From NCBI GenBank assembly GCA_002724245.1, contig PBOG01000090.1:1-57815 (forward strand): a DNA stretch of 57,815 bases, given 5' to 3'. How positions within the stretch are numbered: the first letter of the stretch is position 1; every line of letters starts with the position of its first letter. The stretch is from Planctomycetaceae bacterium (GTDB lineage Bacteria > Planctomycetota > Planctomycetia > Pirellulales > Pirellulaceae). The position numbers and the translations under genes are program-made. The notes under the pieces are model-generated. The model saw nothing but the letters and a program-made list of their open reading frames with translations, had not been told where the DNA came from and did not search any database. Shown piece by piece: positions 1 to 57,815 of this stretch.

Positions 1-663
1 CATGCCGAGGTGCATTCGGAGCTCTTCGAATTCGTCGTAATACGATTCGTTTGAAGAATGTACGTGTTCGGCTTCAGTCAGGAACCTGATTTCTGGATCC
101 AGTTGGACATCGTGTGCACGCAGAATTTCTTCAAAGGGTGCAAGTGGTTCACCATAGACGACCAGCATTTTGTGTTCGTCGAATTGAATTTCCTGGGGAG
201 TGCGGGGATTCATTACGGCGATTCCCGTGCAACCGTCGTTGAGTAACAGTTCTTCATGACCCCAGAGGATACTCTGCAGAATGGGGGCTTCAATTTGCTC
301 TCGGTAGGAATCCAAGTGGCCTGCCTGATCCTGATAGTGGCTGGTTTCCAGGACGACATCGACTTCCTGCCCCAGGTTCCCGATGAGCTCCATGAATAGC
401 TCGAACAGAATTTCTTGACTCGCGGCGCACATCAGAACAGGGACGTTGCGTCCCTCCTTCTGATTGCGATAGCAATCTCGCCGAAAGCCTTGTCGCGGGA
501 TGACCTGCAAGTCAATTGCCGGTCGAATTGCATCTGTCAATGTAAAGCCGTCGTAGTGACGGACTTCGAGATGAGCTTCTAGTTCCTGCTTGCTTGCCTG
601 GCTAAAGCCAGGAATTGCATCTTGCGATGCAGATGTTTGCAGCGGCTGTTCTAGAGAGTCCAT
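1..663 (-). CDS. Hypothetical protein, C-terminus cut by window edge
   Basis: An open frame of 221 codons runs on the minus strand from an ATG at 663 to base 1 with no stop, so the gene continues beyond the window. The product starts MDSLEQPLQTSAS and is soluble, acidic and without signal peptide or membrane segment. A core around residues 70-150 contains NVPVLMCAASQEILFELFME and a later IQFDEHKMLVVYG segment. The high content of Glu/Asp and conservative codon use support real coding. I do not recognise the family; it resembles cytosolic conserved hypothetical proteins of planctomycetes. It is transcribed divergently from the dehydrogenase starting at 1008. Function unknown. Confidence 0.7.
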   Translation of the reverse strand, partial: MDSLEQPLQTSASQDAIPGFSQASKQELEAHLEVRHYDGFTLTDAIRPAIDLQVIPRQGFRRDCYRNQKEGRNVPVLMCAASQEILFELFMELIGNLGQEVDVVLETSHYQDQAGHLDSYREQIEAPILQSILWGHEELLLNDGCTGIAVMNPRTPQEIQFDEHKMLVVYGEPLAPFEEILRAHDVQLDPEIRFLTEAEHVHSSNESYYDEFEELRMHLGM

Positions 664-1007
664 GGTGCTCCTCAGTTTTTGCAGGCTGTTCGCAAATTCG
701 TGGCGGTCTGGAAATGTTCTACCTCCAAACTTAGGTCACATTTTTTGACAGCTGGCAAGCATTCAACGCGGATGAACGTGCTGTCGACCCAGGCCTCAAG
801 GCACAACAGGCAGTACGGGATCAATCCGTACAATCCGTCAGAAGGCCCCCCCCACACTGGGCAGTCAGATCGGGGATCACGGATATGGCAGCGACGTTTG
901 CAGATCTCTGGTGTGCTGGCTTTGCTTTTCCCGTGAAGGTCGGGTTTGGTATCATGCGCCTGCAACGACAGGTGTGCGCCCTTTCAGACTCGATGGAGAA
1001 AACAGAG
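664..1007. other. Divergent intergenic region
   Basis: This 344-bp gap separates two divergent genes and should carry both promoters. It holds an eight-C tract at 846-853 and an imperfect inverted repeat at 813-831 (GTACGGgAT / ATCCGTAC), which could be an operator. Short frames on both strands here show no recognisable protein features. No convincing -35/-10 pair was found. Confidence 0.4.
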
Positions 1008-2483
1008 ATGTCCAAGAGAACCCGCCGTCAATTTCTTGAAGATTCGATGTTTGCGGCGGCTGCGACGGTGGCAGTGGGTTCGGCAAATGAACTCACGGCG
1101 GAAGAAGAGGCTCAGAGTTCGAGTCCCAATGAACGTCTGCGGGTTGCTGTGGTAGGCGTGCGTGGTCGAGGCGGCAGTCACATTGGAGCGTTTGCCGGCC
1201 GTAAAGATACCGAAGTGGTCTACCTCTGTGACCCGGATCGTGAAATTGGTGCTCGCCGTGCACAAGAGGTTGGCAAACGTCAAGGTGGCCGCGCCCCTCA
1301 GTTCGTTGAAGATATGCGAACTGCATTTGATGACCCGTCTGTCGACATTGTCAGCATCGCTACTCCCAACCATTGGCACGCCCTGTCGGCGATTTGGGCC
1401 ATGCAGGCGGGCAAGGATGTCTATGTTGAAAAGCCGGTTAGCCACAATGTCAGCGAAGGCCGCCGGATGGTACAGATTGCGCGCAAACACGGGAAAATTT
1501 GTCAGACCGGTACGCAGTGCCGCTCAAACCCGGGAATGATTGCGGCGATGGACTTTGTACAGTCCGGAAAAATTGGCAAAGTCTCAGTTGCCCGTGGCTT
1601 ATGTTACAAACCGCGCGGCTCCATTGGGCCGCGTGGGGCAACCGCCAGCACTCCGGCATACAACCCGCCGAAGTCCGTCAACTATGACCTTTGGCTTGGG
1701 CCAGCGCCCCAAGCACCTCTTACCAGATCTCGGTTTCACTACGATTGGCATTGGCAGTGGCCGTATGGTAATGGCGATTTAGGAAACCAGGGAATCCATC
1801 AGATGGACCTGGCTCGGTGGGGCCTGGGTGTTGACCATTTGAGCCACTCCGTGATGAGTTATGGTGGCCGTTTTGGTTATGTTGACGCCGGAGACACTGC
1901 AAACACCCAGGTAATCGTTCATGATTATGGAGAGCAGGCTTTGGTGTTTGAGGTTCGCGGTCTGAAGACATCTGGCTTCAAGAATGCCCGGGTTGGCGTG
2001 ATTTTTGAGGGTAGCGAAGGCTACCTCGTCATGAACAGCTATGACCGGGGCGCGGCATTTGATCTGGATGGAGAGGAAATTGAGGCGTTCAGCGGTGGAG
2101 GAAACCACTTCAACAACTTCCTGGCCGCCGTCCGCAGCCGCAAGCATGACGATCTCAATGCAGATATTGAGGAAGGACACGTGTCGAGTGCGCTTTGTCA
2201 TTTAGGAAACATTTCGTACCGATTGGGTGAAACGGTTGATTTCGATAAGGCGTTGCCGCGCTTAGAGCAATTGTCTTCCAGTGAGAATGTGGCCGCCACA
2301 CTGGAACGGACATTGGGCCATCTACGCGACAACGGAATTGACCTGAAGAAAACCCAGCTACAGCTGGGATCGCATTTGCCCTTTGACCCTTCCAGCGAGA
2401 CTTTCCAGGACAGCGAGCGTGCAGATCAGATGCTGACGCGTGTGTACCGGGAACCGTTTGTCGTGCCCAGCGAAGTCGTCTAG
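1008..2483 (+). CDS. Gfo/Idh/MocA family oxidoreductase, Tat-exported
   Basis: Predicted NAD(P)-dependent sugar or inositol dehydrogenase/reductase. The chosen start gives MSKRTRRQFLEDS followed by an Ala-rich stretch, a twin-arginine signal typical of planctomycete members of the family, and GGAG lies about 11 nt upstream; an in-frame ATG at 993 is an alternative. A Rossmann GxGxxG-type motif (VAVVGVRGRGGSH) lies at about residues 46-58, and the family EKP motif in VEKPVSHNV at about residue 140. Length (491 aa) is normal for exported planctomycete paralogues. Substrate cannot be read from sequence. A good terminator follows at 2533, so it is likely monocistronic. Confidence 0.9.
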   Translation: MSKRTRRQFLEDSMFAAAATVAVGSANELTAEEEAQSSSPNERLRVAVVGVRGRGGSHIGAFAGRKDTEVVYLCDPDREIGARRAQEVGKRQGGRAPQFVEDMRTAFDDPSVDIVSIATPNHWHALSAIWAMQAGKDVYVEKPVSHNVSEGRRMVQIARKHGKICQTGTQCRSNPGMIAAMDFVQSGKIGKVSVARGLCYKPRGSIGPRGATASTPAYNPPKSVNYDLWLGPAPQAPLTRSRFHYDWHWQWPYGNGDLGNQGIHQMDLARWGLGVDHLSHSVMSYGGRFGYVDAGDTANTQVIVHDYGEQALVFEVRGLKTSGFKNARVGVIFEGSEGYLVMNSYDRGAAFDLDGEEIEAFSGGGNHFNNFLAAVRSRKHDDLNADIEEGHVSSALCHLGNISYRLGETVDFDKALPRLEQLSSSENVAATLERTLGHLRDNGIDLKKTQLQLGSHLPFDPSSETFQDSERADQMLTRVYREPFVVPSEVV

Positions 2484-2532
2484 TAGATGCACCGGCTAAT
2501 GGCTTTGCCATCAATGGGTTCTATGATCCCTG

Positions 2533-2570
2533 CCCATCGTTGTCTGTGTTTGATGACGATGGGTATTTTT
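2533..2570 (+). terminator. Rho-independent terminator after the Gfo/Idh/MocA gene
   Basis: CCCATCGT (2533-2540) pairs perfectly with ACGATGGG (2556-2563). The stem extends inward by four more pairs, two of them G-T, leaving a short loop, and is followed by TATTTTT. It sits 50 nt after the stop at 2483. Confidence 0.75.
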
Positions 2571-2728
2571 GTCTGAGTGCTTGGCGTTTCAGCATGGAAA
2601 CTCTGGTGCCGTGAGTCTAGTTTCGGAATGTGGCCCGAATCGTATCAGGTAGCATGCTAGCAGTTGCTTGAGCTAGCGCCGTACCGCCACAGGTCCTTTG
2701 GAAATCGGGTGCCGGGTCTTAAGCGATC

Positions 2729-2757
2729 TTGACGCGCGCCGGGTCAAGTTCTATCGT
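2729..2757 (+). promoter_or_regulatory. Possible sigma70-type promoter for the FlgI-like gene
   Basis: TTGACG at 2729-2734 and TATCGT at 2752-2757 are separated by 17 nt. It lies downstream of the terminator at 2533 and about 150 nt upstream of the start at 2908. The rest of the 424-bp gap (2484-2907) shows nothing else convincing. Confidence 0.4.
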
Positions 2758-2907
2758 CCGCGCCGCTTGCGTCTTCTTTTCGTGCTGTGCGAGTGAGGGT
2801 GGGGTCGTCGAGATGAATCCCAATCCCTCGTTTTCCAGCGAATCGTATATTCCAGCGAAGCGAACACAGCCACACTTGCCCAGACCTTCAGGGAGTCAAT
2901 ACCCAGC

Positions 2908-4731
2908 ATGAAGTCTCGTTGTCGCATTTTCGGGACGAGTCGATGGCAATTGCCTTTGGGGGGGATCGTCTTCTTATTGGTCGCCGGCTGCTCCTCCTTG
3001 TCATTTCGCGGTCAGAGCCCTGAGCCAGTTGCTTCTACAGACGACGAGAACGATGGCCCACAGTTGGTCGCTGAGTTGACGATTCCACTCGGACTTACCT
3101 ATCAAAAAGTAGAGAGCGTTGCGCTCGTTACGGGGTTGCCGGGTACCGGGAGTGATCCGCCAAATAGTTCACGTCGACAGGTACTGCTTAATGAAATGCA
3201 GCGGCACGACGTGAAGAACCCAAATCAAGTCCTGTCGTGGCCCAGTACTTCATTAGTGCTGGTGCGTGGGTTTATTCCGCCAGGCGCGCAAGAAGGTGAC
3301 AAGTTCGATATCGAGGTGCTCACACCGCGTCGATCAGAAACCAGCAGTCTCCGTGGCGGTTGGTTGATGCAGAGCCAGTTGCGCGAGCTGGCTGTATTGG
3401 GAGGCAGTATCCGATCGGGGCTGCCCATTGGTTTTGCCGCAGGCCCCGTGGTTGTTGATACCTTGTTTAAAGGTGCAGACGATTCCATTCACGAGTCTCG
3501 GGGACGTGTCCTGGGTGGTGGGTTGGTAAAGCATGGTCGATCACTCGGTCTGGGTGTTCGTTCCCGACAAGGTTCGATCCGCAGTGCGATGCTGATTGCT
3601 TCCGCGGTGAACAAGCGATTTCACACATTTGAGCATGGCATCAAGAAAGGCGTCGCTAATCCTAAACAAGATGATCTCATCGAACTCGCTGTCGACTCTC
3701 GGTATCGCAACAACCTTGTGCGGTATATGAAGGTCATTCGTAGCATTGCAGTCGGCCCGGATGCGACAGAATTGGCCAATCGGCTTCCCGGGCTGGAGCT
3801 CCAGCTGGTTGATCCAGCGACATCGGCTCGTGCTGCATTACAGTTGGAGGCGATTGGCAAGCCGGCGATTGAGACTCTTAAGAAAGGCCTGACGGCGAGT
3901 GATTTTGAAGTCCGGTTTTATGCGGCCGAGTCACTTGCCTATCTCGATGAAGCGGATGCGGTGGTGACACTTGGAGAAGCTGCCCGTCAAAATCCAGCGT
4001 TTCGCTGGCATGCCCTCACAGCACTGGCAGCAATGGATCACGTGAGTGCCTACGATGTGTTGTCTGAGTTGATACATCTACCAAGTGCTGAAACCCGTTA
4101 CGGTGCGTTCCATGCGATTCACACGCGCAATTCAGGTAGTCCGATCATTGCTGGTGAGTGGCTGGGTGACGAATTCAGTCTGCACGTCGTGGTAACCCGC
4201 GGCGAACCAATGATTCACTTCAGTCGGAACCGGCGGCCGGAAATTGTTCTCTTTGGTCATCAGATTCCGATCTCTCCCCCCCGCTTCCTTTCTGCTGGCA
4301 AGCGGATCTTGATTACTGGAACTGATACAGGTCGTCTCAAGGTAAGTCGTTTTGCCCCCAATGAACAAACGGCTTATCTTGTTTGCCCGGCGGATGTGGA
4401 ATCGATGATACGCGCTATTCATCAGTTGGGAGGCGGCTACGCGGAAGTGCTGGAGGCGATGAGAGCTGCCAAGAGAGGGGATCTCTTGCCAGCGCGGATC
4501 GCGGTCGAAGCGACTCCACGGGCCAGTCGGCGCTACGGCAGAACAACGACGAAAGACGCTTCGTCAGATGCAGATTCTGGCTCCAAACCTGTCAATCCAA
4601 TTCCCGATATGTTTTCAAACCGGTTGGACAGTGAACGTACAGCAAACAAGCAGGACAAAAAACCAGTAACGGAACAACCAGAGGAGGAGAAACCCGGTTT
4701 CTTTGGTAGAATGACCAGCTGGTTTCGTTGA
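2908..4731 (+). CDS. FlgI (flagellar P-ring)-like lipoprotein with HEAT-like repeats
   Basis: The 607-aa product begins with a lipoprotein signal (lipobox LLVAGC, Cys28). Residues about 60-190 resemble flagellar P-ring protein FlgI: a VALVTGLPGTGSDPP segment, a 'PPGAQEGDKFDIEVL' segment and a 'SLRGGWLMQSQL' segment match FlgI conserved blocks. Residues about 290-420 look like HEAT-type helices (AIETLKKGLTASDFEVRFYA). The tail is basic and disordered, ending GFFGRMTSWFR. True FlgI is a periplasmic, non-lipidated protein of about 370 aa, and no flagellar gene lies nearby, so this is probably a domain reuse in the envelope. No function is established. The next gene downstream is smc, 200 bp away. 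Confidence 0.75.
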   Translation: MKSRCRIFGTSRWQLPLGGIVFLLVAGCSSLSFRGQSPEPVASTDDENDGPQLVAELTIPLGLTYQKVESVALVTGLPGTGSDPPNSSRRQVLLNEMQRHDVKNPNQVLSWPSTSLVLVRGFIPPGAQEGDKFDIEVLTPRRSETSSLRGGWLMQSQLRELAVLGGSIRSGLPIGFAAGPVVVDTLFKGADDSIHESRGRVLGGGLVKHGRSLGLGVRSRQGSIRSAMLIASAVNKRFHTFEHGIKKGVANPKQDDLIELAVDSRYRNNLVRYMKVIRSIAVGPDATELANRLPGLELQLVDPATSARAALQLEAIGKPAIETLKKGLTASDFEVRFYAAESLAYLDEADAVVTLGEAARQNPAFRWHALTALAAMDHVSAYDVLSELIHLPSAETRYGAFHAIHTRNSGSPIIAGEWLGDEFSLHVVVTRGEPMIHFSRNRRPEIVLFGHQIPISPPRFLSAGKRILITGTDTGRLKVSRFAPNEQTAYLVCPADVESMIRAIHQLGGGYAEVLEAMRAAKRGDLLPARIAVEATPRASRRYGRTTTKDASSDADSGSKPVNPIPDMFSNRLDSERTANKQDKKPVTEQPEEEKPGFFGRMTSWFR

Positions 4732-4932
4732 GAAACGAATGGTTCCATTACGGTATTGGGTACCTTGGAGTAGTTGGTATCTGGTACACCTCACTTGTTG
4801 TTGCCCAGGGCTTCCGTTGTTGCAACAAAGACTTTGTTGCCACAGCGATGATGAACCCCGAAGGGGTACGTTTCCTGGCTGTCGATCGCATTTCTTGTAG
4901 TCCCTCATTGTGCGTCACCGAACTGTCTGGCC

Positions 4933-7900
4933 ATGCTCAAAGCACTCGAATTGATCGGCTTCAAGAGTTTTGCCGACCGAACACGCTTTGATTTTCCATC
5001 GGGAATCACGGTGGTAGTGGGTCCCAACGGTTCGGGTAAATCCAATATCGTTGATGCGATTAAATGGGTGCTTGGCGAACAAAGTGTCAAGAGTTTACGC
5101 GGAAAAGAGATGGCGGATGTCATCTTTAAGGGGTTGGGAAGTGGCCGCAAGATGATGAATGCCGCAGAGGCGACGATCATCTTTGACAATTCGGAACAAC
5201 GACTTGGGGTGGATGCTCCCGAGGTGCATGTTACGCGACGCGTGTACCGTAGTGGTGAAGCGGAATACCTCATTAATAGAGAGCCTTGTCGCCTCAAGGA
5301 TGTGCGGAACTTGTTCCGTGGAACCGGGGTTGGCACGGACGCTTACAGTTTGATCGAACAGGGGAAAGTCGATCAGTTATTGCAGGCGTCTCCTAGAGAC
5401 CGCCGTGCTATCTTTGAGGAAGCTGCGGGCATCAGCCGGTTCAAGGCGAAGAAAATCGAGGCCCAGCGGCGACTGGAACGGGTTGATCAGAACCTGCTGC
5501 GTTTGCGAGACATCGTAGACGAAGTCGAGAACCGTCTGCGCAATGTTCGCAATCAGGCTTCCAAGGCGCGGCGTTACCGAGAGTACAGCGATCGTTTGCA
5601 GCAATTGCGAACGCAAGTGGCAATGACGGATTGGCGTCGCTTGACCAGGCAGTTGACCGGAGTAGACGAGGAACTTCAAGGGCTGCGGTCACAGGTCGAG
5701 CAGGCCAATCAGGAAGCGCAGGAGGCAGAGGCTACGATCGCGACGGTTGATCAGGAAGTTGTTTTGGTAGACACGGAAGTTCGCGACCGTGAAGAAATTG
5801 CCTCGCGCAACCGTGAGAGGATTGCAACGCAACAATCTGTCCAGACACATCGTCGCGCGGACTGCATCGACTTGGAAGCGGAGATCGCACGTTGTCGTGA
5901 ACAGCTGTCGGCGATGATGACTCGAGCAGGCGATGTAGAACAGCGTGTCCGGCAAACACGTCAGGAACTCGCGGAAGCCGCGACTGATCGGGAGCACGCC
6001 GCACAGAGATTGGCGGATGATGAGGCGCGATTTGATGGACACATTCAGCAGCTGGAGTTCATGCGTGGTGAGAATGACCAACGCCGCAGCCACCATGTTG
6101 AGTTGATGCGTCAAGCTGCCACATTCGGTACTGAGTTAGGCAATCTTGAATCGCAAATTGAGTCGCTGCAAAAATCGTGCAAACAGGGAGAACAGCAGCT
6201 CGCCGAACTCGGTTCAGCTGCGCACAAGACCACGGAGGAGTGCGCACAGTCCCGAGAGCAGCAGGAGAACCTTGGCGACCAATTGAGCGAATTGGACCAG
6301 GAGCTCGTTATCGCGGAACGTGAGTTATGGGAAAGTCGCCATGCATTGAACGGGCGTAAAGAGGACCTTTCCATGCGTCATGGTCGACTCAGTGGGATTC
6401 GTGAGCGTACCTCCCTGCTTGAGGATTTGGAGAAACGTCGCGAAGGTATCGGCGACGGAGTAACCCAAGTCCTGACGTTAGCGGAACGGGAAGGAGAGGG
6501 GCCCTGGGCCGGCATTCGCGGACTGCTGGTCGATCTATTACGCGTCAAGCTCGAAGACGCGCCGTTGATTGATACGGCATTGGGTGATCGTTCCCAGTCG
6601 GTGGTGGTGTCGGGGCAGGAAATCTTGCTCGAGCTTGCGTCGGGGACGTTCAAAGTGAATGGCCGGGTGGGACTGGTGCCGACCACGGATTTTTTTGAAG
6701 AAGTGTCTGCCCAAGAGCCGGCAGATCACACACCCAAGAGTACGGAAACAACTGCGCATGAGATGATGCTGAAAAGCCACCCAGAAGTGGTTGGGCGGGC
6801 GGACACCTTTGTCGATGTTGATCCGGAATATGTGCCGTTGGTCGAGAGGTTACTGGGAACAACCTGGTTTGTGCAGACACTCGATTCGGCTCGAGAATTG
6901 CATCGCGTAACGCAAGGGGCAATGCGTTTTGTTACACCAGCAGCGGAATTGGTCGATCACGACGGATCGATCCTGCTGGGACCGCGAAGAACTTCCGCAG
7001 GCCTGGTGTCGCGTAAAAGTGAATTGCGAGCGCTGCGACAAGAATTCGTCGTATTACAGCAGCGGATGGAAGAGGCGCAGCAGGAAATTGGGCGGTTACA
7101 AGAGAGCATTCGATCGCAAGAACGCCAAGTCAAGGACTTGAGCGATCGGCAACAACTTACGATGGCGGAGTTAGCCGAACGTCGCGCGGTGACACGGGCG
7201 TTGGAAGAGCGTGCGGAGCAGCTTTCTGATCAGCGCGAAGCAGTTGACGCAGAGCTGGGCGTCTCACGCGCACAACATCATCAGGCATCACAGCGTCGCC
7301 AGGATTTACGGCAACGGTTAGACCAATTGGAAGCGGATATGGAGTTGGTTGCGGACTCCATCCAGTCTGGTGACGATGCCATCAAAGGAGTGGAGCAGGA
7401 GCGCCAGGGCGCGCTCAAGGTTGCCACAGCGGCGCGAGTTGAGTTAGCGAAGATTGAACAACGCCAAGACGCGCTCAGTGCACGGATGTCCCAATTTGAA
7501 GAAGACCGTGCTGAGCGTACACATTCTTTGGACCAGGCGCGGTCGCAATGGTCAGTTGCTCTACGCCGACAACGTGAGTCGGAGCGGGCGATCTTACTGG
7601 CGACTACGCAGCTCGCCGAATGGTTTTTGACCAAGGAGTCGCTGGAAAATAGCATCGCGCAGGAACTCACCAAACGGCAGGCGTTGCACAGCCGCCGGGA
7701 TAGCTTGAGTCGCGACTTGCAGCGTCACCAGAAAGAAAGCCGACGATTGGAAGAGCGATGCCACCAGGTCGATCTACTGGCAGGTAAACTTCGTCATGAA
7801 CGCGATACGGTGGTAGATCGACTCAAAGAAGATTATGGAATTGAACTGGAAAGTGTCACTGATGAGACGTCGGAGGAAGAGCAGCAGCGTGAGGAGGTTG

Positions 7901-8625
7901 AACGAGAAATTGAGGATTTGCGACGCAAGCTCAACCAGATCGGTGCCGTGAATATGGAGGCGCTCGGTGAATTAGACGATTTGGAATCCCGGTTTAATAC
8001 ACTTTCCGGCCAGTACGACGACATCAACCAGGCGAAAGAGTCGTTGGAACGAATTATCCAGAAGATTAACGCGGATAGTCGCCGCTTGTTCATGGAGACT
8101 TTGGAAGCGATTCGGGAAAATTTTCATGCACTCTACCGCAAGGCATTTGGTGGCGGCAAAGCCGATCTTGTGCTGGATGATGATGTGGATGTGCTTGAAG
8201 CTGGCGTGGAAATTGTCGCAACGCCACCAGGGAAACCGTCCTTCAACAACTCGCTGCTCAGTGGGGGTGAAAAAGCTTTGACTGCGGTTGCGTTGTTGCT
8301 GGCTATTTTTCAGTTTCGCCCCAGCCCGTTTTGTGTATTGGACGAGGTTGATGCGCCATTTGATGAAGCCAATATTGGCAGATTTGTCGATGTGTTGCAC
8401 GGCTTTCTTGGCTGGACAAAATTCGTGATTGTTACCCATTCCAAGAAAACGATGACGGCTGCCACCACGCTCTATGGTGTGACGATGCAGGAATCCGGAG
8501 TTTCTAAACGGGTTTCTGTTCGGTTTGAAGACGTCAGTGAGGATGGCACGATCAGCGAAGAGGCGTTGGAGAGAAGTGCGACGGAGGAAGAGCCTGCGGG
8601 CGATGACGAACGTGGTGCTGCCTGA
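4933..8625 (+). CDS. smc: Chromosome segregation protein SMC
   Basis: ATPase that organises and segregates the nucleoid, normally with ScpA and ScpB (not in this window). The 1230-aa protein has the Walker A motif GPNGSGKSN at residues 30-38, two long coiled-coil arms rich in Glu, Gln and Arg, a hinge around residues 520-680, the ABC signature LLSGGEKAL near residue 1110 and Walker B VLDEVDAPFDEAN near residue 1134. Length matches bacterial SMC (about 1150-1250). The start MLKALELIGFKSFADR matches the conserved family N-terminus. The last 30 residues are acidic and family-variable. The gene is convergent with a small TPR gene. Confidence 0.97.
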   Translation: MLKALELIGFKSFADRTRFDFPSGITVVVGPNGSGKSNIVDAIKWVLGEQSVKSLRGKEMADVIFKGLGSGRKMMNAAEATIIFDNSEQRLGVDAPEVHVTRRVYRSGEAEYLINREPCRLKDVRNLFRGTGVGTDAYSLIEQGKVDQLLQASPRDRRAIFEEAAGISRFKAKKIEAQRRLERVDQNLLRLRDIVDEVENRLRNVRNQASKARRYREYSDRLQQLRTQVAMTDWRRLTRQLTGVDEELQGLRSQVEQANQEAQEAEATIATVDQEVVLVDTEVRDREEIASRNRERIATQQSVQTHRRADCIDLEAEIARCREQLSAMMTRAGDVEQRVRQTRQELAEAATDREHAAQRLADDEARFDGHIQQLEFMRGENDQRRSHHVELMRQAATFGTELGNLESQIESLQKSCKQGEQQLAELGSAAHKTTEECAQSREQQENLGDQLSELDQELVIAERELWESRHALNGRKEDLSMRHGRLSGIRERTSLLEDLEKRREGIGDGVTQVLTLAEREGEGPWAGIRGLLVDLLRVKLEDAPLIDTALGDRSQSVVVSGQEILLELASGTFKVNGRVGLVPTTDFFEEVSAQEPADHTPKSTETTAHEMMLKSHPEVVGRADTFVDVDPEYVPLVERLLGTTWFVQTLDSARELHRVTQGAMRFVTPAAELVDHDGSILLGPRRTSAGLVSRKSELRALRQEFVVLQQRMEEAQQEIGRLQESIRSQERQVKDLSDRQQLTMAELAERRAVTRALEERAEQLSDQREAVDAELGVSRAQHHQASQRRQDLRQRLDQLEADMELVADSIQSGDDAIKGVEQERQGALKVATAARVELAKIEQRQDALSARMSQFEEDRAERTHSLDQARSQWSVALRRQRESERAILLATTQLAEWFLTKESLENSIAQELTKRQALHSRRDSLSRDLQRHQKESRRLEERCHQVDLLAGKLRHERDTVVDRLKEDYGIELESVTDETSEEEQQREEVEREIEDLRRKLNQIGAVNMEALGELDDLESRFNTLSGQYDDINQAKESLERIIQKINADSRRLFMETLEAIRENFHALYRKAFGGGKADLVLDDDVDVLEAGVEIVATPPGKPSFNNSLLSGGEKALTAVALLLAIFQFRPSPFCVLDEVDAPFDEANIGRFVDVLHGFLGWTKFVIVTHSKKTMTAATTLYGVTMQESGVSKRVSVRFEDVSEDGTISEEALERSATEEEPAGDDERGAA

Positions 8626-8691
8626 CACGCTGAGGTGGGTTGAGGGTGCAGACTCAGGTCGCCGGGATCGTGTGATTCAATCCTCGCTGGG

Positions 8692-8715
8692 CCCAGAGTA
8701 GCAGCATGCTCTGGG
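8692..8715 (+). terminator. Hairpin after smc, no T tract
   Basis: CCCAGAG (8692-8698) and CTCTGGG (8709-8715) form a perfect 7-bp stem with a 10-nt loop in the convergent gap between smc and the TPR gene. Without a T run it may act as a processing barrier or a Rho-dependent end rather than an intrinsic terminator. Confidence 0.35.
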
Positions 8716-8845
8716 TGTCTCCCGTAACGGTGCATCTCCCGTAACTGTTCAATTGAGGAAGAGGCCGCGGCCGAATGGAAATCCGGGTACGTTGTCGTGG
8801 TGCACGCGGCTTTGGCACCGGCCGCGCGTAGCTCTAGAAGGTGAA

Positions 8846-9166
8846 CTACTTCGCGCTGTTGCGTTGTTCCAGCCGTTTCAGTTTTTCGCGTGCGCTGTTC
8901 TTCACGGCATCGGGGGCGGCTTCGTCGTGAATTACGATGGTCAGTTCGTTGCACGCCGTCGGGATGTCTCCTTGAACGGAATATACCAGTGCCCGATTCA
9001 GGCGTGCCATCGCACGTACATCCAGAGGAGCTTGCCGCATATCGACGACGTTTGAATAGTTCGCTATCGCTTTTTCGTAACGACGTGCATCTGCGTGCGC
9101 GATTCCGTCTTTGTACGTCTTGATTGCTTTACGACGGGCCTTATTGCGTCCAAACTTGCCGAACAT
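8846..9166 (-). CDS. Small TPR-type protein
   Basis: The 106-aa basic product starts MFGKFGRNKARRK and contains two TPR-like helical pairs: 'GIAHADARRYEKAIANYS' near residue 20 and 'ARLNRALVYSVQGDIPTA' near residue 55. The frame extends 24 codons further upstream, but that part is low-complexity Ser/Thr and the internal ATG at 9166 begins the ordered sequence. There is no signal peptide or membrane segment. TPR proteins bind other proteins; no partner can be named. It is convergent with smc and divergent from fucU. Confidence 0.7.
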   Translation of the reverse strand: MFGKFGRNKARRKAIKTYKDGIAHADARRYEKAIANYSNVVDMRQAPLDVRAMARLNRALVYSVQGDIPTACNELTIVIHDEAAPDAVKNSAREKLKRLEQRNSAK

Positions 9167-9569
9167 GATCGAGACCGCCTGCGGAGACGTTGTGAGAAGA
9201 GAAGAGGTCGCAGAAGAGGAAGCCAAGTTGCGACGCAACAGACTCTGACATAGTTTCCCACCGGATACAAGTAGTACGCGTTCTTTCCCGCCGGATTAAA
9301 GCAACTACATTGACACAGGTGACGTTAGCAGACAGAAGAAGACGCGGTTTCTCGGGAAAACGCATACCAGAAATGGCGCAATCTACCAGCGAATATGAAG
9401 TATGCTTGTTTCATTTGAGGCGGTGGTGGATGCCCCATAGAATGGGGATGGTCGTAGTTCATGGCTACAGACCATTGCTTGTTTTATTGTCGCGATGGTT
9501 ACTGCCACCGCTGCCACTCCAGGCACCAGAAAGCAATTCGATTGGTATTCACGTGATTGTGAGAATTAC
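9167..9569. other. Divergent intergenic region between TPR gene and fucU
   Basis: These 403 bp hold the promoters of both neighbours. A compact inverted repeat CCCCAT-aga-ATGGGG occurs at 9433-9447, about 120 nt upstream of the fucU start. TTGACA at 9310 has no acceptable -10 at the right spacing. No gene was recognised. Confidence 0.35.
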
Positions 9570-10013
9570 ATGTTGAAAGGGATTTCACCTCTGTTAGGTC
9601 CAGACCTGCTGGCGACCCTCTGCCGAATGGGACATGGTGACGAGTTGGTTTTGGCCGATGCGCACTTTCCAGGGGAAAGTGCCGGTCCGTCTGTTCTGCG
9701 CCTTGATGGAGTTAGCATCGATCCTCTCCTGCACGCGATCCTGCCGCTTTTTGAGCTCGATAATTTTGTCGATGATGCGGTGGTGATGATGCAGGTGGTC
9801 GAGGGGGACATTGCTGATCCGACGGTTGGTTCGGGCTATCGTGAGCTACTTGATCGCTACGTCGCCAAACCGCCAGAAATTCAATTTCTGGAACGTTTTT
9901 CCTTCTATGAACGCGCCCGTCAGGCGTTCGCAGTCGTCATGACAGGTGATGTCCGCAAGTACGCCAATCTGATCTTGAAGAAAGGGGTAACACCTCCTGC
10001 CACCATCGGGTAA
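9570..10013 (+). CDS. fucU: L-fucose mutarotase (RbsD/FucU family)
   Basis: Interconverts alpha and beta anomers of L-fucose or a related sugar so that downstream enzymes get their preferred anomer. The start MLKGISPLLGPDLLATLCRMG and the motif GHGDELVLADAHFPG hold the family's catalytic His and Asp; a conserved FYERARQAF block lies near residue 115. The length of 147 aa is typical of FucU, and the ATG at 9570 fits the family N-terminus better than the frame's upstream extension. RbsD (ribose pyranase) is the alternative assignment. No fucose isomerase or kinase is adjacent; a fuconolactonase-like hydrolase lies 16 kb away. Confidence 0.88.
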   Translation: MLKGISPLLGPDLLATLCRMGHGDELVLADAHFPGESAGPSVLRLDGVSIDPLLHAILPLFELDNFVDDAVVMMQVVEGDIADPTVGSGYRELLDRYVAKPPEIQFLERFSFYERARQAFAVVMTGDVRKYANLILKKGVTPPATIG

Positions 10014-10136
10014 ATGCGGGCTTCATAGGCCCCCGAACCCTCTGGAACAGGCGTTTTGGGGCTGGAACAGCGCGGTCGCGTCTGTTACGATCGACGAGTT
10101 GAATCCGTGAGAGATGGGCAGACCAGGAAACGTGTG

Positions 10137-10916
10137 ATGAAGCAGGCCATTGCAGGAGTGACTCCGGCCGAGTCCGAAGAAACCACTATTATGGAAGTCT
10201 GGCCATCGGTTGCCCGTTATAGCGTAGCACGCGTGCTGGGCAGGTTGTTTGCCATTGACGCCGGAATCTACGTTTTCAAGATCGGGAACTTGATTGCCCT
10301 GGCTGCCATACCGGTCGGCCTCGCACTCTATTTTTTCCGATTACTGCCCAAGATTCGTAACTTGCCTGCGGTTCCCCACGGTAGCTTCTACAAGCTGACC
10401 AATCGCAGGGTGCTGGAGTTGCATAACGAATTCCACTTGGGTCCGGGTAGCCAGTTTCTGGGTACCCTGGCTGGATGTGGGGGTGCCGCTATTGGTGGCG
10501 TACTGCTTGGCATCCATTACTACCTCTTCGACGGGAGACTGATCCCTGGTGGCGATGTCAACTCCTCCTCACCGATTCTCAAATCGCCGATTTTCAGCTG
10601 GATGTTGATTGTGCTGGCGGTATTCCACGTGACTGCTGGCCTGGCCTTGCTGATTACCGTGTTGCGGAATCACTCGTTGCAGTTTTCTTACGGTACAGTA
10701 TGCAAGCCCCTCGACTTGAATCGCTTTGATGAGATTGAGATTGAACAACATGGGGGGCAGGAGTGGTATGACGCTGGTGACCTCGTTTTCAAGGAAGCGG
10801 GACACGAGACATTTCGTCTGCCGGGAATTGCTCGTCCTGAGGCGTTCAAGTCCACATGCATGAAAGCCCACATGGCCTATGTGGGCGTACAGAACGCTTT
10901 GCAGACTTCGTCGTAA
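10137..10916 (+). CDS. Membrane protein, possible bacterial PH-like domain
   Basis: The 259-aa product (start MKQAIAGVTPAESEETTIMEVWPSVARY) has hydrophobic segments near residues 50-65 (ALAAIPVGLALYFFRLL), 110-130 (a Gly-rich GTLAGCGGAAIGGVLLGIHY helix) and 150-175 (WMLIVLAVFHVTAGLALLI). Soluble stretches between and after them (FYKLTNRRVLELHNEF; FDEIEIEQHGGQEWYDAGDL) resemble the beta strands of bacterial PH-like domains. It appears to be a conserved planctomycete membrane protein of unknown role. The creatininase gene starts 111 bp downstream, so the three genes 10137-12637 may be co-transcribed. Confidence 0.65.
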   Translation: MKQAIAGVTPAESEETTIMEVWPSVARYSVARVLGRLFAIDAGIYVFKIGNLIALAAIPVGLALYFFRLLPKIRNLPAVPHGSFYKLTNRRVLELHNEFHLGPGSQFLGTLAGCGGAAIGGVLLGIHYYLFDGRLIPGGDVNSSSPILKSPIFSWMLIVLAVFHVTAGLALLITVLRNHSLQFSYGTVCKPLDLNRFDEIEIEQHGGQEWYDAGDLVFKEAGHETFRLPGIARPEAFKSTCMKAHMAYVGVQNALQTSS

Positions 10917-11027
10917 TGGATGGTCTTCCAGGGCTTGCTGTCTGACTTCAACTGTGGAGGGCCCGGTGCGGCAGCCAGACCCGTATGCTGCGCCCGCTTC
11001 ACCGAGGTGCTCCTGGAAAGGGTACCC

Positions 11028-11849
11028 ATGAGTGCCGCTGCCGAGTATCGCTATAACCGGTTGACCTGGCCTGAGATGAACGACGCCATCGCGTCGCAAA
11101 AATTGGTGATCTTGCCAACCGGGTCCACAGAGCAGCACGGACCCCACCTGCCATTGGACGTTGACCTCTTTCTCTGTGAGTCTGTCTGCCTGGAAGTGGG
11201 ACGGCGGGTGCCGGATAAAGTTCTGGTGTTGCCACCCGTTTCCTACGGACTGAATCTGCACCACATGGACTTTCCGGGGACGATTCACATCGAGCCAGAG
11301 ACATTCATTGCATTTTGCTTGAATATCACCAAGAGTGTGGCGTATCACGGGTTCGAAAAGATCTTGCTGGTCAATGGCCATGGTTCCAATCAACCGCTGA
11401 TCGATTTGATTGCGCGGAAAACCGTATTGGCTACGGATTCGCTCTGCTTTGCGACTGGGTATTTCCAGTTTCTGATGGAAGAGTTTGAAAAGGTACGGGA
11501 ATCCGACATTATTGCCCATGCAGACGAATTCGAAACTTCGCTTTATTTGCACCTTGCTGGTGACCGTGTCCGCATGGAACAGGCCGTCGCCGACAACGAT
11601 CGTCGTGGGACGTTTGTCAGCAGTGACAGTACGGGTGAGTTTCCGGTGCGGTTTAATGACCACTGGGGGCGCTGGACCCAGACTGGCATTCATGGCGACC
11701 CAACCAAGGCCACAGAGGAGAAGGGGCGTCGCATTTTTGAGGCTGCCGTGCAGGGCTTAGTCGAGTTAGTTGATGAATTGCGCGAATGGCCAGTGGAGCA
11801 ACGGGCCGACATGCATCGCCAACCAGTCCAGTCTCAAATTCGTTGGTAG
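11028..11849 (+). CDS. Creatininase family amidohydrolase
   Basis: Metal-dependent cyclic-amide hydrolase fold (creatininase, FAPy deformylase and mycofactocin MftE relatives). The 273-aa product has the metal-binding signature GSTEQHGPHLPLDVD near residue 35, with Glu, His and Asp ligands, then LVNGHGSNQ near residue 120 and HADEFETS near residue 160. The ATG at 11028 is preceded by GGAAAGG and places the motif at the usual distance from the N-terminus. Substrate is not determinable, since many family members are not creatininases. A PhyH dioxygenase gene begins 8 bp after its stop, so the two are almost certainly one operon. Confidence 0.88.
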   Translation: MSAAAEYRYNRLTWPEMNDAIASQKLVILPTGSTEQHGPHLPLDVDLFLCESVCLEVGRRVPDKVLVLPPVSYGLNLHHMDFPGTIHIEPETFIAFCLNITKSVAYHGFEKILLVNGHGSNQPLIDLIARKTVLATDSLCFATGYFQFLMEEFEKVRESDIIAHADEFETSLYLHLAGDRVRMEQAVADNDRRGTFVSSDSTGEFPVRFNDHWGRWTQTGIHGDPTKATEEKGRRIFEAAVQGLVELVDELREWPVEQRADMHRQPVQSQIRW

Positions 11850-11857
11850 AAATCGGC

Positions 11858-12637
11858 ATGGCCTTTCGTTCGATCCAGCAACGTGAACTCGATGAAGCGG
11901 GCTTTCTGGTTTTACCGGACTTCATGAGTTCGGCATTATTGGATCGTTTACGTGCACGCGTGGACCAGTTGTTGAGCCTTGAAGCGGATCGGGCAGGAAG
12001 CGAATTCAAGCAGGAACCCGGGTGTCGTCGATTAGCGAATTTGATTGAAAAGGGAACAGTTTTTCGAGAAGTCCTGGTGGAACCACGAATACTTGATCTG
12101 GTCTCATGCGTTTTGGGACGAGAATTCAAGTTGAGCAGCATGAATGCCAGATCTGCCAATCCGCATGGAAACAGACGGCAACCGTTGCACTGTGATATGA
12201 ACGCAGTTCGCGATGCGGCAGGGTATTGGGTTTGCAATACGGTCTGGATGTTGGATGACTTTACTGAGCTGAACGGGCCCATCCGAGCCGTACCCGGCTC
12301 ACATCGTTCAGGTCAATTACCCCAGGAGACAATTCCAGATCTATTTGCACCGCATCCCCAGGAGGTGTTACTGACGGGGTCGGCGGGAACCGTGGTCGTC
12401 ATGAACGCGCATCTATGGCACGGTGGTATCGAAAATCAGACAGCGTATCCGCGCCGCGCGGTTCACGGATTTTATTGTCGTAGAGACAAGCCACAGCAAC
12501 AGTATCAACGAGGATTACTTTCACCAGAAATCCAGGCCACACTCACGTCACCAATGCGAGAACTTCTGGCGCTGGATGATGCCATGAACGATGGGCTTAG
12601 CGCGGACGTTCCAGTACGAAGCGGTTTCCTGAAATAG
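11858..12637 (+). CDS. Phytanoyl-CoA dioxygenase (PhyH) family protein
   Basis: Predicted Fe(II)/2-oxoglutarate oxygenase. The 259-aa product has the HxD metal motif in LHCDMN near residue 110, a distal His in AHLWHGG near residue 185, and an Arg-rich segment PRRAVHGFYCRRD just after it that would bind 2-oxoglutarate. Start ATG 11858 (MAFRSIQQREL) lies 8 bp after the creatininase stop. Planctomycete genomes carry many PhyH paralogues, so the substrate cannot be inferred. With creatininase it may oxidise and open a small amide or ring compound, which is inference only. Confidence 0.87.
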   Translation: MAFRSIQQRELDEAGFLVLPDFMSSALLDRLRARVDQLLSLEADRAGSEFKQEPGCRRLANLIEKGTVFREVLVEPRILDLVSCVLGREFKLSSMNARSANPHGNRRQPLHCDMNAVRDAAGYWVCNTVWMLDDFTELNGPIRAVPGSHRSGQLPQETIPDLFAPHPQEVLLTGSAGTVVVMNAHLWHGGIENQTAYPRRAVHGFYCRRDKPQQQYQRGLLSPEIQATLTSPMRELLALDDAMNDGLSADVPVRSGFLK

Positions 12638-12676
12638 GTCACGATGGATTGCCTCGGTTGAGTGTCTGTTGTGGCA

Positions 12677-12706
12677 TGCTGGCGAGTGGGCCAGCAGACC
12701 GCGGTC
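12677..12706 (+). terminator. Hairpin and palindrome after the PhyH gene
   Basis: TGCTGGC (12677-12683) and GCCAGCA (12690-12696) form a perfect 7-bp stem with a 6-nt loop, directly followed by the 10-bp palindrome GACCGCGGTC (12697-12706). There is no T tract. It lies 40 nt after the PhyH stop and about 200 nt before the DUF1501 start. Confidence 0.35.
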
Positions 12707-12902
12707 GAGGGAAGTCTTCTTGAGATGCCGCGTGGCTGGCAACCCGTAGCCAGGTCGTACAGTTCAGCCCTTCATGGGGACTCTGTTGGCAGGGTTTGTC
12801 GGTTTCCGATGCGGTACGGACCGTGTATGCTCGTAGTTGTTGGGAGAAATCCGAGGGCAGGGGATAGAACTCTGTTCTTTCCGTATTGGAGGTGTGAGTG
12901 CT

Positions 12903-14363
12903 ATGAGCAGGTGCCCCGAGCCAGCTGCCTCGTTGTTTCGACGGGCCTTCCTCACACGATCGACGCTCGGCATCGGTAGTGCTGCGCTGGCGTCTTTGGT
13001 GCAGGATGATACTCCCTTGGCTGCAGCCGCCAATCGTTCCAGTACCAAACAGGCTGGGCACTGGTCGGGTGTCATCGATCCCCGCCATCACGCGCCTCGT
13101 GCCAAGCGAGTGATCTTTCTTTGCATGGCGGGTGGGCCATCCCACCTGGAGACCTTTGACCCCAAGCCCGACCTGACTGCCCTGCATGGTCAACCGATGC
13201 CGCGTTCTGTGACTGCCGAACAGCCGATTGCCCAATTGCAAGGTCAGGCATTGCGCTGTCTGGCACCCCAGTTTCGCTTTCTGCGCTCCGGGGTATCCGG
13301 ACAGCTGATTAGCGAAGTGCTGCCGAAGACTCGCACCATCGCCGATGAAATTTGTATTGTCCGATCGATGGTTACCGAAGCGATTAACCATGATCCGGCG
13401 CACACCTACATGAATACAGGATCCACGATTTCCGGCCGACCGAGTATGGGTTCCTGGGTGACCTATGGGTTGGGAAGTGAGAGCCGCGATTTGCCCGGTT
13501 TCGTCGTGCTCACGTCCCGCGGAGGTCGCAATCCACAGCCACTTTCCTCCCGGCAATGGCACAGTGGTTTTCTGCCGGGCCGGTTTCAAGGTGTTCCTTT
13601 TCAGACATTTGGGGATCCAGTCCACTATCTGGGAAACCCAGCCGGCGTAAACAGAGATCGCCAACGCGACGTGGTGGATGCCATCCAGGCTTTGAATGCA
13701 TTGGGAGGTTCACGGCAGGGTGACTCTGAGGCCATCACCCGTATCAATCAGTACGAAATGGCGTTTCGTATGCAGACGAGCGTTCCCCAGTTGCGAGACT
13801 TTTCAGACGAATCGAAGGCGACGCTGGATTTGTATGGTGCCCAGGAGCCAGATGGCTCATTTGCAGCGAATTGTCTGATGGCGCGGCGTTTAGCCGAACG
13901 TGGTGTTCGGTTTATCCAGCTGTATCATCGAGGCTGGGACCACCATAATGACCTCGTTCGTTTCATGAAGGTCTGTGCCGGTCATTGCGATCAGGCTTCT
14001 GCGGCGTTGATCACCGACTTGAAGCAACGCGGTATGCTGGATGACACGCTCGTAGTGTGGGGTGGGGAATTTGGCCGCACGCCGATGGCACAAACAAATA
14101 AGGGAGGCCCCGGCCGCGACCATCACATGCGTGCGTTTTCTGTTTGGTTGGCCGGTGGTGGAATTCGAGGTGGCCAGACCTACGGTGCGACCGATGATCT
14201 GGGGTATCACTCAGTAGACCAAGTGGTACATGTCAATGACTTGCATGCCACGATGTTGCATCTCCTCGGCGTCAATCATCAGCAATTGACCTATCGTTTC
14301 CAAGGTCGGGATTTTCGCCTGACAGATGTTGGCGGGCGAGTGGTGAAAGGTTTACTCGTCTAA
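12903..14363 (+). CDS. DUF1501 domain protein, Tat-exported
   Basis: Member of the large planctomycete DUF1501 family, related to the alkaline-phosphatase/sulfatase superfamily. The start at 12903 gives MSRCPEPAASLFRRAFLTRS and then a hydrophobic GIGSAALASL segment, a Tat-like signal. The body holds the family blocks FLCMAGGPSHLETFDPKP, a NHDPAHTYMNTGS segment, GWDHHNDL, VWGGEFGRTP and DLHATMLHLLG. At 486 aa it is full length. In planctomycetes these genes usually follow a DUF1549/DUF1553 cytochrome-like gene, which is absent here, so this copy stands alone. Biochemical role unproven. Confidence 0.92.
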   Translation: MSRCPEPAASLFRRAFLTRSTLGIGSAALASLVQDDTPLAAAANRSSTKQAGHWSGVIDPRHHAPRAKRVIFLCMAGGPSHLETFDPKPDLTALHGQPMPRSVTAEQPIAQLQGQALRCLAPQFRFLRSGVSGQLISEVLPKTRTIADEICIVRSMVTEAINHDPAHTYMNTGSTISGRPSMGSWVTYGLGSESRDLPGFVVLTSRGGRNPQPLSSRQWHSGFLPGRFQGVPFQTFGDPVHYLGNPAGVNRDRQRDVVDAIQALNALGGSRQGDSEAITRINQYEMAFRMQTSVPQLRDFSDESKATLDLYGAQEPDGSFAANCLMARRLAERGVRFIQLYHRGWDHHNDLVRFMKVCAGHCDQASAALITDLKQRGMLDDTLVVWGGEFGRTPMAQTNKGGPGRDHHMRAFSVWLAGGGIRGGQTYGATDDLGYHSVDQVVHVNDLHATMLHLLGVNHQQLTYRFQGRDFRLTDVGGRVVKGLLV

Positions 14364-14603
14364 GCGTGCTGGTCCCCAGGGTTTTGGCCACAAGGCAATT
14401 CTCGTTGCCTGGCGAGTCTGTCCAGGCAGGTAATCCGGTCCGGGATACCGGTAGTGTTGCCAGCCCCTGTGTTGAGCAGACAGCAAACGATCAGGTCAGT
14501 GTGCATCGCGAGCGGATGCGGTTGCCAGGTTCACCCCTACTGGCAAATTCCGAACAGTGTGGTCAGACGCGTTAGTGTGGCCAGATTGTTGTTGTGACCA
14601 GAT

Positions 14604-15602
14604 TCAGCCAGTTGCCCCTGATCCGTCTTCAGAATCCACCTCAATGACGGCTTTGATCAACCCCTCCTGCTGTGGGAGCGCAGGGAATTCGTCCGGGACG
14701 GCTGCCAACTCAAGACGGTGTGTGATCCAGGGCGCCGTATCAATACTTCCCTCTTCGATCATTTGAATAATACGTGGAAACGCGTTAGCGCTATTTCGAC
14801 TGGCTAGTAAAGTGATCTCCCGACGGTGGAAGAGCGGGTCGTCAATGGCGACTTTGTCGAGGATCAATCCGACAAAGACCAGTCGTCCTCCAGGCGCAAC
14901 TCGCTCGAGACTGGCCTCCATGCTTAGTTTGTTTCCTGTGGCATCGAACACGACATCGTCCAGGTGTTCATCCGGTTCACTGAGAACCTCGATGCCAAGA
15001 TCGGCAACAAATTGCCTTCGTTGTGGGCTCACGTCGAGTACCCGGACGTGAACGCCGGCAGCCCGGGCGAATTGGATCACGGACAGCCCGATCGGTCCTG
15101 CTCCGATCACCAACACGGAATCCTGGTTCTGTAACGCAGCCCGTTCGACCGCATGAAAACCGATCCCCAGTGTTTCCACCAGTGCCAGTTGGTCGAGTGA
15201 CAAGGTCGTTGACTTGTGTAACAGATGCACGGGCGCTGTGATGTAGGGTTGCATGCCTCCATCGGTGTGTACTCCCAGTACCTTGAGATCAGTACAACAG
15301 TTCGTTTTGCCTTGGTGACAAGCCGTACAGGAACCGCATGAGAGGTACGGTTCCAAGGCGCAGTGATCTCCCGCAGCCAGCCCTAATTGGTTCTCCGGTA
15401 TTTCCACGATTTCGACCCCGAGCTCGTGACCCAGTACACGCGGATATTCGAAGTAGGGCTGTCGTCCGGCAAAGGCGTGTAGATCAGTTCCACAGACTCC
15501 GATCCGATGTACCCGGACAATGGCCTGGTTTTCACCTGGTTGCGGTACTGCGGTGTCTCGACAGAGGAATTCTCCGGGCTGCTTAAGCACGATTTGTCGC
15601 AT
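14604..15602 (-). CDS. Zinc-dependent alcohol dehydrogenase
   Basis: Medium-chain dehydrogenase/reductase oxidising a polyol or sugar alcohol/acid with NAD(P). The 332-aa product has catalytic zinc ligands in GVCGTDLHAF and GHE, structural zinc cysteines in CGSCTACHQGKTNCC, and the Rossmann motif VIGAGPIGLSVIQFA. The start MRQIVLKQPGEF at 15602 matches family N-termini. It follows the tagaturonate epimerase gene by 77 bp on the same strand, which suggests a sugar-acid substrate such as a tagaturonate or fructuronate reductase role; that is inference from context only. Confidence 0.88.
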   Translation of the reverse strand: MRQIVLKQPGEFLCRDTAVPQPGENQAIVRVHRIGVCGTDLHAFAGRQPYFEYPRVLGHELGVEIVEIPENQLGLAAGDHCALEPYLSCGSCTACHQGKTNCCTDLKVLGVHTDGGMQPYITAPVHLLHKSTTLSLDQLALVETLGIGFHAVERAALQNQDSVLVIGAGPIGLSVIQFARAAGVHVRVLDVSPQRRQFVADLGIEVLSEPDEHLDDVVFDATGNKLSMEASLERVAPGGRLVFVGLILDKVAIDDPLFHRREITLLASRNSANAFPRIIQMIEEGSIDTAPWITHRLELAAVPDEFPALPQQEGLIKAVIEVDSEDGSGATG

Positions 15603-15679
15603 TGTGATACTACCCGTGACGAAGGAAATGCGGACACCTGGTTGCGCGAGGGAACCTCGCGTCAGTAGAGAATGTGAAA

Positions 15680-16930
15680 TCAACAACCAGCGGCTAGTGG
15701 CTCAAGATGTTTTTGGAAGTGTTCGGAGAGGATTTCGCAATGGGTTTCAGGATGCATTCGAAGATGTTCGTGAAGCGCGGGTCCCAGCTCGGTGTGGTTC
15801 AATACCGAACCGAAACTAACGTGAAGGATTTGACGGCCGTCATTACGGTCCAAGTAGGCTGTTTCCAGGTCGCGGTCTGACACGCTGTCGGGGTCCGGAG
15901 CCGCTGCCAGTTGGGCGGAGACGTGGTAGGTGGCACGGTCGGTATCGAACCGCGTTCGTGAGAACCGGACCATCTCACGGAACAGTCGGATATCGTGTCG
16001 CGCGGTTACCCGCAGGGCTTCCAGGTAACTTGTACCCGCCGTTTTGACATGAAACAGGCCTTGTGTGATTCGTGCAAAGTCTTCGTAGATTGAAAGCTTG
16101 TCGGAACCTGAATGAAGACTCAGTTTATAAGGTCCTAAGTGTTGCGCGATCGTCGCGTGTTCTTGCAAACTGTGTGAGAATGCTGTCCGGTCGCCCTTGA
16201 AGTCGATACCTTTTTCGAAATCGCCAACGTAGCGAGGGGCGAGGCTAACCAGCTTGATGCCTGCGTGGAGGCATTGTTCTGCAATGATAAAATGTTCAGC
16301 CGGAGTCGTAGGTTGGGGTGTTTCATCAACACTGAGTTCGATTTCGAAGCTCTTGCCCAGCGCGTTCATCGCTGATTCGATTTCGCGGGACATGGCGATT
16401 GTGTGTGCGACGGCTCGACCGTACTTGATTAACGCTCGGTGGACCGTGACTCGATCGAATTCGATCATCACCCCGTCGGCAAGTGTGATATCCCGTCCCT
16501 GATACTGTTTGACCCAGTTCAATTCGTGATGCTCGTCATCCAGCTTGGAATCCAGATCGCTTTCACCGTAGCTGTCTGCGAGTGGATCCACGTAGTCCGA
16601 GGGATCGATTGTGAAGAAGACAAAGCCAGCTGCTACAGTTTGCTTGACATCGGATGTCGTCTTTAGATGATCCGCATCGGCGCACCAACGTTCTGGAAAA
16701 CGCTCTTTTTCCAGAACCGCTTGCACATCACCAATGACCATTTCTGGTGATCGAGAGGTACGCTGCATTTCACGAATTGACTGTTGGGCAAAAATGGGCT
16801 GGATCCCATGCCCACTTGATTTCCAGGCGGTGAGGTGGCCGGGAGTTGCCAGACCCAGGCGATCGCCAAAGCCGAAGCTAGGAGCTAATCCCAGGGGTTC
16901 TGGAGGTCGCACACCGAGAGGCTTTTCCAT
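15680..16930 (-). CDS. uxaE: Tagaturonate epimerase family protein (UxaE-like)
   Basis: Predicted to epimerise D-tagaturonate and D-fructuronate, linking galacturonate and glucuronate catabolism. UxaE was first described in Thermotoga. The 416-aa product matches my memory of the family in length and in blocks such as GVRPPEPLGLAPSFGFGDRL at the N-terminus, GFVFFTIDPSDYVDP, a 'YKLSLHSGSDKLSIY' segment and AGTSYLEALR. The frame runs 42 codons upstream, but ATG 16930 begins the conserved part. A Zn alcohol dehydrogenase follows 77 bp downstream and could reduce the ketouronate. No uronate isomerase or KdgK/KdgA gene is in the window. Confidence 0.8.
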   Translation of the reverse strand: MEKPLGVRPPEPLGLAPSFGFGDRLGLATPGHLTAWKSSGHGIQPIFAQQSIREMQRTSRSPEMVIGDVQAVLEKERFPERWCADADHLKTTSDVKQTVAAGFVFFTIDPSDYVDPLADSYGESDLDSKLDDEHHELNWVKQYQGRDITLADGVMIEFDRVTVHRALIKYGRAVAHTIAMSREIESAMNALGKSFEIELSVDETPQPTTPAEHFIIAEQCLHAGIKLVSLAPRYVGDFEKGIDFKGDRTAFSHSLQEHATIAQHLGPYKLSLHSGSDKLSIYEDFARITQGLFHVKTAGTSYLEALRVTARHDIRLFREMVRFSRTRFDTDRATYHVSAQLAAAPDPDSVSDRDLETAYLDRNDGRQILHVSFGSVLNHTELGPALHEHLRMHPETHCEILSEHFQKHLEPLAAGC

Positions 16931-17137
16931 ACCAGGATTTCTTTGTTGTGAGTTCAAGGCAACAAAAAAGGGCGAGAGCGTATTGCTCAGGAGTGTACGT
17001 GCATGGTGGAAGACGTGACACTCACAGGGTTGTAACTTGTACTGGCCAACTTGCAAGCCGCCTGGTACTCGAGGTGGAGTATCCGCGGTCGTAGTTTGAC
17101 TGCCGATTGAATGACGGTTGTCGTGCGATCGACTGCT

Positions 17138-18112
17138 TCACGCACGCTCAAACGGAAAGGCCAGCACCTCATCGATTCTGGTGGAGTTGCTGGCCAGCAT
17201 GACTAGCCGATCAAATCCGAGGGCGACGCCACAGCTATCAGGAAGCCCGTGATCCATCGCTTGCAAGAGCAGGTTTTCTTCCGGGAGTAAGGGGTTGCCA
17301 TCTGCCTGGCGAAGCAGGTTGGTAGTGCGAATTCGCTCACGTAATTCAACGGGGTCACACAGCTCATGATAGCCATTGGCCAGTTCGATACCCTTGAGAT
17401 AGAGCTCAAATCGCACGGCGACTGGTGGATCATCCGGACGCAACCGCGCTAAGGCAGCTTGTCCGGCTGGATAGTCAAAAAGAATCGTGGGACGGGTGTG
17501 GCCAAGTTGAGGTTCCACAAATTCGGTCAGCAGCAAATTCAGCCATTCGTCACGATCTTCATCCAGAGATTCAGGAATTTCTAATTTCCGTTGCCTGGCC
17601 ACCTGGCACAGTTCTGACAAATTTGCAGTATGCGGGTCCAGACCCACATGTTTACGAAAGGCATCCCGGTAACTGATTCGTTCAGCCGGTTCCTGGCCGA
17701 GCGTAAATTCGACCAGTTCTGACAACGTGCTCATGGCCTGATTCGGCGTATCATCAGTTCGATACCACTCCACGATGGTAAACTCAGGGTTGTGAAGCGG
17801 ACCGCGTTCACCGGACCGGAATGCTTTGGCAATTTGATAGATCGCAGTGGCGCCAGCCGACAGTAGCCTTTTCATGCTGAATTCGGGCGAGGTTTGCAGC
17901 CATCGCGTCGGTGCGCCGGGCGTGGGCATTTTAACCATCAGTGGATCGATATAGCGATCGACAACGGTGTCGACAGACAACAGTGGGGTTTCCACTTCCA
18001 GAAAGTCTCGCTGGTCGAAGAAGCAGCGCAACATTGTTAGCAGCTGCGCCCGCAGTCGGAGAAGTTCCCAGGTGGCAGTCGGCTGGAAGCGAGGCTGATC
18101 GTGTTCGGGCAT
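17138..18112 (-). CDS. epmA: EF-P lysine aminoacylase EpmA (GenX/PoxA)
   Basis: Class II lysyl-tRNA-synthetase paralogue that ligates (beta-)lysine to elongation factor P. It lacks the anticodon-binding domain: 324 aa against about 500 for LysRS. Motif 2 is seen as AFRSGERGPLHNPEFTIVEW (residues about 97-116) and motif 3 as GVALGFDRLVML near the C-terminus; 'LQTSPEFSMKRLL' and 'GIELANGYHELCDP' are typical of EpmA. The ATG at 18112 (MPEHDQP) is preferred; one at 18133 is possible. Neither efp nor epmB is adjacent. The MBL-hydrolase gene lies upstream on the same strand. Confidence 0.9.
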   Translation of the reverse strand: MPEHDQPRFQPTATWELLRLRAQLLTMLRCFFDQRDFLEVETPLLSVDTVVDRYIDPLMVKMPTPGAPTRWLQTSPEFSMKRLLSAGATAIYQIAKAFRSGERGPLHNPEFTIVEWYRTDDTPNQAMSTLSELVEFTLGQEPAERISYRDAFRKHVGLDPHTANLSELCQVARQRKLEIPESLDEDRDEWLNLLLTEFVEPQLGHTRPTILFDYPAGQAALARLRPDDPPVAVRFELYLKGIELANGYHELCDPVELRERIRTTNLLRQADGNPLLPEENLLLQAMDHGLPDSCGVALGFDRLVMLASNSTRIDEVLAFPFERA

Positions 18113-18367
18113 GGCGCAACTTCTGGTAAACAACGAACCGGCGGTTAACCAGGATTCCTTTACTTGTTATGTCCGGGAAATGCCACGTTGATGTGGTGTC
18201 ACGTGGTCAACGACGTTTGCATCTGGAAACCGTGCCGTGCTTTTCTCGAGTTCAAGATTATCTTGACGCAAAGCAATTTCAGCGATTGCGTGATTCTGCA
18301 ATACGGTTGATTGATGCTACCCGTGTGCCAGGTAGTTGTCTGTCTCGAGTTTGTGTGTTCTGAGAAT

Positions 18368-19048
18368 TTAGCGGGGAGATTCGTCGACGTAGCCTGCCGG
18401 AATACCAACGAACGGATTGTGCTGTTTTTCAGCTTCAACCGTGGTTGGCTCTCCATGACCGGGTAACACAATGCTATCACCGGGAAGCGGGAACAACCGG
18501 GTTTGAATGGCAGATTTTAGTGCTTCGAAATTGCCATCGGCAAAATCGGTGCGACCAATGCTATGTTGAAACAGAACGTCACCCCCAAAAATTACGTAAG
18601 GTGATGATTTCCAGAGAAAAACGATGTGTCCAGGTGAATGTCCAGGTGTTTCGAGAACTTCCAATTCAAATCCGGCAGCCACATAGGTTTCTCCATCTTC
18701 AACCACGTGATCTGCGGGCGGGCTGGTAATGGGAAATCCATAGTCCTGGGAGAGATTCAAGCTGGCGTCGGTCAGTTTGTCTGCATCTTTCGCGCCGATG
18801 ATCAGCGGGCAATTTGGCCAAATTTGCTTGAGTCCCGAGTTTCCTGCGATGTGGTCGGCATGGCCGTGCGTATTGAGGATGGCCGCCGGCGTCAATTTGC
18901 GTTCGCTGAGACGCTCAACGATACGGTGGACGTCAAATCCGGGATCCACGACCAGACAGTCATCACGTCCGGACAGTTGAGCAAGATAGGCATTTTCTGC
19001 GAACATATCAGAGACGATTGTTTCAAGAATAAGTTCTGGATTCTGCAC
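18368..19048 (-). CDS. MBL-fold hydrolase, glyoxalase II-like
   Basis: Predicted metallo-beta-lactamase-fold thioester or ester hydrolase of the YcbL/GloB-like group. The 226-aa cytosolic protein has the dinuclear metal motif NTHGHADHIAGN at residues 59-70, a later His in ETPGHSPGH, an Asp ligand in VIFGGDVLF and a His in VLPGHGEPT. Length fits single-domain YcbL-type enzymes. Substrate (S-lactoylglutathione or another thioester) is not decided by sequence. The gene is 255 bp upstream of epmA on the same strand. Confidence 0.9.
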   Translation of the reverse strand: MQNPELILETIVSDMFAENAYLAQLSGRDDCLVVDPGFDVHRIVERLSERKLTPAAILNTHGHADHIAGNSGLKQIWPNCPLIIGAKDADKLTDASLNLSQDYGFPITSPPADHVVEDGETYVAAGFELEVLETPGHSPGHIVFLWKSSPYVIFGGDVLFQHSIGRTDFADGNFEALKSAIQTRLFPLPGDSIVLPGHGEPTTVEAEKQHNPFVGIPAGYVDESPR

Positions 19049-19310
19049 TAGATGGACTCCTCACGTAATCACAAAATGAGTAGGCTACGCTGACGTTACC
19101 GGTCGTTTGGGCTGTATTTCCTGGGTTTTAAGCAATCGAGACTACCTTTCAGAGGAGACTGATTCTTTCCTCTCTGGCTGGGCGATACAAACCAGGATCG
19201 CTGGTCCTTGTTGCTAGTAATGATTTGCGAGTGAACCGTCAATCGGCCGGCGTTCGATCAGTGACGCGAAATGTTGAAGTGAAGTTGGGTTGATGCAGGG
19301 AGAACGGCAG

Positions 19311-20267
19311 ATGAGAGTTGATCCTCGCCGACGTGAGTTTTTGTCCAGCGCGATTACAACCGGATTGTGTGTTGTACCTGCAATTGGATTTGCGGATCCA
19401 CCGGAGAAAAAGTTGCGGGAACCGGTGTTGCGGGTGTCAAAGGCCAAATTGGGCGCCGGCAATAAAGAGGTTCCATCGCATCCGTTGGACCCGGCATTAG
19501 AGATGGCCGCGAGCCGTTTGGCCTATTTCCGTGAGCATGTGCGGGATTACACCTGTGTCATGGTGAAGCGTGAACAATTGGATGGCAAGCCCGCGGAACG
19601 TGAATACATGTTTGCCAAAGTACGTTCGCGCCGTGTTGAAAACGGACGAATTGTGGTCCCCTTCAGCATTTATCTCTACTCGCTCAAGCCAAAAGAGGCC
19701 GCTGGTAGAGAAGTGATCTACGTTGAAGGTAGAAATGCCGGCAAACTCGTCGCACATGAGGCACCCAACACGCTGGTCTACAAAACGGTCGGGTCGGTTT
19801 GGCTTGATCCCGACGGGCCCATCGCGATGCGTGGACAACGCTATGGGATCACACATGCGGGTATGGAAAACCTGTTGATCAAATTGTTGGAACGAGGCAA
19901 CCGTGACCGACAACGCGGCCCCTGTGAAGTCAAGAATACTGTTGCAAAGATCAATAAACGTGAATGTGATGTGATTCAAATTCGGCACCCTGAGCGCGAT
20001 AAGAATCACGATTTCTATTTGGCAAGAATATTCATGGATCGGGAAACCCAGCTCCCTGTCCGTTACGCTTCCTACCAATGGCCGACATCGTCCAGATCTA
20101 AAGTTGGGCCGGTTATTGAGGAATATACTTATCTGGATCTCAAGCTTAATGTGGGCCTCACGGACGCGGATTTCAATCATCGAAATCCGAAATATCTATT
20201 TGTCCGCAAAGCGGCTCGCAAGATTGCCAAGAAAAAGGCGGCGGCTGAGGCCAACAAGAAACGGTAG
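19311..20267 (+). CDS. DUF1571 domain-containing exported protein
   Basis: The 318-aa product starts MRVDPRRREFLSS and then a hydrophobic AITTGLCVVPAIGFA segment, a Tat-like signal; the ATG at 19311 has GGGAG about 10 nt upstream. The family core begins near residue 70: RLAYFREHVRDYTCVMVKRE, followed by EYMFAKVRSRR and a beta-rich body resembling outer-membrane lipoprotein-carrier folds. A conserved YTYLDLKLNVGLTDADF segment near the end is usual in DUF1571. The Lys/Ala-rich tail is variable. The family is widespread in planctomycetes with no established function. It is probably periplasmic. Confidence 0.85.
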   Translation: MRVDPRRREFLSSAITTGLCVVPAIGFADPPEKKLREPVLRVSKAKLGAGNKEVPSHPLDPALEMAASRLAYFREHVRDYTCVMVKREQLDGKPAEREYMFAKVRSRRVENGRIVVPFSIYLYSLKPKEAAGREVIYVEGRNAGKLVAHEAPNTLVYKTVGSVWLDPDGPIAMRGQRYGITHAGMENLLIKLLERGNRDRQRGPCEVKNTVAKINKRECDVIQIRHPERDKNHDFYLARIFMDRETQLPVRYASYQWPTSSRSKVGPVIEEYTYLDLKLNVGLTDADFNHRNPKYLFVRKAARKIAKKKAAAEANKKR

Positions 20268-20360
20268 CGTTTGTGATCGTCTTCGTACGCTGACAGTTGC
20301 GAATGCATTTTCGCGCTGCGTACTATCTGCGGATCGACTCAAATACCGGTTGCCGGTGGT

Positions 20361-20954
20361 CTACGGTTGAAGTCGTGTTACGGTCCAACCGGCCGCCGAT
20401 TTTTCGTAGAGAATTCGCTCGTGGAGTCGGGCGGGCCGGCTGGCCCAGAATTCGATGCGATCGGGGACCAGGCGATACCCAAACCAGTGGTCTGGACGAG
20501 TGATTGGCTGGTCGGAGAATTCCTGCTGGAATACCTCAAACTGCCGTTTCAGTTCGGTTTCATTCCGCAGTGGTTGAGATTGTTGCGATGCCCAGGCAGC
20601 GATTTGACTTTCGCGGGGGCGCGTGGACCAATAGAGGTCGCTTTGGCTGGATTCCACGGGTTCTACCCGACCCTCGATGCGCACCTGAAGTCCTGCTGGA
20701 TCCCAGTAAAAACAGAGAGCCGCCTGTGGGTTCGTTGCTAATTCCTGTCCTTTACGGCTCTGTGAATTGGTATAGAAAACCGGGCCACCGGCGTCATGGC
20801 CCCGCATCAGTACGATGCGAACACTGGGTCTTCCCTTTGCCGAGACGGTGGCGAGTGCCATCGCAGTTGGTTCTTTTAATCCCAGCCTCTGCGCATCTTC
20901 GATAACCTGATCAAATCGTTTGATTGCTGCGAGGTAGACTGGATCGTCTCCCAT
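20361..20954 (-). CDS. pdxH: Pyridoxamine 5'-phosphate oxidase
   Basis: FMN-dependent oxidation of pyridoxine/pyridoxamine 5'-phosphate to PLP, the last step of salvage and DXP-dependent B6 synthesis. The 197-aa product shows PdxH blocks: AMALATVSAKGRPSVRIVLM, a 'GPVFYTNSQSRKGQEL' FMN site, SQIAAWASQQSQPL, and the C-terminal dimerisation/substrate block HWFGYRLVPDRIEFW ending in R-L-H-E-R. Only slightly shorter than the E. coli enzyme (218 aa), with a trimmed N-terminus. Transcribed alone, convergent with the DUF1571 gene. Confidence 0.95.
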   Translation of the reverse strand: MGDDPVYLAAIKRFDQVIEDAQRLGLKEPTAMALATVSAKGRPSVRIVLMRGHDAGGPVFYTNSQSRKGQELATNPQAALCFYWDPAGLQVRIEGRVEPVESSQSDLYWSTRPRESQIAAWASQQSQPLRNETELKRQFEVFQQEFSDQPITRPDHWFGYRLVPDRIEFWASRPARLHERILYEKSAAGWTVTRLQP

Positions 20955-21243
20955 TCTCTTGTTCCCTTCCCGTTTGCAATCCGGACATCCGTAGTAATTT
21001 TCTGACCGCTGGCACGGAAGTTAACCTGTGCGGATGGCAACAGTCACACCGTACAGATCGCCTAGTGCTTACAGCTTGTGACAAACTAGCGTCTTTGACA
21101 AGGCTGTATCAGTTCTACGGGTAACCGGGCCTGGGAGAGAACTTGGCAAACGGTGAGGTCTGGATCGTCGACAAATCTCTTAGAAGTGTTTTGTGTCAGA
21201 GGCGAAATCGAAGCCTGCGTTGAGATCGAGGGAGTTGCCTGTC

Positions 21244-21888
21244 ATGCAGTGGCGAATTGAACGGAGCTGGATTCTGTTGGCAGTTGCATGGATGTGTTGC
21301 GTACCGTTGACGGTTACTGGTCAGCAGCTACCTGCGGCTGCCAGTCCCACGGAAGATGCGGACCAACCTTCCGCGTCTGCAGAGGAAGCCAAGAGGCCAC
21401 AGCGCGCGGTTCGAAACGATTGTCCCTCACTGGAGGAACTGGGCTACCGCCGTAAACCTCTCACGGATATTTCTTTGGATATTCGTTTGAGTTCGGAGGC
21501 TCGTCCCGCGGATTGTTCCCAGGACCTGTTTGCGACCGATGTCCAAGGAGGGCAGCAGGTACTGGATCGAGGTGATCTGGTTTTTTATTGGGCCGCCAAC
21601 GAATTGTCATACCGGCCGTTGTATTTCGAAGACCCGCTGCTGGAACGTTATGGACAGGTCGGGTTGGGGAAGTTGCAGCCCGCAGTTTCTGGCATTCGTT
21701 TCCTGGGTACTATCCCGCTGTTGCCCTATAAGATGGTTTTGGATCCCCCCTTCTCCCGCGTTTATTCGCTGGGACACTATCGACCTGGCAGTGCGGCCCC
21801 GGAATTGCGTTACGGGGTGCCGTGGAAATGGAATGCTGCCCTCGTAGAAGTAGGAACCTGGGCTGGGCTGATGCTATTGCTGCCGTAA
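21244..21888 (+). CDS. Exported planctomycete-type hypothetical protein
   Basis: The 214-aa product starts MQWRIERSWILLAVAWMCC and continues hydrophobic to about residue 25, a Sec signal peptide; GGGAG lies 10 nt upstream of the ATG at 21244, while a GTG at 21193 would bury the signal. After a low-complexity Ala/Ser/Glu linker comes an ordered domain with CPSLEELGYRRKPLTDISLD, YRPLYFEDPLLERYG, LGTIPLLPYKMVLDPP and YSLGHYRPGSAAPELRYG, blocks I associate with conserved planctomycete hypothetical proteins. The C-terminus is hydrophobic (VGTWAGLMLLLP). Function unknown; the TolC-like gene follows after 243 bp. Confidence 0.7.
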   Translation: MQWRIERSWILLAVAWMCCVPLTVTGQQLPAAASPTEDADQPSASAEEAKRPQRAVRNDCPSLEELGYRRKPLTDISLDIRLSSEARPADCSQDLFATDVQGGQQVLDRGDLVFYWAANELSYRPLYFEDPLLERYGQVGLGKLQPAVSGIRFLGTIPLLPYKMVLDPPFSRVYSLGHYRPGSAAPELRYGVPWKWNAALVEVGTWAGLMLLLP

Positions 21889-22131
21889 TAGGGCCTGGAG
21901 CCGCTCTGACGACCTGGATTCGAAACGGCGAAAACGCACCATGTGCGCATGCTCTGGTGCAATGGCTGGCGGCGTGCTGAATGACCATGCTTGCTACACC
22001 AGTTGCGGGTACTCGTCTTTACCGGTTAGAGCGGTCGTGCCGATTGAACCAGCTTGTCTGGTGTTGCGGGATCATCTGATCCGAACAAATGAGAACACGA
22101 GTTCTTATTGCTCTAGTTTTACGTGTGTGCC

Positions 22132-24129
22132 ATGCCCCGACTGCTACGAATCGATGCAATAGTTCAGATCTTATTGACGGGTCTGATGTTGTGGACCGGC
22201 GTGTTTCTGGGAGGCTGTCGCTCGTCAGAGAAGCTCTCTGAGCCGGTTAGTTCACTGTCTCCTGTGGTACAGGATATCGAATATCCAGATGTCGAACGTG
22301 GCGCTGCTTCTCTGTTTGATGTAGAAGCAATCCAGGAACCGCCGTCTGCCCGGCGGCCACAGGATTCTGAGAAGTGGCCCCTGACGCTGGATGAGGCAAT
22401 CCGCATTGCCCTCAAGAACAGCCAGGTAGTACGAGACTCTGGTGGGCGTGTTGTGTCAGCACCGCAGGGTGCGGTTACTGTCTTCGATCCAGCGATTCAG
22501 GAGGCAGACCCACGGTCTGGTGTCGAGGCGGCGTTAAGCGCGTTTGACGCACAATTTTCTTCAAACGTCATTGGTGAGCAAACCGACCGTTCCTTCAATA
22601 ACGTCTTTTTTGGCGGTGGTCAGGCAGGCGTGACTACCACAATCGCTGATGTTCAGACGGGGATCAGCAAACAGACGGCCACGGGTACCCAGTTCAGCGT
22701 ATCAAACGCGACCAATTACAACCGGTCCTCGATTCCACCTAGTGACTTCCAACGGTTTTCCAGTGTTTTTGATACGCTTGTCATTGGTGAGTTGAGACAT
22801 CCGCTACTCCAGGGGGCTGGTGCCGAGTTCAACCGGATTGCGGGCCCGAATGCAACACCGGGGAACTACAACGGTGTGCTCATGGCGCGGATCAATTCAG
22901 ATGTCAGCTTGGCAGATTTTGAGATCCAGGTTCGTAATCTGTTGCGTGATGTTGAAACAACGTTCTGGGAGCTGCATTTCGCCTACCGTGATTTAGATGC
23001 GAAACGTGAGGGGCAGACTTTATCGCTCGAGGCCTGGCAACTGGAGAGCCAGCGCGTCGACGCTGGGATCCGAACACCAGATCAGGAGGCATTTGCTCGT
23101 CAACAGTACTATGCCAATCAAGCCTCAGTTGAAAATGCACTGAGTGGTTTGCTTAATGGCACGGGTGGTGTTTACGCGGTGGAGCGACGGTTGCGTAGTC
23201 TGCTCGGGTTGCCTACCAGTGACGGTCGTATCATCGTACCTGCATCTGATCCAATCTCGATTGATACGGTTTTTGATTGGCAGGACTCGTTGCAGACGGC
23301 TCTGAACAAGAGAGTCGAATTGCGCAGACAACAATGGCAGGTAAAACGTTCTGACCTGGAATTGGTTGCCGCACGCAATTTCCAGAAGATGCGCGTCGAT
23401 CTCGTAGGGCAGTATCGCTACCGAGGATTTGGAGACGACTTGTTTGGTGACCACGAGGCTAGTGCTTTTGACAGTTTGTCGACAGGGAACTTGCAGGAGT
23501 GGCGTGTTGGAATGGAGATTTCCGGGCCGATTGGAAATCGTCTGGGAAATGCTGCGTTGCGTCATGCTGAATTGAGGCAGATGCGCGAACGCGTGATTCT
23601 AGAAGAGATGGAGCGCCAGATTTCTCATGAACTCAACGCCGCGTTTACCGAACTGGACCGAGCCTATATGGTGACCCGGTCCCACTACAATCGCCGAACT
23701 GCAACGTTGATTCGATTGAAGTCGGAACGTGACAAGAATGATAAAGGTCTGGCAGACCTTGACCTGGTGCTTGATGCGCAACGGCAGGCCGTTGATGCGG
23801 AGAGCGGTTACTACCGAGCGCTGGTCGATTACAATCTTGCAATCCTGAACGTGTTTTATACGCGTGGTACTTTGCTAGAGCACCATCGGGTTGCCTTGGC
23901 AGAGAGCGCCTGGTCCGATGCGGCTCAGGCCAGCGCTCAGAAACTCGCCAGAAAGTTGGTCGAGAGAAGATTGAATTTTGCGATGACGCGCCCGCCAAGA
24001 TTGACGGCTGGCGGGGCAGCGGGAATTCACGCGCCGGGAAAAGAGCAGGGGTCTGCGGCATCGCATGGTGATGAGCAAGGTCTGCAGCCACCTGCGGCAA
24101 ATGCGGTTCACACGCCGGCGGCTTCCTGA
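22132..24129 (+). CDS. TolC-family outer membrane efflux lipoprotein
   Basis: Outer-membrane channel component of a tripartite export system. The 665-aa product has a lipoprotein signal ending in VFLGGC. The first outer-membrane efflux repeat begins near residue 80 with LTLDEAIRIALKNSQVV, includes ELRHPLLQGAGAEFN, and long helices with Asp/Glu/Arg follow; the second repeat includes SGPIGNRLGNAALRHAELR near residue 470. It is longer than TolC (about 490) because of an extended N-terminal segment and a Gly/Ala-rich tail after residue 620. No adjacent membrane-fusion or pump gene, so its partners are encoded elsewhere. Its stop lies 1 bp from the stop of the convergent transporter gene. Confidence 0.88.
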   Translation: MPRLLRIDAIVQILLTGLMLWTGVFLGGCRSSEKLSEPVSSLSPVVQDIEYPDVERGAASLFDVEAIQEPPSARRPQDSEKWPLTLDEAIRIALKNSQVVRDSGGRVVSAPQGAVTVFDPAIQEADPRSGVEAALSAFDAQFSSNVIGEQTDRSFNNVFFGGGQAGVTTTIADVQTGISKQTATGTQFSVSNATNYNRSSIPPSDFQRFSSVFDTLVIGELRHPLLQGAGAEFNRIAGPNATPGNYNGVLMARINSDVSLADFEIQVRNLLRDVETTFWELHFAYRDLDAKREGQTLSLEAWQLESQRVDAGIRTPDQEAFARQQYYANQASVENALSGLLNGTGGVYAVERRLRSLLGLPTSDGRIIVPASDPISIDTVFDWQDSLQTALNKRVELRRQQWQVKRSDLELVAARNFQKMRVDLVGQYRYRGFGDDLFGDHEASAFDSLSTGNLQEWRVGMEISGPIGNRLGNAALRHAELRQMRERVILEEMERQISHELNAAFTELDRAYMVTRSHYNRRTATLIRLKSERDKNDKGLADLDLVLDAQRQAVDAESGYYRALVDYNLAILNVFYTRGTLLEHHRVALAESAWSDAAQASAQKLARKLVERRLNFAMTRPPRLTAGGAAGIHAPGKEQGSAASHGDEQGLQPPAANAVHTPAAS

Positions 24130-24130
24130 A

Positions 24131-25609
24131 TCAAGAGAAAAAATAGTCATATGCCGATCGGATTCCCAAACCGGTCATGACCACGCCCGAGGCGAATACG
24201 CTCCACCACAACGTCCTCCGCATCTGCAGGGGCGCGGGGAGTCTCACTCGATCAAGCCAGAGCATTGCGAAACACCACAGTCCGCATGCTGTCGCACCAC
24301 TGACGATCGAGCCAAAAGTCATGCGAGCGACGATACTGCCGGCAATACCCTCGGGCAACCAGAGCATGGTCAGACCTCCGAGGAAACAATACAGAACAAT
24401 AAATCGACGCAGCTGGATAACGCGTTGAGGAGTTGTCCAGCGCGGTGCCATGGCTGCGATACTTTCGACAAACGTATGGCGGTAGATTTCGAAGGCACCA
24501 TAGAGGGTGCCCATCAGTGCCAGAAAGACTCCCGCGCGGTAGACCCACCTTAAATTGCTATGCAGCTCTGTCAGGAATGCTTCCTGTTGGGTCAACAAAT
24601 CGTTGTTCGCAGGGACTAAAGCGGGGACATGGTCGTGTAGCACTAGTTTGCCGAGAACTGCGAACAGCAGAGTCACGAGGATGACCATGGCAAACGAGAG
24701 GCTGATGTCCCAGAAGGGGGCGCGACTCCATATGAGTGCTTTGTGAACCGTTTCAGGTTGAGTTTTGGTGGCTGCTTCCAGTTCTTCCCGAGAGGCGACT
24801 TGCTGTCCAGCCAGGCCCCAGCGTTTTTGCCGCAGCATCCCTACGTAACCGATGTAGTCGTAGGCCCCTCCTCCCACCGCTGCCAAATAGAGTGCCACCT
24901 CCAGCCACGGGCTACGGTCCTTGAACTCGGCTGCGAGGTCGGGGCGACGCACAAACTCGGGAAAGTCGGTAACCTGTGGTACGAACAGGCCTGTTAACAG
25001 CTCTGGCAGATTCGGTCCCAGTACCGCTACCGCAGCAATGATGCAGGTGAGCATTACCCCCAATACGACAAGCGAGGCCTTTTCCAGAATGTCGTAGCTG
25101 GAGGCTATTGCCAGGGCGACGCAAATACACAGGACTATTGAGCTCCACGTATTGATCCAGAATTCGATCCCTTGCCATGGTCCGATTGTCTTTGCCACTG
25201 AATCGTAACCAACAAGGCGATGGATGAAGCCCCCCAGGATCTCTGGGATACCGGAGAATGCTACAGGCATCAACAAGACTGCCGGTACGGCGATCAACAG
25301 AGGAAACCATAACGGTGGGCCCGGCATTTTGGTCCAACCGACCATCGGGTGTTCACCGCAGAGAGTGATGTGGCGTGCCGCAGAGTAGACTTGAATTGCC
25401 TTGAACACACCCGCATACAGAAAGCACCAGAGCATCGAGTAACCGAAGATGGCGCCACTGCGGGAGGCCCAGACAAGTTCACCACTTCCGATGGTCACGG
25501 AAGCGATGATAATGCCGGGTCCGGCAAAGGTCGCGAGCGACCGCAGACGAAATGCTCGTAACGTAGCTGGCGGTTGGGGGTAAAGCGTGTCTTGCGTTTC
25601 CACGTTCAC
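24131..25609 (-). CDS. Nramp-like transporter without the canonical metal motifs
   Basis: A 492-aa integral membrane protein with about 11 hydrophobic helices and an Nramp-type N-terminus, FAGPGIIIASVTIGSGELVW. In canonical Nramp Mn/Fe transporters helix 1 carries DPGN and helix 6 carries MPH. Here helix 1 reads TIGSGE and the helix 6 region reads AAVGGGAYDYIGYVGM, so both metal-ligand motifs are absent. Family members lacking these motifs are known and transport other substrates or are uncharacterised. A long soluble loop (VASREELEAATKTQPETVHK) separates mid helices. The gene follows the amidohydrolase at 25641 by 31 bp on the same strand, so the two may be an operon. Confidence 0.82.
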   Translation of the reverse strand: MNVETQDTLYPQPPATLRAFRLRSLATFAGPGIIIASVTIGSGELVWASRSGAIFGYSMLWCFLYAGVFKAIQVYSAARHITLCGEHPMVGWTKMPGPPLWFPLLIAVPAVLLMPVAFSGIPEILGGFIHRLVGYDSVAKTIGPWQGIEFWINTWSSIVLCICVALAIASSYDILEKASLVVLGVMLTCIIAAVAVLGPNLPELLTGLFVPQVTDFPEFVRRPDLAAEFKDRSPWLEVALYLAAVGGGAYDYIGYVGMLRQKRWGLAGQQVASREELEAATKTQPETVHKALIWSRAPFWDISLSFAMVILVTLLFAVLGKLVLHDHVPALVPANNDLLTQQEAFLTELHSNLRWVYRAGVFLALMGTLYGAFEIYRHTFVESIAAMAPRWTTPQRVIQLRRFIVLYCFLGGLTMLWLPEGIAGSIVARMTFGSIVSGATACGLWCFAMLWLDRVRLPAPLQMRRTLWWSVFASGVVMTGLGIRSAYDYFFS

Positions 25610-25640
25610 TCGCGTTGTCGAGTGGGCAGTATTCTGGTGA

Positions 25641-26633
25641 TCACCCTAAACCGTAAAGACGAACTGCGTTGTCGTGAAGTAACTGCCGTTGTTCTTTTTC
25701 GCTGCGTTGTGAGATCACTTCTTTCAAGGCGCTCACCCAGTTCGCATAGGGTGCACCGAGCAGGCAAACGGGCCAGTCACCTCCGAAGACGACCCGCTCC
25801 GGGCCGAATTGAAGCAAGCAGAAATCGATGATGGGCGCCAGATGTTCTGCGCTCCATCCTTTGGGAGCGCGGGCTACGATTCCTGAGATCTTGCAAATCG
25901 TGTTGCTAAGACTAGCGAGCCCGTCCATGTCGCGTTTCCATTGATCTACCTGGTGCCAGGGTTCCTCCGAGCTCTGGTTGTTGTCCAGGAACGCTTTCGG
26001 GTCGGCATTTCCGCAATGGTCGATGATGAAACGAGTATCCGGACACTGGCTCGCCAATTTTTTCCCATCAGACAATTCGGTGGGACGCATGCAGAGATCG
26101 AAACTCTTGCCGAGTTTTCCAAGCAGTTGTATCGATTGAACATACGTAGGTTCTAGACACAGCCCGCGCGGTGCTGAATCGACATGGAGAACTTGTCGGA
26201 CTCCCTTGATTTCCGTGACGTCCTTGAATTGGTTGATGTACGCAGCAAACTCAGAGGAATTGGGTCGTCCAGAGATCACCGCGGCGGTTGTAGGATGGTC
26301 CTTGCTTCGCGAAAGATCGATGACATGTTTGGCTTCTTGAACCTGTTGCTGGGGAGCGACGTCGATTTCCATGTAGACTGCTTTTGTGACGTTCACCTTG
26401 GCCGTCGCAGCCAGGTAGTCTTTGGTGACATAACTTTTGCTAAGGACGGGTGGCGCGTCTTTGAGCCAGGGTGGTTGGAAACGATTCAGGTCCCAGAGAT
26501 GTTGGTGCGTGTCCACGATGGGGAGCAATGCCTGAGGTTCCTTTGCGTAGGAGGGGCGTGTAACGATCGGCAACGAACCGGCAACGGCAAGATTTCCGGC
26601 GGCCTGCAAAAATTGACGGCGATTGGCGGGCAT
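25641..26633 (-). CDS. Amidohydrolase, L-fuconolactonase-like (COG3618), Tat-exported
   Basis: TIM-barrel metal-dependent hydrolase likely acting on a sugar lactone. The 330-aa product begins MPANRRQFLQAAGNLAVAGS, a Tat-like signal. Metal motif HxH is seen in VDTHQHLWDLNRFQPPW, a His in FIIDHCGNADP near residue 205 and the Asp of FGGDWPVCLL near residue 280, the pattern of fuconolactonase/2-pyrone-4,6-dicarboxylate lactonase relatives. The true lactone is unknown. The Nramp-like transporter gene follows 31 bp downstream and could handle a related compound. Confidence 0.87.
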   Translation of the reverse strand: MPANRRQFLQAAGNLAVAGSLPIVTRPSYAKEPQALLPIVDTHQHLWDLNRFQPPWLKDAPPVLSKSYVTKDYLAATAKVNVTKAVYMEIDVAPQQQVQEAKHVIDLSRSKDHPTTAAVISGRPNSSEFAAYINQFKDVTEIKGVRQVLHVDSAPRGLCLEPTYVQSIQLLGKLGKSFDLCMRPTELSDGKKLASQCPDTRFIIDHCGNADPKAFLDNNQSSEEPWHQVDQWKRDMDGLASLSNTICKISGIVARAPKGWSAEHLAPIIDFCLLQFGPERVVFGGDWPVCLLGAPYANWVSALKEVISQRSEKEQRQLLHDNAVRLYGLG

Positions 26634-26975
26634 AAAATGGTCTCCTGCAGCACCCCAAATGATCCAAACCAAATCCTACCTCAATCGCACCTCGTAAACC
26701 AGCGTTGCTGGGTAATGGGCACAGATGTCGAGTCGATTTACTTGGAAATGGGAAATTCCCATGGCCTGGCGATGACGCGATACCGTCTGTCCCACAAAGG
26801 CTGACGAAGAAAGCCAGGAAGCGGCATCCCGGCAGTGCGACTTGCCGGGATCGGCGCGAGACCGCTCTGACATTCCAACCTGGTTTCGTGTCAGGGAAGC
26901 GGACGGGTGGTTTTCCAGTGGAGAGTCCAACTCAGCTGCCGCAGGGGGCAAGCCAAGTGGCTTATTCCAAGTGGC
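26634..26975. other. Intergenic region with terminator hairpin and 14-bp tandem repeat
   Basis: This 342-bp gap lies between two minus-strand genes. It contains the hairpin at 26826-26851 and, at its right edge, most of a perfect 14-bp tandem repeat (26953-26980). No gene recognised. The promoter of the amidohydrolase should lie between about 26640 and 26820 but no clear boxes were found. Confidence 0.5.
26826..26851 (-). terminator. Strong hairpin downstream of the thioredoxin/YHS-like gene
   Basis: ATCCCGGCA (26826-26834) and TGCCGGGAT (26843-26851) form a perfect 9-bp GC-rich stem with an 8-nt loop. It lies about 125 nt beyond the stop of the minus-strand gene at 26976. Following bases on the minus strand are pyrimidine-rich but lack a clean T run, so termination is likely but not certain. 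Confidence 0.5.
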
Positions 26976-26980
26976 TTATT
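26953..26980. repeat. Perfect 14-bp tandem duplication at a stop codon
   Basis: CCAAGTGGCTTATT occurs twice back to back (26953-26966 and 26967-26980). The right copy contains the TAA stop of the minus-strand thioredoxin/YHS-like gene (26976-26978); the left copy adds a second TAA in a different frame. An inverted repeat AAGCCA/TGGCTT overlaps at 26950-26963. Confidence 0.9.
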
Positions 26981-28232
26981 GAGGTGTACGAGACTGCCGC
27001 AACCCGTGCACTTTCCGCGAGTAAAAGGCAGGGTTGCTCCAGAACTGTTTGAGCGAATGTTCGTCGGCGAACAGATAGATTTCTTGGCCCCACCAGGCAC
27101 CGTGTTTGCGTTCGCCGGAAAGTAGTTCGCCATTGTGAAAGAAACGGACTACGTCAAATCCAGATAACATCGGCGCGAATTGGTCGGGTGATTTCCAGAA
27201 ACGTTCCATGGCTTCTCTGCTTGAAAACAGATAGAGCCGTTCACGATGGATGATGCCCCAGCGTGGATCACCAGACTTCCAGACTTGTTGCTGAGCCAGC
27301 GTCACGGGACAGAATCCATCCAATCCGAGATCAGGTGTCTGAACCCGTGGTTGCACACTGGTTGTTGGCGTAGACACCTGGTTGGCAGCCGGCCTGGCTG
27401 CCGGAGGTGAAGTACCATCAGGCGTTGCGTCGTGATGGAAGGAAGTGGAGACGGTCGTGCCCATTTGTTGCGGATTTCGTTTCCATGGAGCTGTACGAGG
27501 ATTTCGCGAGGCCGTGGCAGAGAACGCTGGCCCTGTTGCGCGTGGTCCGTTTATGGCGGTTGGCTGGGCATGCCGATTTGACGACGATAGGTGATTTGCG
27601 GGAGGGCCGTCTGGAATGTGGCTTGCTGTTGAACGCGGCCTTGCAGGCGTAGGTGAGAATTGATTACGCGTGGATTGCGGATGAGGGTTTGGCGTTGCCG
27701 TGGGAAGTGTCGCGTAAGTCTCCAGCCGGGTTGCGAAATTCACAGCCTGCGGTGTTGATCGATGAGGTCCACTGTTGCTTGACTGCGCTGCCGATAGCGG
27801 CAGGTACCGATTTAACGCGGCTAACTGGTCGAGGTGTGAAATAAACTGGTTGGGATCCTGCTGGGTGACACTGCGAGAGACTTCGCGCCCGTCAGCGGCG
27901 AGGATGACGTCCGTAGGCCAGGCTTTGACGCGCAATTGTGCTACCAGGTTGCGGTCTTGCTCCACCTGGATTTTGACGGGAACGTAGTTCGCGTGAATGG
28001 CGCGTGCTACTGTGGGCTTGGAAAAGACGTTGCGTTCAACCAGGAAGGACGGGTTGCAATGATCCGACCAAAAGTGCACCAGAACCAGACGCCGTGTTTT
28101 CGCCGCCTCTTGTTTTGCTTTCTCGAGATCTCCCAGCCAACCAATCTGGGCTGCTAGCGGCGAGACGGGTATCAGGCCGCAGGCCAGTAGGATGATCATC
28201 ACGGTGAGTGACCGTTGGCTCTGTTGCATCAT
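26976..28232 (-). CDS. Exported thioredoxin-fold protein with tandem YHS-like C-terminus
   Basis: The 418-aa product starts MMQQSQRSLTVMIILLACGL, a Sec signal ending near LAA-Q. Residues about 30-140 form a thioredoxin-like domain (LVHFWSDHCNPSFLVERNVF; cis-Pro in KAWPTDVILA) in which CxxC is reduced to CNPS, so classical dithiol exchange is unlikely. A Pro/Ser/Thr/Asn-rich linker of about 150 residues follows. The C-terminal 110 residues hold two similar halves with LYLFSSREAMERFWKSPDQF and IYLFADEHSLKQFWSNPAFY, resembling YHS domains (metal-binding). It is probably periplasmic and metal- or redox-related. Starts at 28232 or the next ATG, 28229. Confidence 0.75.
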   Translation of the reverse strand: MMQQSQRSLTVMIILLACGLIPVSPLAAQIGWLGDLEKAKQEAAKTRRLVLVHFWSDHCNPSFLVERNVFSKPTVARAIHANYVPVKIQVEQDRNLVAQLRVKAWPTDVILAADGREVSRSVTQQDPNQFISHLDQLAALNRYLPLSAAQSSNSGPHRSTPQAVNFATRLETYATLPTATPNPHPQSTRNQFSPTPARPRSTASHIPDGPPANHLSSSNRHAQPTAINGPRATGPAFSATASRNPRTAPWKRNPQQMGTTVSTSFHHDATPDGTSPPAARPAANQVSTPTTSVQPRVQTPDLGLDGFCPVTLAQQQVWKSGDPRWGIIHRERLYLFSSREAMERFWKSPDQFAPMLSGFDVVRFFHNGELLSGERKHGAWWGQEIYLFADEHSLKQFWSNPAFYSRKVHGLRQSRTPQ

Positions 28233-28541
28233 GGTTGACAGACTGTTGCGGTTGTAACGATTAGGGAGGCTAGCATCCTCCATCGGTCGGCCTGCGGGGG
28301 CTGGAGCAGTCAAAATGTCCAAGAATAGACGCTTTTTGCGACTCGGACGGGCGGCAGTTTGTCAGCATGGCCTGTGCGGCAAACTCGCACAGTGGTTGTC
28401 AGACTGTAGGAGAGCCGGTGCACCACAGAGGACGTTTTCGTGGAATCTGGGCTTGCAATCGACTAGAAATACTACCGATTCGGGCGGTTGAACGGCTGCA
28501 GTGTGGTGCCAGTTCCTGGGGACTGGGTAGTAAATAACAGG
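28233..28541. other. Intergenic region upstream of the rho promoter
   Basis: These 309 bp separate the divergent thioredoxin/YHS-like gene and the rho promoter. No tRNA, small RNA or ORF with recognisable features was seen. It should contain the minus-strand promoter of the gene at 26976-28232. Confidence 0.35.
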
Positions 28542-28569
28542 TTGACAGCAGCGTTCACATTAGTATGAT
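28542..28569 (+). promoter_or_regulatory. Strong sigma70-type promoter reading toward rho
   Basis: Consensus -35 TTGACA (28542-28547), a 16-nt spacer and -10 TATGAT (28564-28569, 5 of 6 to consensus). This is the best promoter match in the window. A start near 28576 would give rho a leader of about 635 nt. Confidence 0.6.
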
Positions 28570-29209
28570 GCCGATAGTTGATGGGGGCTTGTCTAGCGTG
28601 GCTGGCTCCTGTCTAGCATGTAAGTGATTCTGGCCCGACTTAGCTGAAGTATGGGTTTTCCCAACTGCTCACGTTACAGCAGATTGTGGCTTCGCGGTCA
28701 GGCTTCACTTCTCTGTTTGAATTCTTGCGATTGATTGCTCGAATCGCTGCTGTTTTACCCAGCCATTGTTAAACAAGGCGGTGAGTTTTATCTCATCGAA
28801 TGTGGCCGAGTGAAGCGTTTAGAATTAGCAGTTTGCAGAGAACCGCAGTAGCACATTGAGTGCTGTATATCACGTTGGTTGACGAGAAAATCCCCGCTTA
28901 GTTGGTGGTTTGGACCCTCGCCTTTTCTGAATCCGTGGGTGGTACCTTTGCCAGGCCGGTGCTGGCGCTATTTTGTTTTGCCGTTTCCAAGGGACTCGGA
29001 CATTTCAGGAGTCAAGGACACTTCAGGAGTTAAGGAGTAGCGGGGCGCGGAGTCGGGTGTTCAATCAGTGGCGTAGCAGCAGACAAATGGCCAGTACAGA
29101 CAGTGTCTGTGCGTTGTTGACAGATTGGATTTATTCACAGGTTGGGCGCGGGAACGAACTGTTCGTACTCGCTGCTCCGGTGACAAAAGTGGGATTGCAG
29201 GGTTGAGGT
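28570..29209 (+). promoter_or_regulatory. Long 5' leader of rho with short repeats
   Basis: About 640 bp lie between the promoter at 28542 and the rho start. They contain two copies of TGTCTAGC(G/A)TG (near 28590-28620) and two near-copies of CA(T/C)TTCAGGAGT(C/T)AAGGA (near 28999-29035). A 77-codon frame (TTG 28973 to TGA 29206) is in phase with rho and stops one codon before its ATG, so it might be a leader peptide, though nothing in it is recognisable. Leader-based autoregulation of rho is known in other bacteria; here it is inferred. Confidence 0.4.
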
Positions 29210-30472
29210 ATGGGGAAAAAAAGACCACGGACCAGATCGGGTGGCAGGTCAGGCAACAATGGACGCTACCGTCGCCGGCGGAGGCCGAATTATTCGAACC
29301 GGCGCGGCCAGGGTAATGACAACCAGGCCAACGACAGTGCCGACACAGCAAACGCAGCCGGGTACGGTTTGTTGGAACTCCATCCCAACGGATACGGTTT
29401 TCTTCGTAGCCCGCAAAATAACTATTCGAGAGAACGCACTGACCCGTTTGTGCCGGGTACGATGATTGATCGTTTTGGTTTGCGTCCAGGGGTCATGATT
29501 CGTGGGATTCTGCAACAAGCCCGTAAACAGCAAGGTCCGCGATTGCGAGAGATTGTGGATGTGGAGGGTGGGCCTCCGGAAGACTACATGTCGGTCAAGA
29601 GTTTTGAGGACCTGACACCGATTAATCCAGAAAACTGGTTGCGTTTGGAAACCGGGCCGGAACCGTTGACCACGCGCGTAATGGATCTGGTGACACCGCT
29701 TGGGAAAGGCCAGCGTGCATTGATCGTGGCACCGCCTCGTACCGGCAAGACCGTGATGCTGCAGCACATTAGCCAGGGAATTGCAAAAAACTATCCGGAA
29801 TTGACGTTGATCGTGCTATTGATTGACGAGCGTCCTGAAGAAGTTACCGATATGCGGCGCAATGTTAATGGTGAGGTTGTAGCCAGCAGTTTGGATCAGG
29901 ATGTTGAAAGCCACATCCGTCTTTCTCAGTTGATAGTGGAACGCTGCAAGCGTCTCGCGGAGATGGGGAAAGACGTGTTCTTGTTGATGGACTCAATTAC
30001 CAGGCTGGCCCGGGCATTCAACAAGTGGGTTGGAAATACCGGTCGGACGATGTCCGGTGGTGTTGATATCAAGGCGATGGATGTGCCGAAGAAGTTATTT
30101 GCCACGGCACGGGCGTTTGAAGAGGGCGGGTCGTTAACTGTGATCGGTACCGCACTGATCGATACGGGAAGCCGTATGGATGAGTTGATTTTTCAGGAGT
30201 TCAAGGGGACCGGCAATATGGAGCTGGTGCTTGATCAGAAACTGGCCGATCGGAGGGTCTGGCCGTCGATTGATATTTCCCAGTCTGGAACGCGCCGCGA
30301 AGAATTATTGCACGATCCAGATACCCTCCGGGCGGTAACTGCCCTGCGTCGCACTTTGACATCGATGCACCACGTTGACGCGATGGAACAATTGACGCGT
30401 CAGTTGGACCGGTTCAAAACGAACGAGGAATTTGTCCAGTTGATCGGAGCTGCCAGCGTTGATATCGGTTGA
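29210..30472 (+). CDS. rho: Transcription termination factor Rho
   Basis: Hexameric RNA-dependent ATPase/translocase that ends transcription. The 420-aa product begins with about 50 residues rich in Arg, Gly and Asn (GKKRPRTRSGGRS; YRRRRRPNYSNRRGQG) in place of the usual Rho N-terminal helix bundle. The cold-shock RNA-binding domain follows (GYGLLELHPNGYGFLRSP). The ATPase core has Walker A APPRTGKTVML near residue 175, VLLIDERPEEVTDM, the Q/R-loop region DSITRLARAFN and the C-terminal SGTRREELL. The core is intact. The start follows a GAGGT-type sequence very closely, and an in-frame stop just upstream fixes the 5' limit. Confidence 0.97.
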   Translation: MGKKRPRTRSGGRSGNNGRYRRRRRPNYSNRRGQGNDNQANDSADTANAAGYGLLELHPNGYGFLRSPQNNYSRERTDPFVPGTMIDRFGLRPGVMIRGILQQARKQQGPRLREIVDVEGGPPEDYMSVKSFEDLTPINPENWLRLETGPEPLTTRVMDLVTPLGKGQRALIVAPPRTGKTVMLQHISQGIAKNYPELTLIVLLIDERPEEVTDMRRNVNGEVVASSLDQDVESHIRLSQLIVERCKRLAEMGKDVFLLMDSITRLARAFNKWVGNTGRTMSGGVDIKAMDVPKKLFATARAFEEGGSLTVIGTALIDTGSRMDELIFQEFKGTGNMELVLDQKLADRRVWPSIDISQSGTRREELLHDPDTLRAVTALRRTLTSMHHVDAMEQLTRQLDRFKTNEEFVQLIGAASVDIG

Positions 30473-30593
30473 CGGCTGAGCAATCCGCTCTCTTGGACTC
30501 ACTGCCGGTGATTTTCCGCGCTCTCCGAGTGTCATCCAGGGTGTGATGTTCTAAGGTGACCTCGCCCCGAAACGCTTCCCGCAAGAAGACGTC

Positions 30594-30621
30594 TTGAACG
30601 ACATTATCGAACTAGTAATAT
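30594..30621 (+). promoter_or_regulatory. Possible promoter for the zincin/ATP-grasp pair
   Basis: TTGAAC (30594-30599) and TAATAT (30616-30621) are spaced by 16 nt, each 4 of 6 to consensus, about 55 nt upstream of the metallopeptidase start. No terminator was found after rho (stop 30472), so read-through from rho is also possible. Confidence 0.3.
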
Positions 30622-30651
30622 GTCTGATGCTATAGACTATTGCGGTTCCGA

Positions 30652-30686
30652 ATGGGGCGAAATTGGGTGTATTGATGGGGCGAAAT
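30652..30686 (+). repeat. 12-bp direct repeat over a start codon
   Basis: ATGGGGCGAAAT occurs at 30652-30663 and again at 30675-30686, a 23-bp period. The second copy begins with the probable start codon of the zincin gene; the first is out of frame with it. Confidence 0.85.
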
Positions 30687-31751
30687 GGTACGCTAGCCAC
30701 GGCGAAAAATGGAAAAGGACGTCGATTTTCTGCGACAGCCGAACTGGCCTGGTCGAGACTATCTGACGCAGAGTTGCTGGAGCTTCGGATTTGTGATCTG
30801 AAGTTGCGCATTGCTGGCACGCGACTGGAAAAGTATGTCAACCAGTTGTACCTGGAACTGACAGCACGTGGTTTGCGTTTTCGTCCTCATTGCTGGCTTT
30901 CCGAAGACTGGTTTTCACCGGAAGGTGTGCCCGGCATCGCCATTCCGTTTTTTTTGGCGCATCCACGACTAGCGAGGTTGGAACGGAACCAGATGCTGGA
31001 AGTGGAAGGCGGTACAAAGCATGAGTGTATGCGCATCCTGCGACATGAGGCGGGGCACGCAATCGATACGGCGTATGCTTTGCACCGGCGCCGTGCCTGG
31101 CAGCGTTTGTTTGGCCGCTCTTCGCAAGCGTATCCAGAGTATTATCAGCCGAAGCCGTACAGCCGAAGTTATGTACACCATCTCGAAGGTTGGTACGCGC
31201 AGGCGCATCCGGCAGAGGACTTTGCAGAAACGTTTGCTGTATGGCTCAAACCGCGATCAGGCTGGCGTGTTAAATATGCCGGATGGCCGGTGCTCAAGAA
31301 GTTGCGGTACGTCGAATCGACGCTGCAAGAGATTCGCAACGAGAAACCGAAAGTACGTTCTCGGGAGCACGTCGATTCAGTTCCGCGAATTCGTAAGACG
31401 CTAGGCGCCTATTACGAAGAAAAGCGTAGTCGTTATGGTATCGGACAGGATAGTTATTACGATCGGGATTTGTTGCGACTGTTTTCGAACGCACCGGAAC
31501 ATGCCAAGAAGATGGCGGCAGCCTCGTTCTTGCGGAAGCATCGCCGTGAGCTGCGGCAGCTTGTGTCACATTGGACTGGTCAGTACCGTTACACGGTTGA
31601 TCAGATAATTAGTGAGATGATTGAGCGTTGCCGTGAGCTGAATTTGCGAGTTGCATCTCCTCTTGAACGGGCCGAGCGTGACGCTCAGGCGATGCTGACC
31701 GTGCAGACGATGAACATTTTGCACCATGGACATCATAGAGTGGCGCTCTAG
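30675..31751 (+). CDS. Zincin-type putative metallopeptidase (HEAGH)
   Basis: The 358-aa protein carries the gluzincin-like motif LRHEAGHAIDTAY near residue 123 and a downstream AHPAEDFAETFAVWL near residue 185, where a Glu could be the third zinc ligand. This arrangement recalls the 'putative zinc-binding metallopeptidase' families, which I name from memory. There is no signal peptide or membrane helix, so it is cytosolic. The C-terminal third is Arg-rich with several helices (YYEEKRSRYGIGQDSYYDRD). ATG 30675 is chosen; an in-frame TTG at 30663 is possible. An ATP-grasp ligase gene follows after 149 bp on the same strand, suggesting that it trims or releases the ligase product. Substrate unknown. 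Confidence 0.75.
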   Translation: MGRNGTLATAKNGKGRRFSATAELAWSRLSDAELLELRICDLKLRIAGTRLEKYVNQLYLELTARGLRFRPHCWLSEDWFSPEGVPGIAIPFFLAHPRLARLERNQMLEVEGGTKHECMRILRHEAGHAIDTAYALHRRRAWQRLFGRSSQAYPEYYQPKPYSRSYVHHLEGWYAQAHPAEDFAETFAVWLKPRSGWRVKYAGWPVLKKLRYVESTLQEIRNEKPKVRSREHVDSVPRIRKTLGAYYEEKRSRYGIGQDSYYDRDLLRLFSNAPEHAKKMAAASFLRKHRRELRQLVSHWTGQYRYTVDQIISEMIERCRELNLRVASPLERAERDAQAMLTVQTMNILHHGHHRVAL

Positions 31752-31900
31752 TGGTTTGCTTGAAGTAGTCGGACAATGAGTAACGCCTTAGACGTTGCGA
31801 GCGGTACCGTTTGCAGGTTCTATTACCGTCGATTCAACGGACTTCTGCAATGCTTCGACTAAGTTGGTTGACAAGACCGATCACGTAGTCCAGGGGTGAT

Positions 31901-32923
31901 ATGAAGAAGCGACGCGTCTTGGTTCTTATGGATCGTGATTTGGTGCCTCCAGCAAGTATGGAAGGATTCACGGACGACGAGATCGTCGAGTGGAAAACAG
32001 AGTTCGATGTTCTTACTTCGTTGAAGGAAATGGAGCATGAAGTTGTGCCGCTGGGTGTTGCCGATGATTTAGGAGTCATCCGCAAGACCTTGCTCGAGTT
32101 TCAGCCGCAAGTGGCGTTTAATTTGCTTGAGGAGTTTCATGGTGTTGCGATTTACGATCAACACGTTGTGGCCTATCTCGAGCTTATGAAACAGGCTTAC
32201 ACAGGTTGTAATCCACGCGGGTTACTGCTGGCACACGATAAGGCGCTTAGTAAGAAATTGCTCTCCTATCATCGTGTGGCAACACCCAAGTTTTCTCTCT
32301 TTCAGAAGGGGAAAAAGGTCAAAACGCTGCGACGCTACGTTTACCCATTGTTGGTCAAGTCTGTTATTGAAGACGCCTCATTGGGAATTAGTAAAGAGTC
32401 GGTAGTTCGCAACGGAGATGAGCTCAAGCAAAGAGTAGATTATGTCCATGAAGAACTTGGTACCGATGCGCTTGTTGAGGAATACATTGAGGGACGTGAA
32501 CTCTATGTTGGAGTGATTGGAAATCAACGGCTGCAGACTTTTCCTGTTTGGGAGATGTTATTCCGCAATCTGCCGCCCGGAGTTCCCAATATCGCGACGC
32601 GGAGAGTGAAATGGGATTCTGAGCACCAGAAGGAGCTGGGGATCGTTACCGAGGCAGCTGCCAATCTGACGGCGAGCGAGGTCGATCGGATCTCCAGACT
32701 ATGTAAACGTGTGTACCGTATTTTGTGTCTCAGTGGCTACGCTCGTATGGACCTGCGGATGACTGACGATGGTCGCGTTTACGTGTTGGAGGCGAACCCG
32801 AACCCGAACCTGTCGTTCGGTGAAGATTTTGCGGAGTCTGCTGAAAGAGCCGGGATGCCATACGACAAACTGATTCAGCGCATATTGAATCTGGGTCTCA
32901 GATATCAGCCTGAGTGGCATTGA
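31901..32923 (+). CDS. ATP-grasp ligase, D-Ala-D-Ala ligase-like
   Basis: Predicted ATP-dependent carboxylate-amine ligase forming a peptide or amide bond. The 340-aa product starts MKKRRVLVLMDRDLVPP, with GGGGTG 5 nt upstream. The N-terminal third resembles Ddl pre-ATP-grasp folds (FNLLEEFHGVAIYDQHVVAY; YTGCNPRGLLLAHDKALSKK). ATP-grasp features include YPLLVKSVIEDASLGIS, ALVEEYIEGRELYVGVIG and the metal-binding end VYVLEANPNPNLSFG. It diverges from true Ddl, and no mur genes are nearby, so cell-wall synthesis is doubtful. The pairing with the upstream zincin suggests a ligation/hydrolysis pair acting on a small peptide or protein tail (inference). Confidence 0.82.
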   Translation: MKKRRVLVLMDRDLVPPASMEGFTDDEIVEWKTEFDVLTSLKEMEHEVVPLGVADDLGVIRKTLLEFQPQVAFNLLEEFHGVAIYDQHVVAYLELMKQAYTGCNPRGLLLAHDKALSKKLLSYHRVATPKFSLFQKGKKVKTLRRYVYPLLVKSVIEDASLGISKESVVRNGDELKQRVDYVHEELGTDALVEEYIEGRELYVGVIGNQRLQTFPVWEMLFRNLPPGVPNIATRRVKWDSEHQKELGIVTEAAANLTASEVDRISRLCKRVYRILCLSGYARMDLRMTDDGRVYVLEANPNPNLSFGEDFAESAERAGMPYDKLIQRILNLGLRYQPEWH

Positions 32924-32959
32924 GTTCTGTCAAGCGTGGAAAATCACGTTGCGTGCTTT

Positions 32960-34006
32960 TCAGTTGAGCGGTGGTGCGACACGCGTGATTTTGGACAAGG
33001 TTTCTTCTGGAATATCAATGCCCTGTTCAAGTCGGTCCTGGCGGGCGCGGAATTCTGACTCGCCTGGAACCAGTACTTCCGTGAACCCATTGGCGGGTGG
33101 GCATGACTTGAGGTGTCTGACGAGCGGCTCTAATTCGCCAAAGAAATCGGATGTTGTTTGAAAACAAGCAACATCGATCGCGATGATCAGCAGTCCGCTG
33201 TGACCTGATCCTTGGTCACTGGCTGTTTCTGCGCGGCTGCACCCGGCACCCGAGAGGGCCCCTGCGAGCACGTCTATCATGACCGCTAACCCGAAACCTT
33301 TATGTCCGGCTGATCCCCCCAGGGGGAGTAGCGATGCTGGGTTTTCCGTGTACAGCGCGTGTGGGTCTGTTGTTTCGTGGCCATCGGCGTCGACCAGCCA
33401 GCCAGCCGGCACAGGTTCACCGCGTTGCAGATAATTGCGGACCTTTCCTTCCGGTGCAACACAAGAACTCATGTCCAGTAACAATGGAAAGTGACCTGGC
33501 GAGGGAGCGGCAATGACCATGGGATTAGTGCTGAGTCTTCGCTGTCGTCCGCCGAATGGTGCGACCCATTGTCCACGTCCACCTCCGTTTACCATTACAA
33601 GGCCAACCATATTCTCAGCTGCAAGCATCTCTCCGTACGTTCCCAGACGACCAGTGTGGTTCGAGTGCCGTACTGTGACAGCAGCCAGCCCCTGTTTCCG
33701 TGCTTTATCGCGTGCCAGTAGTGTCGCATCATGTCCGGCGACTTGTCCAAACACTCCATTTGCGTCGATGACCGCGGTTGTTTCCGTTTGTGTGCACAAG
33801 GTGTGTGCCTCACCAGGGCGAATAAGACCCGCGTCGATATCCTGAATGTATTGGGGTAGACGGATCACTCCGTGTGAGTCGTGGCCTGCCAGGTTGGCGT
33901 CAACCAGATGGTTCGCGACGATCTCAGATTCCCGGTCGGTAGCTCCATGGTGTCGCAGAATGGTTTCAGAGAGATCCAGAAGTTGCTGTTGGTTGTAGCG
34001 TGGCAT
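32960..34006 (-). CDS. Ldh family oxidoreductase (malate/L-sulfolactate dehydrogenase type)
   Basis: NAD(P)-dependent 2-hydroxyacid dehydrogenase of the non-Rossmann MDH/LDH2 fold (MdhII, ComC, AllD, YlbC relatives). The 348-aa product starts MPRYNQQQLLDLSETIL and has family blocks ANLAGHDSHGVIRLPQY, the catalytic His region VTVRHSNHTGRLGTYGEML, GGGRGQWVAPFGG and GHKGFGLAVMIDVLAGALSG. The frame extends 86 codons upstream with no family resemblance, so ATG 34006 is used. Substrate could be malate, sulfolactate, ureidoglycolate or a sugar acid; sequence alone does not decide. Confidence 0.88.
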   Translation of the reverse strand: MPRYNQQQLLDLSETILRHHGATDRESEIVANHLVDANLAGHDSHGVIRLPQYIQDIDAGLIRPGEAHTLCTQTETTAVIDANGVFGQVAGHDATLLARDKARKQGLAAVTVRHSNHTGRLGTYGEMLAAENMVGLVMVNGGGRGQWVAPFGGRQRRLSTNPMVIAAPSPGHFPLLLDMSSCVAPEGKVRNYLQRGEPVPAGWLVDADGHETTDPHALYTENPASLLPLGGSAGHKGFGLAVMIDVLAGALSGAGCSRAETASDQGSGHSGLLIIAIDVACFQTTSDFFGELEPLVRHLKSCPPANGFTEVLVPGESEFRARQDRLEQGIDIPEETLSKITRVAPPLN

Positions 34007-34263
34007 CGTTTTCCTGTGGTAAACAAGTGGTAAATGTTGCTGGAACGGCCAGGGTTGTTGACTGGTCGCGTTGGCGAGTGGACTGTTTGTGGAACCAGGA
34101 ATGAACGGATGTTGCCCGTAGGCCGTCCGATACCGTATGAAGGATGATTCTTCGAGAGTTCTGCAAGGGCCAGACCAGCAGTAGTGTGGTTGCCTGCCCA
34201 GGTCTATCTCGCCGAGCAGAATGAAACTTGTGGTGCGCGGCTGACGTTCTGGCACACTGCACA

Positions 34264-37200
34264 TTACTCAGCGCGATAGCGTTGAACCCATTTCCAGAAC
34301 TCAGACAAATCCTGTCGGCGGATCTGGTAACGTTCGAGATAGTCTCGGTAAGTCTGGTCGTCCGGAAGTCCTTCGTGAGGTGGGTAGGGGTAGGAAGACA
34401 TCTCTTGAAATGGCAGTGGTTCTGATGATTGGCCGAGAATCGTGTTCAAGTCGCCATCTTTGTCCCAGCCGGCGTTGTAGAGCACGAAGTCACGAGTCCA
34501 ACCATCCGGTGGTGGGTTCTCAGGCCCTGCAAATTCGAGCGTAATTTCATCTCCGCTACCGATGACAGCAAGCCGGTTGTCTGTCGTCTGTAACAGCTCG
34601 CGTACATCGCCATAGCGTGTAAACCGACCATTCAGTGGCGCCCATTTGGGTGCGCGACTGACGTTCTGGTAGTCGTAGTCTTCAGGTCCGTTACCTGGAT
34701 CTGGAATGCGTTGTGAAAAGCCGCGAAAATGCAAATTGGCGGTTTGCAGCTCCAGTGGAATTTGATGAATGGGCACGGGCTTTTCATCGACGCTGAAAAA
34801 TACTTCATCCCAGCAGATTTCCTGGCTCGTTACGATCCGCAAACGGTAATCGTCACACAGGAATGCATTCGATAAGTCGATGGCAATGGTTTTTGTTTTG
34901 CCTCCAGGGAACCCCATGAAAGGAATGGTTTCGCACCACATTCCATGTTCATCGACGACGTGGATTGCAGGTGGGCGCGGGGCGTTTAGTTCCGGGTCCT
35001 GTGCGATACCGACATTGCTTGAGATGTCAGTTGGGTTGATCCAGCCTGTCAAGAACAGAGTGATTTGTTCAGGAGATTCCAACTTACCGAGATTGAGTTC
35101 CAGGTAGTGTTCCGAAACGAGTCCCTTGCGAAAACGACCATTGAAGCCCTGGAAGAATTGTCCATCGCGTTTTTCAATAATGTCCTTGACATCACGGCCT
35201 CGCGAATCCGTGGCAATCTTGGGAAGTCTGCGTTGGCGCACCGTATGGATGTGAGGTTTGGCGATGGTTGGCGGTCCGACTTTCTCATTGGTGTAGACTT
35301 CGGTGTTCTGAGGATGGTCGATGGCGATCAAGCGGACTTCATCTAAATACGCGGTTTCCCAGAGTTCTTCGGTGATTTGTATCCAGTAGGAGCCGTCGCG
35401 CAGCTGGAGATTCTCGCCTTCGATCAGCAAGTATTCCCAGGGCCTTGAAGGTGCCAGAGTCCCTTCCGCAGTTTGTAGTCCCAGAGGGGCTGCCCAGAGT
35501 AAATCAGTAAGAAACACAAATTCAGAGCCATTCCATGTGTAGGCATAAGGACAAGAAGTTTTTTGAACCATTTTCTCGTGAATCAGTTGATTGGCTTTCA
35601 CGCCAACTCGATTTTGTGGAACACCAGTGGTCGACAAGACGCGCAAGACATCTGCTGTAGCTTGTTTGCCAATTCCGAAATGGGTAGTCCGCCGTGCGAC
35701 AATCTGGGCCTGGTAACGCCCATTTGATTTGACTTCAAGAAGTGTGCCGTAGCCGTAGTGGTTCATTCGACCGATATCGATGATGCCGCGCATATTGATT
35801 GCAAGCCAGTTGTTTTTGTTACCACCATCATTCTGAAACAGCATGATGGATTCATCCGTCAGCACTGCCAGATCGAGATCGCCATCGTTATCTAGATCGG
35901 CAGTGTCACAACTGAGGACTGGTTGCGTCACTAATTCTGGTACGCCTTCCAGAGGGCGATACGCCGCGCCGTTTGCCTGCCCGCGCAGGATTTCCAGCCC
36001 ATCTCTGGTCCAAAATAGCAAGTCCGCCGATCCATCGTTGTCGCAGTCCCAGACCAGATTCCCGTTACATGCCTTGGGGCTCAAGGAAACACTTGCCTTA
36101 TGGCGAACGTTGCGGACCGTCGAGGTTGTCAGAAGTTGTACTCCATCGGGTCCACTGGCAACGAGATCCCAGGAAGCGTTGCCGTCACTTTCCAGCAGAG
36201 ACAACTGTTGACCTGAATGAGTCGCTGCAAAGTCAGCGTCGAATGGTTGCCAGACGAAACGGCCGTGCAGGATGTTTTCGAGGTAACCTGATGCTTGCGT
36301 GGCACTGCCTCCCAGCACCAGGTCGAGGTCCATATCCCGATCCCAGTCCACTACGATCATGGAACTGAAGGCACTGCTTTGTTCTGGGAGTCTGGAGAAT
36401 TCAGTTAGGTTCTCGAATGCGATGGTCTCTCCATGATTGGACCAGATTGAAATGCCATCTTGAGCAGATACGATCAGGTCGAGATCGCCGTCGTGTTCAA
36501 TATCGATTGCGGCCACTGCCTGTACTTTTCGTAGTGCACGAAAGTCTGCACTTTGGTCGACTTCAAGGAGAATTTGAGATTCCACATTTCGGTCCAGGTT
36601 ATTCCGCAGGATGCTGATCCCGTTGTCTCCATAGACGACGAATCCCATATAGTGGCTATGGCGGCTGTCTGGAATGCCAGGCCGTTCTGGTGCCGTAGGT
36701 GACCCTGCCTTGTCTGCGAGAAATAAATCGGCTTCGAAAAATCCGCGCATGCCCGCGGGCATAGCAGTGCTACCCAGCAAACCCCATGAGTTGTCTGTGG
36801 GATTCTGTACAAAAATATCGAGTGCCTCGGGCCGCAGAACAGCCACATCCATGCGGTCATCCAGATCAAAGTCGACGAGTCGCAGCTGTCGACCGTTTGC
36901 GACCTTCTGCAGGGGTTCTTGTGCGGTTTGTGGCTGAAAGCGAATATCGAGAGATGGTACTTGCTCAGGCGGTGGCGGAGGGTTGTTTCGATAGAACGAG
37001 TCGCTGAAGTCAAAAACAACCAATTCCAGAGCATCCGGAGTGCAACGTTTCAAATCGGCGCCGTTGAATTCCGCCTTGTTGATGCGATTGGTAAACGGAA
37101 ACGTCAGGCTGTTCACGGTTTGCCAGTCGTTTTCTTGTGCAGCAGTGGCGATCGCGTCGAGCATCTTCATCGGGTCGAATGCCAGTCGTTTTCCTTGAGC

Positions 37201-37989
37201 TCGTTTCAACGGTCCGCAGGCGGTTTTCGCGTGCTGTACTGTTGTTGCGATGTCGGGATCTTTCGTGTGACTTTGATCCAGGAGTTGGTAACGCAGCAAG
37301 ATAAGATTGTCGGGCTGTGCCTCAAATGCTTCGCGCAGGGCGCGACGCATTTGTGAAAGAATGGCAGCGTCCTGGACCGAGCGCAGTGCATTTTCGTAGG
37401 GATTGAACAGGGCATAGCGGATCGCGATGTTCTGCTTGTCCGGGTCGAGTGAGATGGCTTTGCAGAGATGTTCGTAGGCTTTGCTGGCCGCGGGATCATG
37501 TTCGAAGTCTGGAGTGGTGCTGAGTTCCAGTGCCAGTTGGGCTGCCAGAAAGTATGCCGTTGGAGACTGGGGTTCGTGGGTTATTAACTGCTGTAAGGCA
37601 AGATTTGCTGTGTCGACCGCTTTGGAAACCGCCGCGTCCCGCGCTTCGGGTGGTTCATTCTTGACTTTGTCGCGTACTTGAGCAATTTGCTTCAGCGTAC
37701 AAATTGCCAGGTTCCACCAGCCCATTTTTTCGTCGGGAGCCAGATCTGCAATCTTGCGGAATGCTTGTTCAGCCGGCGCAAAATCATCGTTTTCCAGATG
37801 GGCGATGCCAACATTTCGCAGGTTGATTAATTCACGAATTGACTCTGCAGAGAGTCTCGCAGACGGATCAGGAGTGGGTGGGCGAATGAATTGATAAGCA
37901 AGGATTCCACCAGCGAGGAATGCGATCGCAAAAATAAACCGGCGCGATGTGTAGAAGCTACTGGTGGATGACTGCTGGGGAGTGAGCAT
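34264..37989 (-). CDS. Membrane-anchored TPR / VCBS (FG-GAP) / UnbV-like giant protein
   Basis: The 1241-aa product starts MLTPQQSSTSS (an ATG at 38022 is possible) and has one N-terminal membrane helix, FIFAIAFLAGGILAYQFI, placing the rest outside the cytoplasmic membrane. Residues about 50-180 have TPR-like helices (NVGIAHLENDDFAPAEQAFR). At least five FG-GAP/VCBS Ca-binding loops follow: DFDLDDRMDVAVL, DIEHDGDLDLIVS, DWDRDMDLDLVLG, DCDNDGSADLLFW and DLDNDGDLDLAVL. An ASPIC/UnbV-like segment (LAINMRGIIDIGRMNHYGYG) precedes about 400 residues of unrecognised sequence rich in Trp, Pro and Tyr. Likely an extracellular binding or scaffold protein. Planctomycetes encode many UnbV-type proteins; this C-terminus is unusual. 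Confidence 0.8.
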   Translation of the reverse strand: MLTPQQSSTSSFYTSRRFIFAIAFLAGGILAYQFIRPPTPDPSARLSAESIRELINLRNVGIAHLENDDFAPAEQAFRKIADLAPDEKMGWWNLAICTLKQIAQVRDKVKNEPPEARDAAVSKAVDTANLALQQLITHEPQSPTAYFLAAQLALELSTTPDFEHDPAASKAYEHLCKAISLDPDKQNIAIRYALFNPYENALRSVQDAAILSQMRRALREAFEAQPDNLILLRYQLLDQSHTKDPDIATTVQHAKTACGPLKRAQGKRLAFDPMKMLDAIATAAQENDWQTVNSLTFPFTNRINKAEFNGADLKRCTPDALELVVFDFSDSFYRNNPPPPPEQVPSLDIRFQPQTAQEPLQKVANGRQLRLVDFDLDDRMDVAVLRPEALDIFVQNPTDNSWGLLGSTAMPAGMRGFFEADLFLADKAGSPTAPERPGIPDSRHSHYMGFVVYGDNGISILRNNLDRNVESQILLEVDQSADFRALRKVQAVAAIDIEHDGDLDLIVSAQDGISIWSNHGETIAFENLTEFSRLPEQSSAFSSMIVVDWDRDMDLDLVLGGSATQASGYLENILHGRFVWQPFDADFAATHSGQQLSLLESDGNASWDLVASGPDGVQLLTTSTVRNVRHKASVSLSPKACNGNLVWDCDNDGSADLLFWTRDGLEILRGQANGAAYRPLEGVPELVTQPVLSCDTADLDNDGDLDLAVLTDESIMLFQNDGGNKNNWLAINMRGIIDIGRMNHYGYGTLLEVKSNGRYQAQIVARRTTHFGIGKQATADVLRVLSTTGVPQNRVGVKANQLIHEKMVQKTSCPYAYTWNGSEFVFLTDLLWAAPLGLQTAEGTLAPSRPWEYLLIEGENLQLRDGSYWIQITEELWETAYLDEVRLIAIDHPQNTEVYTNEKVGPPTIAKPHIHTVRQRRLPKIATDSRGRDVKDIIEKRDGQFFQGFNGRFRKGLVSEHYLELNLGKLESPEQITLFLTGWINPTDISSNVGIAQDPELNAPRPPAIHVVDEHGMWCETIPFMGFPGGKTKTIAIDLSNAFLCDDYRLRIVTSQEICWDEVFFSVDEKPVPIHQIPLELQTANLHFRGFSQRIPDPGNGPEDYDYQNVSRAPKWAPLNGRFTRYGDVRELLQTTDNRLAVIGSGDEITLEFAGPENPPPDGWTRDFVLYNAGWDKDGDLNTILGQSSEPLPFQEMSSYPYPPHEGLPDDQTYRDYLERYQIRRQDLSEFWKWVQRYRAE

Positions 37990-38035
37990 AGTACCCTTTG
38001 ATGCTGCGAGTTCTCGGAGCATCCCTTTGAGTTAT

Positions 38036-38554
38036 TTAGCGACGTATCTGATCATATAGCAGCAAGCCAACCAGAGTCTTGGCATCTTGTATGGTCCCAT
38101 CGCAGGCCATTTTCATGGCCTGGTCCCATGTAACAACGTAGTTTTCGATTTGTTCTCCTGGTTCGCGCTGCGCAGGACCTGCAGTCAGATTGGTAGCCAC
38201 AAAGAGGTGCATCCGTTCATTCAGGATTCCGGGTGAAAGAAAAAATGAGTTCAGAGGTTCTAGTTCGGTCGTTTGAAAACCGGTTTCTTCTTCCAGCTCT
38301 CGGGTCGCTGTTTGCGCTGGATCTTCGCCCGGTTCAAGAGTGCCTGCCGGAAGTTCGATTAATGTTTTTTCGACTGAAATCCGAAAGTTCCGGATCAGGC
38401 AGACATGTTCATCATCGATGATCGGGATAATGGTTACCGCGCCCGGATGACAGATGATTTCTCGGGATCTGTGAGTTCCGTCCTCGAGTTGTTGTTCACG
38501 GCGAATGACATGAAATAGACGGGTTTCCAACAGGCGTTGTGTATTCCCTTCCAT
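38036..38554 (-). CDS. NUDIX hydrolase, ADP-ribose pyrophosphatase-like
   Basis: Hydrolyses a nucleoside diphosphate linked to another moiety, most likely ADP-ribose or an ADP-sugar. The 172-aa product has a complete Nudix box (G-x5-E-x7-REL-EE-TGF) at about residues 71-93 and the preceding VEKTLIELPAG typical of ADPRase-type members. The ATG at 38554 is preceded by AAGG; the frame runs 108 codons further upstream through Arg/Ser-rich sequence unlike the family, so the short form is chosen. Its stop lies 46 bp upstream of the start of the VCBS giant on the same strand, so they may be co-transcribed. Confidence 0.9.
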   Translation of the reverse strand: MEGNTQRLLETRLFHVIRREQQLEDGTHRSREIICHPGAVTIIPIIDDEHVCLIRNFRISVEKTLIELPAGTLEPGEDPAQTATRELEEETGFQTTELEPLNSFFLSPGILNERMHLFVATNLTAGPAQREPGEQIENYVVTWDQAMKMACDGTIQDAKTLVGLLLYDQIRR

Positions 38555-38854
38555 GGTTGCGACCTTTTCAGGAGGATGACGTCGATTGAGCAACCGGCGT
38601 GATCGTTGATAAAATAACCGGATTGCCGATTTACTCCAAGGGTTTTTGAGGGAACGCTGACGTGTTGGTTCGGGGTTTCCAATTTGCTTCCCGTTCGCCA
38701 ACTGAAGTGGGTATCGTACTCGAAGTTGCGAAGGCTGTTGGATTGCGTATTGCGGAGAACTCAGCGAGGAACTGTTACGCGAGATCCTGGCGTGGTTGGG
38801 TGTGACAGCGATTCGTCGATAACAGGGTAACATCACTTCTTCTTGATCTGACGC

Positions 38855-39976
38855 ATGTTTGGATCCGAACATACCCACGAGATGACTTCAAAGACGCGTG
38901 AGCCATCTCAGGTGCGCCGTCCACTGAGTGTTCCTCTGGGGCGTTGGGGTGGGGTTGCGTTCCATTTGCACTTTTTGTTTGGTGTTTTTGTGATTGGTAC
39001 GTTGATTTTCGCATGGCGTGAATCTCAACTCGACGGACGTGGAGGCATCATACAAGTTGCCTCTGCTTTCCTGGCAATACTCATGGGTAGTGCCTTGTTG
39101 CATGAATGGGCCCACATTCGCGCTGTGACCCGATGTGGTGGATTTGTCGATCAACTGGTGCTGGTTCCTTGGGGCGGGTTGTCGCATCTGAGTATTCCAC
39201 CTCACGCACCGCACAGTGTATTACGTGTTTACTTGGCCGGCCCGCTTGTTAACGGTTTGGTTTGTCTCATTTGCGTCCCGGTCATTGTCTGGTGGGATAC
39301 GTATGCAGTGCTGCCTGACTTGCTGCACCCGTTGGCGCCGGCTTCGTTGTTTGAAACCGGTGCTGGTTCAACCGGGTGGGATTTGACTGTGGCCGTCAAG
39401 TTGACGTTTTGGGTGAATTGGGTACTGATGTTGGTGAATATGCTTCCCGTGTTTCCTTTTGATGGAGATCGGATCACGCGCGCACTATTGATGATTTGGC
39501 GTCCAGCCACGAGCTCATCCCAGGTGGCGATGACGATGACCTGGGTGACGCGGTTGAGCGCACTGTTGTTATGCGTCGCAGCGTACTGGGCGCATCGGGA
39601 GTGGCATGCCAGCCAGACGGTGTGGATTTCACTCTTGTTTATCGGCGTGCTGTTGTTAATGCGGGATCGTCAACAGGAGCGCCAGGCGATGTTTGCTGGC
39701 TTGTCGCCGCACGAAAGCACCAAAAACGTGACGTTTTCACCCAGCGAGCAAGCTTCGATAGACAGCGAGTGGGAGGCGGCCACGGCCGGATCCGATACAG
39801 ATTTCTTGTCTGGCACACCGGAGCAGGTGGGACGCGATCAAGACCCGGAGGATGAGCAACGACTGGACGAAATATTGGATCGTTTGCACCGATCCGGGAA
39901 AGAGAATATCTCCGCAGAAGATCGGGCGTTCCTTGAGCGAGTTAGCCAGAGATTTCGACAACGCAAGGAAAGATAA
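38855..39976 (+). CDS. Site-2 protease family (M50) membrane metalloprotease
   Basis: Intramembrane zinc protease. The 373-aa product has about six hydrophobic helices, the zinc motif HEWAH at residues 83-87 (ALLHEWAHIRAV) and the third-ligand motif PVFPFDGDRITR near residue 200, matching S2P NxxPxxPxDG. There is no CBS domain. The C-terminal 100 residues are soluble and end in a helical hairpin (DEILDRLHRSGKENISAEDR) that I associate with the short DUF6576-type tail of planctomycete rhomboids and S2Ps. The start at 38855 or the internal ATG at 38882 are both possible. Substrate unknown. Confidence 0.87.
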   Translation: MFGSEHTHEMTSKTREPSQVRRPLSVPLGRWGGVAFHLHFLFGVFVIGTLIFAWRESQLDGRGGIIQVASAFLAILMGSALLHEWAHIRAVTRCGGFVDQLVLVPWGGLSHLSIPPHAPHSVLRVYLAGPLVNGLVCLICVPVIVWWDTYAVLPDLLHPLAPASLFETGAGSTGWDLTVAVKLTFWVNWVLMLVNMLPVFPFDGDRITRALLMIWRPATSSSQVAMTMTWVTRLSALLLCVAAYWAHREWHASQTVWISLLFIGVLLLMRDRQQERQAMFAGLSPHESTKNVTFSPSEQASIDSEWEAATAGSDTDFLSGTPEQVGRDQDPEDEQRLDEILDRLHRSGKENISAEDRAFLERVSQRFRQRKER

Positions 39977-40088
39977 GCAGCGGCGCCGACGCCAATAGCG
40001 GCAGGTTGGTATTGCGTTGCAAGTGATGGTCACAGTGTGTCATTGTGATTACGATTGACAGGTATTTGTCCTCAAGGAGTTCCGGTCC

Positions 40089-42527
40089 GTGCCCCGACAG
40101 CGTCCTTTCAATGGCATGCCGCTTCTGATGGTGTTTCCAGAGGGACGCTACATGAAATGGGGATTGGTTGGCTTGCTTGTCGTCACTGCTGTTCCCCTGG
40201 TTCTGGATTGGTGGAGTGGAATTCCGGAAGATGCGGTTGCTACGTATGTTGGTCGTGCCAGCTGCATCTCCTGCCATCAGGCGCAGGCAGCGCATTTCGC
40301 TGACTCTCATCATGACCTGGCAATGGATCACGCACGCCCGGATACCGTCTTGGGTGACTTTGATAATGCAGCGCTAACTCACCTGGGTGTGACGTCCCGC
40401 ATGTTTCGTCGCGGTGACCAGTTTTACGTAAACACCGAAGGACCTGATGGAGAAAAGGCAGACTTTGAAGTCAAGTATGTACTGGGTGTCGAACCCCTGC
40501 AGCAGTACATGGTGGAATTTGATCGTTCTGAAGAAATGGCAAAAGATACAATTGCGCGGCTGCAGGTGTTGCGATTGTGTTGGGATACGAGTGAACGTCG
40601 ATGGTTTTATTTGCCACCTCCCGATGTACAAGAGGAGAAATTGAGTCCGGATGATCCGCTGCATTGGACCGGAATCACCATGCGTTGGAATACAAGCTGT
40701 GCGGATTGTCATTCAACGAACTTGCAGAAAAACTACGACGTGACGACAGCCACGTATCAGACAACCTACTCTGAAATTGATGTCAGCTGTGAAGCATGCC
40801 ACGGTCCAGGGAGTTTTCACGTTCAGTTGGCGAATGCGACTTCCTTGTTTTGGGACCGCAAGCGGGGGTATGCACTCGCGCCATTGAAAAGTACGCGATC
40901 TGAAATCGAGATTGACACGTGTGCACGTTGCCATACACGACGACAACGCGTGGTCCACGCTGGGTTTCACGCCGGGGCTGAGTTCTATGACTTTTTCAAC
41001 AATGCGACCTTAGATCCGCTTCTTTATCATGCGGACGGTCAGATTCGAGACGAGGTCTATGTGCACGGTTCATTCTTGCAGAGCAAGATGTTTCAGAAGG
41101 GAATTCGTTGCACGGATTGCCACGATCCCCACAGTTTAAAGCCGAAGTATGAAGACAACCGGCTCTGCACTTCCTGTCATCAACATCCGGCCAGTAAGTA
41201 TGACGGTCCGAGGCATCACCAACATCGGGAGGGTTCCTCGGGGGCACGGTGTGTAGAATGCCATATGCCGGAAACAACTTACATGAAGGTAGATCCGCGT
41301 CGTGACCATAGCTTGCGCGTACCACGCCCTGATTTGAGTGTCAGGTTGGGTACTCCTAATGCTTGTTCTCGTTGCCATCTGAAAGATTCTCGCCCGGGAA
41401 AACCAGTGAGAAAACAACTCGTGGATTATGGGGCGTGGGTGCGCGCTGCCCAAGATGGTGACCAGGAAGTCAGAGATTACCTGCGCCGTCTCGACGACTG
41501 GTCGGCGGACTATTTTCAGAAATGGTACGGTGTTCAAGACGACCTTGATGTTCATTATGCGACTACGATAACCCGGGCGCGGGCAGGTGATCGCGGAGTC
41601 GAGGCTGAATTGGTCCGCTTGGTGACAGATCGCAAGCGGCCAGGTATCGTACGCGCCACGGCACTGACTGAGTTAGGGCAGTTTGAAACAGAGGGAGCAG
41701 TTCACGCATTTCGCGAGGGTTTGCGTGACCGTGATCCCCAGGTGCGATCCGTTGCCGTTGGCTTGGCTCCTCGATTTTCTGGTGACCGTCGGGTTACGGA
41801 TTTGGGAGGTTTGCTAGACGACCCTCGGAGACTGGTGCGGTCAGAGGCAGCACGCGTTTTATCTGATATTCCGGAACATCGACTGAATACCCGGTTGAGG
41901 CCATTGTTTGCGACTGCCCTTCAAGAGTACGAGGATGGTTTAAGGTTGGAGAATGATCGCGTCGGTGCCCACTTGATGTTGGGAGTGCTGCATGAAAATC
42001 AACGCCAGTGGGAAGATGCTCGGAGAGATTACGAACGCGCCTTGCGTCTGGACCCGACCGTGACAGGACCGCGGGCTCATCTCGCGGACTTGTTGGAACG
42101 AAATGTACGGTCAGCCGACCAGGCGGATTCCAGTGCAACAGGAGGTGTTGTCGCGGGAGGGGACGTTCGTACCAGGCAGATCTTGCGACGCGTGTCACAG
42201 CTTCGCCGAGAAGAGTTAGGGCTGTACGCTCGAGATGCCAGCCTGTTGCCGAATAATGCAGGCTTGCAGTACCGCTGGGGTTCGTCGCTGTATCTGAATG
42301 GTCAAGTCAAAGAGGCAACGACGGTCCTTGAACGGGCCGTTGAGCTCGCGCCTCGAAACCCACAATATGTCTTGTTTTTGACATTGATTTATCAAAAACA
42401 ACAGAGATTCCAGGAGGCCGTTGTGTCGGTAGACAAGTTAGTGAGACTACGGCCCGGCAATCCGAGTTATTTGCAATTGCAACGAGAATTGAGACAACAG
42501 GCCAATCCCACCGATCGCAATCCCTGA
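40089..42527 (+). CDS. Octaheme cytochrome c fused to HEAT and TPR repeats
   Basis: Predicted extracytoplasmic electron carrier. The 812-aa product has eight CxxCH heme motifs between residues about 57 and 430 (CISCH, CADCH, CEACH, CARCH, CTDCH, CTSCH, CVECH, CSRCH), an N-terminal helix GLVGLLVVTAVPLVLDWW serving as signal or anchor, a HEAT-like region around residues 500-600 (DRDPQVRSVAVGLAPRF) and TPR repeats at about 630-800 (WEDARRDYERALRLDP). GTG 40089 follows a strong AGGAG; ATG 40152 follows GAGGGA and begins just before the hydrophobic helix, so it is a serious alternative. No cytochrome maturation or quinol oxidase gene is adjacent; electron partners are unknown. Confidence 0.88.
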   Translation: MPRQRPFNGMPLLMVFPEGRYMKWGLVGLLVVTAVPLVLDWWSGIPEDAVATYVGRASCISCHQAQAAHFADSHHDLAMDHARPDTVLGDFDNAALTHLGVTSRMFRRGDQFYVNTEGPDGEKADFEVKYVLGVEPLQQYMVEFDRSEEMAKDTIARLQVLRLCWDTSERRWFYLPPPDVQEEKLSPDDPLHWTGITMRWNTSCADCHSTNLQKNYDVTTATYQTTYSEIDVSCEACHGPGSFHVQLANATSLFWDRKRGYALAPLKSTRSEIEIDTCARCHTRRQRVVHAGFHAGAEFYDFFNNATLDPLLYHADGQIRDEVYVHGSFLQSKMFQKGIRCTDCHDPHSLKPKYEDNRLCTSCHQHPASKYDGPRHHQHREGSSGARCVECHMPETTYMKVDPRRDHSLRVPRPDLSVRLGTPNACSRCHLKDSRPGKPVRKQLVDYGAWVRAAQDGDQEVRDYLRRLDDWSADYFQKWYGVQDDLDVHYATTITRARAGDRGVEAELVRLVTDRKRPGIVRATALTELGQFETEGAVHAFREGLRDRDPQVRSVAVGLAPRFSGDRRVTDLGGLLDDPRRLVRSEAARVLSDIPEHRLNTRLRPLFATALQEYEDGLRLENDRVGAHLMLGVLHENQRQWEDARRDYERALRLDPTVTGPRAHLADLLERNVRSADQADSSATGGVVAGGDVRTRQILRRVSQLRREELGLYARDASLLPNNAGLQYRWGSSLYLNGQVKEATTVLERAVELAPRNPQYVLFLTLIYQKQQRFQEAVVSVDKLVRLRPGNPSYLQLQRELRQQANPTDRNP

Positions 42528-42615
42528 TCCCGTCTCCGGTATTTGCCGGATCGAATTCCCGTGATTGCGAAGTCCTTGGAAATGTTCCCACCATAATGGC
42601 GGGAGCACTATGCAA

Positions 42616-42843
42616 TTATCCGCCGCCTACAGGAGGAATGACGGTCATCTCATCACCATCCGAGAGTGGATGCGCACGATCTCGAATCATGCTTCCATTG
42701 ATGGTCAGGACTTGCACGCGTTCATCTCCGATCCCTAAAGCAGTCAAGGCCGCAGTCACGGATGCGTTGTCTGGCAGTTCCAGTTTGCCGTCGCTGGGCG
42801 TCTTGTCTTTGAAAGCACCCATAAGTTTGATTTGTATCACCAT
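42616..42843 (-). CDS. MoaD/ThiS family sulfur carrier
   Basis: A 75-aa ubiquitin-fold protein (MVIQIKLMGAFKDKTPSD) ending VIPPVGGG, the di-glycine tail that is adenylated and thiocarboxylated in molybdopterin synthase small subunits and related carriers. The start at 42843 matches the family length; the frame extends 34 codons upstream without similarity. It follows the FAD oxidoreductase gene by 147 bp on the same strand, behind the ferredoxin gene. In aldehyde oxidoreductase (aor) operons a MoaD-like AorD occupies this place, so a dedicated Mo/W-pterin role is plausible but not shown. Confidence 0.85.
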   Translation of the reverse strand: MVIQIKLMGAFKDKTPSDGKLELPDNASVTAALTALGIGDERVQVLTINGSMIRDRAHPLSDGDEMTVIPPVGGG

Positions 42844-42990
42844 GCAGGAATTTTCCGTTGATTCCAAAGCGTGACTGGTGAGGGCCTGAATGATCTCAAA
42901 AAGTTCAGTCCGCGATGGCTGGCTTGAGCAGAAATCAATGTTCAATGAAAACAGGGTAAAGAGATCCCCGGTTCGTTGAACAAATGCAAC

Positions 42991-44379
42991 CTAATTCGAT
43001 TTTGCGTCTACGAACACAGTATGTGACTGATTGGCCTGGACCGCAGAAACTGCACCACCAAAACGGTATTGGCGTGGTTGGCTTGGGCGACCGAGCAACG
43101 TTGTCGAGACTAATTGTTGCGGCACACCAGCGGCGATATAAGCACGTCGGATGTCGAAGGGGTTTTCTTGCAAAAACTGCTTCCATGCTCCCATGCGGGC
43201 TTGCGTTTGCAACATACCTTTGACCATGCCTAGGTCGTTCAACATGCCCATGTCATTGGCGCGGCCAGCGAATAGAGCACCGACCACCTGATCCTCTTGC
43301 CAAATCAGTTTGCGATAAACCAGGTCGGTAGGATTGGAGATGGTCAGAACATCATCGCTGGGATCATCCCAACGTCCGAAACTAGCGGTTTGAAGTCCGC
43401 AGCAGTCAAGAATATTCATGGAAAGACTGCCGCGATACGTGACGGTTTCCCCGGCCATGTTGGTTCCAGCAATACGTCCGTGATCCACCGCCGTAGGTTG
43501 AATAGGATGGACCTCTTTTTGGTTGCTACCCAGCACGGGGCCTTCGGCGACATCGCCGGCGGCGAAAATATTGGGCAGATTAGTTTGCATTTGTTCGTTG
43601 ACCAGAATTCCCTGGTTTGTTTCGATTCCGGATCCATCGAGGAATGCTAGATTTGTCTTGATTCCAATTGCGACAATGACGACATCCGCGGAAAGGGTGG
43701 TGCCGTTATCTAAGGTTACCGTTTTGACGCCGTCGGCACCCTCGGCAATTGATTCAACGGCGGCACCACAATGCAGATCAATTCCACGTGAAGTCAGCCA
43801 GCTTGTGACCATGCCGGCTGCATCGGCATTGAGCATTCGTGGTAGCACGTGACTCTCGCGTTCCACAACAGATAAATTCCAGCCACGTTTGTGCATCGCA
43901 TTGAGCATGATGAAACCGATGAATCCCGCACCGATCATCAAGACGCGAGGTTGTTCAACATTTTTTGTTGAATCAAGTAGTTGTTGTGTGTGATCTAGTG
44001 ACCAGAGATTTTGCACTCCCACCAGCTCGTTGCCGGGAACCGGCAGGTCCAATGGGGAGGAGCCCGTCGCAATCAACAGCTTGTCGAAAGCTAGTTTGTC
44101 GCCGTCTGTAAGAGTTACAGTCTGGCCATTTGGATCGACTGCGGTGACGCGTTGTCCGATGCGGGCGTCTACATTGAGCTGCTGAAAAAACGCTGCATCC
44201 GCGGTGTGTGTGTGTGCCGCGGGGATTTGCGCTGATAGCCAGTAGGGGAGGGCCATTCTTGAATGTGCAGGTTCATCACTGATCAACGTGATCAAAGCCT
44301 GCTGGTCCAGTTCGCGAATGGTTTCCATCGCGTTGGTTGCTGCGGGGCCTCCGCCGATGATCACATGTTGCGTCGCCAT
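42991..44379 (-). CDS. NAD(P)/FAD-dependent oxidoreductase (AorC/rubredoxin-reductase-like)
   Basis: Flavoprotein that shuttles electrons between NAD(P)H and an iron-sulfur or other partner. The 462-aa product begins MATQHVIIGGGPAATNAMET (FAD-binding GxGxxA), has the second dinucleotide motif VLMIGAGFIGFIMLNAM near residue 150 and the FAD motif NIFAAGDVAEG near residue 275. The ATG at 44379 has GAGGAAATT upstream. About 70 C-terminal residues contain MLNDLGMVKGMLQT and an extra tail not typical of simple reductases. It sits directly after a polyferredoxin gene (145 bp), so it likely passes electrons to or from it, as in AorC of tungsten aldehyde oxidoreductase complexes. Confidence 0.87.
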   Translation of the reverse strand: MATQHVIIGGGPAATNAMETIRELDQQALITLISDEPAHSRMALPYWLSAQIPAAHTHTADAAFFQQLNVDARIGQRVTAVDPNGQTVTLTDGDKLAFDKLLIATGSSPLDLPVPGNELVGVQNLWSLDHTQQLLDSTKNVEQPRVLMIGAGFIGFIMLNAMHKRGWNLSVVERESHVLPRMLNADAAGMVTSWLTSRGIDLHCGAAVESIAEGADGVKTVTLDNGTTLSADVVIVAIGIKTNLAFLDGSGIETNQGILVNEQMQTNLPNIFAAGDVAEGPVLGSNQKEVHPIQPTAVDHGRIAGTNMAGETVTYRGSLSMNILDCCGLQTASFGRWDDPSDDVLTISNPTDLVYRKLIWQEDQVVGALFAGRANDMGMLNDLGMVKGMLQTQARMGAWKQFLQENPFDIRRAYIAAGVPQQLVSTTLLGRPSQPRQYRFGGAVSAVQANQSHTVFVDAKSN

Positions 44380-44523
44380 AATTTCCTCAGGAACAGTTTT
44401 TCCCGGGCTAGCCCCGGCAGGTAATAAGTGGCCTTCGTTGCCATGTAACACGCGGAAAAGCCATGGAGTTTGGTCGGCGCCTGTTTTCAGTGCTGTGAAG
44501 GTGCTCGACCAACTTGGAGTATC

Positions 44524-45000
44524 TCAGGAAGTTGCTGACACGTAATTCTTGTTGACCTTCTCTGACCATGGCCCAAACCAGTCACCAGCGGGTGTACTTT
44601 CTTCATATTCAATCGCTGCAGTTGGGCAAGCGACGGCACAAGCCGGATCGCCACCACAGAGATTGCACTTGGTCGCTTTGTCGGTTTTGGGCAAAGTGAA
44701 AACCGTTCCAAAGGGACAGGCCAGTGTGCAGAGGTGACAGCCGATACAGAGTTCTTCACTGACCAGTTTTGCGCCATTCTGATCGGTGCCGATGGCATTC
44801 ACTGGGCAGGCCGTCATGCACCAGGCTTCGTCACACTGTAGACAGGTGTAAGGTGCGTAACTGGCTTCTTCATCGAATACATTGACCCGTATTACGCTCT
44901 TGGAAGGCGCAAATGTTCCGGTCTGTACCCAGGAACAAGCCAACTCGCACTGCATGCAGCCGGTACATTTATCCGGAACAATCTTGAGACTCTTGGGCAT
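44524..45000 (-). CDS. Four-cluster 4Fe-4S ferredoxin (AorA/HydN/CooF type)
   Basis: Cytosolic electron-transfer subunit. The 158-aa product contains sixteen cysteines in four sets: CTGCMQCELAC, CLQCDEAWCMTAC, CIGCHLCTLACP and CNLCGGDPACAVACP, each able to bind a [4Fe-4S] cluster. The spacing is that of the DMSO-reductase/AorA/CooF group. AGAGGAAAA lies about 9 nt upstream of the ATG. The next two genes on the strand encode an FAD oxidoreductase and a MoaD-like protein. The catalytic molybdenum or tungsten subunit usually found beside such a protein is absent in the neighbourhood. Confidence 0.93.
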   Translation of the reverse strand: MPKSLKIVPDKCTGCMQCELACSWVQTGTFAPSKSVIRVNVFDEEASYAPYTCLQCDEAWCMTACPVNAIGTDQNGAKLVSEELCIGCHLCTLACPFGTVFTLPKTDKATKCNLCGGDPACAVACPTAAIEYEESTPAGDWFGPWSEKVNKNYVSATS

Positions 45001-45170
45001 GCCGATTTTCCTCTGTTTGGAGACAGTTTGGCTTAATGTACCAAACTCCTATGAAGCATTCCAGTAAAGCAGGAAATCCAGCCTTTTTCGCGGACCCGAT
45101 TGCATCGTAGCCAGGTTGGTTTGTTACCAGAGTTCCGGGCCAGACGGCCACGCCCTGAGGGTACCCGAGC

Positions 45171-45202
45171 AAACGAGCACCACCGTCGGGATGTGCTCGT
45201 TT
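45171..45202. repeat. Perfect inverted repeat, 10-bp arms
   Basis: AAACGAGCAC (45171-45180) and GTGCTCGTTT (45193-45202) are exact reverse complements separated by 12 nt. The structure could be a stem-loop in RNA or an operator in DNA. It lies 170 bp upstream of the ferredoxin start and 213 bp upstream of the small gene start. Confidence 0.85.
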
Positions 45203-45334
45203 CCAGGGAGATTTGCGCCAGCGCGTACGTGGCGGAGAGAGACGGGCAATCGACAGGGCTTCTTCCAATGGTTTGCGGTTTGACGAAACATCCGGGCGCC
45301 AAGCCTGGCTCCACTGCCTGTTCAATCTGTTGAA

Positions 45335-45363
45335 TTGACAGAATGAAAAGACACCACACAATA
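45335..45363 (+). promoter_or_regulatory. Possible promoter for the small gene at 45415
   Basis: A consensus -35 TTGACA (45335-45340) and a weak -10 ACAATA (45358-45363) are spaced by 17 nt, 52 nt upstream of the start codon. Confidence 0.3.
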
Positions 45364-45414
45364 AACCGGTCCGGAGACTGGTAGTACCAATCGTTTTTGG
45401 GGAGGAAACTGGCA

Positions 45415-45615
45415 ATGAGGCAGGTCAAGGTTTTCAAAGGTGTCGAAACAGAACTCTGGAACCTCGAGGGAGAAATCAACAAGTGGGTGGAGGATTCGGG
45501 AGCCACGATTGTGCAGATCACGGGTAACATTGCGCCCCAGACTCCGTCCAGTAGCGCGGCGGGTTTTGCCTCGTCAGACGTGTTGGTGCTTGTGCTTTAC
45601 GAAGCCAGTAAATAG
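45415..45615 (+). CDS. Small conserved-looking cytosolic protein, unknown
   Basis: The 66-aa product begins MRQVKVFKGVETELWNLEGE and ends SSDVLVLVLYEASK. GGGGAGGAAA sits about 10 nt upstream of the ATG at 45415, one of the best ribosome-binding sites in the window. The pattern beta (VKVFKGV), amphipathic helix (LWNLEGEINKWVEDSG), beta (TIVQITGNIA), polar loop, beta (VLVLVLYEA) is a compact alpha/beta fold suited to a ligand-binding or regulatory unit. I recognise no named family, but it resembles short planctomycete hypotheticals. Divergent from the ferredoxin gene; tpx follows after 338 bp. Confidence 0.72.
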   Translation: MRQVKVFKGVETELWNLEGEINKWVEDSGATIVQITGNIAPQTPSSSAAGFASSDVLVLVLYEASK

Positions 45616-45953
45616 TCCTGTCCGTTTGAGTCTGCCGTGTTCATGTGACTTCAGTGTTTGCTCGGCGTTCGTCGCAACACCAGTCGCAATGTAGTGTCCG
45701 GTTTGGTAACGCAGTTTCGGAGAACACCTCAGACAGCATGCCGATGCCGTGGGGCCCCTTGCCGCGCTGTCAGCGTCGCGAGATACTAAACAAACGGATG
45801 CCGTTTCAGGCACTACCGTCCGTCGGTAGCGTAACGAGCCTCTGGAAATCCGTGAGATCCCTGTTGCATGTCAGTGCGTTGGCTCGTTCCCGTCGGGATA
45901 CTGGCGGACTGGGTTTATCTGGTTCTCTAAATCATCAATGTGAGGGTATTAGG
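45616..45953. other. Intergenic region upstream of tpx with two hairpins
   Basis: The 338 bp between the small gene and tpx include two adjacent short hairpins (see 45792-45829). The tpx frame stays open to about 45645, but that extension has no family similarity. No clear promoter boxes or T-tract terminator were seen. Confidence 0.4.
45792..45829 (+). promoter_or_regulatory. Two tandem stem-loops in the tpx leader region
   Basis: AAACGG-atg-CCGTTT (45792-45806) and CTACCG-tccgt-CGGTAG (45813-45829) are both perfect 6-bp stems separated by 6 nt, about 125 nt upstream of the tpx start. Neither has a T tract. A leader structure or a binding site is possible. Confidence 0.35.
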
Positions 45954-46472
45954 ATGGCGCGCGAAGGAGCAGTTACGTTCAAAGGAACACCGTTGACTTT
46001 GGCTGGTGAGGCGGTGCAAGCGGGACAGGCGGCACCTGATTTCACGGTGCACTACTTTGCCGATGGATTACACGCTGTGACACGTGCTGATCTAGCTGGC
46101 AAACCGTCGATCATCAGCGTTGTGCCATCCTTGGATACGCCCGTCTGTCAGGTCCAGACAAAACGGTTTAATCAGGAGCTCGCGGAACTCGGTGATCGCA
46201 TCAATGCGTTGACGATCAGCCTTGACTTGCCGTTTGCGATGGGCCGTTTTTGTGGGGCTGAAGATATTCAGACGATGCGTGTCGGTAGTGATTACCAGGA
46301 CCGAAATTTTGGTCAGAACTGGGGAATGCTCATTGAGGAACTCAAGTTACTGGCACGCGGTGTCTTTGTGCTTGATGCCGCGGGAACTGTCACCTATGCG
46401 CAAACGGTGGGCGAAGTAACCGAAGAGCCAGATTATGACGCCGCGTTACAGGCGCTTAAGGGCCAGTTGTAG
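45954..46472 (+). CDS. tpx: Thiol peroxidase, atypical 2-Cys peroxiredoxin
   Basis: Reduces hydroperoxides with thioredoxin as electron donor. The 172-aa product begins MAREGAVTFKGTPLTLAGEA and shows the Tpx pattern: GQAAPDFTVH, the peroxidatic Cys in VPSLDTPVCQVQTKRFN near residue 62, and the resolving Cys in MGRFCGAEDIQTM near residue 96. Length fits the family (about 165-170). GAGGG lies upstream of the ATG at 45954. It is convergent with the ROK kinase gene, with a strong hairpin between them. Confidence 0.95.
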   Translation: MAREGAVTFKGTPLTLAGEAVQAGQAAPDFTVHYFADGLHAVTRADLAGKPSIISVVPSLDTPVCQVQTKRFNQELAELGDRINALTISLDLPFAMGRFCGAEDIQTMRVGSDYQDRNFGQNWGMLIEELKLLARGVFVLDAAGTVTYAQTVGEVTEEPDYDAALQALKGQL

Positions 46473-46494
46473 AGACTGCCAGACTTCCGCCTGC

Positions 46495-46516
46495 CACTGC
46501 GTGTCACTACGCAGTG
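46495..46516 (+). terminator. Hairpin between convergent tpx and ROK genes
   Basis: CACTGCGT (46495-46502) and ACGCAGTG (46509-46516) form a perfect 8-bp stem with a 6-nt loop, 22 nt after the tpx stop. There is no T run on either strand. Its symmetric position suggests a bidirectional end. Confidence 0.5.
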
Positions 46517-46588
46517 CGCTACGAAGTGTGTCTGTGTAGTGCGTAAACATGCTGTGGAAATGCGCTGTGCCGACGGAGAGCAGGCTGT

Positions 46589-47620
46589 TCAGCCTGCCCG
46601 TGCGGCACGAGCGATTCCAGCTGCGCCGATGTAGCCCGCATCGCCGCCCAAGGCAGCAAAATCAATCTTCGTTTTATCACGTACGATCCCGTAAGCACGC
46701 GACTGGAATTCACTCAGTATTGCCGCCAGGAAACGTCTTCCGATGTCGGTTTCTGAGCCTCCGAAATTCATGGCGCCACCCAGGATGACAACACCTGGGT
46801 CGATGATGTGGACGAGAGTCGTGACTGCAATTCCCAGGTAACGCCCAGTTTCCAACACAATTTCCGTAGCAAAAGCGTCACCGTTTTCGGCCTCCTCAGC
46901 GAGCATACGGCTGCTCAGCGTTTCTCCGCTGTCGATACGGTTATGTACAGAGGAAGCGGGGTTGTGAGGCAGCGTTTCTTGTGTGCGGGCGACGACTGCT
47001 GGCGCGCTGGCATATGCCTCCAGTTCGCCTTGGCCGCCTCCCCAGACACAGAGTCTGGCATCGGATCGTGAATCGACGATCATGTGGCCGCATTCTGACC
47101 CGAAGCTATTAACCCCATCAATCAATTGACCGTGGACGACGATCCCGCCGCCGACGCCGGTACCGAGTGTCAACATGATTAAGCTCGAATGCGACTTGCC
47201 ACTACCAACCCAGAATTCCCCGTAGGCAGCAGCATTGGCATCGTTTGCGAACAGCACTGGTTTTCCCGATGCAAGACTCAGTTGGTCGCGAATCGGGAAA
47301 TTTCTCCAGTGAGGCATGTTGGGTGGTTCGACGATCAGTCCTTGTTCAATGTTCATCGATCCGGGAGTACCCAGCCCAATTGCCTGAATGGAATCCTGAT
47401 CGACTCCGTGTTCCTCCGTCAATTTCCGGATGGCCAGAGCCATTCGCTGAACGGCATCCTCCGCGCCTCTTTCTTCTTTCGTTGGCATCATCGTAAAGGC
47501 GAGGGTGCGGCCTTGATTGTCGACGATCCCAATCTTGGTGTTCGTACCTCCGACGTCTACACCAGCAAACAAGGGCTTTTCAGCTTTATTGATCTCGATG
47601 ATGGAACGCGTTGTCGGCAT
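46589..47620 (-). CDS. ROK family sugar kinase, glucokinase-like
   Basis: Predicted ATP-dependent hexose kinase. The 343-aa product starts MPTTRSIIEINKAEKPLFAG and has the phosphate-binding motif GVDVGGTNTKIGIVD near residue 20, a sugar-binding ANDANAAAYGE segment near residue 125 and TLGTGVGGGIV. No DNA-binding domain, so it is an enzyme rather than a ROK repressor. The family zinc motif (CxCGxxGCxE) is degenerate: LCVWGGGQGELEA keeps one Cys of three. Substrate glucose is likely but not proven. It follows the SDR gene by 216 bp on the same strand. Confidence 0.86.
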   Translation of the reverse strand: MPTTRSIIEINKAEKPLFAGVDVGGTNTKIGIVDNQGRTLAFTMMPTKEERGAEDAVQRMALAIRKLTEEHGVDQDSIQAIGLGTPGSMNIEQGLIVEPPNMPHWRNFPIRDQLSLASGKPVLFANDANAAAYGEFWVGSGKSHSSLIMLTLGTGVGGGIVVHGQLIDGVNSFGSECGHMIVDSRSDARLCVWGGGQGELEAYASAPAVVARTQETLPHNPASSVHNRIDSGETLSSRMLAEEAENGDAFATEIVLETGRYLGIAVTTLVHIIDPGVVILGGAMNFGGSETDIGRRFLAAILSEFQSRAYGIVRDKTKIDFAALGGDAGYIGAAGIARAARAG

Positions 47621-47836
47621 AGAATCAAGGTGTTGGCGTGGAGACTTGCAATCCGTCAGGAAACGAGAACGGATAGCAACGATCGTAGCATTATCGTGAT
47701 GACAAGACGAATGGCCAGCGGACGTCAGTGTGATGTAACGAGTAATATTCTCCAGCACTGCGTGTTGGTCCGGCAGCGGGTTCTTGACACGGCAGTGTGG
47801 ACAGATGATGCCATCGACAGCTGTGGTCCGAAGGAG

Positions 47837-48637
47837 TTACTGCTCTGCTGGAACGTCAGGGGGAACTCCGAGCGATTTGCCGCCGTCAATTGCAACAGCA
47901 GTTCCTGTAATCATCTGACTATCCTCACTCGCCAGGTAGACTACCGTGGTGGCGACTTCTCGTGGTGATATCATCCTCTGCGAAGCACGGGCGAGGGGAC
48001 TGGCATTGATTAACGACTCACGGAATGCTGCAGGATCTGTTGCCGCTGCGATGTCGGCATTGATCATCCCGGTGTCGCCAACTGGGCCTGGGCAGACGCA
48101 ATTAACGCGAATCTTGTCAACGCTATGACACAGTGCCAGGCTTTTCGTGAGTGCGATCAGGGCTGCTTTACTAATCGAGTAGACCGGGTCGTGGGCGCGC
48201 GGCAGTAAACCGGCATTGCTGGCGATATTGACGATCGAACCGCCGTCCGGGGCCATGTACGGAATCGTGTACTTGCATGTCAGAAAAGCGGCCTTCAGAT
48301 TCGTGTCAAGGCACAAGTCCCATTCATCGGAAGCGACATCAGTAATCGCTTTTACCATTCCGACACCAGCGTTGTTGACCAGTAAGTCAATACGGCCGGT
48401 TGCCGTGGCAGCGCTGGAGATCAAGCCGATTACATGCTGCTCATTACGTACGTCGCAATGTCTGAATTGGATATCTCGTTCGGCAAAATCTGACTGGGTT
48501 GCATCAGTGATCTGGATGTCCCCTGCCCAAACGTGGTAACCCCGTTCTGCGAGCATCATGGCGGTTGCTTTACCGATTCCTGATGCACCACCTGTCACGA
48601 TTGCTGATTTCAGATTGTTGTCCATGCTGGTTTCCAT
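47837..48637 (-). CDS. Short-chain dehydrogenase/reductase
   Basis: Classical SDR. The 266-aa product has the cofactor motif TGGASGIGK near residue 15, the structural NNAG in LLVNNAGVGMV, the catalytic Ser in IVNIASNAGLL and YSISK near residue 155, plus a C-terminal GTAVAIDGG. The ATG at 48637 is used; the ATG at 48625 (MDNNLKSAIV) is equally reasonable. An Asp after the second strand (VWAGDIQ) favours NAD over NADP. Substrate unknown. It follows an aminotransferase gene on the same strand with 99 bp between them. Confidence 0.9.
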   Translation of the reverse strand: METSMDNNLKSAIVTGGASGIGKATAMMLAERGYHVWAGDIQITDATQSDFAERDIQFRHCDVRNEQHVIGLISSAATATGRIDLLVNNAGVGMVKAITDVASDEWDLCLDTNLKAAFLTCKYTIPYMAPDGGSIVNIASNAGLLPRAHDPVYSISKAALIALTKSLALCHSVDKIRVNCVCPGPVGDTGMINADIAAATDPAAFRESLINASPLARASQRMISPREVATTVVYLASEDSQMITGTAVAIDGGKSLGVPPDVPAEQ

Positions 48638-48736
48638 CCGTGCGTTTGGGGAGAGTGGGGGTTCGAGACGTGCGCACCAGGAGGGGACAAGCCACAGTGA
48701 CTCGAGTCTCTGCTGGGGACAGCGGGCAAACAGGCA

Positions 48737-50131
48737 TCAGTTGTGCTGGGAACCGCGTTCGGCGAGGCATTGTCCAACCGCCCGGTCAAGGATCTGACCG
48801 ATTTCGTCGACCTGGCCTGCGTTGATCGTCAGTGGTGGCCCAACGGCCAGCCAGTGTGGATCAAACCGAGTAAGTAGTCCGAGATCGAGTGCACGGCGGC
48901 CGATCTCGGTTCCCAGAGGCGGAGAAAATTGTTCTTTCGTTGTCGGATTCGCTACCCACTCTACGCCCAGAAACAGGCCTTTTCCTCGGATGTCACCGAC
49001 GATGCCATGTTTTCGGAGGGCTTCCAGGTGTTCGCGTAGACGCTGTCCCATTTTTTTCGCATTACTGCAGAGGTCGCGTTCCAGCATTTCATCGATGACT
49101 GCGAGTCCTGCTGCGCAGGCGACAGGGTTTCCTTCAAAAGTGTGTCCTTCCACAAACCCTGGATTCACTGCGGAATCCCCCCAGAAAGCATCGGCGACGT
49201 GTTTTCTTGCGAGGAGGGCTGCCACTGGAGAGTAACCGCCACTGAGGCCTTTCCCAAGGCACAGCAGATCAGGAACAACACCGAATGTATCGGCCGCGAA
49301 CATCTCGCCGGTACGGCCCATCCCATTGATGATTTCATCGAAGATCAGTAGCACGTTATGTCGATCGCAAATCTCGCGCAACAGGGGAAGGTATTCCTCC
49401 GGTGGATCAATGATGCCTCCGGTATGTCCGATCGGTTCCACCATGATGGCTGCTACCGTATCGGGACCCTCCATTTCAATCACACTTTCAATAAGGGTTC
49501 CGCAGGTGACGTCACAGTCGGAATGATTTTTCCCGAAGGGGCAGCGGTAACAGGTAGGTGGAAAGACGTGAATGAATCCTGGAGCTAGTGGTTCGTGGAG
49601 ACTGCGTCGGGAGGTGAGTCCTGACGCTGACAGCGAACCGGTTGTCGACCCATGCCAGGATTCGTAGCGGGAGATGATTTTGTATTTTTTGCTGCGGCCC
49701 TGAAGGTGGTGGAATTGACGAGCCATCTTGATTGCCGCTTCCGTGGTTTCGGAACCTCCGGAGGCAAATTTAACAGCAGACAGGTCACCAGGTGCGAGAT
49801 CGACCAGGCGGTTGGCAAGTTGAACAGCGACGGGGTTGGAACCGTGCATGACCGGTGCAAATGCCATTTGATCGAGCTGTTCACGGACAGCGTTAATGAC
49901 ACGTCGGTTATTGTGTCCTACGTTGGCGACGTAAATCCCGGACAATCCGTCAAGGTATTGTTTGCCTTTGACGTCCCAGTAGTGCATACCATCGGAGCGG
50001 GCCATCAAGAGTGGATCACGAACAAAGTCGGTCATCTGTGCCCGGATGAAAATCTGCCGGAGAAACCGCTCTTCAGTGGTTTGGGCTACTGCGATACGTT
50101 CCGTGACCGAGTTCGTGTCTGGAGTGGGCAT
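48737..50131 (-). CDS. Class III PLP-dependent aminotransferase
   Basis: Fold-type I omega-aminotransferase. The 464-aa product starts MPTPDTNSVTERI and has class III blocks: GMHYWDVKGKQYLDGLSGIY, the PLP phosphate site ASGGSETTEAAIKMARQFH, LLIFDEIINGMGRTGEMFA and the PLP lysine in LLCLGKGLSGGYSPVAA. A Cys-rich insert (PTCYRCPFGKNHSDCDVTCG) is seen in a subset of these enzymes. Likely substrates are beta-alanine, 4-aminobutyrate, taurine or diamines with pyruvate; sequence alone does not decide. It is probably first of an operon with the SDR and perhaps the ROK gene. Confidence 0.9.
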   Translation of the reverse strand: MPTPDTNSVTERIAVAQTTEERFLRQIFIRAQMTDFVRDPLLMARSDGMHYWDVKGKQYLDGLSGIYVANVGHNNRRVINAVREQLDQMAFAPVMHGSNPVAVQLANRLVDLAPGDLSAVKFASGGSETTEAAIKMARQFHHLQGRSKKYKIISRYESWHGSTTGSLSASGLTSRRSLHEPLAPGFIHVFPPTCYRCPFGKNHSDCDVTCGTLIESVIEMEGPDTVAAIMVEPIGHTGGIIDPPEEYLPLLREICDRHNVLLIFDEIINGMGRTGEMFAADTFGVVPDLLCLGKGLSGGYSPVAALLARKHVADAFWGDSAVNPGFVEGHTFEGNPVACAAGLAVIDEMLERDLCSNAKKMGQRLREHLEALRKHGIVGDIRGKGLFLGVEWVANPTTKEQFSPPLGTEIGRRALDLGLLTRFDPHWLAVGPPLTINAGQVDEIGQILDRAVGQCLAERGSQHN

Positions 50132-50313
50132 GGGAGTGTTTCTGGAGAAGAGAAGAAGAATTTCAACGTTCAATTGTCGAAGAAACTTGCTTGTCTGGCA
50201 ACAAGTGGAAGACTTCTCAACCGTACTTCGTACGAAAGTGCGGGGCAGAGTTCAGCAGGTTGAAAAGAGCATTGCCCTCTTATCTGTAGAGTCCATTGTT
50301 GCCTGCGCCGGGC

Positions 50314-50802
50314 TCAATGGGCGCGCGGAAGAATAAAGCTACTTTCTGAGGAATACCGCGTTCGAAAACAGTGATCGATTGTGTTGACCAGAGATTCTTT
50401 GGGTGCGTCGATTTCAATGAACAACCCGCAAAAAAATTCACCGGGGGTCGGCTCAGCTTCGGGGAGCAGCCAGATTCCGTTGGGACGCACTTCGTAACGT
50501 CCAACTTGTTGCCAGGTGCAACGGAATTTTCTCCCCAGAATGATGCGTTCCACACCTGTTCGACTGATTTCAAACGTGATCGGAACCCACCTCCTCCAGG
50601 TTGACAGGATTAGTGCGCTGGCGGCCAATAGTCCCATCAGTGGGCTTTCAGAGATCTTTCCAGCGACCGATCCGGCGCAAGCGAAAAGTACGGCGACGAC
50701 AGCGTTCCAAACCGGCTTTTGACGGGCTGGCCAGCAGGTGACTCTGACGGGCAGTTGTGGTGTGGACTGGGTTTCCACTGAGGAGGTCTGTGGACCGCTC
50801 AT
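50314..50802 (-). CDS. Small membrane protein, unknown
   Basis: The 162-aa product has two hydrophobic segments, WNAVVAVLFACAGSVAGKI and LMGLLAASALILSTW (about residues 33-70), followed by a soluble beta-rich domain (ITFEISRTGVERIILGRKFR; WQQVGRYEVRPNGIWLL) resembling bacterial PH-like or YcxB-type C-terminal domains. The domain would face the cytoplasm. It may form a unit with the next upstream gene (50845-51246, another small membrane protein) only 42 bp away. No function is known. Confidence 0.65.
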   Translation of the reverse strand: MSGPQTSSVETQSTPQLPVRVTCWPARQKPVWNAVVAVLFACAGSVAGKISESPLMGLLAASALILSTWRRWVPITFEISRTGVERIILGRKFRCTWQQVGRYEVRPNGIWLLPEAEPTPGEFFCGLFIEIDAPKESLVNTIDHCFRTRYSSESSFILPRAH

Positions 50803-50844
50803 AACATCACTTGCCTTCTTGCCGAAACCTCGAATTGTGTGCGT

Positions 50845-51246
50845 TCACACGTTGGAATCGGTGTCGGGCGGATCGCAGACCGCAACCGGGTCCCGGTATG
50901 GGGCGGCGGTTGTATCTGCCCAGGCACCACGAATAAGAAACATCAATGTTCCAAATAGTGCAGAACCCAGAGTTGCTACGGCGGCGACGCACACCGCAAA
51001 ATGCTGGCCCATTAACACCACAATGGGCGGTTGCCTGCTTTGGGGGACTCGCCGTTGAACGGGTCCTTTACCCTGTGACTGGCGGGCTGCCTCTTGGCGC
51101 CACAGATCCCAGTCTGATTGGGATTGAGCATCCTGGAATTGTTGAGCCACGTTACTGCGCACCCAGAACAGAGATCCCACGGCGATAGACAGGAAAATTC
51201 CATAGGCGGCGGCCCACAGCAGGTTTGTGTAGAGTTGTTTCGTCAC
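50845..51246 (-). CDS. Small two-helix membrane protein, unknown
   Basis: The 133-aa product starts MTKQLYTNLLWAAAYGIFLS, with a first membrane helix at about residues 8-28, a polar Gln/Arg-rich loop (QFQDAQSQSDWDLWRQEAAR), and a second helix around 80-105 (FAVCVAAVATLGSALFGTLM). The C-terminal tail is polar. Nothing recognisable by family. Tandem with the gene at 50314, so probably co-transcribed; both may be planctomycete-specific. Confidence 0.6.
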   Translation of the reverse strand: MTKQLYTNLLWAAAYGIFLSIAVGSLFWVRSNVAQQFQDAQSQSDWDLWRQEAARQSQGKGPVQRRVPQSRQPPIVVLMGQHFAVCVAAVATLGSALFGTLMFLIRGAWADTTAAPYRDPVAVCDPPDTDSNV

Positions 51247-51478
51247 GGCGAATAGGCGACCAGCGGTGAAGGGTGTTGTTGCCTCTGAGCAGGTTATAGC
51301 TCAACTTACGGTAACTGAGTTCGTGAATCCAGGTAGCCCGTCTGGGTCTCAAGCAAGCAGCTGGACCTGTTGGGCCGGGGTTTATGCTCGCTGTTGCCAT
51401 TTTCTGGGATCGGCGTTTAGCTGGGGCGGCCCGCAAAAAAACAAGTATTGTTTTTTGGCAACGCTGCATTGGCTTGGT

Positions 51479-52345
51479 TCAGGCATCGCGATAGGCACGG
51501 ATGACTGCGCTATTGTCGGCGTCTCCATATCCGTGCTTGACCGCTTTCTGGAGCAACAATCGGTGCGTTTCCGAGAGGGGCGCTGGCAGTTTCGACTGGT
51601 CGGCTAACTGGAGAATCAGATCGACATCTTTGAGATGCTGCGCCAGCCTTGCCTGAGGAGAAAAGTCACCCTTGACCATCTTCTCGCCTTTCGTGTCCAT
51701 GACGGCGGAATAGGCGGCTCCCGCTTTGAGTACTTCTAATGCCATATTGGTATCCAGACCGCAGCGTTCGGCCAAGGAGATTCCCTCAGCCAGGACGGCG
51801 CGATTGAGTCCAAGTACCAGGTTGACGACGAGTTTCATGCGGGCACCACTACCGGCCGGGCCGATCTCGAAGACGTTCTCAGCGAGCCGATCAAGCAACC
51901 AACGCGACTTTTCGACGATTTCAGGTTTGCCTCCTGCCATGATAACGATGTCACCGCGTCGCGCCTGTTCGCTGGACCCGGCAACCGTTGCATCGACATA
52001 CCCGATGCCTGAGGATTCAAGGGATTCGGCGAGCTGGGCGCTGGTAGCGGGATCCCCGGTGGTGGTGTCGATAATCGTGTGGTTCCGCATTTTTTTGATG
52101 GGCAACTCAGCGACCACTTCACAGACGGATCCCGAGTGCGGCAAGCTGAGTAGAACAAAAGGGCACTCTTCCGCAACTTCTGCTGCGGATTGAGCAACTC
52201 GACCGCCTGATGAGCCCAGTTCGTGACACCGCGTATCTACGATGTCGTATCCAAGGACCTGCGTCCCGGAATGCCGCAACCGCTCTGCCATTGCGGTACC
52301 CAGCAAGCCAATTCCGATCAAACCGATTGTGTGGTCAGGCATCAT
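51479..52345 (-). CDS. Beta-hydroxyacid dehydrogenase (3-hydroxyisobutyrate dehydrogenase family)
   Basis: NAD(P)-dependent oxidation of a beta-hydroxyacid such as 3-hydroxyisobutyrate, tartronate semialdehyde (reverse) or gamma-hydroxybutyrate. The 288-aa product has GIGLLGTAMAERL near residue 10, the substrate motif DATVAGSSEQARRG near residue 118 and the catalytic Lys in ARMKLVVNLVLG near residue 168. Two ATGs (52345, 52342) overlap the mobA stop at 52335 by about 10 nt, indicating translational coupling. The functional link with a molybdenum cofactor enzyme is obscure. Confidence 0.9.
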   Translation of the reverse strand: MMPDHTIGLIGIGLLGTAMAERLRHSGTQVLGYDIVDTRCHELGSSGGRVAQSAAEVAEECPFVLLSLPHSGSVCEVVAELPIKKMRNHTIIDTTTGDPATSAQLAESLESSGIGYVDATVAGSSEQARRGDIVIMAGGKPEIVEKSRWLLDRLAENVFEIGPAGSGARMKLVVNLVLGLNRAVLAEGISLAERCGLDTNMALEVLKAGAAYSAVMDTKGEKMVKGDFSPQARLAQHLKDVDLILQLADQSKLPAPLSETHRLLLQKAVKHGYGDADNSAVIRAYRDA

Positions 52346-53009
52346 CAACGGTGTCTTGCAGTGCGGAGTAGACGTCAGGCGGAACAGAGAATCCGGCGGA
52401 TTGGACAGCAGAAAGGTATTCCTCTGGACGATTGAGGTTGGCGAGTGTGCTCAGATGTGGATCGACCGAACGCATGTCTTCCACGTCGATTCGCCGAGTG
52501 TGGACTTGCTCATAGAGATGAACGGGCCTCAAACGATTGGAGTTCAGCAACTCTTGAATTTGCCCAATGATGCGAATGTGATACACGGCAGCTAATGGAT
52601 GGTGGTATTTTGTCTCTACGGGAACCACAACGTCATGGGTATCAAGTAAGTTTATCAGTCGCTGGGCAAAAGCCGGAATGAGTAGTGGCACGTCGCAACT
52701 CGTCGCGAACAACGCGTCGACAGATCCCTGGAGGCAACTCATCCCCGCCAATAGACCCTGCAGTGGACCACGGTCGGCTTCCAAGTCACGCGCAACAAGT
52801 ACTGACTTGGGGAGTTCGGGAAGCGTTTGGTCTTTGGCTGCAACGACGACAATAGGTGAAACGACTTCGGAGAGTATGCGCACGACCCGGCTCAGCATGG
52901 TCTCTGGGCCGAAAGGCAAACTGGCTTTGTCCAGTCCCATCCTGCGGCTACGACCGCCACAAAGGACAAGGCCTCCTGTTTTGAGGCGTTCAATCTTGGA
53001 TTTGTTCAT
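52335..53009 (-). CDS. mobA: Molybdenum cofactor guanylyltransferase
   Basis: Transfers GMP from GTP to molybdopterin to give the bis-MGD cofactor of DMSO-reductase-family enzymes. The 224-aa product starts MNKSKIERLKTGGLVLCGGR and shows the nucleotide motif GGRSRRMGLDKASLPF (about residues 18-33), a DLEADRGPLQGLLAGM segment and FATSCDVPLLIP. The ATG at 53009 is preceded by GGGGTG. MobA relatives acting on other NTP-sugar or pterin substrates are possible. It is divergent from fhcC, 78 bp apart, and overlaps the following hydroxyacid dehydrogenase gene. Confidence 0.9.
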   Translation of the reverse strand: MNKSKIERLKTGGLVLCGGRSRRMGLDKASLPFGPETMLSRVVRILSEVVSPIVVVAAKDQTLPELPKSVLVARDLEADRGPLQGLLAGMSCLQGSVDALFATSCDVPLLIPAFAQRLINLLDTHDVVVPVETKYHHPLAAVYHIRIIGQIQELLNSNRLRPVHLYEQVHTRRIDVEDMRSVDPHLSTLANLNRPEEYLSAVQSAGFSVPPDVYSALQDTVDDA

Positions 53010-53087
53010 TGGCACCCCAGCTGTAAACAACGTATTACCCTGCGTTATACTTTTCAAATCTAAGGCATCCCCCATTTGGATCAACCA
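53010..53087. promoter_or_regulatory. Divergent promoter region between mobA and fhcC
   Basis: Only 78 bp separate the two starts. On the plus strand TATACT (near 53046-53051) makes a reasonable -10, with a poor -35 (TGTAAA) 18 nt upstream. Shared control of mobA and fhcC from this short space is likely. Confidence 0.35.
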
Positions 53088-53906
53088 ATGACGCTAGTAC
53101 TTTCCTACCGCTCGCCAGGCCCCGTACCCGTTGAAATCGAGGGAGTCACGCCAGAGGCATTACGTGGCAAGACTCTCGACGAGATCCGGTCCTGGGATAT
53201 TTATCAGGGAAACCGCAAAGTGTCCTTGGGTGAGTTTTTTGCCGTTTCTGGGGATGCATCTGACGAATCGATTCGGTTGGAGGGCGAGTTGTCCGGTGTG
53301 CATTGGATGGGTGCCAAGATGAAACGCGGCACGATTTATATTGATGGAGACGCAGGTCGTCACGTGGGGAGTGAAATGACTGGCGGTCGAATCGAGGTGG
53401 CCGGCAATGCGGGTGATTGGCTGGGAGGGGAAATGCGCGGCGGTCGGATCCACGTTCGTGGTCGCGCGGGCCATCTGGTTGGGGCTGCGTATCGTGGTAG
53501 CGCTCGCGGTATGACAGGTGGTACGATCCTCGTCGAAGGCGATGTGGGCAATGAAATTGGTCACACCATGCGCCGTGGGATGCTTGTCGTGGGTGGAAAT
53601 ACTGGAGATCTGGCGGCTTTTAACATGTTGGCAGGTACGATTCTTGTCTGCGGTGAGAGTGGCATCCGCCATGCGGCAGGCATGAAACGTGGAACATTGA
53701 TGTACCTGGGTGACCACGCACCCGAACTCTTGCCCACCTTTCGCTTTGCTTGTCGCTACCGCCCCACCGTATTGACGCTGTTGCTGCGGAAGCTGCAACA
53801 ACTTGAATTTCCGCTTTGTGAGGATCTTTTTTCGGCGCAGTTCGATCTCTACAACGGCGATTTGATCGAAGGTGGCCGGGGCGAGGTGCTGATCCGTTCC
53901 CGTTAA
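53088..53906 (+). CDS. fhcC: Formyltransferase/hydrolase complex subunit C (FwdC/FhcC homologue)
   Basis: Beta-helix subunit of the formylmethanofuran dehydrogenase family; in methylotrophic bacteria FhcABCD hydrolyses formyl-methanofuran to formate. The 272-aa product has about ten GxxxG-rich beta-helix turns between residues 60 and 215 (GAKMKRGTIYIDGDAGRHVG; GGRIEVAGNAGDWLG; GGTILVEGDVGNEIG), related to GltB C-terminal repeats. The start MTLVLSYRSPGPVPVEIEGV is family-like; a TTG at 53076 is rejected. FhcA, B and D are not in the window, consistent with dispersed C1 genes in planctomycetes. Confidence 0.88.
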   Translation: MTLVLSYRSPGPVPVEIEGVTPEALRGKTLDEIRSWDIYQGNRKVSLGEFFAVSGDASDESIRLEGELSGVHWMGAKMKRGTIYIDGDAGRHVGSEMTGGRIEVAGNAGDWLGGEMRGGRIHVRGRAGHLVGAAYRGSARGMTGGTILVEGDVGNEIGHTMRRGMLVVGGNTGDLAAFNMLAGTILVCGESGIRHAAGMKRGTLMYLGDHAPELLPTFRFACRYRPTVLTLLLRKLQQLEFPLCEDLFSAQFDLYNGDLIEGGRGEVLIRSR

Positions 53907-53956
53907 CCGGGGGCCCAGTCCATTGCCTCCTTTACGAGCGGCTGGCAATTTGGACG

Positions 53957-54199
53957 TCAACTCTTGTCGCGGTGCCCAAACTGTCGATAGCGAATGTTGC
54001 GCGGATCCATCGTGTGCCCCCAAATGATTTCATTTGTAGAGAGGTCTAATGCACCTGCAATATGCTTGCGGTCCCCAGGGGAAGGCGTCCATCGCCCTTC
54101 GAGGATCGCAACCACTCGTTCAAATGGGAGGGTTGATTGTTCGGCAAGGTCTTCGACCGTCAGATGGCGGTCATCAAGGAGTTGGTCGAGGGGTTTCAT
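53957..54199 (-). CDS. Small HTH (XRE-like) protein
   Basis: The 80-aa product starts MKPLDQLLDDRHLTVEDLAE and continues QSTLPFERVVAILEGRWTP, a classic helix-turn-helix of the Cro/XRE type, then ALDLSTNEIIWGHT and a short Arg-rich tail. DNA binding as a small regulator is likely. It lies between fhcC (convergent) and the MoeA gene (same strand, upstream), so it may regulate either. No partner kinase or toxin gene is adjacent. Confidence 0.8.
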   Translation of the reverse strand: MKPLDQLLDDRHLTVEDLAEQSTLPFERVVAILEGRWTPSPGDRKHIAGALDLSTNEIIWGHTMDPRNIRYRQFGHRDKS

Positions 54200-54399
54200 G
54201 CAGGTTCAATGTTCCAGAGGTTCGACAAGAATGTGTCCGTTACGCTGGGCGGGAAGAACGAGGTGCACGTTATCGATCCAAGTGATTTGCCGGGTGGGGT
54301 GGAGAAGTTCTATCACTTTGTTCGGTGACTTCCTCCGAGGCAAGTCGAGATCGTTCTTTAGTCTACAGTGTGTTGCTGACAATAGGAGTTTGACCAGGC

Positions 54400-56367
54400 C
54401 TAGTCAGGGGCGGTCAGCGGTGCCGGTGTAAACCCCATTTCTACCAAATGCTGTCGGATGTCTGAATCCGCCAACAGTCCTTGAAGTGCGCACAACACAG
54501 GTTTCGTGAGGCTCTGTTCGGGCACAATAAAATCGTACTGCTCTTCTGAGAGGGGGACAAAGGCAAGGTGTGCGGCATCTGCGACGGTACGAATTGCGAC
54601 CCCCCAATCGGCACGTTGTTGGGAAACTGCTGCGGCGACGGCGTTGTGGCTGCGCGACTGGATCGCATAACCAGGGGGCTGTACGCCTTGGAGGAGTTGA
54701 TCGATCAGAATTCGTGTTCCACTTCCTTGATTTCGATTGACCATCAAGCAGTCGTTTGCTTGTTTGATATGCTTTATGAAGTCGGCGGTATTCTTGCCGA
54801 CAAATCGCACATCATCTGGCCGGAAGACGATCCCTTGCAAGCGACCGTAGCCTCGCAGTAGGGTCATTCCGGGTTCCAGGAATGGTCGGTTATAAGTTTC
54901 TGTTTCCGGATCAAGCAAGTGAATTCCGGCCAGATCACATTCGCCACGGCGAGCGGCGTCGAGCCCGCCGCTGGAACCGACAGCGAGGAACTTCGTGTGA
55001 AATCCCAATTCCTGGAGTTTACCCATCAGAAAATCAAGACCCACGCAATGGCTGCCAATAACAACTAGATCGGCAACTTCCAGATCCCGTCCTAACAACG
55101 TGACCTGCACTGGCGTATTGGCTGCTACGATTTCTTCATGACGTCCAATGGTCACGAATCCGTCGGCGCGGCTGAAGGCGGTAACACTGCCTGATCCCTT
55201 GCCCATGGGATAAGCCACCAGGGATTGGCTTGCGTCGTTGCTGTCTGTGGCTTGTTTAGTTCTGTGACGTTCACAGAGATTGACGAGCAGGTATTCGGTG
55301 CGGCCAATTTCTGAATTAACCTTCATTGCCATACGAGCTGAGGCGACGCCGGACTGGCTTTGCGGCCGTCCTGCGAGTTGTCGGATCACCGGTGCCACAA
55401 ATTCATGGAAGGTAAAAATAGCCGACGTTGGAAAGCCAGGAAGAATCACTACTGGTTTCCCTAGACTGGCCGCCAGGCAAATCGGTTTTCCCGGTTTTAA
55501 CGCGACACCATGTGCGACGATTCCAGGGTCCGAAAGTTCAGCGACTGCGCGGTATGACAGGTCGCCTGCACCTTTACTGGTTCCGCCCGATAACAACACG
55601 ACGTCGCAGATCTGTAGAGCTTCATGGAGTTTGTCTCGAAGCGGCTGCAGATCGTCCTTGACGATTCCCAGCAGGATTGGTTCGCCACCCAGTTCGCGAA
55701 CCGCATCGGCAATGATTTGGGCATTAGAATCGTAGATCATTCCCGGTCGCATTGGTTCATCAGGTGCAATGATTTCATCGCCCGTCGACACAATCGCCAC
55801 GCGTGGGCGTCTCCAGACTGGAATCTGGGCAGCACCAATTGCCGCCAGCACACCCGTTTCCCGACTCGTCAACAGTTGCCCACGAGGTACAACGGTTTCA
55901 CCTGCAGCAATATCGGTACCTGCAAAGGCGATCCCGAATCCAGGCGCGACGGCGCGGCGAATCAACAGCTTTGCACCATCGAGATCTGCGTGTTCGACCA
56001 TTACGACGGCATCGGCGCCGCGTGGCAGCATGCCACCCGTGGCGATAGACATGGCTGTTCCCGGCTTGATCTCGGAGCTGGGAATCACCGCTGTCGCAAT
56101 CACTTCCGGTAGTAGTTCTACCGTCCGTGGGGTTTCTTCGTGTGCCCCGACTGTGTCGGCGGACTGTACTGCAAAACCATCATAGTTTGAGCGGTCGAAA
56201 GACGGCACATCGACTTGCGAGACAATGTCTTCGGCTAGAACTCGTCCCCATCCCTCAGATAAAGGAATGGATTCGATTGACAAAGCCTCAAGTTGCAGGG
56301 CGCTGTGAAAGCGTCGCTCTGCTTCATCGCGATCAATGACATCCAGGAACTGTTCTTGTTGCACCAC
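54400..56367 (-). CDS. moeA: Molybdopterin molybdotransferase MoeA fused to a substrate-binding-like domain
   Basis: The N-terminal ~410 residues are MoeA, which inserts molybdate or tungstate into adenylated molybdopterin: SFDRSNYDGFAVQSADT near residue 56, GGMLPRGADAVVMVEHAD near 110, the MoCF-type core VAIVSTGDEII near 188 and LLSGGTSKGAGDLSYRAV near 255. Residues about 425-655 form a periplasmic-binding-protein-like domain (GSSGGLDAARRGECDLAGIH; MVNRNQGSGTRILIDQLL), as in MoeA-LysR-substrate-type fusions (COG1910). The length of 655 aa agrees with such fusions. It is probably a sensor/loader for oxyanion or pterin ligand (inference). The gene is separated by 200 bp from the HTH gene. Confidence 0.92.
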   Translation of the reverse strand: MVQQEQFLDVIDRDEAERRFHSALQLEALSIESIPLSEGWGRVLAEDIVSQVDVPSFDRSNYDGFAVQSADTVGAHEETPRTVELLPEVIATAVIPSSEIKPGTAMSIATGGMLPRGADAVVMVEHADLDGAKLLIRRAVAPGFGIAFAGTDIAAGETVVPRGQLLTSRETGVLAAIGAAQIPVWRRPRVAIVSTGDEIIAPDEPMRPGMIYDSNAQIIADAVRELGGEPILLGIVKDDLQPLRDKLHEALQICDVVLLSGGTSKGAGDLSYRAVAELSDPGIVAHGVALKPGKPICLAASLGKPVVILPGFPTSAIFTFHEFVAPVIRQLAGRPQSQSGVASARMAMKVNSEIGRTEYLLVNLCERHRTKQATDSNDASQSLVAYPMGKGSGSVTAFSRADGFVTIGRHEEIVAANTPVQVTLLGRDLEVADLVVIGSHCVGLDFLMGKLQELGFHTKFLAVGSSGGLDAARRGECDLAGIHLLDPETETYNRPFLEPGMTLLRGYGRLQGIVFRPDDVRFVGKNTADFIKHIKQANDCLMVNRNQGSGTRILIDQLLQGVQPPGYAIQSRSHNAVAAAVSQQRADWGVAIRTVADAAHLAFVPLSEEQYDFIVPEQSLTKPVLCALQGLLADSDIRQHLVEMGFTPAPLTAPD

Positions 56368-56542
56368 GGTTGACTATTCTGAGAAGTGATATTCAAGGAA
56401 TGGAACACTCAAAATGGTGCACTCCGGTTGGAGCGTTGTCAAAAGGGGGTGCGGGGGATCGTTAAGAATTGTATTTTGCAGGATGTGACTTCGCTGCCAT
56501 TCAGCGAGCAGGAGATCCTAGAGCGCGAGCGAAAGAAGGCAG

Positions 56543-56845
56543 TCAAGCCAGTGCCCGGTTTAGTTCTTGTTCAATGGTTTGCTGGATTTTTCCTCGAAAA
56601 GCAACTGCGGCGAATGGTAACTGCCCGTCGACATTGATCTGGCTTTCATTAACGTCAAGCGTTCCGCTAATCGTGAATCCATAGGTTGTCAGGGAGAAAC
56701 GCAACGTGCTTTCCTCCCATTCGCCAGTCATTTCGGTAACTTGCTCTTTGAATTGTTCACGGATGTTGTCTACGAATGACTTCAGACGTTCAACCGCTTC
56801 CGACTGTCCCAGGGTATGGGGGGTTTCAACATGAAACGCGGGCAT
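56543..56845 (-). CDS. Polyhydroxyalkanoate-granule-type protein (PHA_gran_rgn family)
   Basis: The 100-aa product starts MPAFHVETPHTLGQSEAVER and continues with KSFVDNIREQFKEQVTEMTG, then LRFSLTTYGFTISGTLDVNE and PFAAVAFRGKIQQTIEQELN. This pattern matches the short 'polyhydroxyalkanoic acid system' proteins found widely outside PHA producers. The start ATG 56845 gives the family length. No PHA synthase gene is near. Role unknown; the beta-rich core suggests lipid or granule-surface binding. Weak GGAGAG/CTCTCC hairpin upstream. Confidence 0.8.
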   Translation of the reverse strand: MPAFHVETPHTLGQSEAVERLKSFVDNIREQFKEQVTEMTGEWEESTLRFSLTTYGFTISGTLDVNESQINVDGQLPFAAVAFRGKIQQTIEQELNRALA

Positions 56846-57191
56846 AATTCCGACCTTTGCTTGTAGGAGCAATCGTTGTGGATCGAGACGGATTGTTCGG
56901 CAGCGAAGCAAGGGAGAGCATGCGTCTCTCCAAAATCCGAGTGCGGATCTAAGGCGGTTGGCCTGTCAGGGTATAGATTGCTTGGTTACAGGATGACGCT
57001 TCCGAAGGCGGTCCGTTCATGCCTGGTGACCGACTTGAACCTGACAGTGCGTTTGATTCTCACATCCAGGCCGCAGCGCGGAAACATCGTAACAGAATCA
57101 CAATTGTTCCGGGAACCCTAATTGGCTTGCCACAAACCCAGGCCCAGGTTAGCGACAGTGCCCCTGGCAGGTGAGATCCACTGTGGCCAGA
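56846..57191. other. Intergenic region
   Basis: This 346-bp gap lies between two minus-strand genes. It contains a 6-bp hairpin GGAGAG-catgcgt-CTCTCC at 56913-56931 close to the PHA-type gene start. No convincing gene or promoter. Confidence 0.35.
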
Positions 57192-57539
57192 TTAAAGGCA
57201 GGAAATGCCTGGAATCAATTTAGCCATGTCACCAAGTTGCGTCGGCAGCAAATGATAGAAGTTGTGTTTGCCGTCGCGACGACACGCGATCAGTCCCGCC
57301 ATTTTCATCAAAGCCAGATGGTGACTGACGGCGGGTTGGCTATGTCCCAACCGTGCACAGAGACTGCGCACGTTGAGCTCTTGTTCATTGTGCAACAGTA
57401 CAACGATCCGCAAACGCGTTTCATCAGAGAGGATCTTGAACAGTTGAGCCAGCTCACTAATAGTTGCAGAGTTCGTCTCCACAGGAGATTGCGGTGGAGC
57501 AGACGTGGGTGGGGCTGGTGCCGGGACGCTTGAATTCAT
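57192..57539 (-). CDS. ArsR-family transcriptional regulator
   Basis: Winged-helix repressor. The 115-aa product starts MNSSVPAPAPPTSAPPQSP, a Pro/Ser-rich lead, then LAQLFKILSDETRLRIVVLL and the recognition helix SQPAVSHHLALM, followed by GLIACRRDGKHNFYHLL. Cys residues in LCARLGH and at the C-terminus do not form the classical ELCVC metal site of ArsR/SmtB, so a non-metal or oxidant signal is possible. The target operon is not evident; no arsenic or metal gene is in view. The last 276 bp of the window (57540-57815) hold no recognised feature. Confidence 0.85.
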   Translation of the reverse strand: MNSSVPAPAPPTSAPPQSPVETNSATISELAQLFKILSDETRLRIVVLLHNEQELNVRSLCARLGHSQPAVSHHLALMKMAGLIACRRDGKHNFYHLLPTQLGDMAKLIPGISCL

Positions 57540-57815
57540 GATGGGCCACAGATAGAAACGGAACGTTGCACTTTGTCTCGAAACCAACAGAGTACGTGAC
57601 AGCCTGTAGCGCGGGCAGTGTGCCCGTCCGTGACCAGCATTTGCCAGCGCCGGTGCGCGAAGAACAACACAATTGCCTGATTGAACGCGTGCTGAACACT
57701 CGATTAGCGACCGCTATAAAACCCTCTACAGACCGTACAGGGCTTAGAGTTGTTTTGGCAACAGGGTGCCAACACATGGCATTCTAGACATGACTCTAGC
57801 CTTGGGAAGGGTATA

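Follow-up and report, generated by a model that had tools for sequence, protein, structure and literature searches.

A conserved gene pair encoding a Peptidase_Mx zincin and a Ddl-fold ATP-grasp ligase in Planctomycetota and other bacterial phyla

The two genes and the zincin

The window, by which we mean the whole stretch of DNA that was analysed (57,815 nucleotides), is contig C85, positions 1-57815, of a 7.79-Mb planctomycete assembly that is 98.8% complete (the host, G000 in our genome set). A zincin gene and an ATP-grasp ligase gene lie on its forward strand (Table 1). The first-pass annotation had described a cytosolic HEAGH zincin followed on the same strand by an ATP-grasp gene, and both open reading frames and the spacing between them are as it described. 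Upstream of the zincin gene is rho (Rho_RNA_bind match), and downstream of the ligase gene, on the opposite strand, is a malate/L-lactate dehydrogenase-like gene. The reverse strand downstream of the pair also encodes, at 34264-38022, a protein of 1252 residues that matches an FG-GAP-like repeat. Neither the zincin nor the ligase contains a hydrophobic stretch (maximum 19-residue Kyte-Doolittle means of 0.94 and 0.89, respectively), which makes a cytosolic place reasonable for both proteins and, as far as sequence can tell, agrees with the earlier view that they are intracellular.

Table 1. Coordinates of the features of the gene pair (window positions) and of the Mur_ligase_M loci of the host
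Feature	Position	Strand	Basis
Zincin gene (Peptidase_Mx family), 358 aa	30675-31751 from ATG; TTG at 30663 as alternative start	+	ORF, Pfam
HEAGH zinc-binding motif (H124, E125, H128)	31044-31058	+	Three residues invariant in 37/37 (A1) and 68/68 (A3) zincins
Block with invariant Y174, H178, P179, E181, D182, E185	31194-31229	+	Invariant columns in A1 and A3, fold match
Gap between zincin and ATP-grasp genes, 149 bp	31752-31900	+	ORF ends
ATP-grasp ligase gene, 340 aa; Ddl fold, own clade	31901-32923	+	ORF, Pfam, fold, tree
E297-A-N299-P-N301	32789-32803	+	E297, N299, N301 invariant in A2 and A4
E308-D309 acidic pair	32822-32827	+	At the second-D-Ala carboxylate site of Ddl
Host Mur_ligase_M locus L187	G000:C174:41000-44000
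Host Mur_ligase_M locus L188	G000:C23:45800-48800

The gap in the window is atypical. In 49 of 67 related junctions examined, the two genes instead overlap by 4 bases (ATGA in 42 and GTGA in 7), which is, at the sequence level, the usual sign of translational coupling. The gap also holds a terminator-like pattern (31795-31816), and a scan of the region gave four such patterns against 2.7 expected by shuffling.

The zincin belongs to PF15887 (Peptidase_Mx; E = 7.1e-8, 32.6 bits against a cut-off of 27), with 76 of the 236 profile positions matched over the HExxH core, and the same cut-off is passed by all five zincin relatives tested. A literature search by family name gave no Peptidase_Mx member with a described function among the matches listed; in PMC2701414, the family name denotes a Pfam clan and another family. 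Conservation was read from two alignments. A1 holds 37 of 41 zincins, leaving out L044 and L070 (an internal stop in each) and L073 and L074 (divergent). A3 starts from the 76 zincins of named loci, from which L100 (internal stop) and then eight near-duplicates (L078, L102, L124, L125, L131, L133, L134 and L142) were removed, and holds the remaining 67 and that of the window. The HExxH motif and the downstream Tyr and Glu of the lethal-factor/PPEP (M34-like) gluzincins are all present as invariant residues. E181 is likely the third zinc ligand and Y174 likely the catalytic tyrosine, and the seven-residue spacing between them is that of lethal-factor/PPEP-type gluzincins.

The predicted structure of the zincin has a mean pLDDT of 82.7, with values below 50 at residues 157-175, which cover Y174. 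In fold comparisons that took in high-ranking PDB chains only, the model matched the protease domain of a lethal-factor-type gluzincin (Z 9.9, rmsd 3.2 over 137 residues, 17% identity), PPEP-3 (Z 8.2) and PPEP-1/Zmp1 (Z 7.7). These are modest matches without the C-terminal half, and the best Foldseek E value was 0.8. Such a match of a predicted model supports a working gluzincin and carries no information on the substrate.

The ligase and the Ddl family

The ligase is a member of PF07478 (Dala_Dala_lig_C; E = 3.6e-27), and its predicted structure (mean pLDDT 89.3) superposes on the Ddl chain 8evy_A with Z 33.6 and rmsd 2.3 over 297 residues at 23% identity. With the Ddl family model TIGR01205, it scores 105.6 bits (E = 2.4e-30) against a cut-off of 245.65, a strict cut-off that 135 of 199 genomes and 10 of 14 controls attain. 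In a tree of 53 rows, the 19 pair ligases form one clade (support 100/99) and the 13 Ddl rows form another (100/100). The first-pass annotation had called the ligase similar to D-Ala-D-Ala ligase and had named tight clustering with true Ddl enzymes as what would refute its reading; the resemblance is evident in the fold, and no such clustering was found.

The ATP/Mg residues K114, K153, E193, E200, K237, R282, D284, E297 and N299 are present in all 19 pair ligases. In the alignment to which tandem ATP-grasp rows were added, Ddl K215 aligns with ligase K237 in all 19 pair rows. By analogy with Ddl, E297 and N299 would be metal ligands. The pocket is different. Among the DdlB residues that bind D-Ala (E15, S150, G276, S281 and L282), the first four are kept in 13 of 13 Ddl rows, and L282 is L or M there. 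Among the 19 pair ligases, E15 is retained as E in three, where the alignment is weak, S150 as S in one, and G276, S281 and L282 in none. Furthermore, where Ddl has the residues that contact the second D-Ala through its carboxylate, the ligase has the acidic pair E308-D309. Alignment A4, covering the close family (68 named ligases less the same eight near-duplicates listed above, and that of the window added to these 60), has E308 in 61 of 61 rows and D309 in 60 of 61. In A2, covering the wider family (38 ligase rows), the E308 position is E in 34 rows and acidic in 36, and the D309 position is D in 21 and acidic in 37.

These results bear on the reading that the ligase is the D-Ala-D-Ala ligase of this lineage and the zincin its peptidase partner in wall synthesis. 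Besides the fold, the host itself could be cited for it, where no other Ddl was seen: the best match to the Ddl model has E = 1.7e-29, about that of the window ligase itself, and its remaining matches to PF07478 are weak, at E = 2.8e-6 and 9.7e-6. However, the score falls below the family cut-off, the clades are separate, and the D-Ala-pocket residues are lost in 16 to 19 of the 19 rows. The Mur_ligase_M matches of the host also argue against it, since they consist of one MurE-like protein and FolC only; these two lie on contigs C174 and C23, neither being the contig of the window, in keeping with the earlier remark that the pair has no cell-wall neighbours. Among the 37 other genomes with the pair, 35 have a best Ddl-model match at E = 1e-48 or lower, unlike the host; for 30 of these 35 the place of the Ddl match is listed, and it is away from the pair. 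The two exceptions, G173 and G147 (77% and 86% complete), have no Ddl-model match better than 1e-35. Taking score, clade, pocket and the minimal Mur set of the host together, we rejected the ligase as a Ddl, and a role of the pair in wall synthesis is highly improbable.

Two observations stand beside this. The MurE-like ligase of the host scores 322.3 bits, over the murE cut-off, and no other Mur ligase was found in the assembly. In phage records, seven matches to the ligase were found, all weak (22-29% identity), and the three annotated ones are named D-Ala-D-Ala ligases.

Distribution and neighbourhood of the pair

In a phylum sample of 199 genomes, using a ligase orthologue threshold of 227 bits and a zincin threshold of E = 1e-5, ligase orthologues were found in 44 genomes, the host included. 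A zincin lies immediately upstream on the same strand in 39 of the 44, counting the host and a ruptured copy in G183, in which both genes are broken. The other five orthologues (G196, G063, G003, G081 and G131) have no adjoining zincin; no zincin occurs anywhere in G196 and G063 at E = 1e-5, and the G196 ligase starts 926 bases from the contig end, where no zincin stretch was found. Similarly, in 10 of the 49 genomes with a zincin, no such ligase adjoins it, and these zincins score lowest. In eight of the ten (loci L155-L163), no ligase relative was found within the 9 to 16 kb examined. In the other two (L073 and L074, in G145 and G146), a more distant ATP-grasp gene is nearby, adjoining the zincin gene in divergent orientation in G145 and co-directional with it at a distance of about 3 kb in G146. 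Since both genes are also found unpaired, neither strictly needs the other as a neighbour. The zincins of L155-L163, with no ligase relative nearby, share 33-43% identity with that of the window, and a protein-kinase-like gene, judged by eye, is seen at L156, L157, L073 and L074. In four genomes (G218, G322, G407 and G410), the zincin, the ligase or the whole pair occurs twice, at separate places.

We then used the zincin alignment to scan 84,980 species genomes and took the best 80 of at least 564 confirmed relatives, so that these named loci lean to close relatives of the window zincin. A ligase, complete or truncated at a contig end, directly follows the zincin in 78 of the best 80. The exceptions are L084, where the contig ends, and L152, where a different neighbour follows; the genome of L152 keeps a ligase on another contig, where the 10 kb read contain no zincin. 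The L152 zincin is acidobacterial, and downstream of it a short ORF and a gene resembling an M28 peptidase (by eye) stand in place of the ligase. By record title, the best 80 come from Planctomycetota, Nitrospirota, Acidobacteriota, Nitrospinota, Gemmatimonadota, Methylomirabilota, Bdellovibrionota and a 'Deltaproteobacteria' bin, i.e., eight or nine phyla by record titles that belong mostly to metagenome-assembled genomes, with the binning taken as deposited. A Nitrosospira bin that falls inside Nitrospira in the tree is probably mis-binned. Two complete pairs (L110 and L121) occur in one assembly (JAOUHJ). Thus the pair is a conserved two-gene unit beyond close relatives, which the first-pass annotation had made a condition of its reading. 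Within groups, the distribution is patchy: counted alone, the zincin is present in 25 of 117 genomes of the order of the host, in 2 of the 15 members listed for its family, with the host counted, and in 14 of 100 genomes from the phylum to which a Nitrospira genome belongs. No match to the zincin was found in 72,556 plasmid records (tblastn, E = 1e-3).

The zincin and ligase trees were compared over the 59 loci present in both A3 and A4. Their patristic distances correlate with r = 0.80, and none of 999 permutations exceeded 0.13, a comparison in which shared host ancestry is uncontrolled and explains part of the correlation.

Clustering of neighbouring ORFs of at least 70 or 80 residues gave no third gene family beside the pair across phyla. 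The recurrent clusters reflect either the pair genes read in another frame or synteny within a genus, e.g., a TtcA-like gene (by eye) in Nitrospira. Likewise, no small ORF within 1 kb of the pair is conserved beyond genus among 60 loci, and no precursor peptide gene was found there. With no conserved neighbour, the module is limited to the pair itself, and a substrate that is a gene product would have its gene elsewhere. This also settles the link to rho that the first-pass annotation had drawn from the position of the pair: rho lies upstream in the window and is not a conserved neighbour across loci, and we rejected the link. Its broader proposal of a unit that builds and cleaves a peptide or protein tail stands as to the conserved two genes, the non-Ddl ligase and the intracellular appearance of both proteins, and loses the meaning given to rho.

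The neighbourhood bears on two further readings. In one, the pair belongs to a RiPP or graspetide-like pathway, in which the ligase would introduce crosslinks into a precursor peptide that the zincin matures. Graspetide ligases belong to another ATP-grasp branch than the Ddl-type ligase found here, and neither a small ORF nor a third gene is conserved as such a pathway would lead one to expect. On the other side, PMC8939145 describes loci in which ATP-grasp genes accompany genes for zincins or other peptidases, and in some of these loci no precursor is detectable. We consider this reading quite unlikely, with a distant, non-adjacent RiPP precursor as the form in which it may still compete.

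In the other reading, the pair serves free small-molecule metabolism, the ligase making a dipeptide-like metabolite from amino acids and the zincin hydrolysing or recycling it. Free amino acids are what Ddl-fold ligases usually link, and in the 53-row tree the pair ligases group (100/99) with nine rows of tandem ATP-grasps, whose clusters, like L-amino-acid ligases, probably make dipeptide-like metabolites from such amino acids. The tandem loci, found in other Planctomycetota (L164-L174, e.g., L164:597-2672), carry two Ddl-like ATP-grasp genes in a row, mostly with one member of each tandem pair grouping with the window ligase. By eye, a lysine 2,3-aminomutase-like gene is present in 9 of the 11 tandem loci and a GNAT gene in 7 of the 11, and a beta-lysine peptide pathway is possible for them. 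Against this reading, no biosynthetic gene is conserved beside the pair in the neighbour clustering, and the acidic pair is not common to the tandem rows, where E308 is found in 0 of 21 and D at the D309 position in 6 of 21. In addition, zincins of such a gluzincin fold are usually endopeptidases that act on longer peptides. A metabolite pathway is somewhat unlikely, and we give it more weight than the RiPP reading.

A part in a Pup/proteasome-like tagging system is hardly conceivable. Pup-like systems are said to occur in similar phyla. However, Pup_ligase is found in 25 of the 199 genomes and, among the 37 other pair genomes, in four (G013, G050, G118 and G191, the last by a weak match), no more than expected, and is absent from the host.

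Possible chemistry and comparison with known systems

Our tentative preference is for a translationally coupled cytosolic two-enzyme module that would remodel a peptide or protein tail encoded elsewhere, a reading to which we give a little less than an even chance. The zincin would cut an amide bond, and the ATP-grasp enzyme would activate a carboxylate as an acyl phosphate and then join an amine to it. Because the acceptor pocket is acidic, the incoming amine would probably be cationic or without a free carboxylate, such as a peptide amine, a lysine-like amino acid or a diamine. Both enzymes would most likely act on the same substrate, either by cutting and then ligating or as writer and eraser. 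We infer the common substrate, the logic of the acidic pocket and the intracellular tail chemistry from the features above. The five unpaired ligases suggest a ligase reaction that does not depend on the zincin, which slightly favours the zincin as a trimming or erasing partner and not as the sole source of substrate.

A more specific form of the module would be a writer/eraser cycle across phyla, with reversible tagging of the tail of a house-keeping protein by an amino acid or peptide, the ligase adding a cationic residue and the coupled gluzincin removing it. By analogy, this would be a bacterial counterpart of tubulin tyrosination built on a Ddl-type ligase outside the cell wall; we regard it as unlikely.

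The maintenance of the pair across distant phyla points to an undescribed intracellular modification of a peptide or protein. Annotation by best match would give a D-Ala-D-Ala ligase and a putative peptidase and would hide a widespread two-gene system, and the Ddl-like genes of planctomycetes should be taken with caution as evidence of a murein wall. In nitrogen-cycle bacteria, the pair may represent a new type of peptide or protein modification. Named strains carry it, with Rhodopirellula, Neorhodopirellula and Stieleria among the loci with relatives, so that deletion combined with peptidomics is feasible.

Each half of the pair has known relatives. The ligase shares its fold and ATP/Mg residues with Ddl, whereas Ddl forms its own clade, passes the family cut-off and keeps the D-Ala subsite that is mostly or wholly replaced here. 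The zincin matches the putative zinc metallopeptidases of Peptidase_Mx (PF15887) over the HExxH core, and here it is coupled to an ATP-grasp gene. It resembles lethal-factor/PPEP-1 gluzincins modestly in the core fold and has their order HExxH...Y...E; unlike them, it is cytosolic by its sequence, and the sequence identity is low.

Known systems also join a ligase to a peptidase. Tubulin tyrosine ligase is the ligase side of the tubulin tail cycle. This cycle resembles the proposed module in that a ligase and a gluzincin act on one protein tail, a likeness that is analogy only and not orthology. Its detyrosinase MATCAP/TMCP has the motif HExxxH according to PMC10499314, whereas the window zincin has HExxH. 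Closer in gene content are branches 7 and 8 of the graspetide-related ATP-grasp enzymes, which PMC8939145 gives as strongly linked to peptidase genes with no precursor nearby, its authors suggesting that the peptidases supply peptides to the ligase. As described there, these branches combine peptidases of several families with other genes, whereas the present pair has one peptidase family, two genes and a Ddl-type ligase. Among the literature matches listed, no title or opening of an abstract names the pair, and a 2009 amidoligase survey may mention it. Peptidase-linked ATP-grasp systems are a known kind, of which the pair of a Ddl-type ligase with one zincin family is a variant.
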